Positions 1-64,000 of a stretch of 64,000 nt of DNA are shown here, piece after piece. Source of the DNA: Natronococcus sp. CG52 (GTDB lineage: Archaea; Halobacteriota; Halobacteria; Halobacteriales; Natrialbaceae). Both the position numbers and the translations under genes were made by a program. The DNA is taken from assembly GCF_023913515.1 (NCBI RefSeq), contig NZ_CP099391.1, positions 1,054,001-1,118,000 on the forward strand, written 5' to 3'. The notes beneath the pieces are model-generated. The model was not told where the DNA came from, made no database searches, and saw only the letters and a program-made list of their open reading frames with translations. Positions within the stretch are counted from its first letter, which is position 1. Each line of letters begins with the position of its first letter.

Positions 1-121
1 AGAGGGGTTCCCATTACGCGTCCCTTTCGATGGCGTCCATTTCAGGTGTTCGGTTCGACGGGAAGACGGCGCGACACACCGGGATCGAACCGGCTAACCG
101 ACGGGCACCCGGATGCCGTGA

Positions 122-130
122 GTTTTAAGC
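122..130 (+). promoter_or_regulatory. TATA-like box of mvaD
   Basis: The AT-rich stretch gttttaag stands alone in GC-rich DNA about 25 bases before the ATG at 154. This spacing fits an archaeal TATA box driving a leaderless transcript and supports the downstream start codon over the longer upstream reading. Confidence 0.5.
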
Positions 131-153
131 GGCCCTCAGCCACCTATCAGGGT

Positions 154-1137
154 ATGAAAGCGACCGCGATCGCCCACCCGATCCAGGGACTCGTCAAGTA
201 TCACGGGATGCGCGACGACATCGAGCGTCTCCCATACCACGACAGCATCAGCGTCTGTACGGCCCCGAGTCACACCCGGACGACCGTCGAGTTCTCGATG
301 GAGTACGACGGGGACACCTACGTCGTCGACGGCGAGGAACTCGACGGTCGCGCCGCGGAGCGCGTCGACGCCGTCGTCGAGAAGGCGCGAGACCTCTCCG
401 ACGCCGCCCACACGGTGTACCCGGTGCGCCTCGAGAGCGAGAACAGCTTTCCGACGAACGTCGGGCTGGGTTCCTCCTCGTCGGGCTTCGCCGCCGCGGC
501 GATGGCCCTCGCGGAGGCGGCCGAACTCGACGCCGACCGGGGGACGATCTCGACGATCGCTCGCGTCGGCTCGGCCTCGGCCTCCCGCGCGGTGACCGGC
601 GCCTTCTCGCAGCTTCACACCGGGCTGAACGACGACGACTGTCGATCGGAGCGCCTCTCCAGCGACCTTCACGAGGACCTGAAGATCGTCGTCGGTCTCG
701 TTCCCTACCACAAGGAGACCGAGGACGCCCACGACGAGGCCGCCGACAGCCACATGTTTCAGGCCCGCAACGCCCACATCCACGGGCAGATCGCCGAGAT
801 GCGCGACGCCCTCCGGAACGACGACTTCGAACGGGCGTTCGAACTCGCCGAACACGACTCGCTCTCGCTCGCCGCGACGACGATGACCGGCCCCGAGGGG
901 TGGGTCTACTGGCAGCCGGCGACGCTCGCCATCTTCAACGCGGTGCGAAAGCTCCGCGAGGAGGAGGATATCCCGGTCTACTTCTCGACCGACACCGGCG
1001 CCAGCGTCTACGTCAACACGACCGAGGAGCACGTCGACCGGATCGAGGAGGAAGTCTCGGACTGCGGCGTCTCGACGACCGTCTGGGACGTCGGCGGTCC
1101 CGCACGGCTGCTCGACGAAGAGAAGCACCTGTTCTAA
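154..1137 (+). CDS. mvaD: Phosphomevalonate decarboxylase (MvaD-like GHMP kinase-fold protein)
   Basis: The 327-residue protein belongs to the mevalonate (di)phosphate decarboxylase branch of the GHMP kinase superfamily. In haloarchaea this enzyme is known to act on mevalonate 5-phosphate, giving isopentenyl phosphate for archaeal ether lipids. The N-terminal KYHGMRDD stretch replaces the KYWGKRD of classical diphosphomevalonate decarboxylases. The glycine/serine ATP loop LGSSSSG is at about residues 105-111, and a late STDTGAS motif carries the probable catalytic Asp. I chose the ATG at 154 because the conserved start MKATAIAHP follows a TATA-like box at 122-130. The longer frame from 46 would add a basic, non-conserved tail. 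The gene stands alone; the next gene is on the opposite strand. Confidence 0.93.
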   Translation: MKATAIAHPIQGLVKYHGMRDDIERLPYHDSISVCTAPSHTRTTVEFSMEYDGDTYVVDGEELDGRAAERVDAVVEKARDLSDAAHTVYPVRLESENSFPTNVGLGSSSSGFAAAAMALAEAAELDADRGTISTIARVGSASASRAVTGAFSQLHTGLNDDDCRSERLSSDLHEDLKIVVGLVPYHKETEDAHDEAADSHMFQARNAHIHGQIAEMRDALRNDDFERAFELAEHDSLSLAATTMTGPEGWVYWQPATLAIFNAVRKLREEEDIPVYFSTDTGASVYVNTTEEHVDRIEEEVSDCGVSTTVWDVGGPARLLDEEKHLF

Positions 1138-1268
1138 GCGATCGCGATCCGCTGCGACCGGGGTTTCTCGATCACTCCGCGGCCACTGCTGTCCGGGCGG
1201 ATTCGTCTCGTTCAAAAAATCGGGTGAGCTACGTCGAATCGGATCGCGTCGTGTCGGTTGCGTGTGAG

Positions 1269-1583
1269 TTACCAACGGGGTCGTGTGAGACTCATCGCTC
1301 GCAGTGCGGCGCCGACGACGATCAGTGCGATCACCGCCACCGCGAGCCACTGACCGGTGTGGGTCGCGAGCGCCTCCCCGATCATCCCGAGGAGGTCGGC
1401 GCCGACTGCCTGTCCGACGGCGAACAGCACGACTGCGAGGCCGACGAGTACGACGATCGTCTGAACGACTGTCGAGGCCATCCACGCTCCGGGGGCGAAC
1501 CGCCGACCGCGCGGCTCTTCTTCCGGCGGTCGACCGTCGTTCGGCTCGGTGCGGGAATTACCGCGTTCAGTCTGTTCGGACAT
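1269..1583 (-). CDS. Small two-helix membrane protein, unknown function
   Basis: A 104-residue protein. It begins with about 30 polar, acidic/basic residues rich in Pro, Glu and Arg. Two hydrophobic segments follow, at roughly residues 38-60 and 76-96, ending in a short basic tail (RAMSLTRPRW). This is a typical haloarchaeal small membrane protein with a cytosolic charged head. I do not recognise a named family. The ATG at 1583 (MSEQTERG) is preferred over the ATG two codons upstream. It converges with mvaD and is not in an obvious operon. Confidence 0.6.
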   Translation of the reverse strand: MSEQTERGNSRTEPNDGRPPEEEPRGRRFAPGAWMASTVVQTIVVLVGLAVVLFAVGQAVGADLLGMIGEALATHTGQWLAVAVIALIVVGAALRAMSLTRPRW

Positions 1584-1844
1584 AGGCAATCACCCGATCA
1601 CGGCTATTTCCGATAGACGGATTATTATGCCCCGGATAACGTTTCGCGTCGATCGTCTGCTATCGCTTCCCGAACGGGAGGTGGATTTCTCACGGAAACC
1701 CCACCGTCGTAACCGTGGCGGTATGAAATGGCGTACCATGCAAGCGCGTTCGCTTTTGGCGTCTTTCCTCGAATCCGACTCGAGACGCATTTTACTACTG
1801 TTTGTCTGGTGAAACAGTGGGAGTGAGAGCGCTATCGCGACCAC

Positions 1845-2822
1845 TCACGTCCAGCGGTCCAACCCCGTCTGCGTAGCGTGCTCCTCGATCCGATCGAAGC
1901 TGCGCTCGACCTCGTCGGCGTGGACGCCCCACTCCTCGACGACGTACTCCCGCGCGGCCGCCAGGTCCGGGTCGATCGTCGGATCGAACTCGTAGTCGTC
2001 GGTCACGTTCGGGTCGCGGAACAGCTGGCGGACCCGGTCGCCGTACTCCACGGTGTCGCCGCGGGCCTCGAGGACGCTCCAGAGATCCCCGTGCTCGGTG
2101 ATCTCGCTGAGCGCCGTCTTCGGGCCGATTCCCGAGACGCCCTCGTTGAAGTCCGTCCCGATGAGGATCGCGGCGTCGATCAGCTGCTCGAGCGTCAGCT
2201 CGTGGTGTTCGAGGGTGGCCTCGAGGTCCATGAGTTCGGGGTCGCCCTTGCTCGTCAGCTGGCGGAGCGTCAGCGGCGCGCCGAACAGCAGCGCGTCGTA
2301 GTCCTCCGAGCCGACGTAGTCGGCGTCGCCGCGCTTGGCCATGTGGGCGGCCTGAGCCTCGCCCTCGGCGGGGGCCTCGACGACCGGGACGTCGAGCAAC
2401 TCGAGCAGCTCCCGACTGGTCTCCTGGATCGTCTGCGTCAGCCGCTGCGTGCGGGACTCGAGCCGGGCGATGGCCACCTGGTCGCCCTCCTCGCGGGCGG
2501 TCTCGAGTTGGTCCTCGTAGCTCCGTCGCTGCTCGCGACGGGACTCGATCTCGTCTTCTTTCAGCGTGGAGGGGCCGCCGTCGAACACCATCACCGGCGT
2601 GACGTCGTGCTCGAAGAACCTCGAGATCCCCTGGACGATGCCGATGAGGTTCGCCACCTCGGTGCCGTCGGCGGTCGTGTACTTCTCGCTCGACGTCCAC
2701 TTGACCGTCGTCGTCAGGTAGCGGTAGAGCCAGTTGTGGGCGTCGACGGCGATGGTCCCCTCGATCTCGTCGAACGGCACGTCCTCGATGACCGCGATGT
2801 CCCGCAGTGCAGCGTTACCCAT
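1845..2822 (-). CDS. fen1: Flap endonuclease FEN-1
   Basis: A structure-specific nuclease (325 residues) that removes 5' flaps in Okazaki fragment maturation and base excision repair. The start [15 protein letters not shown] and the early Asp-containing [10 protein letters not shown] match the N domain, whose Gly-2 is needed after Met removal. The acidic cluster [14 protein letters not shown], about two-fifths along, and later [18 protein letters not shown] (metal-binding Asp plus helix-hairpin-helix) are the I domain. The C-terminal QTGLDRWT is a PCNA-interacting PIP-like box. Length fits archaeal FEN-1. The start at 2822 is chosen by homology; the frame runs on upstream as low-complexity Arg/Ser sequence that is not protein-like. 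Confidence 0.95.
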
Positions 2823-3131
2823 TACCGGTCCTTGGAGCGTCTCGGATTTGAATCGTTGGCTTCCCGCTCGAGATTCCGATAGCCGAATACGGACTTCGAG
2901 ATCGGCGTAGTGACTTCGGGTACAGTATCGTAACCGACGGCTTCGAGAACAGCGACTCACACGAACACCAGGGATTCCACGTCCTCCCCAGCCGACTCGC
3001 TCGCGTTCGCGAACGCTCGCTCGTCCCTCGCGCTTCGAGCCGCGGCTCGCTGCCGCTCGCCGCGGCACTGCGCGCCGGTGAGAGGACCGACCCACTGCGG
3101 TCTGTCGGTCCGGTAGTTCCAGTCTGCTGTT
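2823..3131. other. Intergenic stretch with one copy of a dispersed repeat
   Basis: No gene is visible between FEN-1 and the acetyltransferase. Bases 2971-3033 hold, on the minus strand, a sequence very close to one at 21841-21906 on the plus strand. Both contain the core tcggctggggagg, followed by cgtgg and atccc, and both are flanked by gag/gcg-rich runs. This looks like a dispersed non-coding repeat. Confidence 0.5.
2971..3033 (-). repeat. Dispersed intergenic repeat, copy 1
   Basis: On the minus strand the stretch reads as gcgaggga, gagcgagcg, then the core tcggctggggagg, then cgtgg and atccc. The same order of blocks recurs at 21841-21906. The blocks are non-coding in both places and vary in the gagc-rich middle. 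Confidence 0.45.
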
Positions 3132-3704
3132 TCACTCGTCGCGCGGCTGTTCGTTCGTCGTGCGGTCTCGTTCGGGCGGTCCGCGGTCGGCCCTCGACTC
3201 GAGAAAGTCGACTTCCTCGCTCGAGAGATCCCGGTCCCGAAACTCGTCGAGACCTGCCTGGTACCGGTCGCGACTCGAGAGCTCGTCGCTCGATTCTCCG
3301 AGGGGGTCGGGATGCTCGAGGATCAGTTCGGCGATTCCCGTCGTCTCATCGGCGTAGCCGAAGCCGGCTCGGTAGAGCGCCTCGTAGGCGAACGGGTTGT
3401 TGACCGCGATGCGGAGGCGGTCGTACCCTCGTTCGGTGGCGTGTTCGCGGACGTGACGGACGAGCGCTGGCCCGATGCCGTTGCCGCGACGATCGCCTGC
3501 GACGGTCACGTAGCGCAGCCAGAGGGTCCCCTCATCCGTGCGGTCCTCGTTGAACGCGACGGCTCCGACGATCGTTCCGCGCTCGTCTCGAGCGACCGCC
3601 TTTCCCGTGTTCGTCATGACGAACTTCCCGGCGTAGCTGAACCGTTCGTGATCGAGACGCAGTTTCGGCCCGTCGGGCGGCCACCCCAGCAGTTCGTACT
3701 TCAC
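3132..3704 (-). CDS. GNAT-family N-acetyltransferase
   Basis: A 190-residue protein with the acetyl-CoA-binding signature GDRRGNGIGPAL in a GNAT fold: the strand LWLRYVTV before it, and RLRIAVNNPFAYEALYRAGF as the C-terminal conserved part. The substrate cannot be told from sequence. The last 50 residues are charged and probably disordered. I chose the GTG at 3704 (VKYELLGWPP): a TATA-like actatagta lies about 25 bases upstream at 3725-3734, as expected for a leaderless gene, and the residues ahead of it in frame are not conserved-looking. Confidence 0.8.
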   Translation of the reverse strand: MKYELLGWPPDGPKLRLDHERFSYAGKFVMTNTGKAVARDERGTIVGAVAFNEDRTDEGTLWLRYVTVAGDRRGNGIGPALVRHVREHATERGYDRLRIAVNNPFAYEALYRAGFGYADETTGIAELILEHPDPLGESSDELSSRDRYQAGLDEFRDRDLSSEEVDFLESRADRGPPERDRTTNEQPRDE

Positions 3705-3724
3705 ACCGCCGTCTACGTGCCGGA

Positions 3725-3734
3725 TACTATAGTA
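3725..3734 (-). promoter_or_regulatory. TATA-like box of the acetyltransferase gene
   Basis: The near-palindromic actatagta sits about 25 bases ahead of the GTG start at 3704, which supports that start and a leaderless transcript. Confidence 0.45.
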
Positions 3735-3916
3735 GCCCCTGAAAGCCAGTGCACACCCGATCGCACCGCGGGTGTGAACCGTTTCGGGCGGTACTAGAAG
3801 GGCCACGTATCGGCGTCGATTTCGTGCGACTCGGCGGGGTACGCTTTCCAGGAGAATCTCGAGCTAGGCTTTTCGGGTAGGTCTTTTTGCCGCTGTTCGT
3901 GGGAGCACCCCTCACC

Positions 3917-4468
3917 ATGAGCACCGAACAGAGCGAGACGGCCGAGACCGGAATCGGAGGAAGTACGGGGTGGGTACTCGGCGGCGCGATCGGCGGCGCG
4001 ATCGGCGCTATCGCGTTCGGGGCACTCATTTCGGCCCTGGATCCGGCGGTCGTCGAAGTGGCCATTCCAGCGATCTACGGGCTGGATCTCGTCGGTATCG
4101 TCGGCTGGGGGATTCACGTCGCTCACGGGATCGTACTCGGCGTGCTCTTCGCCTTTCTCGTTACGCGCGAGTTCATCCTCGGAACGCTGCGGATGACCGT
4201 CGAGACCGACGCCCTCTCGAGAACCAGCGTCTGGATCCGCGTCGTCGCTGCGGGGTTCGTCTTCGGGCTGGCGATCTGGGCGATCCTTCCCGTGGTCGTT
4301 CTTCCCGCCTGGGTCGAGGCTCTCGGTGCCGACCCGGCCGGCGAGTTCCCCGTCTTCGCCGTCGAGAGCCTCGTCGGACACCTCGTGTTCGGCACCGTTC
4401 TGGGGCTCGTCTTCGCCACCGTGTTCGATCTCACCGATCGGCTGGCGCCGCCGCCGCTCGAGGAGTGA
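3917..4468 (+). CDS. Four-helix membrane protein, unknown function
   Basis: The 183-residue protein has a short acidic N-terminus (MSTEQSETAETGIG) and then about four hydrophobic segments. The first is Gly/Ala rich (GGAIGGAIGAIAFGALIS), and the others are at about residues 62-85, 105-130 and 150-172. It ends in an acidic/proline tail. Similar proteins in haloarchaea are hypothetical. The ATG at 3917 is preferred to one at 3887 because the extra residues are not protein-like. Confidence 0.65.
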   Translation: MSTEQSETAETGIGGSTGWVLGGAIGGAIGAIAFGALISALDPAVVEVAIPAIYGLDLVGIVGWGIHVAHGIVLGVLFAFLVTREFILGTLRMTVETDALSRTSVWIRVVAAGFVFGLAIWAILPVVVLPAWVEALGADPAGEFPVFAVESLVGHLVFGTVLGLVFATVFDLTDRLAPPPLEE

Positions 4469-4539
4469 ACCGGTCCGAAGAGGGGTAGCGAATGCAAGGG
4501 AAGGCATAACCCGCGATTCGAGCGTAGTGAATCGTGTGA

Positions 4540-4908
4540 ATGAATAACAACCGGTCCGCCTCGGATCGGTCCTATACCGATCGAGACGTGATCGACGACG
4601 CGTTCTCCGTGCTTCGAAACCGGAATCGTCGGTACGCGCTGTACTTTCTGCTCGAGCACGAAACCGCGTCGCTGGAGGAAGTCGCCGACGTCGTCACCGG
4701 CTGGACGTGAGCGTCGGAGCACGGAATGGTTGGCCGTGAAACCCGAGATCGGGTCCACCTGAATCTCCGCCACCGTCACGTTCCAGTGATGGTCGAGGCC
4801 GACGTCGTCAGGTACGACGAGGTGACAGACACCCTCTCGCTCGCTCCGTGTCCGCCAGCGACGCGATCGTTCGTTCGGCTGGCCTGCCTCACCGAAACCA
4901 GTTCCTAA
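4540..4908 (+). pseudogene. DUF7344-type helix-turn-helix gene interrupted by an in-frame TGA
   Basis: The frame starts MNNNRSASDRSYTD and runs through the haloarchaeal DUF7344 winged-helix domain: FSVLRNRNRRYALYFLLEH, then ETASLEEVADVVTGWT. A TGA then interrupts it at 4708-4710. The same frame continues without shift into ASEHGMVGRETRDRVHLNLR, HRHVPVMVEADVVRYDE and a normal-looking C-terminus ending LTETSS. Both halves belong to the same domain, so a single base change made the stop. The downstream half could restart at the ATG at 4726. It lies just ahead of a DICT gene. Possible readings are a recent point-mutation pseudogene, a sequencing error or readthrough; the first two are likelier. 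Confidence 0.75.
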
Positions 4909-4948
4909 GCATGTCAGGTGAGCTACCGCATGCGCAGGGAGGAACCCG

Positions 4949-5671
4949 ATGACGCTTCGTGAGATTTTCGATCGCTTCGAGCGCACACAGCGGACGATCA
5001 CCGTGTACGCGTCGAGTCCCCAGCCCGACATCGTCGACCAGTTCGAGACCCGGGTCGTCTCTGTTACGCACGCGCCCCTTCCGTCGGTGTCTCGGGACGA
5101 CGGGTTTCTCGTCATCCGGGACGCGAACGGGTTCGCCGCCTCGATCGGTCTGCGGGAGGTTCGCGAGTTCCTCGAGCCGCCGATCTATCGGCCGTGGGAC
5201 GAGGCGTTCGCGGACGCGGAGTATCGAATTCTGCTCGAGATCCTCGACGACACGGTGTGGTACTCACTCGATCGCCGCCAGCTCCTCGCGACGAGCCGGG
5301 AGATCGAGGATCGAGCGTGGCGCGTCGGCGAGGGGACGCTACACGTCGGCTTCCAGCGACTGTCGTTACTGCACCACCAGCTCCCGATTTACGAGCGACT
5401 GACCGAGGAGACGGACCTCGAGATCCACGTCTACGGGCAAGCCGACGGTTCCTCCCCGAATCCCGACGGGATGACGATCCACACGGTCGACGGCGCCGAC
5501 GACGAGATCGGAGATTTCTGGCTGCTCGCGTTCGACGGCGGCGGCGACGACCGGCAAGCCTGCGCTCTGCTCGCCGAAGAGTGGGATCTGGACGAGTTCG
5601 CCGGCTTCTGGACCTACGACCCGGCCGTCGTCCACGAGATCGCATCGTCCCTCGAGGCGACGTACGGCTGA
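4949..5671 (+). CDS. DICT-domain sensory protein
   Basis: The 240-residue protein opens with MTLREIFDRFERTQRTITVYA and contains LEPPIYRPWDEAF, YRILLEILDDTVWYSLDR and GEGTLHVGFQRLSLLHHQ. These are typical of the haloarchaeal DICT sensory domain, named from diguanylate cyclases and two-component systems. The C-terminal part (EIHVYGQADG, GDFWLLAFDGGGDDRQACALLAEEWD, GFWTYDP) is the usual second half. No output domain or membrane segment is present, so it is probably a soluble signal-sensing partner. It follows the interrupted DUF7344 gene by 40 bases and ends before a GC-palindrome plus T-run. Confidence 0.85.
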   Translation: MTLREIFDRFERTQRTITVYASSPQPDIVDQFETRVVSVTHAPLPSVSRDDGFLVIRDANGFAASIGLREVREFLEPPIYRPWDEAFADAEYRILLEILDDTVWYSLDRRQLLATSREIEDRAWRVGEGTLHVGFQRLSLLHHQLPIYERLTEETDLEIHVYGQADGSSPNPDGMTIHTVDGADDEIGDFWLLAFDGGGDDRQACALLAEEWDLDEFAGFWTYDPAVVHEIASSLEATYG

Positions 5672-5689
5672 GCTCGGTGGAACGTTCAC

Positions 5690-5702
5690 CGGCCGGTTTT
5701 TT
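5690..5702 (+). terminator. Short palindrome plus T6 terminator
   Basis: The sequence accggccggt followed by a run of six T lies 20 bases after the DICT stop codon, fitting an archaeal oligo-T terminator. Confidence 0.45.
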
Positions 5703-5878
5703 CTTCGATTACATCGTACGCCGACTCTGCGCACCCCTGCAGAAGAGACAGCACGTTTTCGCTCCCCAGACGTATTTCTGCAATAAATCGTAGGGCTAGA
5801 TCAGCCTTTAACTGCATATAAACAAATTTCGCTACTATCGCCAGAAAACATTTAACTGCTGCTTGGTAAGTATCTCCT

Positions 5879-6172
5879 GTGTCCTCAGCGTTTCACGAGC
5901 AACCAACCGACAACGCTCCCGACTTTCTCGAAGCCATCGTCGAGCAGGTGGCCGAACTCGAGGGCGTCTCCCCGATCGAACTCCATCCGCCCCTCTACAG
6001 CGCCATCGACGCCGAGGCCCTGGACCAGCTTTTCCATTCGTTCGACGGGCAGGGCTGCGTGGTGTTCGAGTGGCTCGGGTACGAGATCGCAGCGCATCAG
6101 TGCGGCCAGGTGACCATCCTCGATCCACCCCGTCGTACGGACAGTTCTTCGGCCGAGGATACGCTCGAGTAG
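5879..6172 (+). CDS. HalOD1 output-domain protein
   Basis: A 97-residue single-domain protein of the halobacterial output domain 1 (HalOD1) family. The hallmark segment LEGVSPIELHPPLYSAID is followed by EALDQLFHSFDGQGCVVFEWLGYEI and a short tail. HalOD1 proteins are taken to be signalling output modules, but their biochemical role is unknown. The GTG at 5879 is used as start. A TATA-like catttaac about 25 bases upstream (near 5849-5856) supports a leaderless transcript. Confidence 0.8.
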   Translation: MSSAFHEQPTDNAPDFLEAIVEQVAELEGVSPIELHPPLYSAIDAEALDQLFHSFDGQGCVVFEWLGYEIAAHQCGQVTILDPPRRTDSSSAEDTLE

Positions 6173-6240
6173 TGCTGTGCCGCGGAGACCGTGGGTTGGT
6201 CAGCGGCGATAACTGGGAAACCACGCTCTCTTGACCACGG

Positions 6241-6260
6241 TGCGCGGACCGGGACTTGGA
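6241..6260 (-). repeat. Partial copy of the tRNA-Gly 3' end
   Basis: These 20 bases match the 3' end of the tRNA-Gly gene (6364-6383) at 18 of 20 positions: acceptor strand, T stem and part of the T loop. The copy lies 123 bases beyond the tRNA. Such duplications are typical of attachment-site footprints left by integrative elements using a tRNA gene. Confidence 0.5.
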
Positions 6261-6331
6261 CCACGCGAAGACGGTCGCGTTCGCTTCGCTCACGCGCTGC
6301 GACTTCTCTACTTCAAATCCCTCGTACGATT

Positions 6332-6361
6332 TCTGCTGCTCGCGGTGTTGCTCGCAGCAGA
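6332..6361 (-). terminator. Inverted repeat just downstream of tRNA-Gly
   Basis: The arms tctgctgc and gcagcaga are perfect 8-base complements around a 14-base loop and begin immediately after the tRNA 3' end. It may form a hairpin in the primary transcript, serving as a terminator or processing signal. Confidence 0.35.
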
Positions 6362-6363
6362 AA

Positions 6364-6434
6364 TGCGCGGACCGGGATTTGAACCCGGGCCATGAGCTTG
6401 GAAGGCTCAGGTCCTACCACTAGACCATCCGCGC
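6364..6434 (-). tRNA. tRNA-Gly (anticodon TCC)
   Basis: Read on the minus strand, the 71-base gene has acceptor gcgcgga pairing with tccgcgc, a D arm with ggtctagtggtaggac, and anticodon stem tgagc/gctca around the loop CTTCCAA. The T arm is cccgggttcaaatcccggt, and the discriminator is A. No intron and no encoded CCA. The anticodon TCC reads GGA glycine codons. Confidence 0.95.
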
Positions 6435-6507
6435 GCACTCTCCGGTTTTCGCTCCTCGTTTAAGGCTCTTCCTTTTCGATCCGATCGGTGGGTATCGGCC
6501 GCACGTC

Positions 6508-7167
6508 TCACCGTTCCGAACCGGCCACCGTCGCGTAACAGTTCCCGCTCGAGAGTTCCCACTCGAGCACCGCGAGGGCGCTCGCCTCGAGGTCCGCCTC
6601 GAACTCGTCGGGCGCGTAGATGTGGTAGAAGCGATCGACGGCTTCGCCGCCGGGGAGGGTCCACTCGACCGTCGTGTCGAACCCCTCGGTTTCGTCGAAG
6701 CGGTCGTGGGCGGTCGACCAGGCGCTGACGAGCGCTCGCCCGTCGGGGGCAAGCACACGGGCGAGTTCGTCGAGGCTGTCCCGACGGGCATCCCGCGTCG
6801 GCAGGTGATGCAACGTCGCGACGTAGACGGCGATATCGACGACATCGTCGGCCAGCGGGAGCGCCGCGGCGTCGCCCTGGACCAGCGAGACGTCGAACTC
6901 GCGCTCGAGCGCCCGTGCCCGCCCGGTCTCGAGCAGCCCGCGACTCACGTCGAGGCCGACGACGTGCTCGAGCGCCGCTGCGTCGGCCAGCAGTTCGGCG
7001 TGACGGCAGTTGCCACAGCCGAGATCGAGACCGACGGAGCCGCCGCGAGCGGTCACCCCGTGATCCCGGACGAAGCGCTCGACTTCCGGCCAGGCGTACT
7101 CGCGGGTCGAGGCGAAGTGACTCGCGATTCGGTCGTACGTCTCCCGGACGGTCGTTCGACGGTCCAT
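6508..7167 (-). CDS. Trm9-like class I SAM-dependent methyltransferase
   Basis: A 219-residue Rossmann-fold methyltransferase. The N-terminal TYDRIASHFASTREYAWPEV closely follows the Trm9/ABH8 pattern (YD-IA-HF--TR---WP). Motif I is LDLGCGNCRHAE, the acidic strand-2 end is VVGLDVSRG, and motif IV is VYVATLHHLPT. Trm9 modifies wobble uridines of tRNA in eukaryotes, and in Haloferax homologs are reported partners of Trm112. A Trm112-like protein is encoded at 18723-18917. The start is the ATG at 7167 (MDRRTTVRETYD). It lies next to tRNA-Gly, probably by chance. The exact substrate is inferred. Confidence 0.75.
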   Translation of the reverse strand: MDRRTTVRETYDRIASHFASTREYAWPEVERFVRDHGVTARGGSVGLDLGCGNCRHAELLADAAALEHVVGLDVSRGLLETGRARALEREFDVSLVQGDAAALPLADDVVDIAVYVATLHHLPTRDARRDSLDELARVLAPDGRALVSAWSTAHDRFDETEGFDTTVEWTLPGGEAVDRFYHIYAPDEFEADLEASALAVLEWELSSGNCYATVAGSER

Positions 7168-7425
7168 CTCGGTCGATTCGAGAGCGCGTGCGCGGAAAAA
7201 TCGTTCGCTACGGACTGACGGGGTAATCACAAATAGCCGCGTGGTTCGATCGCTTCGAGGGTGTCCGACAAGTCGTTCGAAAGATGAGTGACTCTCTATA
7301 TGTTAGTAGAACGGTGACAGATACCGCGATTGCTCGTGAGACTCACACCGATCGACGGACACTTTGGAAATGTGACTAATCGTGCGTTACGTTCATACGG
7401 TGGGAGTGCCAAGCCATGGTACGGA

Positions 7426-7896
7426 ATGAGGCGCGAGCACTTCACGCTAGATGTCAGCAATGTCGACTGGGTCGAAACCGATGGCGAACCGGCGAAGCCG
7501 TCAGTATCGATCGATTTTACCGGCCCAGCGACGGATCTCCGCGAGCGCCTGGCCGGACCCGACGGCGAGATTCTCGAGGGCAGCGAAACCGACGCCGCGC
7601 TTCGGCTGCAGGGGTCGCTCGATTCAGACACCGACGGTGTCGTGAGTCTGGCCAACCGGACCACCGGCGAGTTCGTCCTCGAACTCAACGAGAAGGCCAA
7701 CGACGTCCTGAAGTTCATCCGGGCCGCCCGCGGCTACGGTGAGCAGGAACCGGACGACGAGGGCCGGTACGAGATCGAGATCATGCTCGACGGCGACGAG
7801 TTCGTCAGCTACGACAAGCAGACGTTCCTGGTCTACGACGAGGAGGGGAACCTCCTCCGAAAACACAGTCTGATCCCGAGCGGTATCGAACTCTAA
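7426..7896 (+). CDS. DUF5793 family protein
   Basis: The 156-residue acidic soluble protein begins MRREHFTLDVSNVDWV and is one of the conserved haloarchaeal proteins catalogued as DUF5793. It has FTGPATDLRERLAGPDGE, a central LNEKANDVLKFIRAARGYGE and a C-terminal beta-rich FLVYDEEGNLLRKHSLIPSG. No catalytic motif or membrane segment is visible. I chose the ATG at 7426 because sequence between the upstream TTG (7330) and here is not conserved-looking. Function unknown. Confidence 0.75.
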   Translation: MRREHFTLDVSNVDWVETDGEPAKPSVSIDFTGPATDLRERLAGPDGEILEGSETDAALRLQGSLDSDTDGVVSLANRTTGEFVLELNEKANDVLKFIRAARGYGEQEPDDEGRYEIEIMLDGDEFVSYDKQTFLVYDEEGNLLRKHSLIPSGIEL

Positions 7897-7923
7897 CCCT
7901 GTCGAGCAGAAATCGACCGGCAA

Positions 7924-7950
7924 TTATAAGTATTTTAGGCGCACCTAAAT
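7924..7950 (+). promoter_or_regulatory. TATA box and DtxR-type palindromic operator before the ABC ATPase
   Basis: A TATA-like ttataag (7924-7930) is followed by the near-perfect palindrome tttaggcgcacctaaa (7934-7949). The arms TTTAGG and CCTAAA match the metal-dependent DtxR/SirR/Idr box pattern TTAGG-N4-CCTAA. The site covers the space between TATA box and start codon, where a bound repressor would block initiation. Confidence 0.65.
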
Positions 7951-7953
7951 CGA

Positions 7954-9156
7954 ATGTGCGCCGGCAGACGCCGGAGAGTCGATATGGGGTACGGACAACT
8001 ACTCACGACGGCGGCCGACGAAACGCAGCGGGAGTCGCTGCCTCCACAGACTACGGACGGCGTCGTCCTCGAACTCGAAGACGTCGCCAAACGCTACGGG
8101 AGCGAGACCGTGATCTCGAATCTCTCGCTTTCCGTCCGCGACGGCGAAATTCTCACGCTGCTCGGACCGTCCGGCTGCGGCAAGACGACGACCCTGCGAC
8201 TCATCGCCGGACTCGAGAAACCGAACCAGGGCGACATCCGCCTCCGGAACGACCCCGTCGCGGGGAACGGTCGGTTCGTCCCCGCCGAGGAACGCGGTAT
8301 CGGGGTCGTCTTCCAGGAGTTCGCCCTATTTCCGCATCTCACCGCCCGGGAGAACGTCGCCTTCGGCCTTCAGGACCGGTCCGAACCGGAGCGTGAGGCC
8401 CGCGTCGCGGAACTGCTCGAACTCGTGGGCCTCGAGGCACACGACGAGGACTATCCGGACGAACTCTCCGGCGGCCAACAGCAACGGATCGCGCTCGCGC
8501 GCTCGCTCGCGCCCGAGCCGGAGATGCTCCTGCTCGACGAACCGTTCTCGAACCTGGACGTCGACCTGCGCGTCGAGATGCGCGAGGAGGTCCGCCGGAT
8601 CATCAAGGAGGCTGGAGTCACCGCCATCTCCGTCACGCACGACCAGGAGGAGGCGATGTCGATCTCCGACCGCGTCGCCGTGATGAACGGCGGCGATATC
8701 GAACAGATCGACACCCCCGAGCGGGTCTTCCAGCAGCCCGAGTCGCGGTTCGTCGCGGGGTTTCTCGGCCACGCTAGCTTCCTCTCGGGCGCGGTTCACG
8801 GGGATCACGTCGACACCGCGCTCGGACGGGTGCTCCGCGACAACGTCAACGGGCTCGCCGAACAGTACGACGGAACCACCGTCGACCTGCTCGTCAGGCC
8901 GGACGACGTGACCGCCTGCCCGACCGAGGTGGCCGACACGGAAGCCGACGGCACGGTCGTCTACCGGCGCTATCTCGGTCCGACAGTCCTCTACCGCGTC
9001 GAACTCGACAGCGGAGAGACCATCGAGTGCATGCACAACCACTCGGACCGGATCGACCTGGACGAGCGCGTCGCCGTTCGCGTCACCGCTGACCACGAAC
9101 TCGCCTGGTTCCCGGCCGGTCAGCGGAACAGGAATCCGTCAGTCGACGCCGACTGA
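7954..9156 (+). CDS. ABC transporter ATP-binding protein, FbpC/PotA-like, probably iron-regulated
   Basis: The 400-residue ATPase has Walker A GPSGCGKTT, Q-loop VVFQEF, signature LSGGQQQR, Walker B MLLLDEP and H-loop SVTHD. A C-terminal regulatory TOBE-like region (VDLLVRPDDVTACP, YLGPTVLYRVELD) follows. This layout belongs to importers of ferric iron, polyamines, sugars or anions. No permease or binding protein lies nearby, so it is an orphan. The DtxR-type box in its promoter points to metal control. Start: the ATG at 7954 sits about 27 bases after the TATA box (leaderless). An ATG at 7984 with GGAG upstream is an alternative and would remove ten residues. Confidence 0.88.
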   Translation: MCAGRRRRVDMGYGQLLTTAADETQRESLPPQTTDGVVLELEDVAKRYGSETVISNLSLSVRDGEILTLLGPSGCGKTTTLRLIAGLEKPNQGDIRLRNDPVAGNGRFVPAEERGIGVVFQEFALFPHLTARENVAFGLQDRSEPEREARVAELLELVGLEAHDEDYPDELSGGQQQRIALARSLAPEPEMLLLDEPFSNLDVDLRVEMREEVRRIIKEAGVTAISVTHDQEEAMSISDRVAVMNGGDIEQIDTPERVFQQPESRFVAGFLGHASFLSGAVHGDHVDTALGRVLRDNVNGLAEQYDGTTVDLLVRPDDVTACPTEVADTEADGTVVYRRYLGPTVLYRVELDSGETIECMHNHSDRIDLDERVAVRVTADHELAWFPAGQRNRNPSVDAD

Positions 9157-9254
9157 TCCGTCCCCGCCCTCTCCCCACCGTCCGTTCTCGCGCTGTCCTT
9201 CTCGAGTCGTACCGAACGGGCAGATTGATGTACCGATAGCTTCGAGTCGGTTCC

Positions 9255-9914
9255 GTGCGCGTCAGCGACCGATATCGGATTTCGAAACGCACCGCGACTC
9301 GCTGCGGACTCGCAGCACCGGTCGTCGCACTGACTGCGATCGTGCTCGCGACCCTCCTCGCCGCGCCCGAGACGTTCACCTGGCGCGAGCGCGCGCTCTC
9401 CGACATGGGTCGTCCCGGGACGCGGACGTTCCTGCTGTTCAACGGCGGGCTGATCGTCGGCGGCCTCTTCGGACTCCCGTTCGCCTGGCGACTCTGGATC
9501 GTGGGCCGTCGACGACTCGAGCGACTCGGGGCCGCCCTGCTCGCAGTGACACTCGTCGGTATGATCGGCGTCGGCGGTTTCTTCATCGGCCACACGAACT
9601 ACTACTTCGATACCTACCTGCACGGCGCGGCAGCCGTAACGTTCTTCGGCGCGGCGCCGGTCGCACAGTGGCTCTACGGCACCGGCCAGGTGCTCGCCGG
9701 AACGCGACGACTCGGCCTGCTCTCCATCTGGCTCGGCATCGTCCATCCCGTCGCCTGGCTGGGCTGGCTGCTGTCTCAAGCCGGCGCGGCGGGCCCCCGG
9801 ACGTGGTTCGCCATCCCTGAGTTCGTCGCCGCGGTCGCGTTCGGGGGCTGGATTCTCGTCCTGGCTGGCGATTCGTACGTCGCCAGCGACGAACTGAAGG
9901 AATCGCAGGACTGA
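9255..9914 (+). CDS. DUF998-like integral membrane protein
   Basis: A 219-residue membrane protein with about six hydrophobic segments, starting CGLAAPVVALTAIVLATLLA. The ERALSDMGRPGTRTFLLFNGGLIVGG region is characteristic of the DUF998 family, as are later FFIGHTNYYFDTYLHGAAA and GWILVLAGDS. Function unknown. The start is the GTG at 9255. It is transcribed in the same direction as the ABC ATPase, 98 bases apart, with no evident functional link. Confidence 0.75.
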   Translation: MRVSDRYRISKRTATRCGLAAPVVALTAIVLATLLAAPETFTWRERALSDMGRPGTRTFLLFNGGLIVGGLFGLPFAWRLWIVGRRRLERLGAALLAVTLVGMIGVGGFFIGHTNYYFDTYLHGAAAVTFFGAAPVAQWLYGTGQVLAGTRRLGLLSIWLGIVHPVAWLGWLLSQAGAAGPRTWFAIPEFVAAVAFGGWILVLAGDSYVASDELKESQD

Positions 9915-9983
9915 GCGCCCCTATCCGGCTTTGCGACCGTTCGGCACACAACGCTTAAATTGAAACCGTTCCTACACGCGTCT

Positions 9984-10262
9984 ATGCATAAAGACGAACT
10001 CCTCGAGCTCCACGAAGAACTCGTCGTCATCATGGAATACTTTTCGGAGCGTGAGGAGGTCAACGAGAAACTGTTCGAGCCGTACCGACAGCTCGACGTT
10101 GACCCCTCACACGTCCACAAGTCCAAGAGCGAGCACAAACACGCCGTCTTCGTCCTCGGCAACGCCCTTGCGAAGGCGATGAGCGAAGACGAGTTCTCGA
10201 GTGCCGGCCGAATCGGCAAGCGCATGAAGGAACTGGCCGAGGACGCGGAGTCGAAAATCTAG
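9984..10262 (+). CDS. UPF0058 family protein
   Basis: A 92-residue helical acidic protein starting MHKDELLELHEELVVIMEYF. DPSHVHKSKSEHKHAVFVLG and the C-terminal FSSAGRIGKRMKELAEDAE fit the archaeal UPF0058 family, whose function is unknown. A TATA-like gcttaaatt is about 27 bases ahead of the ATG at 9984, so I prefer this start over an upstream ATG at 9960. Confidence 0.85.
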   Translation: MHKDELLELHEELVVIMEYFSEREEVNEKLFEPYRQLDVDPSHVHKSKSEHKHAVFVLGNALAKAMSEDEFSSAGRIGKRMKELAEDAESKI

Positions 10263-10299
10263 GCGAAACGTATTTGTTCCGGATCCCGCATGTTGGACT

Positions 10300-12675
10300 A
10301 TGGACTCGCGCACGCAAGAGCGCGTCGAACAATGGGATTCTCGTGCCTTCAGTGGCGGATACGACGGGCTCCGGACTCTCGTCGATTCTGACTTTTCGGG
10401 CGCCGTTACCGCGGCTAGATCCTGGCTCTTTCTGCTCAACGGTCGCATCGTCGGCACCGTCGACGGTGTCGTCGACGACTTCGAGAACGAATCGGGAACT
10501 CGCTACGAGGCACCACACCCCTCGCTGCCGTTGCTCTGTGCGATGGAAGAACAGGGAGGCGAGACGAGGGCGAAGTACTACACGAACGAGACCCCGCTCC
10601 GAGAGGTCGACGAGACGCTTCGGAACAGTTCGTTCACCGGTTACGTCGAGTTGAGCGAGAACGTTCTCAGCGGGGATTACTACGTTATCTACTACGGGGG
10701 CCGGCGGATGGCTGCCGCGTACATCGGCAGCGCCGAGCGGTTGCTCACCGGCGACGAGGCGTTCGAGCGCGCGGCCGACGAGGTCGGGATCTACGAAGTG
10801 ATCGACGTCGAGATCGAGGTCGAGGACGTTCCCCGCGCGGATGACTCCACACCCGACTCGGACGCGACGGAGTCGACCGACGGGAGCAACGGGAGCAACG
10901 GGAGCAACGAGACCGACGAGACCGACGAGACCGACGGAACCGACGAGCGGCCGACGACCGAGCCCCGGCCGTCGGAGCCAGAGGGAGAGAGCGCGCCGAA
11001 TCCGCGTACCGATTCGGCGACGCCGGCCGCGAGTTCGGGGGTCAGTTCGCCAGCGCCCGACAGCGAGACGTCGAACGCCGCTTCGGGAATCACCACGGCC
11101 GACGAGACCGACGCGGATCAGGCATCGACGACCGGGATCACCGATGCCGCACCCGAAAGCGGGGCGTCGAACGCGCAGACGGAATCGAGTGGGCCGGATC
11201 AGGCGAGCGAACGGGACGAGACCATCGACTCGCCCACAGATACTGCCGACGACGCCACGACGGAGACGGACGCTGACGAAGCGAGTGCGGACGCCGACGA
11301 ACCGGACACCGAAACGAGCGACGACGAGAGCGCGCGAACGGACTCGTCACCGGATCCCGAAGTGGTCGAGGCGGCGGCCAGAGAACTCGATCGCCAGGAC
11401 ATCGACTGGGTCGACGACGACTCGGAAGGTGGGGAGCAGCCGGAGGACGCCGAACTCGAGGAACGATTCGAGCAAGAAGAGCAGTGGCGCGAAACGCGCA
11501 GCATTCCGTCGATCGATCCGGACAACACCGAGGCGAGCGACGCAGCGACCCCGGCGGGCGGCTCGGGGTCGGCCAGGCGAGAGGACGCTGCCGGGAATCG
11601 ATCCCGGCCGGAATCAACGCAGACGTCACCGTCGAAATCCGAGAGCGGACGCTCGAGTTCCCAGTCGGAACGCCAGTCCGATCGCACACAGCGTTCGGAC
11701 GCCACGACAACTGAAGCGGACGACGAGCGACGCGCGAAGGCGAGCCAGCAACTCGAGCAACTCGAGAAACAGCGGAACGCGCTCCGGACGAAAGTCCAGG
11801 AACTCGAGGCCGAACGCGATCAGCTTCGCTCGAAGAACCAGCAGCTGTCGTCGACCGTCGACAAACTCCGGTCGCGCGTCGAGGAACTCGAGACGGAGCT
11901 CGAGCGAGCCCGCGCCGCCGGTGAGACGGAACGCGAGCGGGCCGGCGGCGCGCAACTGTCGCGCAAGGAGGCGCTGTCCGGGACGAACCTCTTCGTCCGG
12001 TACGCGTCGAAGAGTCGACCCACCCTCGAGACGGCCCACGACGGCGGCGCCGACCGCGGCGAGGTCGAGTCGAACCTGCGCCTCGAGCATCACACCCAGT
12101 TCGACGAGTCCGATGCCGTCGTCGACGGCGACCCCTACGAGGAGGCGCTCACCTCGTCGATGGAGTACCGGTTCGTCGACTGGCTCACGTCGGTCGTCCT
12201 CTACGAGATTCGTGATACCGGTCACGCGGACGCGCTGAGCGACCTCTACGACGCGATCCCCATGATCGACCGCGCCGAACTCCACGCCACGATCTCGCTC
12301 GAGGACGACGAGACCGAAGACGTTCCGGATCAGGTCGGCTTCGACGTCGTCGCCTACGACAAGATGGGGAGTCCGCTCCTCGTCGCGAACCTGAACGACT
12401 CCCGGGAGCCGGCCTCGCAGGCGATGCTCGAGGAGATGGAGGAAGCCGCGTCGGCGGTCAAGGCGAACTACCCCGACCTCGCGTCGGCGATCGTCGTCAC
12501 CTCGAGTTACTTCGAGCCGGGCGCGCTCGAAGTCGTCGAGCGGGCGACCAGCGGCGGGTTCCTCAGCCGCGGCTCGCGGCTGAGCTACGTCAACCTGTCG
12601 CGAAAGCAGGGCTACCACCTCTGTCTGGCCGAGTCGCGTTCGGAGGGATTCCACATGAACGTCCCCGAACTGTAG
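10300..12675 (+). CDS. Large acidic protein with disordered linker and coiled coil
   Basis: The 791-residue protein has three parts. Residues 1-170 form a globular domain (DSDFSGAVTAARSWLFLLNG, YVIYYGGRRMAAAYIG). A roughly 300-residue Thr/Ser/Asp/Glu-rich linker follows, including short tandem units (GSN and ETD repeats near residues 195-215). A heptad-like coiled coil (QQLEQLEKQRNALRTKVQEL and on) is at about 475-550. The last 230 residues are a second globular domain (SGTNLFVRYASKSRPTLETA to FHMNVPEL). I believe the end domains correspond to a haloarchaeal DUF7527-type family; function unknown. No signal peptide or membrane segment. A TATA-like gtatttg lies about 28 bases before the ATG. 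Confidence 0.8.
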   Translation: MDSRTQERVEQWDSRAFSGGYDGLRTLVDSDFSGAVTAARSWLFLLNGRIVGTVDGVVDDFENESGTRYEAPHPSLPLLCAMEEQGGETRAKYYTNETPLREVDETLRNSSFTGYVELSENVLSGDYYVIYYGGRRMAAAYIGSAERLLTGDEAFERAADEVGIYEVIDVEIEVEDVPRADDSTPDSDATESTDGSNGSNGSNETDETDETDGTDERPTTEPRPSEPEGESAPNPRTDSATPAASSGVSSPAPDSETSNAASGITTADETDADQASTTGITDAAPESGASNAQTESSGPDQASERDETIDSPTDTADDATTETDADEASADADEPDTETSDDESARTDSSPDPEVVEAAARELDRQDIDWVDDDSEGGEQPEDAELEERFEQEEQWRETRSIPSIDPDNTEASDAATPAGGSGSARREDAAGNRSRPESTQTSPSKSESGRSSSQSERQSDRTQRSDATTTEADDERRAKASQQLEQLEKQRNALRTKVQELEAERDQLRSKNQQLSSTVDKLRSRVEELETELERARAAGETERERAGGAQLSRKEALSGTNLFVRYASKSRPTLETAHDGGADRGEVESNLRLEHHTQFDESDAVVDGDPYEEALTSSMEYRFVDWLTSVVLYEIRDTGHADALSDLYDAIPMIDRAELHATISLEDDETEDVPDQVGFDVVAYDKMGSPLLVANLNDSREPASQAMLEEMEEAASAVKANYPDLASAIVVTSSYFEPGALEVVERATSGGFLSRGSRLSYVNLSRKQGYHLCLAESRSEGFHMNVPEL

Positions 12676-12802
12676 CGTCGGCTTCGCACCATCGTTTTCG
12701 CGTTGTGCCGTCCAGCGAGCGGCGGCGCTCACGCTCGAGACCGTGGGGCGTGAAGCGCCGTCGCGGTCTCCCGAGACGGCGGCGGACGGCGAGAAAGAGA
12801 GA

Positions 12803-13108
12803 CTACCCTTCGATTTCTGCGACGTCTTCGATCTTCATGCCGTCGAGCTTGCCGACGATGTTGTCGATCTTACCGTCGAGTTCGTCGACGAACTCGGCGG
12901 TGCGCTCGGTCTTGATCGCGCCCTGACTCGAGGGTTCGATGAGGTTCTCCTCCTCGAGGACGCGCAGCGAGTAGCGGACCTTGTGGTGGGGGTATCCCGT
13001 CTCGTTCGACATCTTGACGATACCGATGGGTTCGTTTTCGATGACCATCTTCAGGACCTGCAGATGTCGTTCCAGCATATCGACTTCCTTCTCTAGTCGG
13101 TCTATCAT
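12803..13108 (-). CDS. Small winged-helix DNA-binding protein, predicted regulator
   Basis: A 101-residue protein: a basic/amphipathic start (MIDRLEKEVDMLERHLQVLK), then a winged helix (IGIVKMSNETGYPHHKVRYSLRVLEEENLIEPS). A C-terminal helix (VDELDGKIDNIVGKLDGMKI) looks suited to dimerisation. This type of small regulator is widespread in haloarchaea; the target is unknown. A TATA-like tttaaaag about 27 bases upstream supports this start. It diverges from purA across a 339-base spacer. Confidence 0.75.
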   Translation of the reverse strand: MIDRLEKEVDMLERHLQVLKMVIENEPIGIVKMSNETGYPHHKVRYSLRVLEEENLIEPSSQGAIKTERTAEFVDELDGKIDNIVGKLDGMKIEDVAEIEG

Positions 13109-13447
13109 GGCATTTGTTAACTTGTCTTTGGGCCCTTTAAAAGTTACTCTCTGCGAATGAAACGACCACGCTCAACTGTGTGCCAATTCCTGTCAGTAGT
13201 TAACGCTTCCGATCCCGGAGATTTCACGCTAACGATCGTTGAAAACCGCTGATGGGTCAATCGTTCCGTAGCGATAGCGCGTGTCGGTCGGCGGCGTCCA
13301 CCGGTCTCGCTGCACGGAAGTGGTCTCGTCGTCGCCCATAACGCCGAGGTGACGGGGGATGGTGTTCACGTTCGTGAGTATTCGGCGGTGGATTTCCCCC
13401 GTCATACCGTAATCTGTTTATCGGCTGGGCAAGAATCCGCCGCTGTT
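13109..13447. promoter_or_regulatory. Divergent promoter region between the HTH gene and purA
   Basis: The 339-base spacer has no convincing gene. It carries a TATA-like tttaaaag near 13136 for the leftward HTH gene and tttatcgg at 13417-13424, about 28 bases before the purA ATG. The frame of purA stays open upstream to 13349, but the encoded residues are not conserved-looking. Confidence 0.5.
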
Positions 13448-14812
13448 ATGACCGTCACAATCGTCGGGTCGCAACTCGGCGACGAAGGCAAGGGTGGCGT
13501 CGTCGACCTCTACGGCGACGCCGCCGACGTCGTCGCCCGGTATCAGGGTGGCGACAACGCAGGACATACCGTCGTTCACGACGGCGAGAAGTACAAACTG
13601 TCGCTCGTTCCGTCCGGTGCCGTCCGGGGCAAGGTCGGCGTGCTCGGCAACGGCTGCGTCGTCAACCCGGAGACGCTGTTCGAGGAAATCGACACCCTTC
13701 ACGACAAAGGACTCGACCCCGACGTTCGCGTGGCCGAGCGCGCACACGTGATCCTCCCGTACCACCGCGTCCTCGACGGTATCGAGGAAGACGAGAAGGA
13801 GGATCTCGCGGCCGGGACGACCAAGCGCGGCATCGGTCCGACCTACGAGGACAAGGCCGGCCGTCGCGGCATCCGGGTCGGCGACCTGCTCGACCCCGAC
13901 GTCCTCCGCGAACGCCTCGAGTACGTCATCCCCCAGAAGAAGGCTCTCGCCGAGGACGTCTTCGGGAAGGAGACCGGCGAGGAGTTCGACATCGACCACC
14001 TCTACGAAACCTATCGGGAGTACGGGGAGCGACTCGCCGAGGAAGAGATGACCGTCGACTGCGGGACCTTCCTGCAGGAACAGATCGACGGCGGCGACAA
14101 CGTCATGCTCGAGGGCGCGCAGGGCACCTCGATCGACATCGATCACGGCATCTACCCCTACGTCACCTCCTCGAACCCGACCGCCGGCGGCGCGACCGTC
14201 GGCACGGGGCTCGGCCCGACCGTCGTCGGGCAGGGCGAGGTCATCGGCATCGTCAAGGCCTACCTCTCGCGGGTCGGAACGGGGCCGCTCCCGACCGAAC
14301 TCGGCGGCGTCGAGGGACAGACGCCGGAATACGATCCCGAGGCGAACGCAGATGCGGACGAGGAGGAACTCGCGACGTACATCCGCGACGAGGGTGGCGA
14401 GTACGGAACCGTAACCGGCCGCCCCCGGCGGGTCGGCTGGCTCGACATGCCGATGCTGCGCCACGCCGCGCGCGCGAACGGCTTCACCGGACTCGCGATC
14501 AACCACATCGACGTGCTCGCCGGCCTCGAGGAGGTAAAGGTCGGTCACAGCTACGAGCTCGAAGGCGAGACGGTGTACACGATGCCGCCGACGACCGAGA
14601 AGTGGGGCGACTGTGAGGCGACGTTCGAGCGCTTCGACGGCTGGCCCGAGGTCGACTGGGCCGACGTCGCTGCCGAGGGGTACGAGGCGATCCCCGAGAA
14701 CGCTCGGACCTACCTCGAGTACGTCGCCGACGAACTCGAAGCGTCGATCTACGCGGTCGGCGTCGGACCCGGCCGCGAGGAAACCGTCGTCGTCGAAAAC
14801 CCCTACGAGTAG
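13448..14812 (+). CDS. purA: Adenylosuccinate synthetase
   Basis: A GTP-dependent enzyme joining IMP and aspartate, the first step from IMP to AMP. The 454-residue protein has the N-terminal P-loop GSQLGDEGKGG, GDNAGHTVVHDGEKYKL, the HVILPYHR segment, and TTKRGIGPTYEDKAGRRGIR. MLEGAQGTSIDIDHGIYPYVTSSN is split around a region with the acidic insert DADEEE typical of haloarchaea. GRPRRVGWLDMPMLRHA and a C-terminal VGVGPGREET complete it. The start at 13448 (MTVTIVGSQLGDEG) follows a TATA-like box by about 28 bases. Confidence 0.97.
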   Translation: MTVTIVGSQLGDEGKGGVVDLYGDAADVVARYQGGDNAGHTVVHDGEKYKLSLVPSGAVRGKVGVLGNGCVVNPETLFEEIDTLHDKGLDPDVRVAERAHVILPYHRVLDGIEEDEKEDLAAGTTKRGIGPTYEDKAGRRGIRVGDLLDPDVLRERLEYVIPQKKALAEDVFGKETGEEFDIDHLYETYREYGERLAEEEMTVDCGTFLQEQIDGGDNVMLEGAQGTSIDIDHGIYPYVTSSNPTAGGATVGTGLGPTVVGQGEVIGIVKAYLSRVGTGPLPTELGGVEGQTPEYDPEANADADEEELATYIRDEGGEYGTVTGRPRRVGWLDMPMLRHAARANGFTGLAINHIDVLAGLEEVKVGHSYELEGETVYTMPPTTEKWGDCEATFERFDGWPEVDWADVAAEGYEAIPENARTYLEYVADELEASIYAVGVGPGREETVVVENPYE

Positions 14813-14828
14813 TCGAACCCCTCGACCG

Positions 14829-16907
14829 CTACGAGACGGGGTAAACCAGCTGTTTCCGTTCGTCCATCCAGTAAAACCGACCGTCGTAGAAGATCGGCCG
14901 ATTGCTGAACGAGAGGTACCTGTTGAGTTCGTCCGGTGAAACGTCGAACGCGATCGGCGTCGAAGTCAGGTGTTTCGCGTCCGACCAGTCCTGCAGCCAG
15001 TAGGCACCGACCGGATCGACCGGGAACGGCACGACCGTCACCTCTACGCTTCCATTTCCAGTCGACTGTAACACGTGTACCGACGAGGGCTGCCATTTCG
15101 CCACGAACCGATGGGTTCCATCACCGACGACGAGACCCCGTCCGTCTTCTCCGCAGACGGCGCACGTGTGTGCGGCGGCCAGAGACTGCCCGCTTAGCAC
15201 CAGTTTCCCGATCGTCGTCGAGACCGCCGGAGGCGACTCTTCCGGGGTCGACTCCGATTCGGTTCTCACGACGCCGGCGATGCTCCCCGACTCGACCAGT
15301 CCGACGCCGGCCGCTCGAGAGTCCGGCGCATCGAGCTGGAACAGCTGTACGTCGTTCTCGCGAAGGTCGGCGGAGTCGAGTACTCCGTCCTGACACACCA
15401 ATCCGCCGTCCTCGCAGCGCCCGACGTAGTGGAGGAAGTCGCCGCCGCTTCGGAACGCGGCGGCGAGTTCGTCGCACGTCGGGGCGTCGAGTCGGCGGAC
15501 CGTCGTCGAGGAGGGAACGGACCGTCCCACGTACTGTTCGGCGACTGCACGCCGGTCGGCGTCCCGTTCCCCGGCAAAGACGACGATGACGGTTCGTCCA
15601 ACCCGGTTCTGCTCGAGATGCGCCAGCCGATTCTCGTAGGCTCGCCGTAGCGCCGAGAAGCCCGGGGCGTCTTCGACGTCTCCGAGGGTGCCCCGAGCCG
15701 TCCGACACCGACTTAGCTCGGTGACCGGGGTCGACTCGGGTTCAGGTGCGGGGCGCGTGGTGCTCTCGGGGTCGAATGCGCGTTCCGGAGGCAGCACGAT
15801 CGCAGCGAGGTCGTAGAGCAGATGTGGGAGCGAGGTCACGTTCGAGACCGACGGTTCGACGGTCATCACGTACGGCCACTCCGGCAGGACGTCGTCGATG
15901 GGATCCGTGGGGAACTCCAGATAGGCCGCCAGACGCTCGGCGGCCGTCCCGTCCGCGCAGTGATCGAGGTCGACGCCGGCGGCCTCGAGACGCTCGAACT
16001 CGTGGGTCGTCGGGCTGCCCGGATCGTTCCAGGAGGCCATCTGGTCCAGAAAGAACACCCGACGAAGGAGGTCCGGTGCGGCCCGCTCGAACTGTGCCAA
16101 CCCGTCGAACTCGTAGTGAAGATCGACCGACGGCGCGCGGAGGAGCGGCGCAGTCGCGTCGGTCGGACGCAGGCGTGCTCCCAGGTAGTACGCGAGCGGC
16201 GCGCCGAGAAAGAGCGCTGCCAGCCGATCCGGGACGAGCAGTTCGATCCCGGTTTCCGGCGTTTGCTCCGCGACCGGTTCCGGGACGCGGGTTTCCTCAC
16301 CGAGGGTGAGCAACGGTGGGTGGCCGCGGTAGTTTCGGTGGACGCGATCCGCCGTCGTCGTCTCGATCGTCGCCGAGAGGTGTGAGAGCCCCGTGGCGAT
16401 ACCTTCGGTCGTCGGCTCGACGGTCACCTCGTGTCGTGGGTAATCGACGGGTGACTTGAAACCGAACGTCACCGGCGTCGGTTGCGGAAACGATATCTCC
16501 AGACGCTCCCCGGGGCGGTTCGAGACCGTTGCCGCACCGTCGAACCGGAGGCGAACGAAAAGCGTCGTATCGAACCGGAAGAAGTACTCCCCCTCTGGAA
16601 GCGTTACTCGTTCGTCCTCGAACGCCGCCAGGACGCAGTCCGCGCGGTCCGCCGTCTCCGCGGCGTCGGTATCGGCCGACTGCTCGTCGAGTCGGGCGAT
16701 ATCGACCATGTTCCGAAAGTCGTAGCGGATCTCGGAAACCCGACCCGCGACGACGGCGTCGATCGGTTCGTCGAAGCCGTGTGGATCCGAGAGGCGATCC
16801 CAGCCGGTCAGATCGAACGCGATCGAGTTTCCGCCGATGTCGGTGGCCCGAAGCGACGTTCCTGTCACTTCGATCGAGACGGGATCCGCGTCGTTCGGGA
16901 CCGTCAT
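14829..16907 (-). CDS. Haloarchaeal protein with C-terminal CHAT-like domain lacking its catalytic residues
   Basis: A 692-residue protein. Residues 1-180 form a beta-rich region. The middle (TGIELLVPDRLAALFLGAPL, APDLLRRVFFLDQMASW) resembles a haloarchaeal family I know with a CHAT (caspase-like) C-terminus. From about residue 420 the CHAT-like fold follows: FSALRRAYENRLAHLEQN, GGDFLHYVGRCEDGG, LFQLDAPDSRAAG, LVESGSIAGVV, then LVVGDGTHRF. In active members the GH histidine and a Cys in an N-A-C-R-S-like motif form the dyad. Here these positions are Arg496 and Pro528, so it is probably a pseudoenzyme. Its ATG overlaps the stop of the upstream histidine kinase gene by four bases, indicating coupled translation. 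Confidence 0.7.
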   Translation of the reverse strand: MTVPNDADPVSIEVTGTSLRATDIGGNSIAFDLTGWDRLSDPHGFDEPIDAVVAGRVSEIRYDFRNMVDIARLDEQSADTDAAETADRADCVLAAFEDERVTLPEGEYFFRFDTTLFVRLRFDGAATVSNRPGERLEISFPQPTPVTFGFKSPVDYPRHEVTVEPTTEGIATGLSHLSATIETTTADRVHRNYRGHPPLLTLGEETRVPEPVAEQTPETGIELLVPDRLAALFLGAPLAYYLGARLRPTDATAPLLRAPSVDLHYEFDGLAQFERAAPDLLRRVFFLDQMASWNDPGSPTTHEFERLEAAGVDLDHCADGTAAERLAAYLEFPTDPIDDVLPEWPYVMTVEPSVSNVTSLPHLLYDLAAIVLPPERAFDPESTTRPAPEPESTPVTELSRCRTARGTLGDVEDAPGFSALRRAYENRLAHLEQNRVGRTVIVVFAGERDADRRAVAEQYVGRSVPSSTTVRRLDAPTCDELAAAFRSGGDFLHYVGRCEDGGLVCQDGVLDSADLRENDVQLFQLDAPDSRAAGVGLVESGSIAGVVRTESESTPEESPPAVSTTIGKLVLSGQSLAAAHTCAVCGEDGRGLVVGDGTHRFVAKWQPSSVHVLQSTGNGSVEVTVVPFPVDPVGAYWLQDWSDAKHLTSTPIAFDVSPDELNRYLSFSNRPIFYDGRFYWMDERKQLVYPVS

Positions 16908-18469
16908 CGACGGCCCTCCGTCGCTTCACTGCCGGGCTCGGGCTCCATCTCTCTGGAGGGGCGCTCGGTAAACTCGAATCGAGCGCCGCCGGTCTCTCCC
17001 GTCCGTAGATCGGCCGTCCAGCCGTGCGCCTCGCTGATCTGGCGGACGATGGCGAGTCCGAGACCGGTGTTCTCCCCTTCGGTCGTGTAACCGGGCTCGA
17101 AGACGGCCTCGCGCTCGTCGGGTGGTATCCCCGGCCCGTCGTCGGCGACGGCGAACCCGTTCGGGAGCGACTCGACGCGGAGACGGATCTCCGAGCCGAC
17201 GTGTTCGACGGCGTCCTGCTGAGCGTGCGAAACAGAGTTCGTCGAGCCGTGCTCGACGCTATTCCGAAAGAGGTTCTCGAAGAGCTGGAGCAGCCGACTC
17301 CGATCGGCTTCGATCGATCGATCAACGTCGACCTCGAGAATCGCGCGTTCTGTCGAAACGTTCTCCCACGCCTCGCGTGCGGTCGCCTCGACCGAGACGC
17401 GTTCGAACCCGTCGGTCTCGCCGTCACGCGCCAGCGTGAGAACGTCGTCGATGAGCCGGTCCATCCGGTCGTGTGCACGCTCGATCTTCTCGAGTTCCGT
17501 CGACGAGTGGCGGTCCATCGCGAGTTCGAGGTAGCCGTTCGCGACGTTCAACGGGTTCCGGAGGTCGTGACTGACGATGCTCGCAAACCGGTCGAGCCGC
17601 TCGTTCTTGCGCTCGAGTTCCCGCTCGCGATCTTTCAGCTCGGTCAGATCGGTGTAGATCAGATATCCACGGATCGTCTCGTCACCGGTGGCGACCGGAA
17701 CGTTTCGCAGCAGGAAGGGGCGCGGACCGGTCGATGTCTCCCGAACGACCTCGATGTCGGTCTGTCGTCCCGCGTCCATCGCGTACCCGAGTTCCGGCTC
17801 GGTATCTTCGTCGTCGGGGACGAGTAGCGTCTCGAGTGGCTCGTTCACGACTTCGGTCGCCTCGCACCCGAAGGTCCGGATGAACGACGAGTTGACGGCG
17901 TCGACGAGTTGCGTCCCGTCCTCGATACGATACTGCAACGCCGCGTCGGGAACGTTTTCGAACAGTGCCGCGAACCGATCTCGCTGGCGTCCCAGTTCCT
18001 CCTCGTAGGTGATCCGAGCACGCACGTTCGTCACGATCGCTGCGAGCAACTCACCGAGCTGACGGTCGACTGCCGAGAACGCCTCGCACTCCCGTGAGTG
18101 AAGCTGTATGACGCCGTCGTGGCCGAACGGAATCGAGAGCACCGATCGGAAACACTCGCTTGCAGGGGCAGCCGCTGGCTCGGCTTCGAGATCGTCGACG
18201 ACGAACGTTCGTCCCTCCTCGAGCGTCTTGCCGGCGATACCGTCGCCTGCGGCTAACGGGGCCGCAGGAACGAGTCGGTCGACGTTCACTGCCCTGGGTT
18301 CGAACTGCCCGTTTTCGGCCGTACAGATGATCGCGGTGTCGAACTCGATGAGGTCCTCGACGGCCACCACGGTGTGATCGTAGACGTCGTCGATAGTGTC
18401 GCAGGTGTCGAGGCCGGAGACGAGGCTCCCGACCGTATCGACGGTGTTCCGAAATCGATTCGATGGCAT
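16904..18469 (-). CDS. GAF-PAS sensor histidine kinase
   Basis: The 521-residue cytosolic kinase has a GAF domain (about 20-155; FDTAIICTAENGQFEPRAV, IPFGHDGVIQLHS) and a PAS domain (about 165-275; FAALFENVPDAALQYRIEDG to GYLIYTDLTELKDRE). The HisKA H-box is IVSHDLRNPLN. The HATPase domain has N box LFENLFRNSVEHGS, G1 VADDGPGIP and G2 NTGLGLAIV. No membrane segment and no receiver domain are visible, and no response regulator gene is adjacent. It overlaps the CHAT-like gene downstream by ATGA. The two probably form one operon, the kinase sensing a cytosolic or diffusible signal. Confidence 0.88.
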   Translation of the reverse strand: MPSNRFRNTVDTVGSLVSGLDTCDTIDDVYDHTVVAVEDLIEFDTAIICTAENGQFEPRAVNVDRLVPAAPLAAGDGIAGKTLEEGRTFVVDDLEAEPAAAPASECFRSVLSIPFGHDGVIQLHSRECEAFSAVDRQLGELLAAIVTNVRARITYEEELGRQRDRFAALFENVPDAALQYRIEDGTQLVDAVNSSFIRTFGCEATEVVNEPLETLLVPDDEDTEPELGYAMDAGRQTDIEVVRETSTGPRPFLLRNVPVATGDETIRGYLIYTDLTELKDRERELERKNERLDRFASIVSHDLRNPLNVANGYLELAMDRHSSTELEKIERAHDRMDRLIDDVLTLARDGETDGFERVSVEATAREAWENVSTERAILEVDVDRSIEADRSRLLQLFENLFRNSVEHGSTNSVSHAQQDAVEHVGSEIRLRVESLPNGFAVADDGPGIPPDEREAVFEPGYTTEGENTGLGLAIVRQISEAHGWTADLRTGETGGARFEFTERPSREMEPEPGSEATEGRR

Positions 18470-18518
18470 CGTTTATTCGTTCTTTCGTGACATACTGCGT
18501 ACTGTAACTGTTTGTGAA

Positions 18519-18542
18519 ATTCGCCGCGACCATCCGGCGAAT
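18519..18542. promoter_or_regulatory. Inverted repeat upstream of the kinase gene
   Basis: The arms attcgccg and cggcgaat are perfect 8-base complements separated by 8 bases, about 50-70 bases ahead of the kinase start and between two divergent genes. It could be an operator; the binding protein is unknown. Confidence 0.35.
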
Positions 18543-18722
18543 CCATTACACAGCCGGCAGTATGCTACTGGAGTCTCTTCTGATAGATGCAACTGGAGCA
18601 TAAAGATTCACCGGCTGTTGACTGTCAGTTCGAGACTGATCCTCCGTCGACGGGTCGGTCAGCGGCTCCGTTCGCGGAGTCGTTCCCGAAGCCTTTTGCT
18701 GGATGCGTCCGCCCGTAGTACT

Positions 18723-18917
18723 ATGAAGGAGTCGCTGCTGGAGATCCTCTGCTGTCCACTCGACAAACACGATCTGGAACTCGATGACGCCGAATACGAC
18801 GGCGACGAGGTCGTCGGCGGCGTTCTCGTCTGCACCGAGTGTGGCGAGCGATACCCGATCGAGGACGGGATCCCGAACCTGCTGCCGCCGGACATGCGCG
18901 AAGAATCACCCGCCTGA
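18723..18917 (+). CDS. Trm112-like methyltransferase activator
   Basis: A 64-residue zinc-ribbon-like protein, MKESLLEILCCPLDKHDLEL then VLVCTECGERYPIEDGIPNL. It has the CP-x-C ... C-x-x-C and YPI-DGIP-LLP features of the Trm112/YcaR family. In eukaryotes and in Haloferax, Trm112 binds and stabilises several class I methyltransferases that modify tRNA and release factors. A candidate partner is encoded at 6508-7167. The start is the ATG at 18723; the open frame extends upstream but the residues there are not conserved. Confidence 0.85.
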   Translation: MKESLLEILCCPLDKHDLELDDAEYDGDEVVGGVLVCTECGERYPIEDGIPNLLPPDMREESPA

Positions 18918-18936
18918 GTATCCACGCCATCGAACC

Positions 18937-19524
18937 GTGCCCAAGCCAACGGTCACCGTCCACGTCAACCGCGACTCACCGGAGCGGCTCGAGCCAGCCG
19001 TTGGTACGTTCGAAACCGACGAGTCGTTCACGCTGATTCTCGAGGGTCACGACTCGCCCGCACACGTTCACTGTCGACTCGACGGACCGCTCGATCGCGT
19101 GGCATCGCTCGTCGGATCCAACTACTACGTCGAGCCCGAAGCGCAGACGCCCGTGGCGATCGACGTGAACGCGGAGGGGATCGAGGAACCCGTCGAGGGA
19201 ACGCTCGAGGTCCTGACCGGGTACGGCGCCGAGTCGGTGTCGATCGGGATCACCGTCGAACCAGCGCCGCCCGGCGTCGAAGTCGACGAGTCGCTCGCGA
19301 AGCCGAACCGGTCGCCGTCCGAGCCGTCCGCGCCGCCGCTGCTCGAGCGGCTCGAGGCCGCGAGCGGCGCTCAGTCGTCGACGATCGCGGTACTCGCGCT
19401 CGGTCTCGTCGCGGTCGCCATCGCGATGACGGCGGCCGCAACCATCGGCGGACCGATCGCGACGGCCGGGCTCACGGTCGTCGTTCTCGGATTCGTCGCC
19501 GCACTCGGCTTGCTGTTCCGGTAG
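18937..19524 (+). CDS. Membrane-anchored protein with N-terminal beta domain (DUF7524-like)
   Basis: The 195-residue protein starts at GTG 18937 (PKPTVTVHVNRDSPERLEP), 19 bases after the Trm112-like gene. Residues 1-110 are beta-rich and acidic (SFTLILEGHDSPAHVHCRLD, VGSNYYVEPEAQTPVAIDV). A Pro/Ser linker and two adjacent hydrophobic C-terminal helices (STIAVLALGLVAVAIAMTAA, TAGLTVVVLGFVAALGLLF) follow. It lacks a signal peptide, so the soluble part is probably cytosolic, but topology is uncertain. I think haloarchaeal homologs carry the name DUF7524. Function unknown. Confidence 0.7.
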   Translation: MPKPTVTVHVNRDSPERLEPAVGTFETDESFTLILEGHDSPAHVHCRLDGPLDRVASLVGSNYYVEPEAQTPVAIDVNAEGIEEPVEGTLEVLTGYGAESVSIGITVEPAPPGVEVDESLAKPNRSPSEPSAPPLLERLEAASGAQSSTIAVLALGLVAVAIAMTAAATIGGPIATAGLTVVVLGFVAALGLLFR

Positions 19525-19549
19525 TCTGGGAACCGCTCGTCCGCCGTGC

Positions 19550-20692
19550 TTACTCGCTGTTCTGTTCTGTCGCCTCGATCCCCCCCTCGTCGTCGAACCG
19601 TTTTGCCCGGAGGTACCGCGCCCGGTAGCGGTTCGCGCCGTCGTGAACGTCCGCTTCGCGGATCTCGTCGGTTCGCCCCTCCGCGACCGCGTCGATCAGC
19701 GCCGAGAGCTGGTTCAACTCGGTGGTCGTCAACTCGAGTTCGTACGTCCGCTCCTCCTCGGACTCGAGGATGGTCCACTTGCGCGCGGCGGCGACCACGA
19801 GCGAGCACGGCTCCCGGCAGGGGAACGGGCCGTCGCCGCCGTCGACGTCGAGCTCGTCGCCCTCCTCGTACTGCCACTCGCGGCGACGGAGACACTGCGA
19901 GTCGACGCAGCAGGCCTCGGCCATCCAGTCGACGGCCTCGCGGGGCAGTTCGTCGATCACGTCGTAGATGCCGCTCTGGCGCTCGGCGGTCTCGAGCCAG
20001 TGATCGACGTCGAGTTCGTCGCGCAGTTCGCGGTGCCAGTTGGCGACCGTCGCCGGGTAGAAGAACTCGACCGCGTCGACGAGTCCCCGGCCGGAGAGTC
20101 CCGTGAAAGCCCAGCCCGACCGCAGCGTCGGCGCCGTCTTCAGCGGCCGGTAGCGGCCGTCCTCGTCCTCGGTCGCTAGCGCTCGCGCGTCGCGCGGATC
20201 GTCGTAGACCTCGAGGTCTGCGAGGTCGCTCCCGGCGTCGTCGACGTGCCAGAGGTCGTAGACGCGCTCGCCGTTCGGTCGCTCGACGTCGACGAACCGT
20301 GTGGTGATACACAGCTGTCCCCACTCCCGGTCGATGCCGTCCGCGAGCGCGTCGTACCGTTCCGGGACGTCGAGCGTCGGTTCGTCCAGGGATCGGTGGT
20401 CGATCCGCTCGGCGTCGGCGATCGGCGCCCGTTCACACCACCGGAGGAAGGCCCGGCGCGCGGTCCCGTCGCCGCCGATCTCGTGCTGCCAGTACCGCCA
20501 GTTCGAGACGTACGCCTCGAGCGGCTCGAGCGCGTCGCGCAGCGCCGCCTCGTCGAGTCCGGTCCGGTCCGTCTCGGACGTCTCGAGCGCGTACTCGTCG
20601 TCCGCGCGCTCGAGTCGGAGCCCGTCGAACGCGACTTCGCCTTCTTCCGCCGCCGCAGCGAGCAGGGGCTCGAGATCCGCTGATTCCGCCAC
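19550..20692 (-). CDS. DR2241 family iron-sulfur protein linked to CbiX
   Basis: A 380-residue acidic protein of the DR2241 type. The first 300 residues include YVSNWRYWQHEI, EWGQLCITTRFVDVERPNGE and a Cys-rich patch (AEACCVDSQCLRRREWQYEE, then FPCREPCSLVVAAARKW) expected to bind an Fe-S cluster. A C-terminal helical part follows. It starts two bases after the cbiX stop on the same strand. The constant pairing with CbiX in haloarchaea suggests a role in sirohydrochlorin or cobalt handling for cobalamin; the biochemical role is not established. Confidence 0.8.
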   Translation of the reverse strand: MAESADLEPLLAAAAEEGEVAFDGLRLERADDEYALETSETDRTGLDEAALRDALEPLEAYVSNWRYWQHEIGGDGTARRAFLRWCERAPIADAERIDHRSLDEPTLDVPERYDALADGIDREWGQLCITTRFVDVERPNGERVYDLWHVDDAGSDLADLEVYDDPRDARALATEDEDGRYRPLKTAPTLRSGWAFTGLSGRGLVDAVEFFYPATVANWHRELRDELDVDHWLETAERQSGIYDVIDELPREAVDWMAEACCVDSQCLRRREWQYEEGDELDVDGGDGPFPCREPCSLVVAAARKWTILESEEERTYELELTTTELNQLSALIDAVAEGRTDEIREADVHDGANRYRARYLRAKRFDDEGGIEATEQNSE

Positions 20693-20694
20693 GG

Positions 20695-21603
20695 TCAGTC
20701 ACCCGCTCCCGTGCCCGGTTCCGTCTCGCGCCGGACCTCGTCGGTTCCGACCGCCGTCGCCGCTCTGACTCGTTCGATCGCGTCGCCGAGATCCGCGCCG
20801 GCGTCGGCCGCCCGCTCGAGGATGACGTCGGCCATCAGCCCCTCGGTGCCGACGGCGCCGGCGTACCAGATCCGGTGGCCCTCGACTTCCGCGGGGACGT
20901 TCCACCCCAGTCGGTAGTCCTCGGTCAGTCCCACGTCCTCGGGGATGTCCTCCTGGGTGTGGTAGCCGTCGGCGATGAACAGCGGAACGACGACGATATC
21001 GTCCGTCTCGAAGAAGTCCGTAACGTCGTCGACCTCCGGCTCTTCGTCCATGAACAGGGCCTTCACCTCGTCGAACCGGTCCTGTTCGCGGATGCGCTCG
21101 GTGTGGTACTCGACCGCCTTCGCGGAGTTCTCGTTGCGCTCGGTGCCGTGGCCGACGACCGCCAGTCCGAACCCCTCGCCGACCTCGGGGTCCTCGGTGA
21201 TGCTCTCGGCGCGCTGGACGATGACGTCCGTCATCGCGTCGTGAGTGCCGACCGGTCCGCAGTAGTGGATCGTCTTCCCGACGTCGGTCGCCTCGAGCGT
21301 TACTTGCGAGGCGTCGGTGCCGTCGGACTCCCACTTCTCGGGGTCCCAGTCCTCGAGTCGCAGTTCCCGCGGGATCACCTGCTCGGTGAAGTAGCCCTCG
21401 CTGATGAACAGCGGAACGACGAACACCTCGTCGGACTCGAGGGTGCGGATCACCTCGCGGAAGTGCGGTTCCTCCTTCCAGAACGCCTCGCGGACCTCGT
21501 CGAACGCGCCCGTCTCGCGGACGGTGTCCGCGTGGGCGTAGGTCGGATCCGAGGCGTCCGGATTCAGGTGCGATCCGTGCGCCGCGATGACCAGCGCTTG
21601 CAT
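20695..21603 (-). CDS. cbiX: Sirohydrochlorin cobaltochelatase CbiX (double-domain)
   Basis: A 302-residue protein with two chelatase-like halves. The first starts MQALVIAAHGSHLNP and contains VFVVPLFISEGYFTEQVIP. The second starts GLAVVGHGTERNENSAKAVEYH and contains IVVVPLFIADGYHTQEDIP. Each half has the HGS/HGT histidine expected to bind the metal. Archaeal short CbiX forms are half this size and dimerise, so this is a tandem-fused form. It inserts Co2+ into sirohydrochlorin in anaerobic-type cobalamin synthesis. It is followed directly by the DR2241 gene. Confidence 0.92.
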   Translation of the reverse strand: MQALVIAAHGSHLNPDASDPTYAHADTVRETGAFDEVREAFWKEEPHFREVIRTLESDEVFVVPLFISEGYFTEQVIPRELRLEDWDPEKWESDGTDASQVTLEATDVGKTIHYCGPVGTHDAMTDVIVQRAESITEDPEVGEGFGLAVVGHGTERNENSAKAVEYHTERIREQDRFDEVKALFMDEEPEVDDVTDFFETDDIVVVPLFIADGYHTQEDIPEDVGLTEDYRLGWNVPAEVEGHRIWYAGAVGTEGLMADVILERAADAGADLGDAIERVRAATAVGTDEVRRETEPGTGAGD

Positions 21604-22046
21604 ACGCGGCCGTTAGGAGGGGGACGGTTTAGGGACTTCGCTGGCGGCCCGCGTCGCCGACGGTCTGCATCGAACGGCACACCTCGCCGGTTCCCCAATC
21701 GATGGTAGCGCGGACTCGCTGTTCAGAGTGAAACTACTGTTACGTATCGGGAAGAAACGCATCGCGTTGTACTGATTTACTCCGTGCGGTGGCGCGTGCT
21801 GTCGACCGTCCGAGCGCGAGTGAGGACGGTCGACGACATCGTGCGAGGGATGAGTGAGTGAGCGAACGTGAACGAGCGAATCGGCTGGGGAGGGCGTGGC
21901 GATCCCGTGTTGCCACGATAGCAGAGCGTGTCATAGAACAGTTCGCATACCCTCTCTACGACTACCCGACGAACGGTAAGTACAGGGAGAACATTGAGCG
22001 GCCGAATGTCTGGCGTGCGAGGACGTAGTGGCTGCAGAGTGGCTTT
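21604..22046. other. Intergenic stretch with the second dispersed repeat copy
   Basis: I see no gene here. Bases 21841-21906 hold the plus-strand copy of the repeat also found at 2971-3033. To its right the sequence becomes AT-richer and continues into the DUF7344-HalOD1 pair, marking the edge of an accessory patch. Confidence 0.45.
21841..21906 (+). repeat. Dispersed intergenic repeat, copy 2
   Basis: The block order gcgaggga, gagtgagtgagcgaacg, tcggctggggagg, cgtgg, atccc matches the minus-strand copy at 2971-3033. It lies beside a change in base composition. Confidence 0.45.
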
Positions 22047-22409
22047 CTACGACAGGTCTGCTTCGGTCGGCTCGTACACCTGAATCCACCCGTCGCTCCG
22101 GATTTCCACGAGGTAATTGGTGTACTGAAACTCGACAGTGCCGACACCCTGCCGAGAATCACCGGCTACGTCTGGCCCGAAGAACGCGTCTTCGAGGGCC
22201 GCCGCGTCTACGCACTTGTACAACGGTGGCGACTTCACCTCGGTCGGAGACACGCCATTACCCTCTGCGATTGCGTACACGATTGCGGTCGTGAGTTCTC
22301 CCCGTCCGTTGGGTTCGTAGTGGCGTTGTGCTACCTGTGACCAGTGCGTGTCGGCACCACTGGTGGGGTCGTCTCCGTCCATGATTCCTTCGTCAGTCTT
22401 CTTGCTCAT
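22047..22409 (-). CDS. HalOD1 output-domain protein
   Basis: The 120-residue protein has a polar N-terminus (MSKKTDEGIMDGDDPTSG) and a HalOD1 domain: ELTTAIVYAIAEGNGVSPTE, VKSPPLYKCVDAAALEDAFF, then VEFQYTNYLVEIRSDG. It overlaps the upstream HTH gene by 17 bases on the same strand, so the two are co-transcribed. Its codons are AT-richer than those of flanking genes, suggesting acquisition by transfer. The start at 22409 is chosen because the residues ahead are the overlap in another frame. Confidence 0.78.
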   Translation of the reverse strand: MSKKTDEGIMDGDDPTSGADTHWSQVAQRHYEPNGRGELTTAIVYAIAEGNGVSPTEVKSPPLYKCVDAAALEDAFFGPDVAGDSRQGVGTVEFQYTNYLVEIRSDGWIQVYEPTEADLS

Positions 22410-22842
22410 CCATCTCACTCCGAGCGTGCGTTTCCTGATTAGCGTCGAGGCTGGCACCAATTCCTTCGAGAGCGGTCATGACCTGTTCGGCGTGTTCGGC
22501 GGTCGTAATCGTCTCGGTCGCCTCACCGAACGTAATCACGCCTTCATCCACCAACTTCGGGACGTGGGCGTGGTACAGCGAGACGTACACCCCTTCGTGA
22601 TGGTTTTCCGTTACTTCGTGTTCGGGAACGTCGTTCTCCCACGCGGCGATTTTCGTCGCCAAGTCGCTTAGTGACCATTCGGTGTCTTCGAGAAGGGTGT
22701 AGCACAGGTAGCGCCGTCGGGGGTGCCCCAATGCCTCGTACACCGGTTCGATTTCCAAAATATCGACCGATGGCAGTTGGTTTTCCGATGACGCGGACGC
22801 GTCGGACGTTACTTCCTCACTCGGGTCAGGTTCGCCAGTCAT
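22393..22842 (-). CDS. DUF7344-type winged-helix protein
   Basis: A 149-residue protein with a disordered acidic start. A winged-helix domain follows: VYEALGHPRRRYLCYTLLED, WSLSDLATKIAAWENDVPEH, then VYVSLYHAHVPKLVDEGVIT. This matches the DUF7344 family of haloarchaeal predicted regulators. A TATA-like gttttacc is about 25 bases upstream. Operon partner: the HalOD1 gene immediately downstream. Base composition is lower in GC than neighbours. Target unknown. Confidence 0.78.
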   Translation of the reverse strand: MTGEPDPSEEVTSDASASSENQLPSVDILEIEPVYEALGHPRRRYLCYTLLEDTEWSLSDLATKIAAWENDVPEHEVTENHHEGVYVSLYHAHVPKLVDEGVITFGEATETITTAEHAEQVMTALEGIGASLDANQETHARSEMDEQED

Positions 22843-23241
22843 AGATGAGCAAAACTACGAGGTGGTAAAACAGTTCCCCCAAACCAGACAGGAATCGGGG
22901 TTTAATGTCGTATACGACCGATTTGAGTTCTTATACGTTCCATTTACAACCCCTCGAACGAGTCGTAGTTTCCGACTTCTCTACTATTGATGGCACTGGG
23001 GGCGTGTGAGGACGTGTCGTCTTCGGAGTGACGTAACAACGCGCTCCTGATGGTACATACGCACATTGCACCTAACAGCACGTTCACTACAAATCCGCCG
23101 AAATCTACTACCGTGTGAATCGTTCTATGACACCCTAACGATAGCAGGGCACTTCGTTCAGTTACCCCCTTTCAAGCACGCTGTTCGGTACACACAGCGA
23201 CATACGGAATCGACTCCTGAGTCCTGGACCACAACCGACTG
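22843..23241. other. AT-richer spacer upstream of the DUF7344-HalOD1 pair
   Basis: No convincing gene. It holds the pair's TATA-like box (about 22862-22871) and a perfect 12-base palindrome gtcgtatacgac at 22907-22918. Composition stays low in GC until about 23240, where normal haloarchaeal composition resumes with the BsuPI gene. Confidence 0.4.
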
Positions 23242-23592
23242 CTACGGAACCGAGACGTCAGTCCGGGCTTCACAGATTGCCTCCTGGGCGTGCAACTCGG
23301 CTACCGCGGTGTACTCGCCCGACCGCGGGTCCTCCCACTCGGCCTCGTAGGTCGCTTCCTCGCCGGGTGCGATCCGCTCGGAGCTGATCATCTGGGCGAA
23401 CATTCGACCGTCGGTGTAGCGCCAGACCTCCCGGCCCTCGTCCTCGACGACGAACTCCGCCTTGCAGGCGTCCGAGAACTGCAGTTCGACCGGCTCGGAG
23501 CCGGTGTTGGTGACGGTGAACGCGAACGTCACCGCGTCCGATCCCGGCGTCCCCGACGATACCGTCGCCTCGAGCGTCCCCTCGAGTGCCAT
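23242..23592 (-). CDS. BsuPI-domain (intracellular proteinase inhibitor-like) protein
   Basis: The 116-residue all-beta protein, MALEGTLEATVSSG, contains FAFTVTNTGSEPVELQFSDA, EVWRYTDGRMFAQMISSERI and an APGEEATYEAEWEDP stretch. These are the signature of the BsuPI fold (immunoglobulin-like, named for Bacillus intracellular proteinase inhibitor). No signal peptide, so cytosolic as read. An actual inhibitor role is not shown for archaeal members. It diverges from the methyltransferase at 23731. Confidence 0.75.
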   Translation of the reverse strand: MALEGTLEATVSSGTPGSDAVTFAFTVTNTGSEPVELQFSDACKAEFVVEDEGREVWRYTDGRMFAQMISSERIAPGEEATYEAEWEDPRSGEYTAVAELHAQEAICEARTDVSVP

Positions 23593-23730
23593 GCACGGAG
23601 ATTCGCGAGTGGAGCGTATAGTTCTTCGTCCGGAACGAATCGCGACGTTCCACCCGGCTGCCCGTCCACGATGGCGCGTCTCCGAACTGGAGATCAAAAC
23701 CGTATCGTACGCTGACCGGGAGTAGTCGGC

Positions 23731-24324
23731 ATGGACCGCTTCCGAAACACGCGCCAGCCCGACTGGGACTGGTGGGGCAAGCTCTGGCCGACGCCGGGTG
23801 CGACGCTTCGCCGACTCGGCGTCGATCGCGGGAGGACGCTCGCGGAGGTCGGTTCGGGCAACGGCTACTTCGCGCTCCCGGCCGCCCGGATCACCGAGCC
23901 GGGGCCGGTGTACGCCGTCGACCTCGACGAGTCGCTGCTCGCTGAACTCGAGGAACTCGCGGCCCAGCAAGAGATCGAGAACGTCCGGACGGTGCGCGGC
24001 GACGCCCGCGAACTCGACCGGATACTTCCCGAGCCGGTCGATACCGTCCTGCTGGCGAACGCGTTTCACGGCATCGACGACCGGGAGACGGTCCTCGAGG
24101 CCGCGTCCGCTTCGCTCCGGCCCGGCGGAACGTTCGTCGTCGTCAACTGGCGGGATCGTCCTCGAGCGGAGACGACCGTCGACGGCGAGCCCCGCGGCCC
24201 TCCGACCGACCTCCGTGTCGGGGTCGACGAGACGCGCGAGAGCGTTCTCGAGCGCACCGACCTCGCGTTCGAACGGGCGGTCGACCTCCTGCCGCACCAC
24301 TACGGACTGGTGTTCGCGCGGTAG
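23731..24324 (+). CDS. Class I SAM-dependent methyltransferase
   Basis: A 197-residue protein, MDRFRNTRQPDWDWWGKLWP. It has motif I LAEVGSGNGYFALPAA, VYAVDLDESLLAELEELAAQ, motif IV TVLLANAFHGIDDRE and the post-IV strand TFVVVNWRDRPR. This layout is of the UbiE/Methyltransf_11 type. The substrate is unknown. It is followed 50 bases later by a DUF2797 gene on the same strand. Confidence 0.82.
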   Translation: MDRFRNTRQPDWDWWGKLWPTPGATLRRLGVDRGRTLAEVGSGNGYFALPAARITEPGPVYAVDLDESLLAELEELAAQQEIENVRTVRGDARELDRILPEPVDTVLLANAFHGIDDRETVLEAASASLRPGGTFVVVNWRDRPRAETTVDGEPRGPPTDLRVGVDETRESVLERTDLAFERAVDLLPHHYGLVFAR

Positions 24325-24374
24325 CGCCGCTCCGGAACAGTACGCATATTTGCGCTCGTCGCTAACTCCGCCGC

Positions 24375-25127
24375 GTGCAACTGGTCGGCTACGAACCGAG
24401 CGGACGGGGGTCGGCGCTGCTCCTGAGCGGCGGCGACGCGGTGGAGCGCCGCGCCCTCGAGTCCGGAGACACGCTCTCCTATTCGCTGGGTTCGCGCCAC
24501 TGTGCCGGCGTTATCGACGACGGCAAGCACGTTTCCTGCGATCGTCCGGCCGCGCCCTACTGCGAGTACCACACGAGCACGTGGGTCTGTGCCCGCTGTA
24601 CGGGCACCTGTCTGAAGGACGAGATGGACTGTTACGAGGAGCACGCCGTCTACATCTCCGCGTTCGCGCCGGACACGTTCAAGGTCGGCGTCACCAAGCA
24701 CCGGCGCCTCGAGACGCGGCTCCGCGAGCAGGGCGCCGATCGAGCGGCCCACGTCCACACGGTCTCGAACGGCCGGATCGCCCGAGAACTCGAGAGCGAG
24801 ATCGCCGAGTGGCTGGTCGACCGGGTCCGAACCGGGTCGAAGGTCGCGTCGCTTTCGAGCACCGTCGACGAACCGGCCTGGGAGAGGGTCCTCGAGCGGT
24901 TCGACGTCGTCGAGCGGTTCGACCTCGAGTACGGACTCGAACTCGACGCCCGTCCGGTTCGCGAGACGATCGCCTCGGGGACGGTCGTCGGCGTCAAGGG
25001 ACGGCTGCTCGTCCTCGAGACCGGCGGCACGACTTACGCCGTCGACATGCGCGACCTCGTCGGCTACGACCTCGAGGAGGGGAGGACGGATCGGAGCCTC
25101 CAGTCCTCGCTCGGATCGTTCGGCTGA
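24375..25127 (+). CDS. DUF2797 domain protein with zinc-like Cys motifs
   Basis: The 250-residue protein starts at a GTG (QLVGYEPSGRGSAL). Features are YSLGSRHCAGVIDDGKHVSC, CDRPAAPYCEYHTSTWVCARC then CLKDEMDCYEEHAVYISAFA, and VGVTKHRRLETRLREQGADRA. Several Cys/His pairs are likely to bind zinc, and the DTFKVGVTKHRRLETR segment resembles a GIY-YIG-like core as noted for DUF2797. Function unknown; a nucleic-acid role is possible. Confidence 0.78.
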   Translation: MQLVGYEPSGRGSALLLSGGDAVERRALESGDTLSYSLGSRHCAGVIDDGKHVSCDRPAAPYCEYHTSTWVCARCTGTCLKDEMDCYEEHAVYISAFAPDTFKVGVTKHRRLETRLREQGADRAAHVHTVSNGRIARELESEIAEWLVDRVRTGSKVASLSSTVDEPAWERVLERFDVVERFDLEYGLELDARPVRETIASGTVVGVKGRLLVLETGGTTYAVDMRDLVGYDLEEGRTDRSLQSSLGSFG

Positions 25128-25203
25128 AACGAAACGCCGGATCGCTGCAGCGTAAAGTCGTGACATGGCAATCCTTTTCCCCGGTGATCGTGAACTCGGA
25201 CCT

Positions 25204-25578
25204 ATGACGGACGAAAACGAAGCAAACGGCGACAACGGCGACAACGGCGACGGTGAAGAGAAATCGTTCCGTGAGCGGGTCGAGGAGATCCGCGAAAAGC
25301 GAGCCGAAGAGGGCGAAGGCGAGGGCGAGCCGCCGGAGAGTCCGTTCGGCGGTGGCGGCGGCGGTCCCGGCGGCATGGGCGGCGGTGGCGGCAACCCGTT
25401 CGCGCAGATGATGGGCGGCATGATGGGCGGCGGCCCCGGCGGTCCCGGCGGACCGGGCGGCCGCGGCCAGGAGGAGAGCAACGAGGAACTCGTCCGCGAA
25501 GTCCGACAGCTTCGCGACGAGATGCGCGATCAGACCCGCGCGATCAAGCGCATCGCCGACGCGCTCGAGGACAACTAA
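25204..25578 (+). CDS. Gly/Met-rich low-complexity protein with C-terminal helix
   Basis: A 124-residue protein with an acidic N-terminus containing NGD repeats. A charged helix follows (SFRERVEEIREKRAEEGEGE), then a 50-residue Gly/Met/Pro-rich middle (GGGGGGPGGMGGGGGNPF, MMGGMMGGGPGGPGG). The C-terminal amphipathic helix is EELVREVRQLRDEMRDQTRA. It suggests a disordered, possibly oligomeric or condensate-forming protein. The ATG at 25204 is preferred. A T6 run follows the stop. Confidence 0.7.
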   Translation: MTDENEANGDNGDNGDGEEKSFRERVEEIREKRAEEGEGEGEPPESPFGGGGGGPGGMGGGGGNPFAQMMGGMMGGGPGGPGGPGGRGQEESNEELVREVRQLRDEMRDQTRAIKRIADALEDN

Positions 25579-25591
25579 CGCACATCCTTCG

Positions 25592-25597
25592 TTTTTT
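25592..25597 (+). terminator. T6 run after the Gly-rich protein gene
   Basis: Six T residues 14 bases after the stop codon at 25578 fit an archaeal oligo-T terminator. Confidence 0.35.
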
Positions 25598-25608
25598 GCC
25601 GCTCGCTC

Positions 25609-26088
25609 TCAGTCTGCGAGCGGCGCGCACACCTGCCGGAATCGATCGACCGAGCGGTCGACCCCGATCGACGTTCGCCGCTCGAGACAGCGCTCCGCGA
25701 ACGGGGCCGACTCGTCGAGGACGCGCTCGATCGCGTCTGCAAACGCCGCCGGGCGACCCGGCGGGTGATGCAGCCCGATTTCGCCGACGGGACGAGCACG
25801 AGGTCGGCGCGGTCGTAGAACCGGCGTACGGGCGTGGACGACGTCGACGCGGGGGAGGGTCCGCGGAACGCGCGGCCGGCCGAGTCGGAACCCGCCGTAG
25901 AACGGAAACCCGATACTCGAGACGGGATGGTCCCCGTCACCCGGTTCCTACCCCGTCGCGCCGGGAAAGACGACGTCCATCCGACCGCCGCGTCACACCC
26001 ACCGATCGCGCCAGGTTCGGACGGTGTAGGCGACGCCGTTGACGGTCGCCAGGTAGGTGTCGGTAAGGGCGGCGACCCGCTCGAGCGT
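25609..26088 (-). pseudogene. Decayed family 4 glycosyltransferase
   Basis: On the minus strand the frame reads RVAALTDTYLATVNGVAYTV then RTWRDRWV, a stop, RGGRMDVVFPGATG, another stop, SIGFPFYGGFRLGRPRVP and VDVVHARTPV. This is the N-terminal half of a GT4 glycosyltransferase. Most of the protein is then missing. A fragment RFYDRADLVLVPS (the usual mid-protein motif) survives in another frame. The original frame resumes with VGEIGLHHPPGRPAAFADAI and ends RFRQVCAPLAD. At least two stops and two internal deletions are present. It lies directly downstream of the PAP2 gene on the same strand. Confidence 0.8.
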
Positions 26089-26141
26089 TCCCCCGAACGG
26101 TCTCCGCCGTCGCGTAAATGCGTCGGCTCGAGAAGTGGCGC

Positions 26142-26984
26142 TTACTGCCGACGAATCGAGGGCACCCACCGCTCGAGGTTCACTCGCTCAGAGAGCGACC
26201 AGCGGCCGACGAGCACCCGCGAGAGTTCGACGCAGACGTACGCGAGGACGATCCCGGCGAGGACGTCGATCGCCCAGTGGATCCCCAGGTACATCGTCGA
26301 GATGGCGACGCTGATCGCCAGCAGGCCTGCGACGGGATACCAGCGCGGGTAGACGTCCCGCGTCCGGTAGGCGAGGATGCCGACGGTGGCCGCGAGCGAG
26401 GTGTGTAGCGACGGGAAGACGTTCGTGTTGCGGTTGACCTGGCGGGTGAGGTGCTGGTACTTCGGGTACGTGTCGTACATGAGCGCCTCGACGAGTTCGG
26501 GCATTACGTTGCGCGGTCCGTAGGCGATGACGAAGACGTACAGCACCAGCCCGAGCGTGTAGTTGAGCGTGTACGCCGTCAGCAGCTCTCGCAGCGGTCG
26601 GGTGTTCGACAGCGCGAAGTAGGCGACGACGGGGAAGACGAGCAGGAAGACGTAGCCGTAGATGTAGATGAAGGAGAAGTACGCCGTCACCGCTGGCGTC
26701 GCCTGGGACTGGAGCCAGAGGATGAACTGACCTTCGATCTCGTAAATCGGCCCCGTGAGGTTCCAGCCGATCATCCACGAGAAATCGGGGACGAAGTGTC
26801 TGGCTGCGCTGTTGCCGAGCAACACGGTCGCGAGAAGCAGGGTGATCGGCGCGGCCGCGCGCAGTCGGTCTTTCCACTCGAAGCGGGTCTCCCGAAGCCG
26901 GTAGCGACCGACGAAGAGGACGATTCCGGCGAGCGTCATGAGGGTGATGACGACGACCAACTGAACAAGTACCTGGGCCAGCAT
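26142..26984 (-). CDS. PAP2-superfamily membrane phosphatase, copy A
   Basis: The 280-residue membrane protein has about six helices. It carries PAP2 motifs SLHTS in NTNVFPSLHTSLAATVGI and the last motif YLGIHWAIDVLAG, with the catalytic histidines in both. YIYGYVFLLVFPVVAYF and VIAYGPRNVMPE are like archaeal members annotated as PAP2 or inositol-phosphorylceramide-synthase-like. The likely substrate is a lipid phosphate at the membrane; not provable here. Its ATG directly follows the stop of the solute-binding protein gene. A close paralog is at 28810-29682. Confidence 0.85.
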   Translation of the reverse strand: MLAQVLVQLVVVITLMTLAGIVLFVGRYRLRETRFEWKDRLRAAAPITLLLATVLLGNSAARHFVPDFSWMIGWNLTGPIYEIEGQFILWLQSQATPAVTAYFSFIYIYGYVFLLVFPVVAYFALSNTRPLRELLTAYTLNYTLGLVLYVFVIAYGPRNVMPELVEALMYDTYPKYQHLTRQVNRNTNVFPSLHTSLAATVGILAYRTRDVYPRWYPVAGLLAISVAISTMYLGIHWAIDVLAGIVLAYVCVELSRVLVGRWSLSERVNLERWVPSIRRQ

Positions 26985-28745
26985 TCAGCGTCTCACCCGG
27001 AGGGTTCCGTCGCCGTACCGGAAGCCAGCGTCCTCGAACGCCTCCCTGGCGGCGCCGACGTCCAGGTCACCGTCGGATCCGAGAAACGGCGTGACCGGAT
27101 CCTCGCCGTTCCAAGCGAGGTCGTCGGGCGTCCACTCGTCGGTCACGGGGGTCGCGGTCGGATCGGCGTAGCCGTGGAACACGTCCTCGACCAGCCAGGC
27201 CTTGTCGATCAGGCCGGCGACGGCCCGGCGGAACCGCGGATTGCCGAACGGTGCCCGTCGCGCGTTGAACCCGACGTGGTAGAACGTCCACGAGGCTGAC
27301 TCGAGCACCGCCACGTCGTCCTCCGCCTCGATATCGTCGAGGACGTACGTCTCGAGGGTCGAACTCGTGACGTCCGCGTCGTCCGTGGAGACGAGCTGAA
27401 TCGCCGACGTGCTCCGCGGATCGATCTGGATCCGGAGCTCCTCGACGGTCGGCGCCGGGAGGTCGACGTCGTCCCGGAGCGTGAAGTGATCCTCGTAGCG
27501 CTCGAGCGTGAGGTGTTCGCGCTCGGTTCGGCTCCCGAAGCGGAACGGGCCGCTACCGATCGGCGGGACGTTATCCGTGGTGATCGCCTCGGTCGCACCC
27601 TGTGCGACGCGAACGCCGGGGACGTCCGCCTGGATCGCCCGCTCCGACCAGACGTGCTCGGGGAGAACCGGTACCGTCAGCGCGCGCTCGGCGACGGCCT
27701 CGCCCGTCTCGACGGCGAGTTCGAGTTCGTGGTCGCCCTGCACGTTTACCTCCTCGACGGCCGCCGCCAGTCCCCGATACTGGGGTGGCGGCGACGGGCT
27801 CTCGCCGCTGCCGAGTTCAGTGTCCTGCAGGAGCCGGTAGGTAAAGTCGACGTCGGCGGCGGTGAGCCGTTCACCGTCGTGGAAGGAGCAGTCCTCGCGA
27901 AGCCGCACCTGAAGCGTTCCGTCGTCCCACTCGACGGACTCGGCGAGCCAGGGCTCGAGTTCGCCGTCGCGTTCGGTCGCCAGCGAGTCGTACAGCAGAT
28001 CGATAACAGGGTCGTGATCGCGGTACTCGGCCGTGAGCGGATTGATGTTCTGTGACGGACGCGCGTCCAGGTGGACGGCGCGCAGCCGCTCGGTGTCCCC
28101 GCGCGTCTCGAGACCGAGATAGCCGAGTCGGGTCGCCAGGTGTCCTCGCTTCCAGCCGTCGAAGCGGTCGGTCCTGACCATCCGGTGTTCCTCGGGGACG
28201 CAGATCGGCACGAACGGCTGCTCGCGAGCGACCTCTTCGAGCAGGTCATCGACGGCCGCCTCGCGGTCGTCGCCGCCCGTCCGCCGCTGTTCCTCGAGCA
28301 ACTCGTCGATCCGCAAGTTCGTGAAGCCGAAGGGGTTCTGCCAGCCGGACTCGTCGGCGTACAGCGAGTGCAACGCCTCGTAGAGGAAGTCCGGATCGGT
28401 TCCGCCCGGATGCTGGCCGACGTAGAGGTCGAAGTCGTGGTTGATCAGGACCGCCCGCAGGAACTCCTCGTTCGAGCGCATCTCGATCGAGACGTCGACC
28501 CCGACGGCTTCGAGGACGGCGGCGACCTCTCGTGCTATCTGGATGCTCTCTCGGTCACCGTCGGCGGGGACGGTCGTGATCGTGAGCGAGAGCTGTTCGA
28601 CGTCGTCCCGGTTGACGACGGTCCGAACCTGTCGAACGCAGCCGCTGGTTGCGACGGTCAGCCCGGCCGCTCCGGCGAGGACGGCGCGTCGGCTGGTGGC
28701 GCGTTCGGCGGCCGTCTCGCTCGAAGCGGCTTCTCGCTCGCTCAT
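26985..28745 (-). CDS. Family 5 solute-binding lipoprotein, copy A
   Basis: A 586-residue protein with a Tat-type signal (TSRRAVLAGAAGLTVATSGC) ending in a lipobox Cys, so it is likely exported folded and lipid-anchored outside the cell. The body matches oligopeptide/dipeptide-type binding proteins (SBP family 5): NPLTAEYRDHDPVIDLLYDS, LREDCSFHDGERLTAADVDF, FHDGERLTA, GPFRFGSRTE, SWTFYHVGFNARRAPFGNP and RRAVAGLIDK. No permease or ATPase is nearby. It is followed without gap by PAP2 copy A. A TATA-like gatataac sits 30-37 bases upstream. A paralog is at 29672-31606. Confidence 0.87.
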   Translation of the reverse strand: MSEREAASSETAAERATSRRAVLAGAAGLTVATSGCVRQVRTVVNRDDVEQLSLTITTVPADGDRESIQIAREVAAVLEAVGVDVSIEMRSNEEFLRAVLINHDFDLYVGQHPGGTDPDFLYEALHSLYADESGWQNPFGFTNLRIDELLEEQRRTGGDDREAAVDDLLEEVAREQPFVPICVPEEHRMVRTDRFDGWKRGHLATRLGYLGLETRGDTERLRAVHLDARPSQNINPLTAEYRDHDPVIDLLYDSLATERDGELEPWLAESVEWDDGTLQVRLREDCSFHDGERLTAADVDFTYRLLQDTELGSGESPSPPPQYRGLAAAVEEVNVQGDHELELAVETGEAVAERALTVPVLPEHVWSERAIQADVPGVRVAQGATEAITTDNVPPIGSGPFRFGSRTEREHLTLERYEDHFTLRDDVDLPAPTVEELRIQIDPRSTSAIQLVSTDDADVTSSTLETYVLDDIEAEDDVAVLESASWTFYHVGFNARRAPFGNPRFRRAVAGLIDKAWLVEDVFHGYADPTATPVTDEWTPDDLAWNGEDPVTPFLGSDGDLDVGAAREAFEDAGFRYGDGTLRVRR

Positions 28746-28774
28746 TCGGTGGATACCTTCAGTTCATCTGTGGC

Positions 28775-28782
28775 GATATAAC
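28775..28782 (-). promoter_or_regulatory. TATA-like box of solute-binding protein copy A
   Basis: The motif gttatat (minus strand) is centred about 33 bases before the start codon at 28745. The other cassette has the same motif at the same distance (31635-31643), so the promoter was duplicated with the genes. Confidence 0.45.
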
Positions 28783-28809
28783 AGTATTACGCTGTAGAGC
28801 GCTGCGTCG

Positions 28810-29682
28810 TTACTCGCCGTTACGGCGTCGCTCGGCCAGCCGATGTCTCGCGGACTCGTACAGTTCCGTGAGCGACCAGCGGCCGACGAGACGGTCCGAG
28901 AGAACGACACAGGTCGTCGCGAGCACGAGGCCGGCGGCGACGTCGACCCCCCAGTGGATGCCGAGGTACATCGTCGAGATGGCGACGCTGATCGCGAGCA
29001 CGACCGCGACGGGGAACCAGTTCGGATAGCTCGAGCGCGTCGTGTAGGCGAACATCGCGACGGTAGCCGCGAGCGAGGTGTGTAGCGACGGGAAGACGTT
29101 CGTATTCTGGTTGACCTCCCGCGTGAGGTGCTGGTACTCGGGACTGTTGTCGTACAGCATCGTCACCTCCAGCACCTCGGGCATTACGTTTCGCGGGCCG
29201 TAGGCGATGACCAGCAGGTAGAGGCTGAGCCCGATGACGTAGTTGAGCGAGTACGCGGTCAGCAGTTGCCGGAAGATCCGGGTATCCGAGAGCACGAAGT
29301 ACGCGATGACCGGAAAGACGAGCATGAACGTGTAGCCGTAGATGTAGATCGCCGAGAAGTACATCGTTAGCTCGTCGGTCGCGATCGACTGGAAGACCAG
29401 GACGAACTCTCCCTCGAAGCGGTAGAACGTCTCGGTCATGTGGTAGCCGATCTCGTCGGAGATGGCCGCCGCTCGCCAGCGTATAACCCTGTTGATCACC
29501 AGCACGATAGCCAGGAGAACGATCGCCGGCCCGGACACGCGGATCCGGGTAGGCCACGTTGCTTTCGTCTCGAGCAGTCGCTCGCGGCCGACGAAGAGGG
29601 GAATCGAGATCAGGAGTGCGAGTGCAACGACGACGACGAGCTGCGTCAATACCTCGGTAAGTATCGTCGCCTCAGGTATCAT
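28810..29682 (-). CDS. PAP2-superfamily membrane phosphatase, copy B
   Basis: The 290-residue protein is a paralog of the 26142-26984 product. Long shared blocks include YIYGYTFMLVFPVIAYF, VIAYGPRNVMPE, NTNVFPSLHTSLAATVAMF and ISVAISTMYLGIHWGVD. Both catalytic PAP2 motifs are intact and about six membrane helices are predicted. It overlaps the end of solute-binding protein copy B by 11 bases, so translation is coupled. Lipid phosphatase or phosphotransferase activity is inferred from the family. Confidence 0.85.
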   Translation of the reverse strand: MIPEATILTEVLTQLVVVVALALLISIPLFVGRERLLETKATWPTRIRVSGPAIVLLAIVLVINRVIRWRAAAISDEIGYHMTETFYRFEGEFVLVFQSIATDELTMYFSAIYIYGYTFMLVFPVIAYFVLSDTRIFRQLLTAYSLNYVIGLSLYLLVIAYGPRNVMPEVLEVTMLYDNSPEYQHLTREVNQNTNVFPSLHTSLAATVAMFAYTTRSSYPNWFPVAVVLAISVAISTMYLGIHWGVDVAAGLVLATTCVVLSDRLVGRWSLTELYESARHRLAERRRNGE

Positions 29683-31606
29683 CGTTCCTGAGAAGCCGTC
29701 CCTGATCGTCGTACCGGAACTCGGTCGCGAAGGCGTCCCGCGCCGCGTCGACGTCGAGTTCGCCGTCGGATCCGAAGAACGGCGTCACCGGATCCTCGTC
29801 GTCTTCGTCCATCGCGAGCGCATCGGGAACCCACTCGTCGGACAACGGAACCGCGACGGGCTCTGCGTGATTGCCGAACACGTCCTCGATGATCCACGAC
29901 TTGTCGAGCAACCGGGAGACGAGGTGTCGAACGCTGGAGTCACTGAACGCCTCAGTCCGGGTGTTGAACCCCACGTGGTAGAACATTCGCGACTGCCGTG
30001 GTCCGATCCACCTCGTTTCGGACGCCTCGTCGCCGTCGAGCCACTCCTCGTCGCCCTCGAGTCTGCCCTTGAGCGCGTGCGTACTGAGCATCGAGGCCGT
30101 AACGTCTGCGCCGTCGTTTGCGACGCGCTCGACCGCGGTGCTACCGGGGTCGATCCCGAACTTGATCGACTCGACGTCGGCGTCGGGAAGGTCGTCGTCG
30201 TCCCGCGTGAAGTGGTCCTCGAAGCGCTCGAGCGTGAGCGATTCGCGCGGGCTGTTGTCCTGGAAGCGGAACGGACCGCTGCCGGTAGCCGGGATGTTGC
30301 TCATCGTGACGAGTCCCCACTTTCCCTGCGGAGCGTCCGCGCTCTCGGTGCGGGAGTCGACCTGATTCTTCCAGAGGTGTTTCGGGAGGATCGGAACGGT
30401 CAGCGCACGCCTGGCGACGGACTCGATATTGGTCGCCACGTCGATTCGGAGCTCGTAGGAGTCGTCCTCGAGAAAGTCCTCGACGACGATGTCCGTGCTC
30501 GGATCGTCGATCATCGAGGTCTGACTTCGGTACCGCGGTGCAGGAGAGGGGGTGTCGGCTTCGCCGTACGAGGTGTCCGCGAGGAACTCGTAGGTGAACG
30601 CGACGTCCTCGGCGGTCACGTATCTGTCCGTCTCCTCGTCCTCGTCGTCGTCGTGGAACGGACACTCCTCTCGGAGCTTGATGTGGAGACTGCCGTCGTC
30701 CCACTCGACGGACTCGGCGAGCCAGGGCACGAGTTCGCCGTCGCGTTCGGTCAGCAGCGAGTCGTACAGCAGGTTGACGATCGTTCCTCGATCCCGAATC
30801 GTCGCCGAGAGCGGATTCAGGTTGCGCGTCGCCCGCGTGTCCGTGATGAGCGCGCGCAACCGGTCGACGCCGGGCTCCGGGTCGAGGTTGAGAAACCCGT
30901 GTCGCGTCGGAAGGTATCCGTCGCTCGCTCCGTCGTCCTCGTCGTTCGCGTCCCAGGTGCCGAAGTGTTCAGTCCGGGCGACCCGGTATTCTTCGGGAAA
31001 GCATATGGGGTCGAACGGCTTCTCCTCGACCAACTCCGCGAGCAGGTCGGCGATGACGGCTTTGCGATCGTCGTCGGTGTCCGCCCGGCGCTGCTCCTCG
31101 AGTAATTCGTCCATAGACGACCCCCCAGGCGGGGTCTCGGACAGGTTCTTGGACGGAGACGGGTTCTCAAACAGGATCTCGGGCTGGGTCTCGTCGAACC
31201 CGAAGGGGTTCTGCCAGCCGGACTCGTCGGCGTACTTGGAGTGGAGGGCACCGTAGAGGAAGTCCGGATCGAAGCCACCTGGGTGGCGACCGACGTAGAG
31301 GTCGAAATCGTGGTCGATCAGGATCGTCTCCAGGAACTCGGAGGGCGACCGCATGTCGATGGAGACGTCGGCGCCGACGGCCTCGAGGTTGGCCTCGAGA
31401 TGGCGGGCGATCCGTACGGCTTCTCTGTCGCTGTCTGCGGGGACCGTCGTGATGGAGAGGGCAAGGCGGTCTGTGACATCCTGGCCGACAACGCTTCCAA
31501 CGCGGTCGATACAGCCGCTGGTCAGGAGGGCGAGACCGGACGCACCTGCGGCTAAAACGGATCGGCGACTCGCGTTGTCACCAGAATTAGTTGGCTTACG
31601 ATTCAT
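29672..31606 (-). CDS. Family 5 solute-binding lipoprotein, copy B
   Basis: A 644-residue paralog of the 26985-28745 product, starting MNRKPTNSGDNASRRSVL with Tat-like RR and lipobox ALLTSGC. Shared blocks include VPADSDREAVRIARHLEANL, LYVGRHPGGFDPDFLYGALH, YADESGWQNPFGF and RMFYHVGFNTR. It is about 58 residues longer, partly from an insert after the GWQNPFGF block (QPEILFENPSPSKN) and from charged insertions (ECPFHDDDEDEETDRYV). Ligand unknown. I chose the ATG at 31606, which gives a normal signal sequence. It begins the second cassette with PAP2 copy B. Confidence 0.86.
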   Translation of the reverse strand: MNRKPTNSGDNASRRSVLAAGASGLALLTSGCIDRVGSVVGQDVTDRLALSITTVPADSDREAVRIARHLEANLEAVGADVSIDMRSPSEFLETILIDHDFDLYVGRHPGGFDPDFLYGALHSKYADESGWQNPFGFDETQPEILFENPSPSKNLSETPPGGSSMDELLEEQRRADTDDDRKAVIADLLAELVEEKPFDPICFPEEYRVARTEHFGTWDANDEDDGASDGYLPTRHGFLNLDPEPGVDRLRALITDTRATRNLNPLSATIRDRGTIVNLLYDSLLTERDGELVPWLAESVEWDDGSLHIKLREECPFHDDDEDEETDRYVTAEDVAFTYEFLADTSYGEADTPSPAPRYRSQTSMIDDPSTDIVVEDFLEDDSYELRIDVATNIESVARRALTVPILPKHLWKNQVDSRTESADAPQGKWGLVTMSNIPATGSGPFRFQDNSPRESLTLERFEDHFTRDDDDLPDADVESIKFGIDPGSTAVERVANDGADVTASMLSTHALKGRLEGDEEWLDGDEASETRWIGPRQSRMFYHVGFNTRTEAFSDSSVRHLVSRLLDKSWIIEDVFGNHAEPVAVPLSDEWVPDALAMDEDDEDPVTPFFGSDGELDVDAARDAFATEFRYDDQGRLLRNDDT

Positions 31607-32022
31607 TCCGTTCTGGTAGATCGGTTCGTCACTGGTATATAACAAGTTTGTGTTCTATGCTCGGCAATATATCGATAAATAAATGTGATACTCATTGCCA
31701 CTGTCATTTAGTTCGCGCCTACCGGTACTGGTCACGGAGGCGGCGGTACCGCCTGTACAGTCGTGCTCCGACTCGCTCGAGGCGGTGGGTACTCGCGAGC
31801 CCGCTCGCCGAGCGTCGACGCTGGGTCGAGTCCCGAGCGAGGTGGTCGAGGGCGGTTCCGGTCCCGCTACGGGCGAACAGCGAGGGCCACTCGAGGTAGT
31901 CGAGCACGCGCAGGCTGCTGATCGACGCGTTTCCGGACGGAATCAAATCGGTACCGTGTTCTCGCGGCCCGCCGCATCGCCGGAACGTAACACCAATAGG
32001 GCGACCGGTGAAACACGTTCCC
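31607..32022. other. Spacer between solute-binding protein copy B and RNase P component 4
   Basis: The left end holds the lipoprotein gene's TATA-like gtatataac (31635-31643). A minus-strand frame at 31719-31907 could encode about 62 Arg-rich residues (LDYLEWPSLFARSGTG to RRYRRLRDQYR). It might be a small basic protein or the end of a lost gene, but I cannot support it further. Confidence 0.35.
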
Positions 32023-32301
32023 GTGAACGTCGCCGCCGAGCGAATCGAACGGCTCCACGAACTGGCTCGAGCGGCGGCTGCGTCGGGTGAGAACGACCGC
32101 GCCCGCGAGTACGTCCGGCTCGCCCGCCGCGTCGCGGAGCGAAACCGGCTCACGCTCCCGCGGCAGTTTCGGCGGTTCACCTGCGACTCCTGTGACGCGT
32201 ATCTTCGGCCGGGAAAGAACGCTCGCGTTCGACTCCAGGACGGTCACGTCGTCGTGACCTGCGACTGCGGCGCCCAGGCGCGGTACCCCTACGAGAAGTA
32301 G
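32023..32301 (+). CDS. rnp4: Ribonuclease P protein component 4 (Rpp21/Rpr2)
   Basis: A 92-residue protein subunit of RNase P, which trims tRNA 5' leaders. The helical N-terminus (NVAAERIERLHELARAAAAS, REYVRLARRVAERNRLTLP) is followed by a zinc ribbon: RRFTCDSCDAYLRPGKNARV and then VVTCDCGAQARYPYEK. The GTG at 32023 gives the usual family start. A GTG at 32008 would add five residues and is also possible. Confidence 0.9.
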   Translation: MNVAAERIERLHELARAAAASGENDRAREYVRLARRVAERNRLTLPRQFRRFTCDSCDAYLRPGKNARVRLQDGHVVVTCDCGAQARYPYEK

Positions 32302-32379
32302 GGTACCGGTGTAACTCCCACGACGCGGGGAGATTCTGTATTACGAAGATTCAAACCGCTCGCGCTGTTACGCGGGGTT

Positions 32380-32628
32380 ATGAATCAAGAGGAACGCAAA
32401 CGCCGAGCCCACGACCTCGACGTCACGGTCTGGGTCGGCAAGAGCGGTATCGAGTCGGTCGTCGACGAACTCAACGATCAGCTCTCGGACAAGGACCTCG
32501 TGAAGGTGAAGTTCCTGCGAGCGGCTCGTGCCGGTAGCTCTACCGAGGAGAAGGCAGCCGACCTCGCCGACCAGGTTAACGCCGAACTCGTCGATACCCG
32601 CGGGCACACGGCAGTACTGTATCGATGA
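32380..32628 (+). CDS. CRM-domain (YhbY-like) RNA-binding protein
   Basis: An 82-residue protein with the CRM fold. The opening MNQEERKRRAHDLDVTVWVG and KSGIESVVDELNDQLSDKDL have GKSGI in place of the usual GKNGV loop, followed by KVKFLRAARAGSSTEE and RGHTAVLYR. Such proteins associate with pre-ribosomal RNA in bacteria and introns in plants; the archaeal role is probably ribosome related. Its stop overlaps the start of the MscS gene (ATGA). Confidence 0.88.
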   Translation: MNQEERKRRAHDLDVTVWVGKSGIESVVDELNDQLSDKDLVKVKFLRAARAGSSTEEKAADLADQVNAELVDTRGHTAVLYR

Positions 32629-33509
32629 GCGTCGGCTCGGTACTGGGACAGCTCGACGGACTCAGCACGGCGGCGCTCGCGGCGAGCGTGATCGCGGCGC
32701 TCCGGTTCGTCGTCGCCTTCGTCGTCGTCTGGACGATCGGCCGCCTGGTCGTCGTGCCGTTGGCCGATCGCGCGTTCGATCAGCGGGGTCTGGACGAACA
32801 CGCCCGAAATCCGCTGTTGATGCTCACGAAGTTCGGTATCGGCTTCGTCGCGGTCGCGGCCGCGTTCGGCTTCGCCGGATTCGAGAACTTCCTGGTATCG
32901 CTGGCCGGCATCGCCGCGGCCGGGGCACTAGCGGTCGGTCTGGCGATGCAGAACGTCATCTCGAACTTCGTCGCGGGAATCTTCATCTACGCAGACAAGC
33001 CGTTCCGGATCGGCGACTGGATCGAGTGGGACGGCGGCGACTACTCCGGGATCGTCGAGGACATCAGCCTCCGCGTCACTCGCGTCCGAACCTTCGACAA
33101 CGAACTGCTGACGGTACCGAACTCGGAACTCACCGGCGGCGTCGTCAAGAACCCCGTCGACGGCGGGAAACTCCGGCTGAAGTTCGTCTTCGGCATCGGC
33201 TACGGCGACGACATTCAGCAGGCGACCGACGTCATCATCGAAGAGGCCGAACGCCACCCGGACATCATGGACGACCCTGCGCCCTCCGTCCGTCTGACCG
33301 AACTCAACGACTCCGACGTCGGCCTCCAGTCACGGATCTGGATCGCGGACCCCTCGCGAGCGGACTTCGTCCGCACCAGGGGCGAGTACATCACCGCGGT
33401 CAAACAGCGGTTCGACGAGGAAGGGATCGACATCCCCTACCCTGTCCGGACGTTCGAGGGTGGACTCGAGTTCGAGGGTCGCCAACAGATCGGACAGCCG
33501 GCCGAGTAG
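32625..33509 (+). CDS. MscS-family mechanosensitive ion channel
   Basis: A 294-residue small-conductance channel. About three membrane segments lie in the first 110 residues; TM3 lines the pore (GIAAAGALAVGLAMQNVISN). The beta domain follows (GDWIEWDGGDYSGIVEDISL, RTFDNELLTVPNSELTGGVV) with a C-terminal alpha/beta part. It releases solutes on osmotic downshock, fitting a halophile. It overlaps the CRM gene by four bases. A T6 run after the stop suggests termination. Confidence 0.92.
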   Translation: MSVGSVLGQLDGLSTAALAASVIAALRFVVAFVVVWTIGRLVVVPLADRAFDQRGLDEHARNPLLMLTKFGIGFVAVAAAFGFAGFENFLVSLAGIAAAGALAVGLAMQNVISNFVAGIFIYADKPFRIGDWIEWDGGDYSGIVEDISLRVTRVRTFDNELLTVPNSELTGGVVKNPVDGGKLRLKFVFGIGYGDDIQQATDVIIEEAERHPDIMDDPAPSVRLTELNDSDVGLQSRIWIADPSRADFVRTRGEYITAVKQRFDEEGIDIPYPVRTFEGGLEFEGRQQIGQPAE

Positions 33510-33534
33510 GCGCACTCCGGACGTCGGCGGAACG

Positions 33535-33540
33535 TTTTTT
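33535..33540 (+). terminator. T6 run after the MscS gene
   Basis: Six T residues, preceded by a GC-rich cggacgtcggcgg stretch, lie 25 bases beyond the MscS stop codon. Confidence 0.35.
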
Positions 33541-33756
33541 GCCGGTTCGAACGCGGTTTCAAAGATGGCCGAGCGCGGACAGTCGCTATCGATTCGACGG
33601 GATCCGACGAACGCACTCGGAGATTCGTCTCCGGCGACGAACGCGTCGGTCTCACCACGTGGGTTCGCGATCCCGTCTTGGAAGGCGACAGCTCTCTCGA
33701 GAAGTGGTGAGCTCCGTGATAGCTCTCGTTCGGGCGCCGACGACTCTCGGATCCGT

Positions 33757-34738
33757 TCAGGGTTCGTAGACGAACGTCCGATCGCTCCAGGCCGTCACGG
33801 AGAGGGGCCCATATCGCCACGCGCCGCCGATGACGTAGACGGCGTCGTCGTGGGTTAGCGCCGTCGGGCCGTGCAGCGGGAGCGGGACGACTGGCGCGTC
33901 CCTCCAGTCCTCGCCGTCGAAGGCCTCGTGGGCGTCCGTCGTCCAGCCGGTGAGCGTCGACGGGTCCTCGCCGCCGCCGAGGTGAAACTGTCCGTCGACG
34001 ACGGCCCCTGCGGTGCCACTGCGGGCGGTCGGCTCCGCGTCGATCGACGCCCACTCGTCGTCCTCGGGATCGTAGGCCTCGACCGTCGGATCGTTTTCAC
34101 CGTCCCAGCGGCCGCTGACGGCCAGTATTCGGTCCTCGAAGACCTCGTCGGCGAGGTGATCGCGAGGCGTCGGGATCGGGGGACCGCGGTCCCACTCCTC
34201 GCCGTCGAAGATCAGTAAGTCGTGCGTGTCGGTCGTTCGTCCCCCGACAGCGTACAGTCGACCGTCGTACGCGACGAGTTCGTGCCCCCAGCGTCCCTCG
34301 GGAAGCGGGTCCAGTTCTGTCCACGCGTCGGCGTCGGGATCGTACGCGAAGACGTGGTCCTCGGGCGGCTCGTCGAACTCGCGGTTCCCGCCGACGACGT
34401 AGAGCGTTCCGTCCAGCGCTGCCGCAGCATGGTGGTTCAGCGGTTCGGGCATCGAGCTAACTCCCTCCCGCTCGTCGGCGTTCGGATCGTAGACGCCCGT
34501 CCGGGCGGTCGAGTCTCCGAGCCCCGTCAATCCGCCAGGGACGTAGATTCGGTCCTCGAGGACGGGCCCCTTTCATTTCGCCGCGCTTGGTCGGCATACG
34601 GGCGCGTTCGCTCCAGCCTTCGCTGTCGCTCACCGGGTCCGGACGGAACGTCCACGCCGTGGCTCCGCCGACCGCGAGGAATCCCCCGCCGACGAGAGCA
34701 CGACGTCGCGTCAGCAGCGTGCGATCGTCGTCGCTCAT
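33757..34738 (-). pseudogene. Tat-exported kelch-repeat protein gene with a single-base frameshift
   Basis: The N-terminus MSDDDRTLLTRRRALVGGGF is a Tat signal followed by AWTFRPDPVSDSEGW and ARMPTKRGEMKGA. At ggggcccgtc (34561-34570) one extra C breaks the frame. Removing it would give AVLEDRIYVPGG joined to LTGLGDSTARTGVYDP and then kelch/galactose-oxidase-type repeats: LYVVGGNREF, LYAVGGRTTDTHD, ILAVSGRWDGEND, VYVIGGAWRYGP. Total length 982 bases is three times 327 plus one. The intact form would be an extracellular beta-propeller. The error lies in a G4C3 run, so a sequencing slip is possible. Confidence 0.78.
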
Positions 34739-34908
34739 GCGAGGTTCGACGACGCAAGGAACGAAAGTTCGTCGGCACGACGCGCGGCCGGTGACGCCGA
34801 CCGCGGTCACCGGGACGATGCGTCTCCCGATCGGATGAGTCGCCCTCGTCGATTGAGAAAAACGAACGGCGCGGCCGCTCTGTGGGGTTTCGTCGGTATG
34901 AAGTATGA

Positions 34909-35217
34909 ATGTGGAGGGCCGCGGTTGCCCGACGTTCCGCCCGGGGGAATCCCGGTTGCCTTCTCCACCCCGCGACCCGTCGAGCGACAGGTGTCCGGCG
35001 GTCCACTGCTCGCTTCCGCGCCTGATGGGCTGTCGCCGGCTAACCACGATGGGACGTCCCTGCGGACGGCCATCGTGGACCGCTGTCCCCGACGGACGAG
35101 GCTTCTCTGTTGGCTCCCGGGGCCCCGGTCGGTCTGACCGGACGCCCGCGGCGTTCGGTCCCCGCTAATGACCATAGCGCGGGTAGTGAGCAGGGCCAAA
35201 CTGCCCGACCTATCCAC
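34909..35217 (-). ncRNA. Signal recognition particle 7S RNA
   Basis: Read on the minus strand this gene-free stretch has archaeal SRP RNA architecture. There is a 5' domain with ggtcgggcagtttggccc. Helix 6 has arms cgatggccgtcc and ggacgtcccatcg around gcag. Helix 8 has the conserved ccatcaggcgcggaagcg followed by agcag. The flanking gcggtccac and gtggaccgc pair with each other, and ggggccccgggagcc pairs with ggcaaccgggattcccc in helix 5. The ends pair as gtgga/tccac. Length is about 309 bases, like other haloarchaeal 7S RNAs. Ends are approximate. Confidence 0.88.
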
Positions 35218-35236
35218 TTACTCGTAGCGGGTTATG

Positions 35237-35246
35237 ACTTAAGGAC
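35237..35246 (-). promoter_or_regulatory. TATA-like box of the SRP RNA gene
   Basis: The motif ccttaagt (minus strand) is centred about 24 bases before the proposed 5' end of the 7S RNA. Confidence 0.4.
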
Positions 35247-35348
35247 CTTTCGCCTCCGTAATCGCTCGAGGGCACGACGGTCAGTCTCGGGTAGGACGGA
35301 CTCGAACGGACCTCTCGAGACGGCTCTCGCTCGACTCGACGGCAGGGC

Positions 35349-36044
35349 TCACTCGAGATCGCCGTGGTCCGCCGCGCCGGATTCCCCGCGTTCCTTCCGC
35401 GAGAGCGGGACGGCGAGGACGAGCAACGTGACGTAGTAGACGGCGACGGCGACGACGACGTAGACGCCGTCGATTCCCGGAAGCGACGCGCTCTCGAGGA
35501 ACGATTCGTCCGGATTGAACGCCCAGATGTGGAAGACCCAGCCGACCAGCATCGCGGTCATCAGTGGAAGGTAGACCCGGCGCAATCGGTGGCTGAACGC
35601 GCCGCGATAGCTGATGTTCGGCGTCGGATTGCGGTAATCCCCGCTCAGTTCCGCGCGCCACGCGTCGCGTTCGACGCCCTCGGAGGGGTCGAGTGCGTTC
35701 GCGAAGAGGTTCTCCTGGAGCATACGGACGCGCGAGCGCCAGATGTCGTAATCCCGGAACCGTCGCGCCTCGATGAACAGGAAGACGGTGCCCATGATGA
35801 GCCCGGCGAGGATCACCGCGTGGGATACCTCGCCGGAGTAGGCGTACGCAACGATCGCCGACATGACAGTGACCGCCCAGTTGGTGGTGGTGTCGAGTCG
35901 GTCGCGCCATCCGACGGTGCGTTCCATCTCGCCTCTGTAGAGGTGTGCCGCGACGGAGCCGAGACCGGTACTCTGGTCGACCATCTCGCGGCCGATCTCC
36001 TTCTGCTCGGCGTCCTCGGGATCGAAATCGGAATTACCCGACAT
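35349..36044 (-). CDS. DUF2270 membrane protein
   Basis: The 231-residue protein has a soluble N-terminus (MSGNSDFDPEDAEQKEIGRE, SVAAHLYRGEMERTVGWRDR), two helices at about 58-95, and the conserved FIEARRFRDYDIWRSRVRML then QENLFANALDP. YRNPTPNISYRGAFSHRLRR and two more C-terminal helices follow. This is the DUF2270 family of archaeal and bacterial inner-membrane proteins of unknown function. The ATG at 36044 is chosen over upstream ATGs that add a basic tail. Confidence 0.85.
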   Translation of the reverse strand: MSGNSDFDPEDAEQKEIGREMVDQSTGLGSVAAHLYRGEMERTVGWRDRLDTTTNWAVTVMSAIVAYAYSGEVSHAVILAGLIMGTVFLFIEARRFRDYDIWRSRVRMLQENLFANALDPSEGVERDAWRAELSGDYRNPTPNISYRGAFSHRLRRVYLPLMTAMLVGWVFHIWAFNPDESFLESASLPGIDGVYVVVAVAVYYVTLLVLAVPLSRKERGESGAADHGDLE

Positions 36045-36125
36045 AGCTGGCTGTACGCCTCGAAAACGGATTTTCCTTCGCACCATCACGAACGAACGAG
36101 TGTCCGTCGTTCAGCGGTGTTCGGG

Positions 36126-37769
36126 TCACTGTTCGATTCCGTAGGCTTCCCGAAACCGGGCGATCTGGCGGTCGGTCCCGGAAACGACGAGTGAATCTTC
36201 GGCGCCGAACCGCACCCCGTCGACGTCGGTGTGAAGCTCCCCGTTGCGCTCGAGTGCGACGGCGGTACACCCCGTCTCCCGGCGTATCGCCGCCGTCGAG
36301 AGTTCGTCGCCCACGATCTCGGGCGCTGCCAGCCGGCGCAAGTGTAGCCGGTCTCCGAGCGTCATGACCTCGCGTTCGAAAATCCGGAGAGTGACCATGC
36401 GCCCCGCGACGTTCGGGAGTGCGAGAACGTAATCCACTCCTGCGGTTCGTAGCGGATTCACGCTATCCGCGGTGTTGGCCCCGACGATGATCTCGATGGC
36501 CGGATTGAGCGTGCGGGCGGTAAGTACCGTGAGAATCGCGTCGTCGTCGCTCTCGAGGGCGACCACCAGCGTTCCGGCATCCTCGATCCCCGCCTCGAGG
36601 AGGGTCTCCTCGTTCGTCGCGTCGCCGACGACGTCGACGTGATCGCCGGCCTCGCGGTCGACGACCGCGGTCTCCAGCCCGGCGCGCTCGAGGGTGCCGT
36701 ACGCCGACCGTCCGACGAGTCCGGCGCCGATCACGACGACGGGGCTGTCTGCCGTCCGGTAGCGGTTGCCCGTCGAGCCCGTCATGCCGGCAGCCGCCTC
36801 GAGTTCCGACTCGGTTCCGGCTACGAGCAGCGCAGTGTTCTGGTCGATGCGGACGCGTTCGGACAGCGTCGTGACGAAGTCGCCGCGAACCCACGCGCCG
36901 AGGACGGTCGCACCAGTCCGTTCGAGTCGGCGGGACGAGGCGACGGTCTCGCCGAAGAGGTCGGCGTCCGGATCGACGAGGAACTCGACGACGTCGAACG
37001 CTTCGCCCAGTTCGATCTCGTCGCCGAGGTCGGACTTGACCACGTTGCGGACTCTGTCGCCCAGGGCCTTTCCGAGCCGGTGTTTCGGCGACAGTACCTC
37101 GTCGACGCCAGCGTAGCGAAAGTACCGGGCCCGCGACGGGTCGGTGACGAGGACGAGCACCGAGGCTTCGGGATCACGATTTTCGACCGTGAGGACGGCC
37201 CTGACGAACTCGCGTTCGGTGGCGTCGACGACGACTGCGGTCGCGTCCTCGAGTTGCGCCGCGTCGAGCGCGTCGTCGCTCTTCGGATCGCCGTGGAGAA
37301 CCGTGAGTCCACCCTGATGGAGTTCCTGTGCGCGGTTCTCGTCGGCCTCGAGGACCACGTACGGGGTCCCGCTCGCCTCGAGTTCGTCGACGAGCGTATC
37401 ACAGATATCGGTGTAGCCGACGATAATGACGTGTTCCTCGAGTTCGTTGACGTGCTCGGGCGGCGTCGGCTGAACGATCGTCTGCAGCCACGGAATGACG
37501 AACAGCGGGACGGCGACGAAGATGTAGGTGATGCCCGTCACCTGGATCAACATCATCAGCGCCGTCATCTCGAGGGTTTGCCAGGGTGCATCCTGTCCGT
37601 ACCCCGTCGTCGTCATCGAGTGAAAGACCACCTCGAGCGCCTGGTACCACGTTCGCGGTTCGCTCTCGAGGGTCGCCATTCCCCAGTGGTAGACGTACGC
37701 GTACGTGCTTATCAGGAGTAGTAGCGAACCGAAGTAGCCCGCAATTCGATAGGTGAGTCGAACCACCAT
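36126..37769 (-). CDS. Potassium channel with two RCK/TrkA modules
   Basis: The 547-residue protein has two membrane helices around a pore loop with TTTGYGQD, a variant of the TVGYGD K+ filter. Two Rossmann RCK/TrkA-N domains follow (VIIVGYTDICDTLVDELEAS at about 115; VVVIGAGLVGRSAYGTLERA at about 345). Each is followed by a TrkA-C-like domain (LGEAFDVVEFLVDPDADLFG; HLRRLAAPEIVGDELSTAAI). The double RCK repeat on one chain resembles MthK/BK-type gating by ligand. It probably mediates regulated K+ flux, central to salt-in osmoadaptation. Confidence 0.9.
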   Translation of the reverse strand: MVVRLTYRIAGYFGSLLLLISTYAYVYHWGMATLESEPRTWYQALEVVFHSMTTTGYGQDAPWQTLEMTALMMLIQVTGITYIFVAVPLFVIPWLQTIVQPTPPEHVNELEEHVIIVGYTDICDTLVDELEASGTPYVVLEADENRAQELHQGGLTVLHGDPKSDDALDAAQLEDATAVVVDATEREFVRAVLTVENRDPEASVLVLVTDPSRARYFRYAGVDEVLSPKHRLGKALGDRVRNVVKSDLGDEIELGEAFDVVEFLVDPDADLFGETVASSRRLERTGATVLGAWVRGDFVTTLSERVRIDQNTALLVAGTESELEAAAGMTGSTGNRYRTADSPVVVIGAGLVGRSAYGTLERAGLETAVVDREAGDHVDVVGDATNEETLLEAGIEDAGTLVVALESDDDAILTVLTARTLNPAIEIIVGANTADSVNPLRTAGVDYVLALPNVAGRMVTLRIFEREVMTLGDRLHLRRLAAPEIVGDELSTAAIRRETGCTAVALERNGELHTDVDGVRFGAEDSLVVSGTDRQIARFREAYGIEQ

Positions 37770-38078
37770 TACCCACCCCGGGCGTTCGATCCGTCGTCGC
37801 TGTCGCCGTCGATCATTCGGTCACATCCAGGTTTTGCAGCGGACGGCTATCCCTCTTGGTGGGGACAGTGCAAGGACCCACACTTGGCACCGCTGGACGG
37901 CGATCGCGGCGAACCGGTAGTGCGGGAAGGGACGATCTCTCCCGGTTCCCCTTCGCTCTCGGCATCCTCGAGCACGTCGTCGAGGCCGACGCTCTCCGGT
38001 CGCTGCCGCGCGGACGGCGGCACTCCGTAGTCGCAGAAGAGGAAAAGGCCCAACTAGGATGGCCCCCAAAGGCCGCTC
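37770..38078. other. Spacer between the K+ channel gene and the DUF5798 gene
   Basis: The stretch holds the two divergent 5' regions. A minus-strand frame at 37847-38053 could encode 68 residues with haloarchaeal-like acidic composition (LDDVLEDAESEGEPGE) and a C-terminal Cys/His patch (AKCGSLHCPHQEG). I could not tie it to a family or find a clear promoter, so I do not call it a gene. Confidence 0.3.
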
Positions 38079-38411
38079 ATGGGACTTGGAAGCACCGCAA
38101 AGAAGATCCAGGGTCTGTCGGAGCGGGCCGAAGCGATGTACAAGCAGGTCCAGGAACTCCAGCAGCGTATCATCAACCTCGAGGGCGAGGTCGAGAACAC
38201 TCACGAGACCGTCCGTCGGAACGACCACCAGCTAACCGAACAGCGCGAACTGCTGCTCGCGATCGCCGAGGAGCAGGGGATCGACGGCGAGGAAATTCTC
38301 GCCGACGCGGCGATCGACCAGGCCGAACTCGACGGCGAGGGCGGCGAGGCAGATGACGCCACCGAGAACCGCGACGAGCAATCCAGCCCGGGCGACACGA
38401 CCGCTGAGTAG
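38079..38411 (+). CDS. DUF5798 family coiled-coil protein
   Basis: A 110-residue acidic protein, MGLGSTAKKIQGLSERAEAM. A long coiled-coil helix follows (YKQVQELQQRIINLEGEVEN, HQLTEQRELLLAIAEEQGID) and a disordered acidic tail ends SSPGDTTAE. The sequence is that of the small haloarchaeal DUF5798 family. No enzymatic motif. Function unknown. Confidence 0.75.
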   Translation: MGLGSTAKKIQGLSERAEAMYKQVQELQQRIINLEGEVENTHETVRRNDHQLTEQRELLLAIAEEQGIDGEEILADAAIDQAELDGEGGEADDATENRDEQSSPGDTTAE

Positions 38412-38521
38412 CCGCTGACGAACATCTTCCGATCCACCGCCTACCCGGATAGCGGCGCGGCCGTCCGGCGAAATGCACCGGATAGCAAGACCTAACAATG
38501 GGGGCAACATTTGCCAGCACG

Positions 38522-39502
38522 ATGACGACCCACGAGCGACCGGTGGACTCGGTGCTCGAGACGATCGGTCGGACGCCGCTCGTCCGCCTCCACGAAACGC
38601 CCGGAAACGTCCGGATTTACGCCAAACTCGAGTCGTTCAACCCCGGCGCGAGCGTGAAAGACCGCATCGGCCGCTACATGCTCGAACGGATGCTCGAACG
38701 CGGTGACGTGCCGGCCGGCGGTACGGTGATCGAACCGACGGCCGGCAACACGGGAATCGGGCTCGCGATCGCAGCCGGACAGCTCGGCCTCGACGCGATC
38801 TTCGTGGTTCCGGAGCGGTTCAGCCTCGAGAAACAGCAACTGATGAGCGCCCTCGGTGCGGAGGTTATCAACACGCCCACGGAGGACGGAATGGGCGGCG
38901 CGATCGACCGCGCCCACCAGCTCGCTGAGGAACTGGACGACGCTGCCGTCCCGCAGCAGTTTTCGAACCCCCTGAATACGGAGGCACACTACGAGACGAC
39001 CGCACCCGAGATCTACGAGGCGCTCGACGGCGAGGTCGGTGCCGTCGTCGCCGGCTGTGGAACCGCCGGGACGCTGATGGGGATCGCCCGCTACGCCCTC
39101 GAGCAGGACGCCGAGACCCACGTCACCGCCGTCGAGCCCGAGGGCTCAGTGTACGGCGAACTCTTCGACGAGGACCGCGAGGAAGACGAGTACAAGACCG
39201 AGGGGATCGGCACGCACGACACCGAGACCAACGAACTGTTCGATCCCGAACTCGTGGACGAAATCCAGGCCGTCGCCGACTCGGACGCTCACGACGAACT
39301 CAAGCGGCTCGCCAGCGAGGAAGGTCACCTCGTCGCCTCGAGCGCCGGTGCGGCCAGCGTGGCCGCCAAACGCGTCGCCCGACGGATCGACGAGGGCGAA
39401 CTCGAGACGCCCTACGAGACGATCGTGACGTTGTTTCCCGACTCGAGCGAGCGGTACCTCTCGAAGGGGATCTATCGCTCGTTCGAGGAGTGGACGTCGT
39501 AG
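38522..39502 (+). CDS. PLP-dependent cysteine synthase family protein
   Basis: A 326-residue fold-type II PLP enzyme, most likely O-acetylserine/O-phosphoserine sulfhydrylase or the cystathionine beta-synthase core. The PLP lysine lies in SFNPGASVKDRIGRYMLE, the substrate loop is EPTAGNTGIGLAIA, and the phosphate-binding loop is GCGTAGTLMG. The C-terminal SAGAASVAAKRVARR carries the serine facing the PLP ring nitrogen. Specificity cannot be fixed by eye. Start: the ATG at 38522 has a TATA-like element about 27 bases upstream; an ATG at 38498 would add eight residues. Confidence 0.88.
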   Translation: MTTHERPVDSVLETIGRTPLVRLHETPGNVRIYAKLESFNPGASVKDRIGRYMLERMLERGDVPAGGTVIEPTAGNTGIGLAIAAGQLGLDAIFVVPERFSLEKQQLMSALGAEVINTPTEDGMGGAIDRAHQLAEELDDAAVPQQFSNPLNTEAHYETTAPEIYEALDGEVGAVVAGCGTAGTLMGIARYALEQDAETHVTAVEPEGSVYGELFDEDREEDEYKTEGIGTHDTETNELFDPELVDEIQAVADSDAHDELKRLASEEGHLVASSAGAASVAAKRVARRIDEGELETPYETIVTLFPDSSERYLSKGIYRSFEEWTS

Positions 39503-39538
39503 CGAAGCGCAGCGACCTTCCGCGGGGAGCGTGACGGT

Positions 39539-39718
39539 CTACTGGTATAATTTTTCGGCGTCGACAACGTCTAGCGTATCCTCCTGTTCGACTTCCCAGA
39601 CCCGGAGGACGAGATGTGCCTTGCAGTGATACTCGACCATCTCCATCCCCGTCCGCTCGTTCCTGAGTACGAGCTGACAGGTCTCTTCGTTCGAACAATC
39701 CCCAGACCGTTCACACAT
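39539..39718 (-). CDS. Small Cys/His-rich protein, 59 residues
   Basis: The frame encodes MCERSGDCSNEETCQLVLRN then ERTGMEMVEYHCKAHLVLRV and WEVEQEDTLDVVDAEKLYQ. Cys at 2, 8, 14 and 32 with His 31 and 35 make a plausible zinc site. The C-terminal part is acidic, as in haloarchaea. A TATA-like ttatcgg is about 26 bases upstream (near 39744), consistent with a leaderless gene. It converges with the cysteine synthase gene. Family not recognised; function unknown. Confidence 0.6.
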   Translation of the reverse strand: MCERSGDCSNEETCQLVLRNERTGMEMVEYHCKAHLVLRVWEVEQEDTLDVVDAEKLYQ

Positions 39719-39862
39719 TCTATGTTCCCGTACTCTTCTGGCCGATAAGTCTCTGTCGGTGGGGAGGTAAACCTACGAATATCTGTGTGTAGTTCTTGCG
39801 GGTGCCCGAGCAACTCGAGGGTGCGACCGCGCGTCGATCGCGCTCCGCTGTGATCGCCGCCA

Positions 39863-40273
39863 TCATGCGACGAGTCGGCGATGGTCGACTTTCATACACC
39901 GGTCTTGAACGACGGTTCGTCCCGCCTCCTCGGCGCGAGCAGCCGCCTCGTCGTCCCGGATCCCCTGCTGGGCCCAGATCGCGTCGACGTCCTCACGAGC
40001 GAGCGCCTCGTCGACGATACCGTCGACCTCCTCGCTCGGCCGGAAGATACAGACGACGTCGATCTCCCTGTCGACGTCCGAGAGCGCGTCGTACGCGCGC
40101 CGGCCGAAGATTTCCTCGGCGTGGGGGTTGACTGGGATCACGTCATACCCCTGTTCTACGAGGTAGCTCGGGACGTAGTGGGACGGTTTCCCCGGCGTAC
40201 TCGAGCAGCCGACGACGGCGATCGTCTCGGCGGCGAGAATCTCCCGAAGCTGATCGGGCGCGTTCACTGGCAT
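39863..40273 (-). CDS. CoA-binding domain protein
   Basis: A 136-residue single Rossmann-like CoA-binding domain. It shows ETIAVVGCSSTPGKPSHYVP, YDVIPVNPHAEEIFGRRAYD, IDVVCIFRPSEEVDGIVDEA and AIWAQQGIRDDEAAARAEEA, ending VQDRCMKVDHRRL. These are the usual motifs of YccU-type stand-alone CoA-binding proteins, related to the N-terminal domain of acyl-CoA synthetases. Role unknown. Confidence 0.9.
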   Translation of the reverse strand: MPVNAPDQLREILAAETIAVVGCSSTPGKPSHYVPSYLVEQGYDVIPVNPHAEEIFGRRAYDALSDVDREIDVVCIFRPSEEVDGIVDEALAREDVDAIWAQQGIRDDEAAARAEEAGRTVVQDRCMKVDHRRLVA

Positions 40274-40322
40274 GGCAGACCTATCGTCGCCAGCGGTAAA
40301 CGTTGTGTGGCTCCGGGGATGG

Positions 40323-40943
40323 TTACCTCGAGAGGCCCGCCGTCCGAATCTCGGGGGTAGCTTCCTCGCCCTCGTCGACTTCGATGACCGCGTCGAACAG
40401 CTGTTTGAGGGTGTTCATCGTCTGGTCGTCGTGGGACGTCGAGTCGATGACGTAGACGCCGAGAGCGTTCGCACTCTGAATGCGACCGGTGAAGACGTGC
40501 AGGAACCGAAACACCGTCTGGAGGTCCGAGTACATCAGCAGCGTCGAGATCGAGTGGAGGAGCACGCGGTTTCGCGGTAGCTCCCGTCGGTCGTAGAACT
40601 CCTGGAGGAACTCCGAGAGTTTGATCCCGATCCCGGTCATGTCGACCGGCGACGACGCGTACTTGACCCGCGAGTTGTCCTCGACGGCACCGACTCCGCG
40701 CTGTTTCGTCACGCAATCGACGACGCCAACGTCGGCATCCTCCGGCAGTTTCGCGAGAACGACGTCGGCACTGTCTTTCGTCGTGATGGCGATCGATCCA
40801 TCGCCGCGGTTCGCACCGCTCTCGAGGATGCTGAGGGCGATCGATCGCTTCCCCGTCAGTGGCGGACCCGCGACGAGCACGTTCGTCCCGGCGTCGACTT
40901 CGGTATCCGGAAGGACGTCTGCTAGTTCATACATACCAGACAT
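40323..40943 (-). CDS. RAD55/KaiC-like RecA-superfamily ATPase
   Basis: The 206-residue protein is of the haloarchaeal HTR-like RAD55 type. Walker A is VLVAGPPLTGKRSIALSILE, with Arg after the Lys instead of Ser/Thr, which I believe is usual in this group. RNRVLLHSISTLLMYSDLQT is the Walker B region and ALGVYVIDSTSHDDQTMNTL follows. These proteins are thought to act in signalling or gas-vesicle/motility regulation rather than recombination. ATPase activity is uncertain because of the Walker A change. The ATG at 40934 is an alternative start. Confidence 0.8.
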   Translation of the reverse strand: MSGMYELADVLPDTEVDAGTNVLVAGPPLTGKRSIALSILESGANRGDGSIAITTKDSADVVLAKLPEDADVGVVDCVTKQRGVGAVEDNSRVKYASSPVDMTGIGIKLSEFLQEFYDRRELPRNRVLLHSISTLLMYSDLQTVFRFLHVFTGRIQSANALGVYVIDSTSHDDQTMNTLKQLFDAVIEVDEGEEATPEIRTAGLSR

Positions 40944-41006
40944 TCACTCACTCTCTCCGCAGCTATTGGACGGATAACTGCTATAACCGCTGCGGACTCG
41001 AGTGTC

Positions 41007-41024
41007 TGGTGTGAAAATACACCA
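41007..41024. promoter_or_regulatory. Inverted repeat between ubiA and the RAD55-like gene
   Basis: The sequence tggtgtgaaaatacacca has perfect 6-base arms around gaaaat. It lies about 75 bases after the ubiA stop and 64 bases before the RAD55-like start on the same strand, so it may be an operator or a terminator hairpin. Confidence 0.35.
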
Positions 41025-41097
41025 ACTTAGTTATAATACTTTTGATTATACATGATATTCGAACGGTCGTCGACCGTCGATCGCTCGAATCGTGTAC

Positions 41098-41952
41098 TCA
41101 GGCCATCGCAGCGGCCTCGAGGGCGGCGCGGCCGGCGATGAACGCGACGGCGGCGAGAAACATCCCGTACTTGAGGTGGGACTGTCCCGCCGTCGGATCC
41201 TCGAAGCTCTCGTAGGCCGCGTAGAGCATGATCGCGTTGGCCGGAAGCACCAACAGGAGGTACGCCGTCCCGAAGTACTCGAGGAGGTACGGGAGCGGAC
41301 TCGCGAGGACGGCGACGACGAGCAGCACCGTCGCGACGAGCAGGGCGCGTCGTTCGCCGATCGCGATCGGAAGCGTGTTGAGCCCCTCCTCGCGGTCCCC
41401 CTCGAGGTCTTCGACGTCCTTGACGATCTCGCGTGTCAGCGTTGCGACGGCCGCCAGCAGGAAGAGGACGGCCGCGGGTCCGATCTCGCCGACGGCCGCG
41501 GCGCCGAAGAGGAACGTACTCCCGACGAGGTAGGCGACCAGGGCGTTGCCGAGCCCCGGGAGCCCCTTGAACACCTCCGTGTAGGCGACCAGCGCGACGA
41601 GGTTGATTCCCGCGAGCACGATGGCCAGCAGGGGGAGGGTCAGCGCCAGGCCGACGGAGCCCAGAAAGAGCACGAGGCTAAACACGAGTGCTCCCCGCGG
41701 ACTGACCGCGCCTCGAGGGATCGCCCTGTCCGGCTGGTTGATTCGGTCGATCTCCCGATCGAAGTAGTCGTTGATCGCGTTCCCGGCACCGACCGCCAGC
41801 CCCGTCGCTGCCGCTGCTGTCGCCACCTCGAGCGAATGTGTGATCACGCCCCCGGCGACGAACGCGCCGATAAACGTCAGCACGCTCGCGGCGATCACGT
41901 TTACCGGCCGCGTCAGCTCGAGCAATCCACGGAGCGTCTCCCCCGCTGTCAT
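41098..41952 (-). CDS. ubiA: Geranylgeranylglycerol-phosphate geranylgeranyltransferase (UbiA family)
   Basis: A 284-residue integral membrane prenyltransferase with eight or nine helices. The two Mg2+/diphosphate motifs are present: NAINDYFDREIDRINQPDRA (about 62-81) and VKDVEDLEGDREEGLNTLP (about 180-198). Length and motif spelling match archaeal DGGGP synthase, which adds the second geranylgeranyl chain in archaeol phospholipid synthesis. This connects to the mevalonate-pathway enzyme mvaD at the start of the window. Confidence 0.92.
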   Translation of the reverse strand: MTAGETLRGLLELTRPVNVIAASVLTFIGAFVAGGVITHSLEVATAAAATGLAVGAGNAINDYFDREIDRINQPDRAIPRGAVSPRGALVFSLVLFLGSVGLALTLPLLAIVLAGINLVALVAYTEVFKGLPGLGNALVAYLVGSTFLFGAAAVGEIGPAAVLFLLAAVATLTREIVKDVEDLEGDREEGLNTLPIAIGERRALLVATVLLVVAVLASPLPYLLEYFGTAYLLLVLPANAIMLYAAYESFEDPTAGQSHLKYGMFLAAVAFIAGRAALEAAAMA

Positions 41953-42083
41953 GGCCGCATCTGCTCAGGCGGAGCGGTTAAACGGTACGATCTGCCAGCG
42001 AACGACCGGTTCGCCGCGATTCGTTGGCGACGAGGAGTACGGGATCCGCGACGCGCAGCCACCGCTCCGTATCACGCCCGCCG

Positions 42084-42266
42084 TTATCGCCACGCCTCGA
42101 GATCACAGAGGTCTTCGTCCGCGACCGAGAGCCACGCGCTCACCCGCTCATCTTTGGACGCGTCGACGGGCGTGGCAGTCCAGACCCGCTCGTCGTCGGT
42201 GCGCAACTCGAGGGTTGCGTCTCTCGGTTGCTCGCCAGTGGGTGTCGAGGTCTCGTTCACCGTCAT
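42084..42266 (-). CDS. Small DUF7511-like protein
   Basis: The 60-residue protein MTVNETSTPTGEQPRDATLE continues LELRTDDERVWTATPVDASK and ends DERVSAWLSVADEDLCDLEAWR. It resembles a haloarchaeal small family (DUF7511) with the WTA-P-DA---DERV--WLSV---LCDLE-WR pattern. No metal motif and no membrane segment. It lies between ubiA and tRNA-Arg. Function unknown. Confidence 0.7.
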   Translation of the reverse strand: MTVNETSTPTGEQPRDATLELRTDDERVWTATPVDASKDERVSAWLSVADEDLCDLEAWR

Positions 42267-42433
42267 GGGACAGCCGACCGTTCGATTTCGATTACGAAGA
42301 CCTTCGGAGCTGATTTTCACCGACTGGGAACGCGTGATCGAGAGGGGTTCGGTTCGCTCGAGTGTGCTGACGACTCTCAGAACGGATAAGAATCGAGTGA
42401 CTTATACGGAACCGACGGAAACGAACGTGGTGA

Positions 42434-42508
42434 GGGCGCTTAGCTCAGTCTGGACAGAGTACTTGGCTTCGGACCAAGCTGTCGCGGGTTCAAATCCTGC
42501 AGCGCCCA
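42434..42508 (+). tRNA. tRNA-Arg (anticodon TCG)
   Basis: The 75-base gene has acceptor gggcgct pairing with agcgccc, a D arm agctcagtctggacagagt, anticodon stem cttgg/ccaag around CTTCGGA, and T arm gcgggttcaaatcctgc. Discriminator A, no encoded CCA, no intron. The anticodon TCG reads CGA arginine codons. Confidence 0.95.
42496..42506 (+). repeat. Left copy of an 11-base repeat inside the tRNA-Arg 3' end
   Basis: The sequence cctgcagcgcc at the tRNA 3' end recurs exactly at 45879-45889, each followed by one base then AT. The two copies bracket the degraded accessory stretch and may be attachment-site remnants. Confidence 0.35.
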
Positions 42509-42990
42509 TCATTCTGCGAGACGCTCAGGAGAGTTCATCACGTCGCGTTACGCGGATCGCCTCCGTCATGGGATTCGGCGGAGCAAACCACTCGGCACAG
42601 CAACATAACGCTGGCGCAACGCTCAGTCGAATTGGACGATTCCGATCCGCTAATTTACTCTCGAAACATCGGAACTGGCCGAAAACAAGTTTGAACCAAA
42701 TGGTTGATCTCTGCTGTCCTCAGTTCCGGAGTCGGAGGGTTCGGAACGCACTCCGTCCTCCTTATTGGTGAATCGACTCGCCGTTCATGTACCGGTTCGC
42801 CGTTCGGCCGTTTATCAAGATAGCCGAACCGTCTTTATACGGCTCACTGTTCCCCATCAGCTGTCTCGAAGGACGAGAGCGATCTCGTCTCCGATCCCTT
42901 CCTCGTCTCTGCCGGCGGAGATGCTGTATTGTCCGTCGAATAGTTCGGAAGCGGCGTGTCATCGGTATGTTGAATGTGACTGGGAACGAT
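42509..42990. other. Degraded, AT-richer stretch after tRNA-Arg
   Basis: No convincing gene. Composition is lower in GC than in flanking core genes, with TATA-like tttatacgg near 42834. The right end runs into the truncated monooxygenase-like frame. It looks like eroded mobile or accessory DNA. Confidence 0.4.
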
Positions 42991-43316
42991 GTCGAACGAG
43001 TCGGGAGTTGGTGGATTTCGTCGAGGCCAACGAGTCGGAGATACTGGCGTACAACGTCTACTTCAGTGCCGACGGCCGTCGAATGACCGTTATGCATATG
43101 CACGCTGATCAGGCCTCGTTGGAGTCACACATGGAGGTTGCGGGCCCGAAGTACCCTCCGGTCGGCGAGTTCATCGACCTCGAGTCCATCGACGTGTATG
43201 GCCATATAAGCAAGAATCTTATCCAGCGGCTGATGGACAAAGCGTCGGAGTTAGGAAGCGGACGTGTGTCAGTCCACGGACTTCACCGAGGCATCGATCG
43301 CGTTACAGACAATTGA
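42991..43316 (+). pseudogene. Truncated monooxygenase-like (ABM-fold) gene
   Basis: The frame from about 42991 encodes RELVDFVEANESEILAYNVY, FSADGRRMTVMHMHADQASL, ESHMEVAGPKYPPVGEFIDL and IQRLMDKASELGSGRVSVHG. This is the main body of a haloarchaeal antibiotic-biosynthesis-monooxygenase-like family. The usual first 20 or so residues (a strand and a K-EG-LEE-K pattern) are absent. The frame is open upstream to 42765, but those residues are Arg/Ser/Cys-rich and do not resemble the family. Probably a 5'-truncated relic, though translation from an internal start cannot be excluded. Confidence 0.55.
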
Positions 43317-43495
43317 GTCGAAGAGAGGGTCGGACGGTCGGCGAGGTACGGTTCGAGTGCGCGGAACGAATCCAACGGTGCCAGCAACCCGTCCGGACCG
43401 CCGAGCGTCGGGGCGACCAGCAGAACACCCAGTAGCACTACCATCGTGCTCGGTAGTACGAGCTGAACCGCCGACAGTTGGGGTGGAATTGTCAT
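43283..43495 (-). CDS. Small single-helix membrane protein coupled to a methyltransferase
   Basis: A 70-residue frame starts MTIPPQLSAVQLVLPSTMVV. One hydrophobic helix is at about residues 10-32, then a polar tail. Its ATG overlaps the methyltransferase stop (TGATG), the arrangement of translationally coupled genes, which is the main reason to believe it. The 3' end overlaps the truncated monooxygenase frame on the other strand. Family not recognised. Confidence 0.45.
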   Translation of the reverse strand: MTIPPQLSAVQLVLPSTMVVLLGVLLVAPTLGGPDGLLAPLDSFRALEPYLADRPTLSSTQLSVTRSMPR

Positions 43496-44577
43496 CACGG
43501 TCTGGCTTCGAGCACGAGGTTGAACGGCGTCTCAGTCGCTCGACGGACCCGCGTGAACCCGCCCTCAGTGATTACCTTCTGGAGACGCGCTTCGCCAGCT
43601 TGGGCTCCCAGGACCGGGTCGCCGCCCTGGTCGAGCGAGTTCGGTATACAGGCCAGCGTCGAGGCGCAGTAGAACGCCCTGCCCACCGGGTTCAGGTTCT
43701 CCTCGACCCGATCGTTGGCGAACGGCTCGACCAACACCCACGCCCCGTCGTCGGCGAGCGTCTCCCGGACGTGTGACGCCACGCCGACCGGATCACCCAT
43801 GTCGTGATACGCGTCGAACATCATCACGAGGTCGTAGTCGGACCCGTTGTACTCCTTCGCGGTCGCCACCTCGAAACTGATACGGTCTGCGACACCAGCG
43901 TCTTCGGCTCGCTCGCGGGCCACCTCGATCGAGTGATCGTGGTAATCGATGGCGACGAACTCCGAATCGGGGTAGGCCTCGGCTACGACGATCGTCGATG
44001 CACCGTGACCACAGCCCACATCGGCCACGCGAGCACCCGCCCTGAGCCTCCCGTCCATTCCATCGAGCGCGGGGATCCACTCCTCGACGAGATTAGTCTC
44101 ATAGCCAGGCCGGTAGAAGCGCTCGGTGCCGTGACACACGTCCTCGTCCTGCTCGTGCCAGCCCACGCCCTCGCCGATCCGGAAATCAGCTTCGAGCTCC
44201 GAGAGGCTCTTCTGATAGCCCATTAGACCCTGGAACCCGCCAGCGATGAACGCGGGGCTGTCTTCGTCGGCCAGCAGCGCCGCCTGCTCGGGCGTGAGGT
44301 TGTAACGGCCCGTCTCAGGGTCGTAGGTAACGTATCCGCCAGCCGCTCCCGCAGCGAGCCACTCGGTGACGTAGGGTTCCACGGTATCGGTCCGCTCGGC
44401 CAACTCGGCGGGCAGGAGTGGTCCGCTATCGGCCAGCGCCTCGTAGAGGCCGAGCCTGTCGCCGATGACGATCAGTGGCGCGTAATAGGCCGCTCCGAGT
44501 TCGTTGACGGCCATTCCGACGACTTCGTCTAATTTTTCTTCGTCGATCGGTTCGTCGGCGATAGTCGGCGGTGCCAT
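43495..44577 (-). CDS. SAM methyltransferase with N-terminal winged helix
   Basis: A 360-residue protein. An N-terminal dimerisation/winged-helix part (VNELGAAYYAPLIVIGDRLG, AELAERTDTVEPYVTEWLAA) is like that of O-methyltransferases and Rv2258c-type proteins. The Rossmann domain has motif I VADVGCGHGASTIVVAEAYP, VAIDYHDHSIEVARERAEDA and MMFDAYHDMGDPVGVASHVR. These enzymes methylate small molecules; the substrate is unknown. The ATG at 44577 fixes the N-terminus. It diverges from a winged-helix regulator at 44729 and is followed by a coupled small membrane protein. Confidence 0.85.
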   Translation of the reverse strand: MAPPTIADEPIDEEKLDEVVGMAVNELGAAYYAPLIVIGDRLGLYEALADSGPLLPAELAERTDTVEPYVTEWLAAGAAGGYVTYDPETGRYNLTPEQAALLADEDSPAFIAGGFQGLMGYQKSLSELEADFRIGEGVGWHEQDEDVCHGTERFYRPGYETNLVEEWIPALDGMDGRLRAGARVADVGCGHGASTIVVAEAYPDSEFVAIDYHDHSIEVARERAEDAGVADRISFEVATAKEYNGSDYDLVMMFDAYHDMGDPVGVASHVRETLADDGAWVLVEPFANDRVEENLNPVGRAFYCASTLACIPNSLDQGGDPVLGAQAGEARLQKVITEGGFTRVRRATETPFNLVLEARP

Positions 44578-44728
44578 GCCTGAACTGTGGGCTGCAGACC
44601 TATTGGCCTCATCCACGGTAACGACGTTCGACGGCGTGAAATGGCGTTTCAGGACGTGAGAGGGATTTCGCGTCGTGTGCGGGATAGAATTACTACTCGT
44701 GACACCGTACCCCAGGCTAGTGAATGAC

Positions 44729-45625
44729 ATGGGATCTCCCGAAGACCACCAACTCGCGTTCAATCCACCGGCGTCGCCGATCGTGGAGGCGGTCATGCAG
44801 AACGCGCGGAACCAGCAATATCTCGGCAAGCGCCTCGACGCTGCGGGGGACCGCGCCGACCCAGACCATCTCGGCGACATCGTCCGGCACGGTCCGGTTC
44901 TCGAAGCACTCCGAGCGGAGCCACTGGATCGCCGCGAGATCGAGGAACGCCTCGACGTCTCGCGGGCGACGAGCCACCGCTTGACAAAATGGCTCGACGA
45001 ACAGGGGTTCGTCGAGAAGGTTAACGGCCGGTTCCAGTTGACGGGACGTGGCGAAGCGGTCACCGACGAGGTACTCCGGTTCGAGGCGAACGTGAGCACG
45101 GTCCACCGGATGGGACCGCTGCTGGACGTGATCTGTCCGCACCACGCGGAGTTCGCCATCGAACCGATGATTGATGCGACCGTCACGGTCGCGGAACCGG
45201 CCGTTCCGGACCGGCCGGTCGAGCGGTTTATTTCGCTCGTCAGCGAGTCGGAGACGTTCCGGGGGTTCAACACGACACATCTGGCGCCATTGATGATAGG
45301 TAAGTTCTACCAGCGAGTATTCGACGGTACCGAGGCCGAACTTATTTACATGCCACACATTGCAGATAAAGTATACGAAACGTACCCGACCCGCATGACC
45401 GAGGCAGTCGATCGCGGACAGTTATCCATTCGGACCCGCGAAAAACTCCCCTACGGACTAGCGATCTTCGACGAACGCGTCGGGCTCGGCGGATACGACG
45501 ATGACACAGGGCTGATGCAGGTGTTCGTCGATACGGACTCGCCCATGGCCCGCGAGTGGGCCGAACGGATCTACGCGTCGATCAAGGCGGATTCTACGCG
45601 ACTCGACAGCCGGGTGGAGCAGTGA
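44729..45625 (+). CDS. Winged-helix transcriptional regulator
   Basis: The 298-residue protein has an N-terminal HTH (PVLEALRAEPLDRREIEERL, DVSRATSHRLTKWLDEQGFV, EKVNGRFQLTGRGEAVTDEV). A C-terminal ligand-type domain follows (FNTTHLAPLMIGKFYQRVFD, TREKLPYGLAIFDERVGLGG, MAREWAERIYASIKADS). It is of the haloarchaeal HTH plus DUF1724-like effector type. Divergent placement next to the methyltransferase suggests control of that gene. The ATG at 44729 is chosen over 44675. Confidence 0.82.
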   Translation: MGSPEDHQLAFNPPASPIVEAVMQNARNQQYLGKRLDAAGDRADPDHLGDIVRHGPVLEALRAEPLDRREIEERLDVSRATSHRLTKWLDEQGFVEKVNGRFQLTGRGEAVTDEVLRFEANVSTVHRMGPLLDVICPHHAEFAIEPMIDATVTVAEPAVPDRPVERFISLVSESETFRGFNTTHLAPLMIGKFYQRVFDGTEAELIYMPHIADKVYETYPTRMTEAVDRGQLSIRTREKLPYGLAIFDERVGLGGYDDDTGLMQVFVDTDSPMAREWAERIYASIKADSTRLDSRVEQ

Positions 45626-45930
45626 GGCCCGCGGACCGACCCGAGTAATCATCGCGGCTGAAAAGAGGCACCATTGACTGCGGCTGTATTCTCATGCCTT
45701 CGTGACTTCGAGCGAGATGAACCCTGCTTCGCTTGACCTCGCACGATGGATACGCGCGTTGCATCTCGCACGGAAGTTGCAACTACAGTAGACAGTCGTC
45801 AGAATGTCGCTCTCTCGAACCTACGCTTTCGACTGTCCCACGCCTCAAAGCGCGATTCGTTCGAGGGTCGAACGCGAGCCTGCAGCGCCTATATTTGAGC
45901 GAACTATAATCGCCAGGAACCGGCGGGTCG
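45626..45930. other. Gene-free spacer with the right-hand repeat copy
   Basis: I see no gene. Bases 45879-45889 repeat 11 bases of the tRNA-Arg 3' end (42496-42506). The rest is degenerate, mixed-composition sequence. Confidence 0.35.
45879..45889 (+). repeat. Right copy of the tRNA-Arg 11-base repeat
   Basis: The exact match cctgcagcgcc is followed by tat here and cat at the tRNA. It bounds the degraded stretch on the right. Confidence 0.35.
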
Positions 45931-46250
45931 TTAGCTCGAACCGGCGTTCTCGGTGCTTTTGTTCGATGATCGAACGGGAGAGTGGACGCCACACAGCAGG
46001 ATCCGATCCCGCGCTCTCGTACAGGCGACGTGGAGGAGCCGCTTCGCTCCGGCCCGTTCGAGCGTCTCAGTGCGGAGTCGAAACGACTCGCACGACTCGG
46101 CCCGCTGTCCGCGACGCGGCTGCGTCGAGCGTCGTTCCGCGTCAGGTAGCAGATACTCCCGATCGAGTCCCCGGCGATCCGATCGGCCGCCCGGAACGCT
46201 CGCGCCTCCAGACGCTGGTGGCGAGGACCGGTGAGAAGTACTGGATCCAT
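45931..46250 (-). pseudogene. Relic of a UvrD/Rep-like helicase: N- and C-terminal ends joined
   Basis: On the minus strand the frame starts MDPVLLTGPRHQRLEARAFR and continues RAADRIAGDSIGSICYLTRN, like the start of a superfamily 1 helicase but with the P-loop (GxxGxGKT) missing. After a frame change it reads RLRTETLERAGAKRLLHVAC and CTRARDRILLCGVHSPVRSS, the VACTRARD-type motif VI near a UvrD/RecB C-terminus. Most of the enzyme between is deleted. Ends are set at the ATG and the stop TAA. Confidence 0.55.
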
Positions 46251-46553
46251 TGAAATTCGGCTTCGAAGAGTATCTCGATTTTCCCGATAGAACTTCTCTT
46301 ACAACTAATGAACGACGCTAACTGGAATAGCTAATACGAGGCTGACATATCCTTTGAAAGTACTCTGATAATTATTCGACTCCGTGTGTCGCCCCGAGCG
46401 GGTGCGCGCTCGTCGTCGAACACATTCGTTCACGGGAGTGGGCGATATAGGACCGTACAGCGCGTTCCTCGAGGAAGCAGGATTTTCTTGAGCTGCCGAC
46501 CGAGCAAACGCGGGCCTTGAGAATTTATCCGGTAATCCGATACGCAATGGTAA
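46251..46553. other. Spacer upstream of the OFA transporter
   Basis: No gene is seen. A TATA-like gaatttatcc (46521-46530) lies about 28 bases before the transporter ATG at 46554. The rest is AT-richer than nearby coding DNA. Confidence 0.45.
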
Positions 46554-47843
46554 ATGGTACAGACTGATGCCGACAAGAACCGGTGGCTGATCGCGGCCTC
46601 GGCCGTGGCGATTCACCTCTCGATCGGCTCGATTTACGCGTACAGCGTGTACCAGAACCCGCTGCGCGCCGAACTGGGATGGGCGATTTCCGACGTCTCG
46701 TTGGCGTTTACCGTCTCGATCGTCTTCCTCGCGCTGTCGGCGGCGTTCCTCGGCGGCTTCGTCGAGGACCACGGCCCGCGAATCTCGGGACTGATCGCCG
46801 CCGGAACCTTCGGTCTCGGGACCGTCGGCGCGGGGTTCAGCGTACAGATAGGGAGCTACGTCGGATTCCTCCTGACGTTCGGCGTGATTAGCGGTATCGG
46901 CATCGGGCTGGGATACATCGCCCCGATCTCGACGCTCGTCCAGTGGTTCCCCGACCGGCGGGGGATGGCGACCGGAATGGCCGTGATGGGCTTCGGTGCC
47001 GGCGCGCTCGTGACCGGACCGATCGCGAACTACATCATGGAGACCGCGAGTATTCCGTCGACGTTTTACGCGCTCGGCGTCGGCTACTTCCTCCTGATGG
47101 CCGCCGGCGCGAGCTATATGAAGAAGCCGCCGGCCGACTGGGTCCCCGAAGGGGTCGACGAGAGCGAGATCGAGACCGACAACAAGAAGGGCGTCTCCGT
47201 CAACACCGACCTCGAGGAACTCACCGCCAGGGAGGCGCTGCGGACGCCGCGGTACTACCTCGTCTGGCTGATCATGTTCATCAACATCTCGGCCGGGATC
47301 ATGCTGCTGTCCGTCGCGTCGCCGATGACGCAGGCCATCACGGGAGCCGAAGCGGCGACGGCGGCGTCGATCGTCGGTATCATCGGAATCTTCAACGGCG
47401 GCGGTCGCCTCGTCTGGGCGACGATCTCCGACTACATCGGTCGGACGACCGCGTACGGGACGTTCTTCGGGCTCCAGATCGCCGCGTTCCTGCTGATGCC
47501 ACAGATCACTCACGTCTGGCTGTTCGCGATCCTCCTGTTCCTCGTTATCTCGGCCTACGGCGGCGGGTTCGCCTGCCTGCCGGCGTACCTCGGCGACCTG
47601 TTCGGGACGAAGGAACTCAGCGCCATCCACGGCTACACGCTGACGGCGTGGGGCGCGGCCGGCGTCGCGGGACCGCTGCTCATCTCCGAGATCGTCGAGC
47701 GGACCAACAGCTACGTAATGGCCTTCTACATCGTCACCGCCGCGCTCGTCGTCGGGTTGATCGCCGTGGGCATCCTGTACTACCAGATCGAGGACGTCCG
47801 GGAGTCCGCGCACGCGACCGAGCGGGAAGCCGTTGGAGACTGA
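46554..47843 (+). CDS. MFS transporter, oxalate/formate antiporter (OFA) family
   Basis: The 429-residue protein has 12 helices. The first loop region HLSIGSIYAYSVYQNPLRAE is the characteristic OFA signature. WFPDRRGMATGMAVMGFGAG is the second MFS motif, and RLVWATISDYIGRTTAYGTF follows the central loop. Members exchange oxalate, formate or other small carboxylates across the membrane. Location just upstream of a formate dehydrogenase points to formate or oxalate, as an inference. The start is supported by a TATA-like element 28 bases upstream. Confidence 0.9.
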   Translation: MVQTDADKNRWLIAASAVAIHLSIGSIYAYSVYQNPLRAELGWAISDVSLAFTVSIVFLALSAAFLGGFVEDHGPRISGLIAAGTFGLGTVGAGFSVQIGSYVGFLLTFGVISGIGIGLGYIAPISTLVQWFPDRRGMATGMAVMGFGAGALVTGPIANYIMETASIPSTFYALGVGYFLLMAAGASYMKKPPADWVPEGVDESEIETDNKKGVSVNTDLEELTAREALRTPRYYLVWLIMFINISAGIMLLSVASPMTQAITGAEAATAASIVGIIGIFNGGGRLVWATISDYIGRTTAYGTFFGLQIAAFLLMPQITHVWLFAILLFLVISAYGGGFACLPAYLGDLFGTKELSAIHGYTLTAWGAAGVAGPLLISEIVERTNSYVMAFYIVTAALVVGLIAVGILYYQIEDVRESAHATEREAVGD

Positions 47844-48080
47844 ACCCGGGTCGCATCTTCGCTCTCGTCGGCGTTACGGCGGTTGCGGACGCACGAGACT
47901 ACCGTAAAACCGAACTCGACTCGGTCGAGCGGCCGCGCGATCGGCACGACCCGAACGATCGACCGCCGGACGCCGCGTGAGAGCGCCGATTCGACGGATT
48001 CGTCGGTGACGTGCTCGAGTACCGTAGAGCGTTACTATACAGCGGGAAAACCTATCCGTGACGCTCGAGAACGGTAGGTC

Positions 48081-48245
48081 ATGTTCGGCGACCGAACGCC
48101 GCCGGAAGACGACCGAGCCCAGCCTGCGAGCAACCGACGCGGACGGGCCCTGTTACTGGTCCTCGGTACGTTGGTAGCCGCACTCGCCCTGCTGGTGCTC
48201 GGAACCCGCCGCGCGAACGAGTCGACGCTGGAGCCCCCCTTCTGA
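48081..48245 (+). CDS. Small single-pass membrane protein, 54 residues
   Basis: The frame encodes MFGDRTPPEDDRAQPASNRR, then a hydrophobic helix ALLLVLGTLVAALALLVLG and a polar tail ending TLEPPF. It sits between the OFA transporter and the formate dehydrogenase genes on the same strand. Not a recognised family. It may be a small accessory or unrelated membrane peptide; support comes from composition and position only. Confidence 0.5.
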   Translation: MFGDRTPPEDDRAQPASNRRGRALLLVLGTLVAALALLVLGTRRANESTLEPPF

Positions 48246-48354
48246 CGGAGGCGGGCGGACCGGCGCCGTTCTATCACACAGACGATGATATACTCCCTCC
48301 CTCACCGTTTTTCATGCCGTAGTTTTTCGTATCGTGCTGTCCGACGGGTGGCTA

Positions 48355-49938
48355 ATGAGTGAACGAAGCGATTCAACTGCCGGAGAGGTCAGTATTCGTA
48401 TTTCTGCCGGATCGAAGAGCAGACGGCGGAAGCAGCGCGCGCTCGACGAGATTCGCTCGGCGGCGGACGACGCTCGCGTCGTCGAAACGGGACCCACCGG
48501 AATCCGGAGTCACGAACCGCTCGTCTTGCTGACGCGCGACGGTCGGACGACGTTCCATCCGGCGCCGGTCACGGGGCGGCTCGAGTCGCTAGTAAAAACG
48601 CTCGAGCGGGGCGACCTCCCGACCGACGAGGCGGCCGCGGTCGTCGAGCACGACCCGGAGCCGTCGTCGCTGCCGACGCCGGACGACGGGCCGCTGTCCG
48701 TGGGTCGGCGACGCGTGCTCGGCCGGTGTGGCTGGATCGAGCCCGCGTCGGCTCCCGAGGAGTCGGCGGCCGAACTGGCGAGCGACCGCCCGGCGGACGC
48801 CCGGTCGCGCGTTCGCGACGTCGGACTGTTAGGTCGCGGGCGCGGGGACTGGAGCACCGACGAACCCGTCACCGAGGAGTGGAACGTCGCCGGCGACGCG
48901 GCCGACGCGGACGACGACGCTCGCGACCCGGTGGTCGTCGTGAACGCGAACGACAGCGACGACCGCAACGAGACCGATCGGACGCTTCTCGAGTCCGCGC
49001 CGGGCGAGGTCCTCGACGGGGCCCTGGCCGTCGCCGAACTGGTCGGGGCGACGGACGTCGTCGTCTACTGTAACGAGGCCGACGACCGGGCGCGCGAGCG
49101 CGTCCACGAGGCCGCGCGGGCCGTCGAAGAGACGCTCTACGAGCGACTCGACAGGGAGAAGGGACCGGAGGTCGTCGTCGGACCGAACCAATATATCGCC
49201 GGCGAGCCGACGATGGCGCTCGAGGCGATGGAGGGGAACGACCGACTCGAGGCTCGCCTTCGCCCGCCCTCGCCCGCCGAGCACGGACTGTACGGGCGGC
49301 CGACCGTCATCCACACGCCGCGGACGATGGCACAGCTCCGCCAGGCGATGTTGCACCCCGAAACGTTCGACGCCGACGACGCCGACCCCGGAACCCGTCT
49401 CGTCACCGTGACGGGGGACGTCGACGCGACGGCGACCGTGGAACTGCCGACCGGCGGGAGCCTCGCCGACGTGCGCGAGGCCGTCGAGCTCGACGGACAG
49501 TTCAAGATGGCCTGCGTCGGCGGCCAGTTCGGCGGCTTCACCAGGTCGCTCTCGCACTCCCCGTCGGTGCCCGCCCTCGCGGGTGCCGAACTCGGGACGG
49601 AGGGCGTGGTCGAACTGCTGAACGACGAGCACTGCGTCCTCGCGACGGCCGGACGCAGGACGAACTTCGCGATGGAGGAGAACTGCGGCCGCTGCGTCAC
49701 CTGCCGAGAAGGATCCAAACAGCTCACGAACATGCTTCGAGACGTCTACGACGGCGAGTACGAGGACGCAAAGATTCGCGAACTAACTCGCGTGATGGGC
49801 GAGACGAGCCTCTGCCAGTTCGGCCGTTCGGCCGTCCGCCCGGCGGTTACGGGAATGAGCGAGTTCGAGCGCGAAGTGACCGCCCACGCCGAGGGCCGCT
49901 GTCCCAGCGGCGAGTGTGAAGTCGGAGGGAAACGATGA
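48355..49938 (+). CDS. NuoF-like subunit of formate dehydrogenase with degenerate FMN/NADH motifs
   Basis: The 527-residue protein resembles the FMN- and NADH-binding NuoF/HoxF/FdsB-type subunit. The C-terminal 4Fe-4S motif is intact (ENCGRCVTCREGSKQL with Cys near 444, and SLCQFGRSA with Cys 487). The canonical GRGGAGFPTG is replaced by LLGRGRGDWSTDEPV, and NADEGEPGTFKDR by NANDSDDRNETDR. NAD-linked chemistry is therefore doubtful; it may pass electrons to another acceptor. The last four bases overlap the start of the catalytic subunit gene. The ATG at 48355 is chosen. Confidence 0.82.
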   Translation: MSERSDSTAGEVSIRISAGSKSRRRKQRALDEIRSAADDARVVETGPTGIRSHEPLVLLTRDGRTTFHPAPVTGRLESLVKTLERGDLPTDEAAAVVEHDPEPSSLPTPDDGPLSVGRRRVLGRCGWIEPASAPEESAAELASDRPADARSRVRDVGLLGRGRGDWSTDEPVTEEWNVAGDAADADDDARDPVVVVNANDSDDRNETDRTLLESAPGEVLDGALAVAELVGATDVVVYCNEADDRARERVHEAARAVEETLYERLDREKGPEVVVGPNQYIAGEPTMALEAMEGNDRLEARLRPPSPAEHGLYGRPTVIHTPRTMAQLRQAMLHPETFDADDADPGTRLVTVTGDVDATATVELPTGGSLADVREAVELDGQFKMACVGGQFGGFTRSLSHSPSVPALAGAELGTEGVVELLNDEHCVLATAGRRTNFAMEENCGRCVTCREGSKQLTNMLRDVYDGEYEDAKIRELTRVMGETSLCQFGRSAVRPAVTGMSEFEREVTAHAEGRCPSGECEVGGKR

Positions 49939-52900
49939 GCGGCAAGAGTCCGGGAAGCTACGTCGACGACGCGGAGACGGAGCGGCGTCCGACGCCGGTC
50001 GAACGGCTCCCGTCGGTGCCGGACGTCACCGATCCGCGGCCGAGCACGCCGCTCACCGAGCAGTTCGAGACCGGTACCGCCAACGACCCCGACGTCACGA
50101 GCGACGGCGACCGAATGACCCACCTCACGGTGGACGGCACCGCGACGGCGGTGTCGCCGGGATCGACGATCATCGACGCGCTCGAGTCGACGGAGACGAG
50201 CGACGAGGTAGCGGCGCTCTGCTACTACGACCGGGACACGGAACAGGCCGACCAGATCGGGCCGCGGGGCGAGTGCCGGACGTGCACCGTCCAGACGGAC
50301 GAACACGGCCTCGTTCCGGCCTGCTCGTTTCCGGCCGAGGACGGCCTGACGGTCCGGACCGACGCCGACGACGCGGCCGAGGCGCGGGAGGTGAACCTCG
50401 ATCTCCAGCTGTCGGACCACAATCTGCGCTGTACGACCTGCGGGCAGAACGGCCGCTGCGAACTCCAGGACACGTCCATCGAGCAGGACGTCGAGGAGCC
50501 CCGCTGGGACGTCTTCGAGGACCGCGACCAGTACGAACCGCTCGACGACACGTCGTCTGCCATCCAGATCGACCGCAACAAGTGCATCCTCTGTAACCGC
50601 TGCGTCGAGGCCTGCAACGACGTGCAGGTCGAGGGCGTCCTCCGCATGGAGGGCAACGGCCAGGACACCCGCATCGCCTTCCAGAACGGCGAGGAGACGT
50701 TCGACGACTCCACCTGCGTCTCCTGCGGTCACTGCGCCACCGTCTGTCCGACCGGCGCGCTGGTCGAACAGGGCCTGACCGACGCCGCGACGATGCCCTT
50801 GCCCGGGTTCACCCAGGAGAACTCCATCGGGAAGGTCCTCGAGAGCCCGAAGGCGGAGACGGCCGACCGGACGGAGGCCCCGAACCGCGACATTCCCTAC
50901 GACCTCGAGGACGCGGCCGAGGATCGCTCGGGAATCGCCCGCTTCATGTCGATCGCCAAGGCACGCGCCGTTGACGCGAAGCGCCACGCCGGCGACGCCG
51001 CGAAGGGGGTCGGCGACCGCGCGCTCAAGGAGGTCGAACACGTCGCCGAGGAGATCGCCAGCGAGACGATGTCGGCCGGACAGCTGTTCAACGTCGCGAC
51101 GACCGTCGGCGACGCGCGCCTCTCGCGGGTCACGAAGGCCGAGACCACCTGCAACTACTGCGCGGTGGGCTGTCGCTTCGACCTCTACGGCAAGGACGGC
51201 GAGGTGCTCGGCGTCAGACCCGCCGACCCCGACTCGACGCCGGCGAACGACTTCTCCACCTGCGTGAAGGGGAAGTTCGGCTACGACTACGTGGACGCCG
51301 CCGACCGACTCGAGACGCCGCTGATCCGGAAGGAAGACGCCCCCGACGGCCCCGTCGGCCGCGACGGCTTCCGCGAAGCCACGTGGGAGGAAGCGCTCGA
51401 GCGCGTCTACGAGGGGCTCTCGGAGGTTCGAGACGAGTACGGCCCCGAGGCGCTCTCGGTCATCTCGTCGTCGAAGACGACCAACGAGGAGAACTTCCTC
51501 AACCAGAAGTTCGCCCGGCAGGTGCTCGGAACGCCCCACGTCGACAACTGCGCCCGGCTCTGTCACTCCTCGACGGTGGCGGGGCTGCAGCAGACGGTCG
51601 GCTACGGGGCGATGACCAACCGGATCAACGAGGACATCGGCAAGACCGACTGTTACCTCATCACCGGCTCGAACACGACCGAATCCCACCCCGTTCTCGC
51701 CACGCGAATCAAGCAGAACGTCCGCGACGGCGCGGACCTCATCGTCTTCGATCCGCGCGAGATCGGCATGGCCGAGCACGCCGACCAGTACGTCCGGACG
51801 ACCCCCGGCGAGGACGTGGCGTGGATCAACGGGATGATCCGGTACATCGTCGAGAACGACCTCCACGACGAGGAGTTCGTCGAGGAGCGGACGAAGCACT
51901 TCGACGACCTGGTCGAGAAGGTCGAGCCGTTCACGCCCGAGAAGGTCGAGGAGCTGACGGCCGTCCCCGCCGAGGAGCTGAAGAAGGCCGCCGAGACGAT
52001 CGCCACCGCTGACACCTGTATCTTCGGCTGGGCGATGGGGCTGACCCAGCACACCACCGGGACGCGGAACGTGCTGGCAATCGCCGACCTCGCGCTGGTG
52101 ACGGGCCACCTCGGCAAGCCCCGCGCCGGGCTCTCGCCGTTCCGCGGGCAGAACAACGTCCAGGGCGGCGGCGGCGACATGGGACCGGCCCCGCACACCC
52201 TCCCCGGCTACCAGGACCTCGGCGACGACGAGGTGCTGGACAAGTTCGAGGACGAGTGGGGCGTCCGCCCGCCGAACGACATTGGCCTTCGGCTCCCCGA
52301 ACAGTTCCACGCCATCTCCGACCGGGACCTCCGCGGGATGTTCATCATGGGCGAGAACCCCGTCCTCTCGGAGCCGGACGTCGACAACGTCGAGGGAGCG
52401 CTGCGAAAGATCGACTTCCTCGCCGTCCAGGACATCTTCCTGACCGAAACGGGCGAGTACGCGGACGTGATCCTCCCGGCCGCGTCCGCCGCCGAGAAGA
52501 ACGGCACGTTCACGAACACGGAGCGCCGGATCCAGCGCGTCCGCCCCGCCGTCGACTCGCCGGGGAAGGCGAAGGCGGACCACGAGATCCTCACCCAGCT
52601 CGCCAGGCGGTTCGGCTACGACTGGGACTACGATTCGCCGGCCGACGTGATGGACGAGATCAAGGAGTTAGTTCCCATCTACGGCGGCGTCACCTACGAG
52701 CGCCTCGAGGAGGAGACGAAGGGCATCCAGTGGCCCTGCTTCGACGAGGACGATCCGGGGACGCCGTACCTCTACGAGGACGAGTTCAACTTCGAGGACG
52801 GGAAGGCGCGGTTCGTCCCCGCCGACTACGCGAGTCCGCCGGCCATGCCCGACGAGGAGTACCCGCTCACGCTCTCCTCCGGGCGGGTGCTCTACCACTG

Positions 52901-53306
52901 GCACACCGGCACGATGACCCGCCGGGTCGGGACGCTGATGGACCACGTTCCGGAGAGCTTCATCACCATCCACCCTGAGATGGCCGACCAGCTGGGAATC
53001 AGCGACCAGGAGTACGTCCGGGTCCAGTCGCGACAGGGCGAGATCGTCGTAAAGGCGAACGTCGAGGACACGTCCGACCCCGGCGTCGTCTTCATTCCGA
53101 TGCACTTCCCGCAGGGGGCGATCAACAAGCTCACCCAGCACGAACTCGATCCGACGTCGTACATCCCGCAGTACAAGGTGACGAGCGTCCGCGTCACGCC
53201 GCTCGAGATCGACCCCGAGGAGGCGGCCAACGTCGTCTCTCCGACGCCGGGCCAGCTCGAGGGCCAGGACGGCGACCCCGAGGAGGTCGGCGGCCGCCGC
53301 GACTGA
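49935..53306 (+). CDS. fdhA: Formate dehydrogenase catalytic subunit (Mo/W-bis-MGD, NuoG-like N-terminus)
   Basis: The 1123-residue protein has, in order: a 2Fe-2S ferredoxin domain (CYYDR from residue 96, GECRTCTVQ), a His-Cys cluster (HNLRCTTCGQNGRCELQ), and two 4Fe-4S clusters (CILCNRCVEACND from 217; CVSCGHCATVCPTGA from 261). The molybdopterin catalytic part starts with a 4Fe-4S site CNYCAVGCRFDLYGK (from 406). The active-site Cys is Cys543 in CARLCHSSTVAGLQQ, the position held by selenocysteine in some formate dehydrogenases. SSGRVLYHWHTGTMTRRVG begins the C-terminal cofactor-binding domain. No Tat signal, so cytosolic. It overlaps the NuoF-like gene by ATGA. Confidence 0.93.
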   Translation: MSGKSPGSYVDDAETERRPTPVERLPSVPDVTDPRPSTPLTEQFETGTANDPDVTSDGDRMTHLTVDGTATAVSPGSTIIDALESTETSDEVAALCYYDRDTEQADQIGPRGECRTCTVQTDEHGLVPACSFPAEDGLTVRTDADDAAEAREVNLDLQLSDHNLRCTTCGQNGRCELQDTSIEQDVEEPRWDVFEDRDQYEPLDDTSSAIQIDRNKCILCNRCVEACNDVQVEGVLRMEGNGQDTRIAFQNGEETFDDSTCVSCGHCATVCPTGALVEQGLTDAATMPLPGFTQENSIGKVLESPKAETADRTEAPNRDIPYDLEDAAEDRSGIARFMSIAKARAVDAKRHAGDAAKGVGDRALKEVEHVAEEIASETMSAGQLFNVATTVGDARLSRVTKAETTCNYCAVGCRFDLYGKDGEVLGVRPADPDSTPANDFSTCVKGKFGYDYVDAADRLETPLIRKEDAPDGPVGRDGFREATWEEALERVYEGLSEVRDEYGPEALSVISSSKTTNEENFLNQKFARQVLGTPHVDNCARLCHSSTVAGLQQTVGYGAMTNRINEDIGKTDCYLITGSNTTESHPVLATRIKQNVRDGADLIVFDPREIGMAEHADQYVRTTPGEDVAWINGMIRYIVENDLHDEEFVEERTKHFDDLVEKVEPFTPEKVEELTAVPAEELKKAAETIATADTCIFGWAMGLTQHTTGTRNVLAIADLALVTGHLGKPRAGLSPFRGQNNVQGGGGDMGPAPHTLPGYQDLGDDEVLDKFEDEWGVRPPNDIGLRLPEQFHAISDRDLRGMFIMGENPVLSEPDVDNVEGALRKIDFLAVQDIFLTETGEYADVILPAASAAEKNGTFTNTERRIQRVRPAVDSPGKAKADHEILTQLARRFGYDWDYDSPADVMDEIKELVPIYGGVTYERLEEETKGIQWPCFDEDDPGTPYLYEDEFNFEDGKARFVPADYASPPAMPDEEYPLTLSSGRVLYHWHTGTMTRRVGTLMDHVPESFITIHPEMADQLGISDQEYVRVQSRQGEIVVKANVEDTSDPGVVFIPMHFPQGAINKLTQHELDPTSYIPQYKVTSVRVTPLEIDPEEAANVVSPTPGQLEGQDGDPEEVGGRRD

Positions 53307-53371
53307 GCGCGGGCGGTCAGGACTCCCTCGAGGCTAGAATCGCAAAGTCGATCCCGTCACGTCGTACGCGT

Positions 53372-53465
53372 ATGCTATCCGCAGTCGTGACGGGATCCTC
53401 GAGAGGAGTCGACAGCGCGGTCGCGCGTCGCTTCGCCGCGGACGGGTACGACGTCGCCGTGAACG
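53372..53465 (+). pseudogene. 5' remnant of a short-chain dehydrogenase gene
   Basis: The frame opens MLSAVVTGSSRGVDSAVARRFAA and DGYDVAVND, the first strand, cofactor loop and helix of an SDR (FabG/PhaB-like) enzyme. The loop TGSSRGIG is altered to TGSSRGVD. After about 31 residues similarity stops, where the converging MaoC gene begins. The enzyme would need about 240 residues, so this is a relic. Confidence 0.65.
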
Positions 53466-53489
53466 ACACCACTCGAGCGAGTCGGCGTT

Positions 53490-54131
53490 CTACTCCTCGG
53501 GTGCGTGGTCGATCAGGACGACCGCTTCGCCGTCGATCACCGGCTCGCCGTCCGAACGTACCGTCGTCCGGATCCGGTACCGGTTGCCGCCGAGTTCCTC
53601 GACGATCTCACAGTCGGCGGTAACCGTCGCGCCGATCTCGACCGGCGCCTGAAACTCGAGGTCCTGCGAGAGGTAGATCGTCAGGCCCGGGAATCGGGCC
53701 AGGGCTGCGCTGATGGTGCCGGCGACGAGCGTCCCGTGGGCGATCGGTCCGCCGAACTGGGTCTCTTCGGCGAACGACTCCTCCAGGTGCAGTCGGTTGG
53801 TGTCGCCGGAGACCTGGGCGAACGCCGAGACGTCGGTGTCGTCGACTGGTTTGGTGAATCGGACGTAGTCGCCGACCTCGAGGGCTTCGACGCTGTCGGT
53901 CGAGCGTTCCATCGACCACTCCCGATCGTCGTACGCGACTTCTTCGACTGCCGGCGATTCGGTCGTCGATCGCTCCTCGCTCGAGGACTGCGCGTCGGAG
54001 AGACCCATCGCTGCCAGGACCGCGTTGTTGGCCTCGACGTAGCTGTTGACGACGTGCTGGGAGATGTTCGCCCAGCGCTCGGTACTCGGTACGGAGTCGA
54101 CGGAGTCTGCCGGAGTTGGCTTACTACTCAT
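53490..54131 (-). CDS. MaoC-family (R)-specific enoyl-CoA hydratase
   Basis: A 213-residue protein with an N-terminal helical extension (RWANISQHVVNSYVEANNAV) and a hot-dog hydratase domain. The hydratase 2 motif is FAQVSGDTNRLHLEESFAEE, followed by GGPIAHGTLVAGTI; the catalytic Asp and His are in DTNRLH. Such proteins hydrate trans-2-enoyl-CoA to (R)-3-hydroxyacyl-CoA, as PhaJ does for polyhydroxyalkanoate synthesis. The SDR relic beside it (PhaB-like) fits a former PHA or acyl-CoA locus. No PHA synthase is in the window. Confidence 0.85.
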   Translation of the reverse strand: MSSKPTPADSVDSVPSTERWANISQHVVNSYVEANNAVLAAMGLSDAQSSSEERSTTESPAVEEVAYDDREWSMERSTDSVEALEVGDYVRFTKPVDDTDVSAFAQVSGDTNRLHLEESFAEETQFGGPIAHGTLVAGTISAALARFPGLTIYLSQDLEFQAPVEIGATVTADCEIVEELGGNRYRIRTTVRSDGEPVIDGEAVVLIDHAPEE

Positions 54132-54310
54132 TGATTTTCAAGTTGTGTGGATTCTCGGTGGCGCTGAGGGGCCGGCGTGTCGAACCGGGAATCGAGCGAG
54201 TCGGGCTACCACAGCGGACCCCTTGGCAACACCGCCAAACCATGTTGGCAGACCGGTCGTGAACGTTACGGTTCAGCGTGCTTTCTTCGCGGAATCGCGC
54301 GCGATCGCTC

Positions 54311-55138
54311 TTAGGTCAGGGGTAGTCGCCCCAGAAACGTCGTGCTGGCGTCGTTGAACGCTCGCGGCCGATCCTGGTTGACGAGGTGCCCGGATTCGGA
54401 CAGTTCGAGCCAGTCGCCGTCGTCGACTTCCGAAGCGATCTCGCGCCCCTGTCGCTTGACCGGCGGCGCTTCCTGCTCGCCGTGGACGACGAGCGTCGGC
54501 GTCTCGACGTGGTCCAGCGCCGGCGGCTCGAACCGGTAGAGCGCGCCGAAGACCTTCCCGAACTCCGCGCTCGAGACCTCGCCGACGGCGTCTATCGCGT
54601 CCGCTCGAACCTCGGGGTCCACCGACAGCCACCGTTGTCCGGTCGTCGCCCGGATCGAACACAGCATCGATCGGAACGTCGTCTCGGATCCCAGCATCGA
54701 CGCCGACGCCGTGATTCCGGGAAGCGGCGACAGGAACGGCTTCGTCCCCGGTGGGAGCTCGATCGGCGGCATCGACCGGACGGCGCCGCCGAGAATCGCG
54801 CCCGCCGCACGGTCCGGGTGACGGTCGAGGTATCGCTGTACGACCATCGAACCGAGCGAGAGTCCGCAGAGGATCGGCCGGTCGAGGTCGAGGTGGTCGA
54901 GAAGCGCCTCGAGATCGTCCGTAAAGAGGTCGATCGAGTACTGGTCGGGATCGGTTGCGCCGGTCCGGCCGTGTCCGCGGACGTCGAACGTGGTCGTCCG
55001 GTAGTCGGCCGCGAAGTGGTCGATCTGCGGGCGCCAGGCGCGACCGTTCATCCAGCCGCCGTGGACGAAGACCAGCGGCGGGCCGTCGCCGCGCGTATCG
55101 TACCAGAGGCTACCGTCCTCGAGCGAGAGTTCTGACAC
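54311..55138 (-). CDS. Alpha/beta hydrolase
   Basis: The 275-residue protein starts MSELSLEDGSLWYDTRGDGP. The oxyanion region is LVFVHGGWMNGRAWRPQIDH, the nucleophile elbow GLSLGSMVVQRYL, and the strand-7/Asp region TPTLVVHGEQEAPP. The catalytic His is in LSESGHLVNQDRPRAFNDAS. No signal peptide. Substrate unknown; the family includes esterases, haloperoxidases and lactonases. Confidence 0.88.
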   Translation of the reverse strand: MSELSLEDGSLWYDTRGDGPPLVFVHGGWMNGRAWRPQIDHFAADYRTTTFDVRGHGRTGATDPDQYSIDLFTDDLEALLDHLDLDRPILCGLSLGSMVVQRYLDRHPDRAAGAILGGAVRSMPPIELPPGTKPFLSPLPGITASASMLGSETTFRSMLCSIRATTGQRWLSVDPEVRADAIDAVGEVSSAEFGKVFGALYRFEPPALDHVETPTLVVHGEQEAPPVKRQGREIASEVDDGDWLELSESGHLVNQDRPRAFNDASTTFLGRLPLT

Positions 55139-55244
55139 GGATACACTCTAGCGACCGTCGCTAATAGACCTCCGGTCTTGCAACGCAGGTCGAGAAAGCG
55201 CGGACGAGAGAACGGAGCGCGCTCGGAACCGTCGTCTCCGCCCC

Positions 55245-56834
55245 CTACGAGCGGTCGTTGCCGGTCCCGAGCCGGCGCTCCCAGAAGGTCTCGAACTCCG
55301 AGTCGTCCTCGGTGAGACGCTCCCACTGGGCGAGACCGCGCTCTTCGCGCGTGCCCGGAACGGTGTTGTCGAGCAGGAGCGCTGCCAGACCGCCGACGGC
55401 CATTCCCGTCGAGCCGATGATGAAGACCGAGTCGGCGACGGCCTGGGCAGCGGCCCCGATCCAGACTTCGAGAGCGGTTCCCGCGACGAGATCCACCTCG
55501 AGCAACGGTGCGATCGTCGCCGCGAGATCGATCGCTGCGCGGAACTCGAGCGGCCCCTCGAAGTTCGCCATGTACTCGGGGACGGCGAGTCCGACGAACA
55601 TGGCGAAGCCGATGATGAACACGTTTCGGGAAGAGTCGAGATCGACGTGTTTCAGGTTCGAGATGCCGACGGCGACGATCTGGCCGAACATCGCGACGAA
55701 GAGGCCGCCGATGATCGGGTCGGGGATGGTCGCGATAAGCTGTCCGAAGTAGCCGACGAAGCCGACGACCAGCATGATGGCGGCGCCGATCTGGACGACG
55801 TACCGCGAGGCGACGCCGGTCATTCCGATGGCGCCGATGTTCTCCGAGTAGGAAGTCGAGCCGCCGGTCCCCATGATTCCGGAGAAGACGTTCATCAACC
55901 CCTCCATCCCGATTCCGTGGTTAATTCGCTTCTCGCTGGGCGCCGCGGCGCCGGTCAGGTTCGCCACCGCGTAGTAGTCGCCGATGCTCTCGACGATCGA
56001 GGCGAGAACCCCGGCGATCATCCCGATCACGAACGCCGTCGTCACCTCGGGCATCCCCCACTGGAGCGGGTGGATCGGCAGAAGTAGCTGCGTCTCCGCG
56101 ACCTGTCCGAGAGGGACGTACCCCGGGTGGCCGCCGCCGAGCATCCCTAGCGCGGAGAGCATCGCGGCAACGCCCCAGGCGATGACGAGCGCCAGAATTA
56201 CGGGATAGAGTCGGAACGCCCTGTGTTTGACCTCGAGGTACTGCGAGAAGAGGAGGATGAGCCCGAGCGTCAGGCCGAGCAGCCACCAGCTCTGGTCGGT
56301 GCCGGTGATCTGCGGGGCGTCGAACAGCGCCAGACCGATCAGCGCGATCGTCGGCGCGATGACGACCGGGGAGAGGAACCGTCGAAGCTTCCCGACCAGT
56401 CCGAGGTAGCCGAGCGCGACCTGGACGGTCGCGGCGACGATGATCGCGCCCTGTAACTGGACGAGGGCGGCCTGCCAGTCGGCACCGGAACCCGCGCCGC
56501 CGGCGGTCACGACGATGACGATGGCGAGCGCGGGGGCAAGCATCGAGAACGGCGCTCCCTGGACGATCGGATACCGGTTGCCGAACGTCGTCTGGGCGAG
56601 CGTTGCAATCCCGGAGACCACGAAGAAGGTGCCGACGAACTGCGCCGTGATGCCGGACGGCATCTCCATCGCTCCGGCGAGTAGCAGGGGAACCGCGATG
56701 TTCGCACCGACCATCGTGAGGTAGTGTTGTATCCCGAGGACGACCGATTCGTCCAGCGGCGGTCGGTCGTCGATGTCGTACTCGATTTCGCGACCGGAAC
56801 CCTCGTCGGCCGCGGCTGACTCGTCTGCAGTCAT
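55245..56834 (-). CDS. Xanthine/uracil permease (NCS2 family)
   Basis: A 529-residue membrane protein with about 12-14 helices. Signatures include VLGIQHYLTMVGANIAVPLL, NRYPIVQGAPFSMLAPALAI, the conserved VIGMIAGVLASIVESIGDYY and NVFSGIMGTGGSTSYSENIG, then IGAAIMLVVGFVGYFGQLIA. The family imports uracil, xanthine or related nucleobases with protons or cations. The exact base is not determinable by eye. The charged N-terminal tail is typical of haloarchaeal members. Confidence 0.92.
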   Translation of the reverse strand: MTADESAAADEGSGREIEYDIDDRPPLDESVVLGIQHYLTMVGANIAVPLLLAGAMEMPSGITAQFVGTFFVVSGIATLAQTTFGNRYPIVQGAPFSMLAPALAIVIVVTAGGAGSGADWQAALVQLQGAIIVAATVQVALGYLGLVGKLRRFLSPVVIAPTIALIGLALFDAPQITGTDQSWWLLGLTLGLILLFSQYLEVKHRAFRLYPVILALVIAWGVAAMLSALGMLGGGHPGYVPLGQVAETQLLLPIHPLQWGMPEVTTAFVIGMIAGVLASIVESIGDYYAVANLTGAAAPSEKRINHGIGMEGLMNVFSGIMGTGGSTSYSENIGAIGMTGVASRYVVQIGAAIMLVVGFVGYFGQLIATIPDPIIGGLFVAMFGQIVAVGISNLKHVDLDSSRNVFIIGFAMFVGLAVPEYMANFEGPLEFRAAIDLAATIAPLLEVDLVAGTALEVWIGAAAQAVADSVFIIGSTGMAVGGLAALLLDNTVPGTREERGLAQWERLTEDDSEFETFWERRLGTGNDRS

Positions 56835-56985
56835 TCGTCGTCGGATAACGGAAGAGCCGGCTCAAATGGGTGTTGATCCGGTTTCGAGCGGCCCGATTCC
56901 GCACCATTGATACGCGGCGAGACCTCCGGAGTGCGTCGACTGCTAGTCGAATCAGTTTTCGGTAGTGCCCGTCGCGACTCACGAG

Positions 56986-59199
56986 TCAGTGCGACCGTTC
57001 GTCTGCGGCCCGGTCGGCAGCGGCGCGCACCGTTTCGGCGGACAGCGACGAGAGCGGGACGAGGTCTCCGTCGGTTTCGTCGGCGACCAGTTCGGAGAGC
57101 CCGGCGCGGGAGTCGTCGCCGGCGTCGACGACCACCACGCGCGTTCCCGACCTCCGCAACGCGCGAGCGGCCCGTCGGGTCGTTTCGGTCGGGCTGCCGT
57201 CGGCCACGTTCGCGCGCCCGTCGGTCACGAGGACGACGACCGCGGCGTCCGTCTCCGCGCGCTCGAGGACGGTTCGCGCGGTCTCGAGGCCCGCCGGAAG
57301 CGGCGTCCGATCGCCCGACGGGAGTTCCTTGAGGTGGCGCGCGGCGAGGCCGACGTTGTCGGTCGGCGGCAACAGCACGTCGGCGTCCTCGCCCGCGAAG
57401 GCGACGAACGCGACCTGATCCCGGTGTTCGTAACTGTTCCGTAACAGGTCGAGGACGACGCCCTTGGCGGTGCGCATCGCCGGCCGCATCGAGGCGCTGG
57501 CGTCGACGGCGAAGACGATCGTCACCGAGGTCTCGCCGGTGCGAACCGACTGGCGGAGATCTCGCTTCTCGACTCGCGAGTCACCGCGAGCCGCGGCCGA
57601 GCGAACCGATGCGGCCGCGTCGATGGGGCCGTTACCCGAGGCGGGTTCCGTTCGGACGCGAGCGCCGCGGTTGTCGACGCTCGGTGCCGCGTCCGCTCGC
57701 GACCCGCCCGCTCCCGAGGCGTTCCGGTTTTCGGCTTCCGGTGACTCGAGGTCCGGCGCCTTCGCCTCGCCGACGCCGGCGACTTCGGCTCGCTGCTGGC
57801 CGGGAATCAGCGGCTGGGCTTCGTCGTCCTCCTCGCCGTCTCCGCCGTTCTCGTCGTCGCCTGATCCCTCGCCCGAGTCGTCGGAACCGGAGTCGGTACC
57901 CTCGTCTCCACCCGTCCGTGAAGGCGACGGCTCGCCCCCGGACGGCCGTTCGGCGCCGTCGAAGTCGTCCGATTCGGCGCCGGTACCGTCGCCCGATCCA
58001 TCGGATTCGTCCCCTCCGTTTCCGGACCCGGTATCGTCGGCGGAATCACCGCCGCGGCGCTCGCCGCCGCCCCCGTTTCCCGTGTCACCGTCGTCACGCT
58101 CGTCTTCGGCCTCGCTCTCGCCGGATCCTTCACCGTCGTTCTCACCTTCGCTACCCTCCTCGTCGGCGGACTCCTCGTCGAAGCGGTCCTCGAGCAACTC
58201 CTCGAGGTCCGGTTCGTCCTCGAACGGCGTGCTCCGGAGTCGGTGGGGGAGCGCGTAGGTCGCGGCCTCGTAGACGTCCGACTCGATGACCGTCGTTCGC
58301 CCCTCGAGCGCGGCGAGGGTCGTCGCGGTGCGGGCGGTCGCCACGTCGCCGCGGTGGCCGTCGACGCCCGCCTCGAGGCAGAGTTCGGCGATCTCTTCCT
58401 TGAACTCGTTCGGGAGGGCGACGCTCGAGAGCAGGTCGCGAGCCTCGACCAACTCGTTCCGGAGTTCCTCGACGTCGGCGACGTCCGTCGCCCGGTCGGC
58501 GTCCCCGTCGCCGGCGAGCGCCCGGTCGATGATCTCGACCCGGTCGTCGATCTCCCGGCAGCCCTCGACCGTCGCCTGGAGGGCGAACCGATCCCGCAAC
58601 TGGGGCCGGAGGTCGCCTTCCTCCGGATTCATCGTCCCGATCAGCGTGAAGTTCGCGGGGTGGGAGACGCTCACCCCGTCTCGCTCGACCGTGTTGACGC
58701 CGCTCGCGGCCGAATCGAGAACGACGTCGACGAGGTGGTCGTCGAGGAGGTTGACCTCGTCGACGTAGAGGATTCCGCGGTTCGCGCGGGCCAGCAGGCC
58801 GGGATCGAAATCGGCCTCGCCGGCCAGCGCGTCCTCGACCGAGAGGGCCCCGACGACCCGGTCTCGAGTCGCCCCCAGGGGGAGGGTGACGAGCGGAACG
58901 GGACGCGTCTCGATCGGCAACGCTTCGAAGTCGCGCTCGCGGCAGTCCTCGCACTGCAGGCTCGAGTCGTCGGGCGCACAGCCGTACCGACAGTCCGCGA
59001 CGGCCCGCTGGGTAGGCAGTAGATCGACGAGTCCGCGGACGGCGGTCGACTTCGCGGTTCCCTTCTCGCCGACGATCAGCGCGCCGTCGAGGCCGTCGTT
59101 GGCCGCGACGGTCAACAGGACTCGCTTCAGTTCTGACTGCCCGACGATCGCCGGAAAGGGGATCGACGACAGTTTTTTGCCCCCGGCGTTTGCAACCAT
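56986..59199 (-). CDS. Fused ChlI-ChlD-type chelatase ATPase (probable cobaltochelatase partner)
   Basis: A 737-residue AAA+ plus VWA protein. It has IVGQSELKRVLLTVAANDGL, Walker A VGEKGTAKSTAV (about 44-55), Walker B GILYVDEVNLLDDHLVDVVL, and TLIGTMNPEEGDLRPQLRDR with sensor 1. A 170-residue acidic Gly/Ser/Asp linker follows, then a VWA domain with MIDAS motif DASASM (near 563), TPLPAGLETA and LVTDGRANV. It combines the I and D subunits of Mg- or Co-chelatase on one chain. Divergence from cobN across 34 bases supports cobalt insertion. The ATG at 59199 is chosen. Confidence 0.9.
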   Translation of the reverse strand: MVANAGGKKLSSIPFPAIVGQSELKRVLLTVAANDGLDGALIVGEKGTAKSTAVRGLVDLLPTQRAVADCRYGCAPDDSSLQCEDCRERDFEALPIETRPVPLVTLPLGATRDRVVGALSVEDALAGEADFDPGLLARANRGILYVDEVNLLDDHLVDVVLDSAASGVNTVERDGVSVSHPANFTLIGTMNPEEGDLRPQLRDRFALQATVEGCREIDDRVEIIDRALAGDGDADRATDVADVEELRNELVEARDLLSSVALPNEFKEEIAELCLEAGVDGHRGDVATARTATTLAALEGRTTVIESDVYEAATYALPHRLRSTPFEDEPDLEELLEDRFDEESADEEGSEGENDGEGSGESEAEDERDDGDTGNGGGGERRGGDSADDTGSGNGGDESDGSGDGTGAESDDFDGAERPSGGEPSPSRTGGDEGTDSGSDDSGEGSGDDENGGDGEEDDEAQPLIPGQQRAEVAGVGEAKAPDLESPEAENRNASGAGGSRADAAPSVDNRGARVRTEPASGNGPIDAAASVRSAAARGDSRVEKRDLRQSVRTGETSVTIVFAVDASASMRPAMRTAKGVVLDLLRNSYEHRDQVAFVAFAGEDADVLLPPTDNVGLAARHLKELPSGDRTPLPAGLETARTVLERAETDAAVVVLVTDGRANVADGSPTETTRRAARALRRSGTRVVVVDAGDDSRAGLSELVADETDGDLVPLSSLSAETVRAAADRAADERSH

Positions 59200-59233
59200 A
59201 CTTGCGCTAATACAATAGAGGTTTAAAAAATCG
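59200..59233. promoter_or_regulatory. Compact divergent promoter of chelatase and cobN genes
   Basis: Only 34 bases separate the two start codons. The minus-strand TATA-like ttttttaaac (59221-59230) is about 26 bases from the chelatase ATG. The plus-strand ctaatac (about 59207-59213) is 24 bases from the cobN ATG. The two promoters interlock, each box lying close to the other gene's transcription start. Confidence 0.5.
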
Positions 59234-62200
59234 ATGACACGCATCGGGATCTACACCGCGACGGAGAACGAACTCGGCTCGCTCGGCGAGGCCGCCGAGC
59301 GACTCGAGGGTATCGAACTGGTCGTCCGATCGGAGAGCGACCTCGAGGACGAAGCCGAAATCGAGGCGTTCGTCGAGGAACTGCGCGACGCCGCGGCGGC
59401 GATCTTCTGGCTGCACGGCGCCGAGGACAGCATGCCGGGTTACGACTACGCGACGGGGGCGCTCGAGGAGGCGAACGTCCCCCTGATCGTGAAGTCGACC
59501 GGCGACGCCTTCGCCTTCGAGGACACGACGGTCTCGGCGGACCACCGCGAGCAGGTCTACGACTACCTCGAGAGGGGCGGCACGATCAACGTCGAGAACT
59601 GCTGTCGGTTTCTCGCGAGCGAGTACGAGGGCCGCGACCTCGAGTACGCCGACCCGACCGAACTCCCGACGGAGGGCGTCTACCACCCCGACTACCCCGG
59701 GGCGGGGTACGAGGAACTGCTCGAGAGCCACGACCCCGAGAAGCCGACGGTCGCGGTCTGGTTCTACGAGTCCCACTGGACCCACGAGAACACGCGGTAC
59801 GTCGACGCCCAGGTCCGGGCGCTCGAGGAGCAGGGCGCGAACGCGCTGCCGATCTTCTGCAATCCGGCCACCGATACGGAGGAACAGGAGGATGCCGAGT
59901 GGGTAACGGAGAACTGGCTGCTGGATGACGCCGGACGATCGGTCGTCGACGCCGTCCTCTCCTCGTTCATGTTCTCGCTCTCGATGGACGAGCGCGGCCG
60001 ATCGGCGAGCGACGAGGGCAACTCGGCCGAGGACGTCTTCCTCGATCGCCTCGGAGTCCCGGTGCTTCAGACGATCACCACGATGCGCTCCCGGTCGCGG
60101 TACGAATCAAGCGATACGGGCGTGATGGGCTTCGAACTCGCGCTCTCGGTCGCGCTGCCGGAGTTCGACGGGAACGTGATCACGCATCCGATCTCGGGCA
60201 AGGAACGCACCGACGACGAAGCCGGCATCGGCTCCGCGCCGAAGCACCACTACCCGATCGAGGAGCGGGTCGACCACGCGACCCGACTCGCGGTCAACTG
60301 GGCGAAACTGCGGCACACGCCCAATCGGGAGAAGCGGGTCGCCGTCGTGCTCCACAACTACCCGCCGAGCGACGACGGAATCGGGACCGCGTTCGGGCTC
60401 GACTCGCCGGAATCGACGGTCAACCTGCTCGAGGAACTCGAGGCTCGGAACTACGACTTAGGCGGCGAGACGCCGGACGACGGCCAGACGCTCGTCGAGA
60501 AGCTCACCTCGCAGCTCACTCTCGAGGACCGCTGGGTGGCACCCGAAGACGTCCGCGACCTGTCGGTCGACGTGGTCTCCTCCGACACCTACGCGGACTG
60601 GTTCGCGAAGGCCGACGAGCGATTTCGGGAGCGCGTGATCGAGGAGTGGGGAGAGGTCCCCGACCGTCCGTTTGCGATTCCGGGCGTCGAGTTCGGCAAC
60701 GTCCTCGTCACCGTCCAGCCCCCGCGCGGGTTCGGGATGGATCCCTCGAAGGTCTACCACGACTCCGACCTGCAGCCGCCTCACGACTACTACGCCTTCT
60801 ACGGCTGGCTCCGGAACGAGTTCGGGGCCGACGGCGTCGTCCATCTGGGCACCCACGGCAGCCTCGAGTGGCTCCCCGGCAAGACCGTCGGCCTGAACGG
60901 CGAGAGCGCGCCGGATCAGCTGATCGACGACCTGCCGAACGTCTACCCCTACATCGTCAACAACCCCGGCGAGGGGACCCAGGCGAAACGGCGCTCCTAC
61001 GCGGCGATCGTCGACTACCTCACGCCCGTCATGCGAAACGCGGGGACGTACGACGAGCTTTCGGAACTCGAGGAACTCGCGAACCAGTATCGCGAGGCCG
61101 GGATGGAAGATGCGCGCGCTGACAGTGGCGAGCACCTTGAGGATCTCGTGCGCGAGACGGTCGAGGAACTGGATCTTGCGGTCGAGCTGGGTATCGAAGG
61201 CTCCATCGACGAGAAGGCGGACGTTCGCGGCCCTGACGAGGCTGGGTCGACGCTCGCCGAAGGGGACATCGATGGCGACGAGGTCGATATCGACGAACTC
61301 GTCGAGCGGATTCACGAGTACCTCACGGACGTGAAGACGACCCAGATTCGACTGGGGCTGCACACGATGTCGGAGCCGCCGGCCGACGAGCGCCTCGTGG
61401 AGTATCTCGTCGCGCTCACCCGGCTCGAGAACCCCGGCGCGCCGAGCCTCCGGGAGAGCGTCGCCGGCGCGCTGGGCGTCGATTATCAGACGATGCTCGA
61501 CTCCCCGGGAACCTCCGACGACGACCTGGGAATGACCTACGCCGAGGCCGCCGACGAGGTCCACGAGACGAGCCTCGAGCTGGTGGAGGCCCTCGCCGAG
61601 CACGAGTTCGACGTTCCCGAATCGGAGCGAGACGCCGGTCCCGAGGACGAGGTCAACATGAACCTGCTCGTCGTCGACCTCGAGACGATCGGCGACGGGC
61701 GCGCGAAATCCGGCGCCCACGACGACCTTCGGAAGGCCCTCGCGTACATCTGCGAGGAGGCTCAGCCCCGCGTCCAGGGTGCCGAGGACGAGATTCCCCG
61801 CACCGCCGACGCGCTCTCGGGCGAGTACGTGCCGCCCGGCGGCTCCGGTGCCCCCACCCGCGGCGGCGTCGACCTGCTGCCCACGGCGCGGAACTTCTAC
61901 ACGCTGGACCCGCGCAAGGTACCCGCGAAGGCCGCCTGGCAGGTCGGGAGCGAGGTCGCGGAGGGCGTGCTCGAGCGCCACCAGAACGAAAACGGAGAGT
62001 ACCCCGAGGAGATCGGCGTGGTCGCGTGGGGCACTCCCACGGTGCGGACCCGCGGCGAGACGATCGCGCAAGTGCTCGCGATGCTCGGCGTGGAGCCACG
62101 GTGGACCGACGCCGGCCGGATCGACGACGTCGAACCGATCCCGCTCGAGGAACTCGATCGTCCGCGGATCGACGTGACGACGCGCGTCTCCGGGCTGTTC

Positions 62201-63121
62201 CGGGACGCCTTCCCGGCCGCGGCAGGCGTCATCCACGACGCCGTGGATGCGGTCGTCGACCTCGACGAACCCCACGAGATGAACTACGTGAAGAAGCACG
62301 TCGAGGAGGAGCAGGCGGAACTCGAGGCGGACGGGCTCGACGAATCGGACGCCCGGAAGGCCGCCAAACACCGCGTCTTCACCACGAAGCCCGGCGGCTA
62401 CGGCGCCGGGACGAACAAGGCCGTCGACGAGGGCAACTGGGACGACCGATCCGACCTGGCGTCGGTCTACGTCCAGTGGGGCGGCTACGCGATGGGCTCC
62501 CGCGGTCGGGTTTCCGACGCCCACGATGCCTTCGAGCGCCGCCTCTCGAGCGTGGACGCCACCGTCAAGATCGAGGACACGATGGAGCAGGACGAGTTCG
62601 ACTCCTCGGACTGGTACGCCTTCCACGGCGGCTTCATCTCCGCGGTCTCCGAAATTTCGGGCGAGGAGCCCGCCTCCTACGTCGGCGACTCCTCGGACCC
62701 GGACAACGTCGACGTCTACACGAACGAGGAGAAGGTCCGCAAGGCGATGCGTTCCCGGGTGCTGAATCCCGACTGGCTCGAGTCGATGGAGGAACACGGC
62801 TACAAGGGTGCCGGGGACCTCTCGACGACCGTCGACGTGACGCTCGGCTGGGACGCGACGACCGGCGTCGTGAGCGGCACGCTCTGGGAAGACGTCGCCG
62901 AGAAGTTCGCCTTCGACGAGGATCGACAGGGGTGGATGCGCGACGTCAACCCGTGGGCGCTCGAGTCCATCACGGACGCGCTGCTCGAGGCGATCGAGCG
63001 TGACCTGTGGGACGCCGACGCGGAGACGGTCGACCGACTGCGGGACCTGAACCTCGAGGTCGAGGGCGATCTCGAGGCGCGGTCGACCAACCCCGCGGTG
63101 GAGGTGACGAACGATGACTGA
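59234..63121 (+). CDS. cobN: Cobaltochelatase subunit CobN
   Basis: The 1295-residue large subunit binds the corrin and carries out cobalt insertion with an AAA+ partner. CobN/BchH features run along the protein: IFWLHGAEDSMPGYDYATGA, LGVPVLQTITTMRSRSRYES, VAVVLHNYPPSDDGIGTAFG, HDYYAFYGWLRNEFGADGVV, HLGTHGSLEWLPGKTVGLNG, YPYIVNNPGEGTQAKRRSYA, RDAFPAAAGVIHDAVDAVVD and WGGYAMGSRGRVSDAHDAFE. An acidic insertion near residue 650 is typical of haloarchaea. It overlaps cbiC by eight bases and diverges from the chelatase ATPase gene. Confidence 0.96.
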   Translation: MTRIGIYTATENELGSLGEAAERLEGIELVVRSESDLEDEAEIEAFVEELRDAAAAIFWLHGAEDSMPGYDYATGALEEANVPLIVKSTGDAFAFEDTTVSADHREQVYDYLERGGTINVENCCRFLASEYEGRDLEYADPTELPTEGVYHPDYPGAGYEELLESHDPEKPTVAVWFYESHWTHENTRYVDAQVRALEEQGANALPIFCNPATDTEEQEDAEWVTENWLLDDAGRSVVDAVLSSFMFSLSMDERGRSASDEGNSAEDVFLDRLGVPVLQTITTMRSRSRYESSDTGVMGFELALSVALPEFDGNVITHPISGKERTDDEAGIGSAPKHHYPIEERVDHATRLAVNWAKLRHTPNREKRVAVVLHNYPPSDDGIGTAFGLDSPESTVNLLEELEARNYDLGGETPDDGQTLVEKLTSQLTLEDRWVAPEDVRDLSVDVVSSDTYADWFAKADERFRERVIEEWGEVPDRPFAIPGVEFGNVLVTVQPPRGFGMDPSKVYHDSDLQPPHDYYAFYGWLRNEFGADGVVHLGTHGSLEWLPGKTVGLNGESAPDQLIDDLPNVYPYIVNNPGEGTQAKRRSYAAIVDYLTPVMRNAGTYDELSELEELANQYREAGMEDARADSGEHLEDLVRETVEELDLAVELGIEGSIDEKADVRGPDEAGSTLAEGDIDGDEVDIDELVERIHEYLTDVKTTQIRLGLHTMSEPPADERLVEYLVALTRLENPGAPSLRESVAGALGVDYQTMLDSPGTSDDDLGMTYAEAADEVHETSLELVEALAEHEFDVPESERDAGPEDEVNMNLLVVDLETIGDGRAKSGAHDDLRKALAYICEEAQPRVQGAEDEIPRTADALSGEYVPPGGSGAPTRGGVDLLPTARNFYTLDPRKVPAKAAWQVGSEVAEGVLERHQNENGEYPEEIGVVAWGTPTVRTRGETIAQVLAMLGVEPRWTDAGRIDDVEPIPLEELDRPRIDVTTRVSGLFRDAFPAAAGVIHDAVDAVVDLDEPHEMNYVKKHVEEEQAELEADGLDESDARKAAKHRVFTTKPGGYGAGTNKAVDEGNWDDRSDLASVYVQWGGYAMGSRGRVSDAHDAFERRLSSVDATVKIEDTMEQDEFDSSDWYAFHGGFISAVSEISGEEPASYVGDSSDPDNVDVYTNEEKVRKAMRSRVLNPDWLESMEEHGYKGAGDLSTTVDVTLGWDATTGVVSGTLWEDVAEKFAFDEDRQGWMRDVNPWALESITDALLEAIERDLWDADAETVDRLRDLNLEVEGDLEARSTNPAVEVTNDD

Positions 63122-63881
63122 CGGCGAGCAGACCTTCGAGGAGGAGTACGCCGATCTCGGCGCGACGACGCAGAACGCGATGGACATCGCGGAGACGAGC
63201 ATGGACATCGTCCGGCAGTTCGTCCCCGACGAGACGCTGGCCGACCGGATTCGACAGAAGTCGGTCCACTCGATGGGCGACATCGAGTTCCAACACTTGC
63301 TCGAGTTCACCGGCGGGGACGACCTCGGCGACGACGAGGACGCGCCGGTCCGCGCCGGCGCCCGCGCGGTGCTCGACGAGGCGACCATCGTGACGGACAT
63401 CACGATGTCCGAGGCCGGGATCACCGGCCGCGGCCACGACTGCGAGAAGCGCAAGGCGATCGGCAACGGCGCCGAACTCGCGAAGGAGACGGGGATGACC
63501 CGGACCGCCGCCTCGGTGCTCGAACTCGACAAGCGGGGCGTCTACGACGGCGCGATCGCCGTGATCGGAAACGCACCGACGGCGGCGTTCGCGCTCGCGG
63601 ACTGCGTCGAGAACGGCACCCGACCGGCCGCGATCGTCGCGACCCCCGTCGGCTTCGTCAAGGCCGAGGAGAGCCGCCAGCGCATCCGCGAGATCAGCGA
63701 GGCGTACGACGTCCCGGCCATCACCAACGTCGGCCGGCGCGGCGGCAGCGGACTCGCAGCCGCGCTGACGAACGAGCTGATCCACGTCGCGAAGGACGTT
63801 CGGACCGACGACCTCGAGTTGGATCTCACGGCCGAGACTCGAGCGGCAAACAGTAGTGACGGAGACGGCGAGGACCGATGA
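63114..63881 (+). CDS. cbiC: Cobalt-precorrin-8 methylmutase
   Basis: A 255-residue enzyme moving a methyl group from C11 to C12 of the corrin ring. The catalytic His is in IRQKSVHSMGDIEFQHLLEF. Conserved TIVTDITMSEAGITGRG, YDGAIAVIGNAPTAAFALAD and IVATPVGFVKAEESRQRI match CbiC/CobH. Extra acidic residues (GGDDLGDDEDAPV) and a disordered tail are haloarchaeal. It overlaps cobN upstream and the next gene downstream (ATGA), forming one operon. Confidence 0.94.
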   Translation: MTDGEQTFEEEYADLGATTQNAMDIAETSMDIVRQFVPDETLADRIRQKSVHSMGDIEFQHLLEFTGGDDLGDDEDAPVRAGARAVLDEATIVTDITMSEAGITGRGHDCEKRKAIGNGAELAKETGMTRTAASVLELDKRGVYDGAIAVIGNAPTAAFALADCVENGTRPAAIVATPVGFVKAEESRQRIREISEAYDVPAITNVGRRGGSGLAAALTNELIHVAKDVRTDDLELDLTAETRAANSSDGDGEDR

Positions 63882-64000
63882 GCGGCGAGTACGACCTCGA
63901 CGCGGGGCCGGATCCGGCGACGTTCGCGGCGGGGAGTCCGGAGCGGGACGTCGACGAAGAGACCGACGAGCCGGTCTACGCCGTCGGCGTCGGTCCGGGG
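63878..64000 (+). CDS. Start of a cobalt-precorrin methyltransferase (cut by window end)
   Basis: The first 41 residues run from MSGEYDLDAGPDPATFAAGS to VYAVGVGPG. The YAVGVGPG loop opens the tetrapyrrole methylase fold shared by CbiE, CbiF, CbiH and CbiL. The acidic leader resembles what I recall for haloarchaeal CbiE, but too little is visible to decide. It overlaps the cbiC stop by four bases and is co-transcribed. Confidence 0.7.
   Translation, partial: MSGEYDLDAGPDPATFAAGSPERDVDEETDEPVYAVGVGPG

Follow-up and report, generated by a model that had tools for sequence, protein, structure and literature searches.

A kinase gene overlapping the gene of a caspase-like protein

The window, a stretch of 64,000 nucleotides of the haloarchaeon Natronococcus sp. 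CG52, carries on its reverse strand two overlapping genes, one for a histidine kinase and one for a protein with a degenerate CHAT-type domain. The kinase (labelled P0002) has 521 aa and is encoded at 16904..18469 (-), and the 692-aa pseudo-CHAT protein (P0001) at 14829..16907 (-). They meet in an ATGA at 16904..16907 (-), in which the ATG start codon of the pseudo-CHAT gene lies inside the overlap with the stop codon of the kinase. Pfam assigns the kinase a GAF domain (aa 25-147), a PAS domain (aa 165-279), HisKA (aa 292-349) and HATPase_c (aa 389-501), all of which exceed the Pfam cut-offs. The HisKA sequence, within aa 292-349, is FASIVSHDLRNPL. The catalytic boxes are intact, and with the HisKA histidine and the N, G1 and G2 boxes in place the protein meets the criteria of a two-component sensor kinase.

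An HMM search detected no receiver domain in any part of the window, and no cognate receiver regulator lies beside the kinase, either here or adjacent to it in the linked loci described below. Orphan kinases are numerous in haloarchaea, so the absence of a neighbouring regulator says little by itself. A sequence-only reading of this locus had described two open reading frames with these coordinates, this strand and the ATGA overlap, the second product having 692 residues and the first being a GAF-PAS histidine kinase without an adjacent response regulator. All of this held, on the evidence of the Pfam domains and of the receiver search.

Predicted fold and domain organization

Direct searches with the pseudo-CHAT protein against Pfam, NCBIfam, PADLOC and PDB sequences gave no significant match, and P0001 itself does not reach the gathering score of the Pfam CHAT model. 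When 30 family members were searched, no Pfam family except CHAT was hit in two or more of them; the CHAT hits, in 7 members, are weak (best E 0.0066), and none of the 30 matches C14. An AlphaFold2 model was built from an alignment of 30 family sequences and reached a mean pLDDT of 85 and a pTM of 0.86. When this model was compared with the PDB by Foldseek, the best eleven matches were all caspase-like clan proteases; the hits comprised the gingipains RgpB and Kgp (E 4e-5), separase and Csx29, with caspase-11/4 lower in the list. The predicted structure thus shows a caspase/CHAT-type fold in the C-terminal region and meets the criterion of a caspase-haemoglobinase fold, in agreement with the C-terminal CHAT (caspase-like) fold that had been proposed together with structure prediction as its check.

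The N-terminal beta-rich domain (aa 1-198, 16314..16907 (-)) is common to the active paralogues. Searched alone with Foldseek it gave weak, scattered matches, none with E <= 0.001, and since there is no confident PDB match no domain name is offered for it. The alpha/beta region that follows (aa 199-372, 15792..16313 (-)) probably corresponds to the non-catalytic part of a CHAT/separase-type region made of two halves, an assignment inferred from a gingipain match of about 450 columns and without a search match of its own. The caspase-type half of the CHAT region, with its degenerate active site, occupies aa 404-600 (15108..15698 (-)).

A lost catalytic dyad in a maintained protein

Alignment places Arg497 (codon at 15417..15419 (-)) at the position of the catalytic histidine and Pro528 (15324..15326 (-)) at that of the catalytic cysteine, so that the criterion of an active CHAT protease, a GH histidine with a NAC cysteine, is not met. 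P0001 reads HYVGR and DAPDS where paralogues from the same genome read HYIGH (or HYVGH) and NACxS (in one case NGCRS); this genome encodes about seven further members of the family whose motifs are intact. The earlier claim that active relatives carry a GH histidine and a cysteine in an NACRS-like motif therefore held, as did, exactly, the assignment of the cysteine position to Pro528. Loss of the histidine also held, although the residue is Arg497 (of the pair Gly496-Arg497) and not residue 496 as had been given.

Dyad loss is not peculiar to the window protein and marks its whole clade: the cysteine is missing in every relative of the P0001 clade and the histidine in all but one (L012/L151). 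In a tree calculated without the catalytic columns, the dyad-less proteins fall into a single clade (support 100/100). They also carry a clade-specific tail with YPxx and Trp637. The gene is not a decaying pseudogene, since its caspase-type half has dN/dS values of 0.2-0.36; purifying selection of this kind indicates a maintained protein. His493 and Cys505 were considered as a replacement dyad and rejected, as both, though retained, are conserved just as strictly in the active paralogues, which have the true dyad.

An acidic former active site

The residues that took the place of the active site were counted in 36 non-redundant dyad-less proteins and 28 active relatives. Position 526, the asparagine of NAC in all 28 active proteins, is Asp in 33 of the 36 dyad-less ones, Glu in two and Pro in one (L156). 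At position 497, His in 28/28 active members, 26 of the 36 have an acid (17 Asp, 9 Glu). Position 528 is Cys in every one of the 28 and never in the 36, where Pro is found in 20. The former catalytic pocket has thus turned acidic across the dyad-less clade, a statement made by alignment positions and not by inter-residue distances. Conserved acidity was gained by the clade in just five of the 692 columns; two of these are at the old active site, and 526 is the strongest. In the AlphaFold2 model Asp526 (codon at 15330..15332 (-), placed by alignment and model) is the final residue of a central strand, 520-526.

A general halophilic drift from Asn to Asp at 526 was rejected as the cause, because two other asparagines conserved in the active members have not become Asp. 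The window protein itself is an exception at 497, where it has Arg and not an acid.

Linkage to one kinase clade

The gene pair was surveyed in 60 fetched neighbourhoods together with the window and five named contigs. A same-strand P0002-like kinase adjoins 40 of 40 dyad-less members, against none of 30 dyad-intact proteins. Two loci hold tandem pseudo-CHAT arrays, with three copies in L104 and two in L106, each array having one common kinase. Four of the 30 dyad-intact proteins have a low-scoring kinase on the opposite strand at a distance of 1.4-4.4 kb. An extra set of 55 dyad-intact loci was without a kinase throughout; it overlaps the first set in genomes, and 30 of its loci were retrieved with a different active sub-family as query. 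The four dyad-less rows scored as having no kinase in this second set, two of them fragments, come from the L104 array, and the kinase of this array is situated outside the fetched flank. The conserved pairing that had been predicted consequently held, in that every sampled dyad-less homologue adjoins a kinase or one shared by its array.

The reverse, held-out search started from the kinase. Three of 35 neighbourhoods of P0002-like kinases hold a family member, and all three members are dyad-less, adjoin the kinase and retain Asp at 526. Of 37 linked kinases, 36 have all catalytic motifs intact; the G2 box gave no match in the remaining one, from L111, perhaps through a frame error. The junctions of the pair are often overlaps of -4 or -10 nt, and in some sub-clades the kinase lies downstream. 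The pair is kept despite differing flanking genes in the two sub-clades and variable gene order, and one dyad-less pair is located on a plasmid. Sub-clade 1 occupies a conserved locus on the purA side, where some of the flanking genes are kept too, and part of its synteny is thus ordinary.

Parallel evolution of the pair

Compared with 32 related unlinked kinases, the linked kinases likewise form one clade (SH-aLRT 99). Mirror-tree distances of the two proteins correlate with r = 0.89 over 32 pairs (Mantel) and with 0.95 and 0.82 within the two sub-clades, a correlation reached in 0 of 5000 permutations. Paralogous pairs within one genome are included, and for this reason the signal is not that of species phylogeny alone; the pseudo-CHAT protein and the kinase have co-diversified. 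Given the single origin, the perfect association represents one maintained event and not repeated convergence, and a Fisher p-value does not apply to it. Of 391 haloarchaeal genomes in the sample, at least about 31, which belong to two families, contain members of the dyad-less clade; this is a lower bound, as only a few best candidates per genome were scored.

The sequence-only reading had named three outcomes that would refute it, namely no CHAT fold, intact catalytic residues elsewhere in the domain, or no conservation of the pair. None of them was met: the fold was recovered, no alternative dyad is evident and the pair is conserved.

Sister kinases and their regulators

Of 32 unlinked sister kinases, 17 have a HalX regulator or a fused REC: a REC-HalX gene lies next to six (two of these were checked by Pfam) and a REC domain, recognized with a home-made profile, is fused to eleven. 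No REC neighbour of the linked kinases was found, and the ten linked kinases that were examined gave no Pfam match to Response_reg. A faint REC-like N-terminus is seen in one linked kinase only, that of L102. The pseudo-CHAT gene may occupy the place where some relatives have a receiver; the comparison is confounded by clade and remains suggestive.

A proposed kinase and pseudoprotease module

A caspase-type fold has been kept and its dyad lost, always beside one clade of kinases; what might such a protein do? The explanation we favour, with a probability of roughly 0.6, is a dedicated kinase/pseudo-CHAT module in which the pseudoprotease would be the non-proteolytic partner of the kinase. It builds on what is shown at the level of sequence (the fold, dyad loss in one clade, the neighbouring intact kinase, parallel evolution and the acidic pocket), while binding of the two proteins, the direction of signalling, phosphotransfer and the output are inferred. 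In this view the cytosolic GAF-PAS kinase and the pseudo-CHAT protein would bind each other, and a signal sensed by GAF or PAS would pass to the pseudoprotease through binding or through phosphorylation at the acidic former active site. The output would be non-proteolytic, e.g., a client held or released via the N-terminal region that is common to the active haloarchaeal CHAT proteins. The direction from kinase to pseudoprotease is judged likelier than the opposite one, since the kinase comes with sensor domains of its own and without a receiver, and many of its sisters have HalX or a fused REC. The pseudoprotease reading offered earlier is supported, its choice between scaffold, decoy and sensor remains undecided, and the acidic pocket adds a fourth option to these.

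That fourth option, a neo-receiver, falls within the favoured module as one form of it; the readings overlap and their likelihoods are not exclusive. The kinase would phosphorylate Asp526 (Glu in two relatives), and a caspase fold, converted once, would replace the receiver of a response regulator. In its favour are the acid at 526 in 35 of 36 dyad-less proteins against Asn in 28 of 28 active ones, with the other two conserved asparagines not Asp, and the acid at 497 in 26 of 36; the kinase, moreover, is intact and has no receiver as partner, in contrast to its many sisters with HalX or a fused REC. By analogy, the place of Asp526 at a strand end resembles the site of the receiver phosphoacceptor, and the strand-end LDGP is locally similar to the receiver motif VVLDRRLPG. 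Against it, the receiver HMM does not match the pseudo-CHAT protein, no equivalent of the conserved Lys/Thr was found (548 is Arg in just 16 of 36), L156 has Pro at 526, the Asp of a receiver sits on a different strand, and haloarchaeal proteins generally favour Asp. Without an HMM match or a conserved Lys the likeness is an analogy and a hypothesis; the neo-receiver is possible, and acceptance of phosphate is unproven. An upstream sensor is also possible, in which the dead pocket would bind a peptide or ion and control the kinase, which would signal to a distant regulator. The fold was retained while the chemistry of the pocket was altered, an acidic pair of residues could bind a cation, and tandem pseudo-CHAT copies per kinase (L104, L106) would fit several inputs; it is also common for haloarchaeal kinases to signal to regulators at a distance. 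However, the kinase already has GAF and PAS, and no ligand or regulator has been identified.

The other explanations are weaker. A decoy or dominant-negative protein that, controlled by the kinase, draws partners or substrates away from the active CHAT proteases of the genome would fit the about seven intact-motif family members of the same genome and the N-terminal region and fold that these have in common with it, and pseudoproteases of other families do act as decoys. It is nevertheless unlikely, as the clade-specific tail (YPxx, Trp637) and the acidic pocket point to a newly acquired binding role rather than to mimicry, and no substrate of the active members is known. That the acidic pocket forms a new enzymatic site, e.g., of a metal-dependent hydrolase, rests on the acids at 526 (35/36) and 497 (26/36); Arg497 in the window protein and the lack of further clade-specific conserved metal ligands in the caspase-type domain make it very unlikely. 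No better supported is the view that the two genes are mere neighbours in an accidental, vertically inherited operon, functionally untied. The single origin and the purA-side locus of sub-clade 1 agree with it, but the pair persists through altered neighbourhoods and gene orders, including a plasmid, the mirror-tree signal includes paralogous pairs of the same genome, and, among the kinases sampled, the linked ones group as a separate clade. As to anti-phage defence, the pseudo-CHAT protein has no match in PADLOC, and none in phage records.

Relation to known systems

The predicted fold and central motifs are like those of CHAT proteases (PF12770, e.g., Csx29; separase relatives, clan CD). Active haloarchaeal paralogues carry the GH...NAC dyad, and some relatives are annotated as ‘CHAT domain-containing’ or ‘caspase family’. 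The window protein differs in lacking the catalytic His and Cys and in falling below the Pfam threshold, and its partner is a histidine kinase rather than a CRISPR or conflict module. The nearest concept is that of the bacterial pseudo-orthocaspases (PMC6426788; SyOC of Synechocystis, PMC7889975), in which a caspase fold has lost its HC dyad and is evolutionarily kept. These are p20 (C14-type) proteins with Tyr and Ser replacing the dyad, a criterion not met by the window family, whereas the window clade is CHAT-type, archaeal and kinase-linked and has R/D/E and mostly Pro at the two positions. Among p20 proteins, dyad-less homologues were reported absent from Archaea (PMC6426788); the same work mentions no kinase partner for pseudo-orthocaspases, and CHAT does not occur in its text. 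Archaeal HalX two-component systems use kinases of the same superfamily, and some sister kinases adjoin REC-HalX genes; the linked kinases have no neighbouring receiver and a pseudo-CHAT gene in the neighbour's place. A claim that no archaeal system of kinase and pseudo-CHAT protein had been described agrees with the literature searched (CHAT with haloarchaea or histidine kinase), in which no description of the pair was found; most subscription journals were outside the scope of this search.

That pseudoproteases can act as regulators is well established for animals, and a kinase-linked pseudo-CHAT clade points to their recruitment to signalling in prokaryotes. The pair allows one to ask concretely whether a two-component kinase can work with a partner other than a receiver domain. 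A caspase-like activity has been described in Haloferax volcanii, for which gene homologues were stated to be lacking (PMC3615174). This concerns active enzymes, so that at most the dyad-intact paralogues, and not the window protein, are candidates. Dyad-intact relatives occur in nearly all sampled haloarchaea, and we conjecture that they may account for this unexplained activity.

Conserved Neighbors and Related Loci

Across sub-clade 1, the dyad-less CHAT-fold proteins (lacking the catalytic His and Cys) of the conserved purA-side locus, one neighbor that is kept is a 791-aa protein (window:10300-12675) that combines a long acidic stretch of low complexity, rich in Thr/Ser, with a region resembling a coiled coil, and that carries DUF7527 at its C-terminus. 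Tandem arrays of three (L104:5604-13089) and two (L106:5192-9407) dyad-less copies are each accompanied by a single kinase, which would give one kinase several partners. Sister kinases, unlinked relatives of the pseudo-CHAT-linked kinases, are adjoined at L202 and L205-L209 by a response regulator of receiver (REC)-HalX architecture on the opposite strand, an arrangement that could be ancestral.

A dyad-intact CHAT relative is housed at a conserved locus in many haloarchaea (L120-L142, e.g., L134:1764-7880), where FolD and serine hydroxymethyltransferase flank CHAT on one side, and TbsP, a transcriptional regulator, and a YcaO protein follow it. Here, the protease has as neighbors a metabolic regulator and an enzyme of the peptide-modifying type, a grouping without explanation. 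The host genome (L142-L147) encodes approximately seven additional family members with HYIGH/NACxS-type motifs, one of them NGCRS, and these motif-bearing proteins are candidates for the origin of haloarchaeal caspase-like activity. Two of them are in tandem at L145 and two lie on the third contig.

Follow-up and report, generated by a model that had tools for sequence, protein, structure and literature searches.

Known roles of solute-binding proteins (SBPs) lie in transporters and, for some of them, in sensors, and the locus described here raises the question of what such a protein does when its gene partner encodes a membrane phosphatase. The window, a stretch of 64,000 nucleotides from Natronococcus sp. 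CG52, carries at positions 26142-31606 two cassettes on the minus strand, each made up of an SBP lipoprotein gene followed by a PAP2_3 gene. A reading made from the letters alone had placed two such cassettes there, with an overlap of 11 bases between SBP1 and PAP2-1 and 0 bases between SBP2 and PAP2-2, and the gene coordinates bear out this layout (Table 1). It had also noted a TATA-like box about 33 bases from the start in both cassettes. A TTATAT(A/C) box indeed begins at -36 and is centred at about -33 upstream of both SBP starts; the same box was sought at both PAP2 starts, and was present before neither. Identity between the copies is 50% for the two SBPs and 60% for the two PAP2 proteins. 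A third SBP and PAP2 cassette, missed in the earlier reading, lies elsewhere in the same genome (G000:C1:1578505-1581242).

Table 1. Positions of the cassette genes, SBP segments and upstream boxes in the window.
Feature	Position	Strand	Evidence
SBP1, circularly permuted family-5 solute-binding lipoprotein, 644 aa	29672..31606	-	Pfam SBP_bac_5 E 1.1e-29; permuted order relative to a profile built from four of the genome's normal SBPs
SBP1 segment resembling C-terminal lobe of normal family-5 SBP, comes first	30878..31477, ends approximate	-	protein 59-222 = normal-order profile 368-507, 31.8 bits
SBP1 segment resembling N-terminal two-thirds of normal SBP, comes last	29675..30877, ends approximate	-	protein 279-605 = profile 72-343, 41.3 bits; Pfam 291-623 = SBP_bac_5 1-270
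PAP2-1, PAP2_3 membrane phosphatase/phosphotransferase-like enzyme, 290 aa	28810..29682	-	Pfam PAP2_3 and motif residues; start lies 11 bases inside SBP1
SBP2, circularly permuted family-5 solute-binding lipoprotein, 586 aa	26985..28745	-	Pfam E 7.1e-50; AlphaFold2 pLDDT 87.5, pTM 0.85
SBP2 segment resembling C-terminal lobe, comes first	28110..28604, ends approximate	-	residues 48-199 align to AppA 356-503; SBP_bac_5 287-358 ahead of 1-288; profile 362-504
SBP2 segment resembling N-terminal two-thirds, comes last	26988..28109, ends approximate	-	model residues 213-586 superpose on AppA (1xoc) 18-357, Z 22.8, 2.6 A, 328 residues
PAP2-2, PAP2_3 membrane phosphatase/phosphotransferase-like enzyme, 280 aa	26142..26984	-	Pfam PAP2_3 and motif residues; AlphaFold2 pLDDT 87.8; start directly after SBP2 stop
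TATA-like box TTATATAC	31635..31642	-	at -36 of SBP1
TATA-like box TTATATCG	28774..28781	-	at -36 of SBP2

Gene calls and home-made profiles of the family-5 type, which sugar-type permeases may escape, gave no match to an ABC permease or ATPase at 18-40 kb of the window, so that within this scope the claim of no transporter nearby holds. A degenerate transporter operon was rejected as an explanation, since no permease match was found beside the cassettes.

Circular permutation of the lipoproteins

Both SBPs are circularly permuted, with the C-terminal lobe placed first. They scored 104.1 bits (SBP1) and 170.6 bits (SBP2) against SBP_bac_5, for which the curated cut-off is 32.4, yet their segment order is not the canonical one, and because the C-lobe segment precedes the N-terminal part they are regarded as a permuted offshoot of this family and not as standard members. 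The earlier statement that the lipoproteins keep their fold motifs is thus correct as to the presence of the motifs, but only in permuted order. In SBP2, Pfam positions 287-358 are encoded ahead of 1-288, the phmmer alignment to AppA consists of segments in swapped order, and residues 213-586 of the structural model match the N-terminal part of solved SBP structures. When the first segment was moved to the end, the best single alignment of SBP2 to a profile of normal SBPs rose from 109.7 to 150.4 bits, against 1.7 and 0.8 bits gained in two normal controls.

A contig scan that reached beyond the phylum gave 140 relatives, and 79 loci were kept, comprising the 40 haloarchaeal loci used here and 39 actinobacterial loci. 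Domain order was swapped in most PAP2-type SBPs, among those in which both lobes score, and in none of the 39 actinobacterial loci. Assembly error was ruled out as a cause, since independent genomes show the same lobe order. Haloarchaea also have permuted SBPs with ordinary ABC permeases, and in some methanogens permuted SBPs lie near ABC genes. That the permutation arose several times was considered but not adopted: in the free tree some permease-linked permuted SBPs are intermingled with normal ones, and constraining all 70 permuted rows to stay together gave a tree whose log-likelihood was 8.3 higher (p-AU 0.62), by which a single origin is neither rejected nor proven. No description of permuted family-5 SBPs was found in the open-licence literature searched. 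We regard this natural permutation in haloarchaea and some methanogens as a second finding, useful for the study of fold evolution and of concern to annotators, who would label such genes plain transport proteins.

Regular expressions recognized a lipobox in 48 and a twin-arginine motif in 50 of 67 PAP2-type SBPs, counts that are given little weight because the starts were called automatically. In a 51-row alignment, lipobox residues G35 and C36 are conserved in at least 90% of rows.

The PAP2_3 enzyme and its fold

PAP2-1 and PAP2-2 matched Pfam PAP2_3 with 66.7 bits (E 3.1e-18) and 66.0 bits (E 5e-18), respectively, against a curated cut-off of 27. That both copies keep their catalytic motifs, as had been proposed, is confirmed by the catalytic residues R158, H194, H236 and D240 (PAP2-2 numbering), which show no variation across 43 of 43 relatives in the alignment. 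Positive charge lies mostly in loops on the side opposite the catalytic side, and the active site is predicted to face outward; the loop bearing motifs C1 and C2 has 4 K/R, so this topology call is not clean.

The closest solved folds of the PAP2-2 model are lipid enzymes, namely IPC synthase, Aur1, PgpB-type enzymes and LpxE, and the top Foldseek matches were 9vj4 (E 9.6e-5) and 9ivc (E 1.3e-4), with a TM of 0.48. At the sequence level, the match to Aur1/IPC synthase (E about 4e-4 over 66 positions) was weaker than that to the PgpB type (3.6e-5). These folds speak against a scavenging pair, in which the lipoprotein would capture a soluble phosphorylated nutrient and PAP2 would strip the phosphate before import of the product, with no lipid turnover. 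Such a role would suit a family-5 SBP, given that the fold matches of the SBP2 model include AccA, a binder of agrocinopine and sugar phosphates. It would also suit the sugar-type ABC operon that lies near the third-copy type on the other strand (L015 of the same genome, 11030-15760), although this operon has its own binding protein. An ATPase match was seen in 8 of the 40 named loci and was absent from the other 32. Taken together, we consider scavenging improbable.

Gene pairing across haloarchaea

In the 40 named haloarchaeal loci, PAP2 directly follows 53 of 67 PAP2-type SBPs, at gaps of -11 to 290 (11 bases or fewer in 40 of the 53 pairs), and the remaining 14 SBPs are second tandem copies in Natrinema-type loci. 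In a set of 391 haloarchaeal genomes, both genes are present in 263 and both absent from 128, and 0 have only one, with SBP presence called at a cut-off of 1e-60 that was picked after a gap in the scores was seen. Both states were present in at least 15 genus codes. Thus the pairing proposed for checking across haloarchaea is not unique to this genome, and its conservation in other genera rules out chance or a one-genome artefact. An entire SBP clade is tied in this way to a membrane lipid-phosphate enzyme in two-thirds of the genomes, with co-occurrence that knows no exception. The two genes are unlinked and both retained in 3 of 42 genomes checked. PAP2 copies of the cassette subfamily without an adjacent SBP were found in G006, G054, G060, G069, G075 and G117, each of which also has a paired copy. 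No description of a family-5 SBP with a PAP2 partner was found in the open-licence literature searched, and the pairing has no described counterpart there.

All PAP2-type SBPs group in a single clade (SH-aLRT 100), for which some clustering is expected because the tree rows were labelled with a profile from the same clade. It had been allowed that a cognate permease operon elsewhere might match these proteins; no such match emerged, the permease-linked permuted SBPs, including L014 of the same genome, sitting outside the clade. This position, together with the 0 of 391 genomes in which one gene stands alone and the absence of a family-5 permease from all 40 named loci (flanks up to 8 kb), makes it quite unlikely that the SBP works as an orphan receptor for an ABC importer encoded elsewhere, with PAP2 as no more than a co-regulated envelope neighbour, even though orphan SBPs working with remote permeases exist and these organisms commonly have permuted SBPs with permeases. 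Equally unlikely is an SBP that serves as sensor of a signalling system, with PAP2 as downstream effector or housekeeping neighbour: BasB and CosB of Halobacterium salinarum, putative substrate-binding proteins, copurified with taxis transducers (PMC3579733), but no transducer or kinase stood out among recurrent neighbours in a general, not family-specific, survey.

A proposed receptor-enzyme pair and its known relatives

We believe that a lipid phosphatase or phosphotransferase on the outer face has the permuted SBP as its obligate receptor or as a subunit that presents the substrate, a reading to which we give a probability of roughly 0.6 and in which contact, chemistry and ligand are putative. 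Conservation of the pair lends strong support to the earlier idea of a surface binding protein that has a lipid phosphatase as its partner in place of a transporter, while its chemistry and ligand are candidates. A Tat-exported lipoprotein would be the recognition subunit of an outward-facing PAP2_3 membrane enzyme, binding its ligand outside the cell and then presenting it to, or gating, the enzyme. Substrates would be isoprenoid lipid phosphates of the outer leaflet, and the role probably surface-glycan or lipid turnover. The permuted SBP probably arose in the archaeal lineage, where it served ABC importers, before one branch swapped its permease for the PAP2 enzyme. Gene pairing and shared loss could also mean one common pathway without contact between the two proteins. 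If true, the proposed pair would show how a transport receptor can come to regulate an enzyme or present substrate to it as one of its parts, and would offer a testable candidate for lipid-carrier handling at the outer face of the archaeal membrane.

Evidence for the suggested envelope lipid or polyprenyl-phosphate turnover is circumstantial: a gene resembling GT-C glycosyltransferases is found no more than 8 kb from cassette genes in 16 of 42 genomes, but is absent from the Natronococcus genome itself. The available part of PMC9943897, found via dolichol-phosphate recycling, does not mention PAP2. A membrane protein without known family, c2 ('WPYTSR'), which like the permutation had gone unseen in the earlier reading, tracks the pair (240 of 263 genomes with both genes versus 5 of 128 with neither). 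The Natronococcus genome encodes c2 at C1:2575462-2576745 and C1:384384-385766. LssY_C is associated with PAP2, but no paper on PAP2 with LssY was found in the open-licence literature searched. An LssY_C-like identity of c2 was rejected, as the single Pfam match obtained up to E 10 across all 11 members was at chance level and to another family, and a PDB profile search of c2 gave nothing below E 1. Only tentatively do we suggest that lipoprotein, PAP2_3 and c2 might form a ligand-gated surface complex. Its task may be the control or recycling of isoprenoid lipid phosphates in the outer leaflet, in the service of GT-C glycosylation and sulfation at the surface of the archaeal cell; such a complex would have turned an import-type receptor into an enzyme subunit.

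Aur1/IPC synthase (9vj4, 9ivc), the PgpB type (5jki) and LpxE (6ebu) share the PAP2 fold, its motifs and the membrane-embedded state with the cassette enzymes, at 17-20% identity and a TM of about 0.48. In the literature searched, no known PAP2 enzyme had an SBP partner, which the cassette enzymes have. BasB and CosB are not known to be permuted; these haloarchaeal SBPs likewise have a non-transport partner, but it is a taxis transducer and not a PAP2 protein. Tp0684/MglB-2 of Treponema pallidum is, according to PMC4990184, a natural circularly permuted, membrane-tethered SBP (type Ic / cluster Bc), with tethering raised as a possible reason, and in these two features it resembles the cassette SBPs. 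It belongs to cluster B and binds glucose as part of a presumed ABC transporter, whereas the cassette SBPs belong to family 5, have a PAP2 partner and are set apart from cluster B sugar binders by SBP_bac_5 as the sole Pfam family matched up to E 0.1. AppA (1xoc), NikZ (4oeu), OppA and DppA, family-5, cluster C SBPs of ABC importers, share fold family and lipoprotein placement with the cassette SBPs, and the SBP2 model matches AppA and NikZ with Z 22-23 over about 320 residues. The cassette SBPs differ from them in their permuted segment order and in a gene partner that is PAP2 instead of permease and ATPase.

Paired genes in the window and across haloarchaea

As the sequence-only reading had proposed, the window contains two tandem cassettes, each comprising a gene for a family-5 solute-binding lipoprotein (SBP) followed by a gene for a PAP2-type membrane enzyme (PAP2); both were borne out by gene coordinates and Pfam matches (see the table). 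SBP1 and SBP2 are 50% identical, and PAP2-1 and PAP2-2 are 60% identical. A TTATAT box is located at -36 before SBP1 and SBP2, and pattern search found none before PAP2-1 or PAP2-2. The cassettes therefore look like separate transcription units, with each SBP apparently transcribed together with its own PAP2. No TTATAT box was found with the pattern used at a third cassette elsewhere in the 4.74 Mb genome (locus L015), where the ATPase gene is part of an operon of the sugar type that encodes a separate binding protein, the type being judged from the sequences. Upstream of the window cassettes is a gene for an MscS-type mechanosensitive channel, and five loci from families f7 and f9 (L249-L251, L253, L254) have a related gene close to their SBP.

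Features of the Natronococcus sp. CG52 genome (G000); the window is C1:1054001-1118000
Feature	Location	Strand	Pfam match
SBP1	window 31606..29672	-	SBP_bac_5, well above cut-off
PAP2-1	window 29682..28810	-	PAP2_3, well above cut-off
SBP2	window 28745..26985	-	SBP_bac_5, well above cut-off
PAP2-2	window 26984..26142	-	PAP2_3, well above cut-off
MscS-type gene	window 32625-33509		
Third cassette	C1:1578505-1581242 (L015)		
Third cassette, SBP	L015 6506..8251		
Third cassette, PAP2	L015 8341..9243		
Permease-linked SBP	L014 7395-9350; C1:818394-820349		
c2, two unlinked copies (430-460 aa)	C1:2575462-2576745 and C1:384384-385766 (in L270, L271)		

In all 40 named haloarchaeal loci, taken with flanks of up to 8 kb, an SBP of the PAP2-paired clade (PAP2-type SBP) had PAP2 downstream, and none (0/40) showed a family-5 permease match within those flanks. 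PAP2 was directly 3' of 53 of their 67 PAP2-type SBPs, 40 of the 53 within 11 bases, and the remaining 14 were second tandem copies in Natrinema-type loci arranged SBP-PAP2-SBP. There the second SBP is kept and the second PAP2 is missing (L028-L032, L034, L035, L037, L039-L043, L045). ATPase matches in 8 of the 40 loci lay on the opposite strand, 3-5 kb off, and two loci (L054, L061) had a weak match to a normal SBP. Linkage was also checked by position in 42 genomes, each of a different genus and all from other families: SBP and PAP2 were within 300 bases on the same strand in 39, and were far apart yet both retained in three (G033, G136, G179). Two genomes examined alongside (G019, G131) had neither gene.

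Presence was scored at E <= 1e-60 for the PAP2-type SBP, a cut-off in a gap (1.1e-70 to 1.2e-50) known before the choice, with a permease-linked SBP (L151) just outside at 1.2e-50, and at E <= 1e-40 for the PAP2 subfamily. With 35 weak SBP matches set aside, after which the totals were consistent, both genes were present in 263 and absent from 128 of the 391 genomes of the class, with no discordant genome. At least 15 genus codes (g19, g22, g29, g32, g33, g34, g37, g41, g43, g44, g45, g51, g58, g70, g77) included both states; therefore, SBP and PAP2 have repeatedly been acquired or lost as a pair. Because this co-occurrence is all-or-none and the genes abut or overlap, an obligate functional unit is by far the best reading, and physical contact between the two proteins is likely.

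A circularly permuted binding protein

SBP1, SBP2, the third copy and the SBP of L014 are circularly permuted, with the C-terminal lobe first and the N-terminal two-thirds last. By phmmer, SBP2 residues 48-199 aligned to AppA 356-503 and residues 248-534 to AppA 49-312, and a whole-genome Pfam search placed SBP_bac_5 positions 287-358 at the N-terminal end of the SBP2 gene (window 28377-28598) and positions 1-288 at 26973-27962. A profile of four normal SBPs from the same genome gave the swapped order in all four proteins. When the sequence start was moved round in five-residue steps and rescored against this profile, SBP2 cut near residue 220 rose from 109.7 to 150.4 bits in one collinear alignment (profile 70-504). 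Gains were 34.1 bits for SBP1, 19.1 for the third copy and 19.4 for L014, compared with 1.7 and 0.8 for two normal control SBPs; the best cut of SBP1 lay elsewhere (residues 414-429), with a partial alignment (profile 193-507). In the AlphaFold2 model of SBP2 (pLDDT 87.5, pTM 0.85, 51 sequences), residues 213-586 could be superposed on the N-terminal portion of SBPs of solved structure (AppA, Z 22.8, 2.6 A, 328 residues; NikZ, Z 23.0), while sequence alignment places the first lobe (48-212) as the probable C-terminal-lobe equivalent.

Permuted family-5 SBPs form an archaeal group wider than the PAP2-type SBPs. Many haloarchaea have them adjoining a family-5 permease (e.g., L151, L152, L155, L184-L187, L191-L201), and since the permuted SBP of L014 belongs to an operon complete with permease and ATPase genes, they evidently serve transporters too. 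Four genomes that share one other family code of the phylum (L221-L224), probably methanogens from their place in it, have swapped-order SBPs close to ABC genes, so permutation is not limited to haloarchaea. SBPs of L190, L226 and L227 had normal order, and none of 39 actinobacterial loci showed swapped order.

A tree of 83 SBPs aligned in normal-order register set the 40 PAP2-type SBPs apart on one side of a branch (SH-aLRT 100), some clustering being expected because the labelling profile came from the same clade. PAP2 does not directly follow at least five of the 40 (L162, L171, L179, L181, L029 second copy), so the label denotes SBP type, not adjacency. Constraining the 70 permuted rows to a single group yielded a tree that scored better than the one from the unconstrained search (p-AU 0.62). 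A 1026-aa open frame at L225:4810-7887, with ABC genes alongside, carries two normal-order SBP domains in tandem, a possible model for duplication leading to permutation.

Enzyme, neighbours and possible role

PAP2-2 is predicted (pLDDT 87.8) to be a helical membrane protein. The closest solved folds are those of IPC synthase (9vj4) and Aur1 (9ivc), followed by an enzyme of the PgpB type and by LpxE (E 9.6e-5 to 4.4e-3); by sequence profile, the PgpB type was slightly nearer than Aur1. R158, H194, H236 and D240 were invariant in all 43 aligned relatives, and the sequence is compatible with either phosphatase or phosphotransferase activity. Loop charges, with one loop ambiguous, suggest that the catalytic loops lie mostly outside.

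When 20 kb contexts were compared across other families, the most frequent further neighbour was c2 (11 loci), a membrane protein of about 400 aa with a conserved, seemingly extracellular half (WPYTS; AHxEYWDWFRLRH), a hydrophobic C-terminal half and no meaningful match in Pfam, NCBIfam or PDB. Of the 263 genomes that have both SBP and PAP2, 240 also carry c2, versus 5 of the 128 that have neither, four of the five being of genus g19 of the same family as Natronococcus. Of the 42 genomes checked by position, 12 had c2 on the same strand as SBP and no more than 400 bases away, and 19 had it within 8 kb. In G033, whose SBP and PAP2 are not linked, one of the PAP2 genes is 1 kb from c2. A GT-C glycosyltransferase-like gene (PMT_2 match near cut-off), often adjoined by an arylsulfotransferase-like gene (9 loci), was within 8 kb of SBP in 16 of the 42. 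A survey of 60 genomes detected it at E < 1e-100 in 20 of the 43 that carry SBP and PAP2 and in 1 of the 17 that lack them; two others among those 17 had weaker matches. G060 has an extra PAP2 of the subfamily about 1.5 kb from such a gene, with no adjoining SBP (L272:6030, L272:9074).

SBP, by its lipoprotein anchor, and PAP2, by its predicted catalytic side, would both work on the outer membrane face, and their substrate may be isoprenoid lipid carriers of surface glycans. The GT-C and sulfotransferase-like neighbours suggest this target and agree with the earlier guess of a role in lipid or polyprenyl-phosphate turnover, but the link is circumstantial because the 60-genome survey did not find the GT-C gene in the Natronococcus genome itself.

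Searches of the open-licence literature turned up no paper describing permuted family-5 SBPs or a system that pairs SBP with PAP2. Passages of PMC4990184 describe Tp0684 as a likewise naturally permuted SBP, but of a different SBP cluster, and a passage of PMC3579733 describes haloarchaeal SBPs that partner taxis transducers. The components are of known kinds, but the SBP-PAP2 system itself is not of a known kind.
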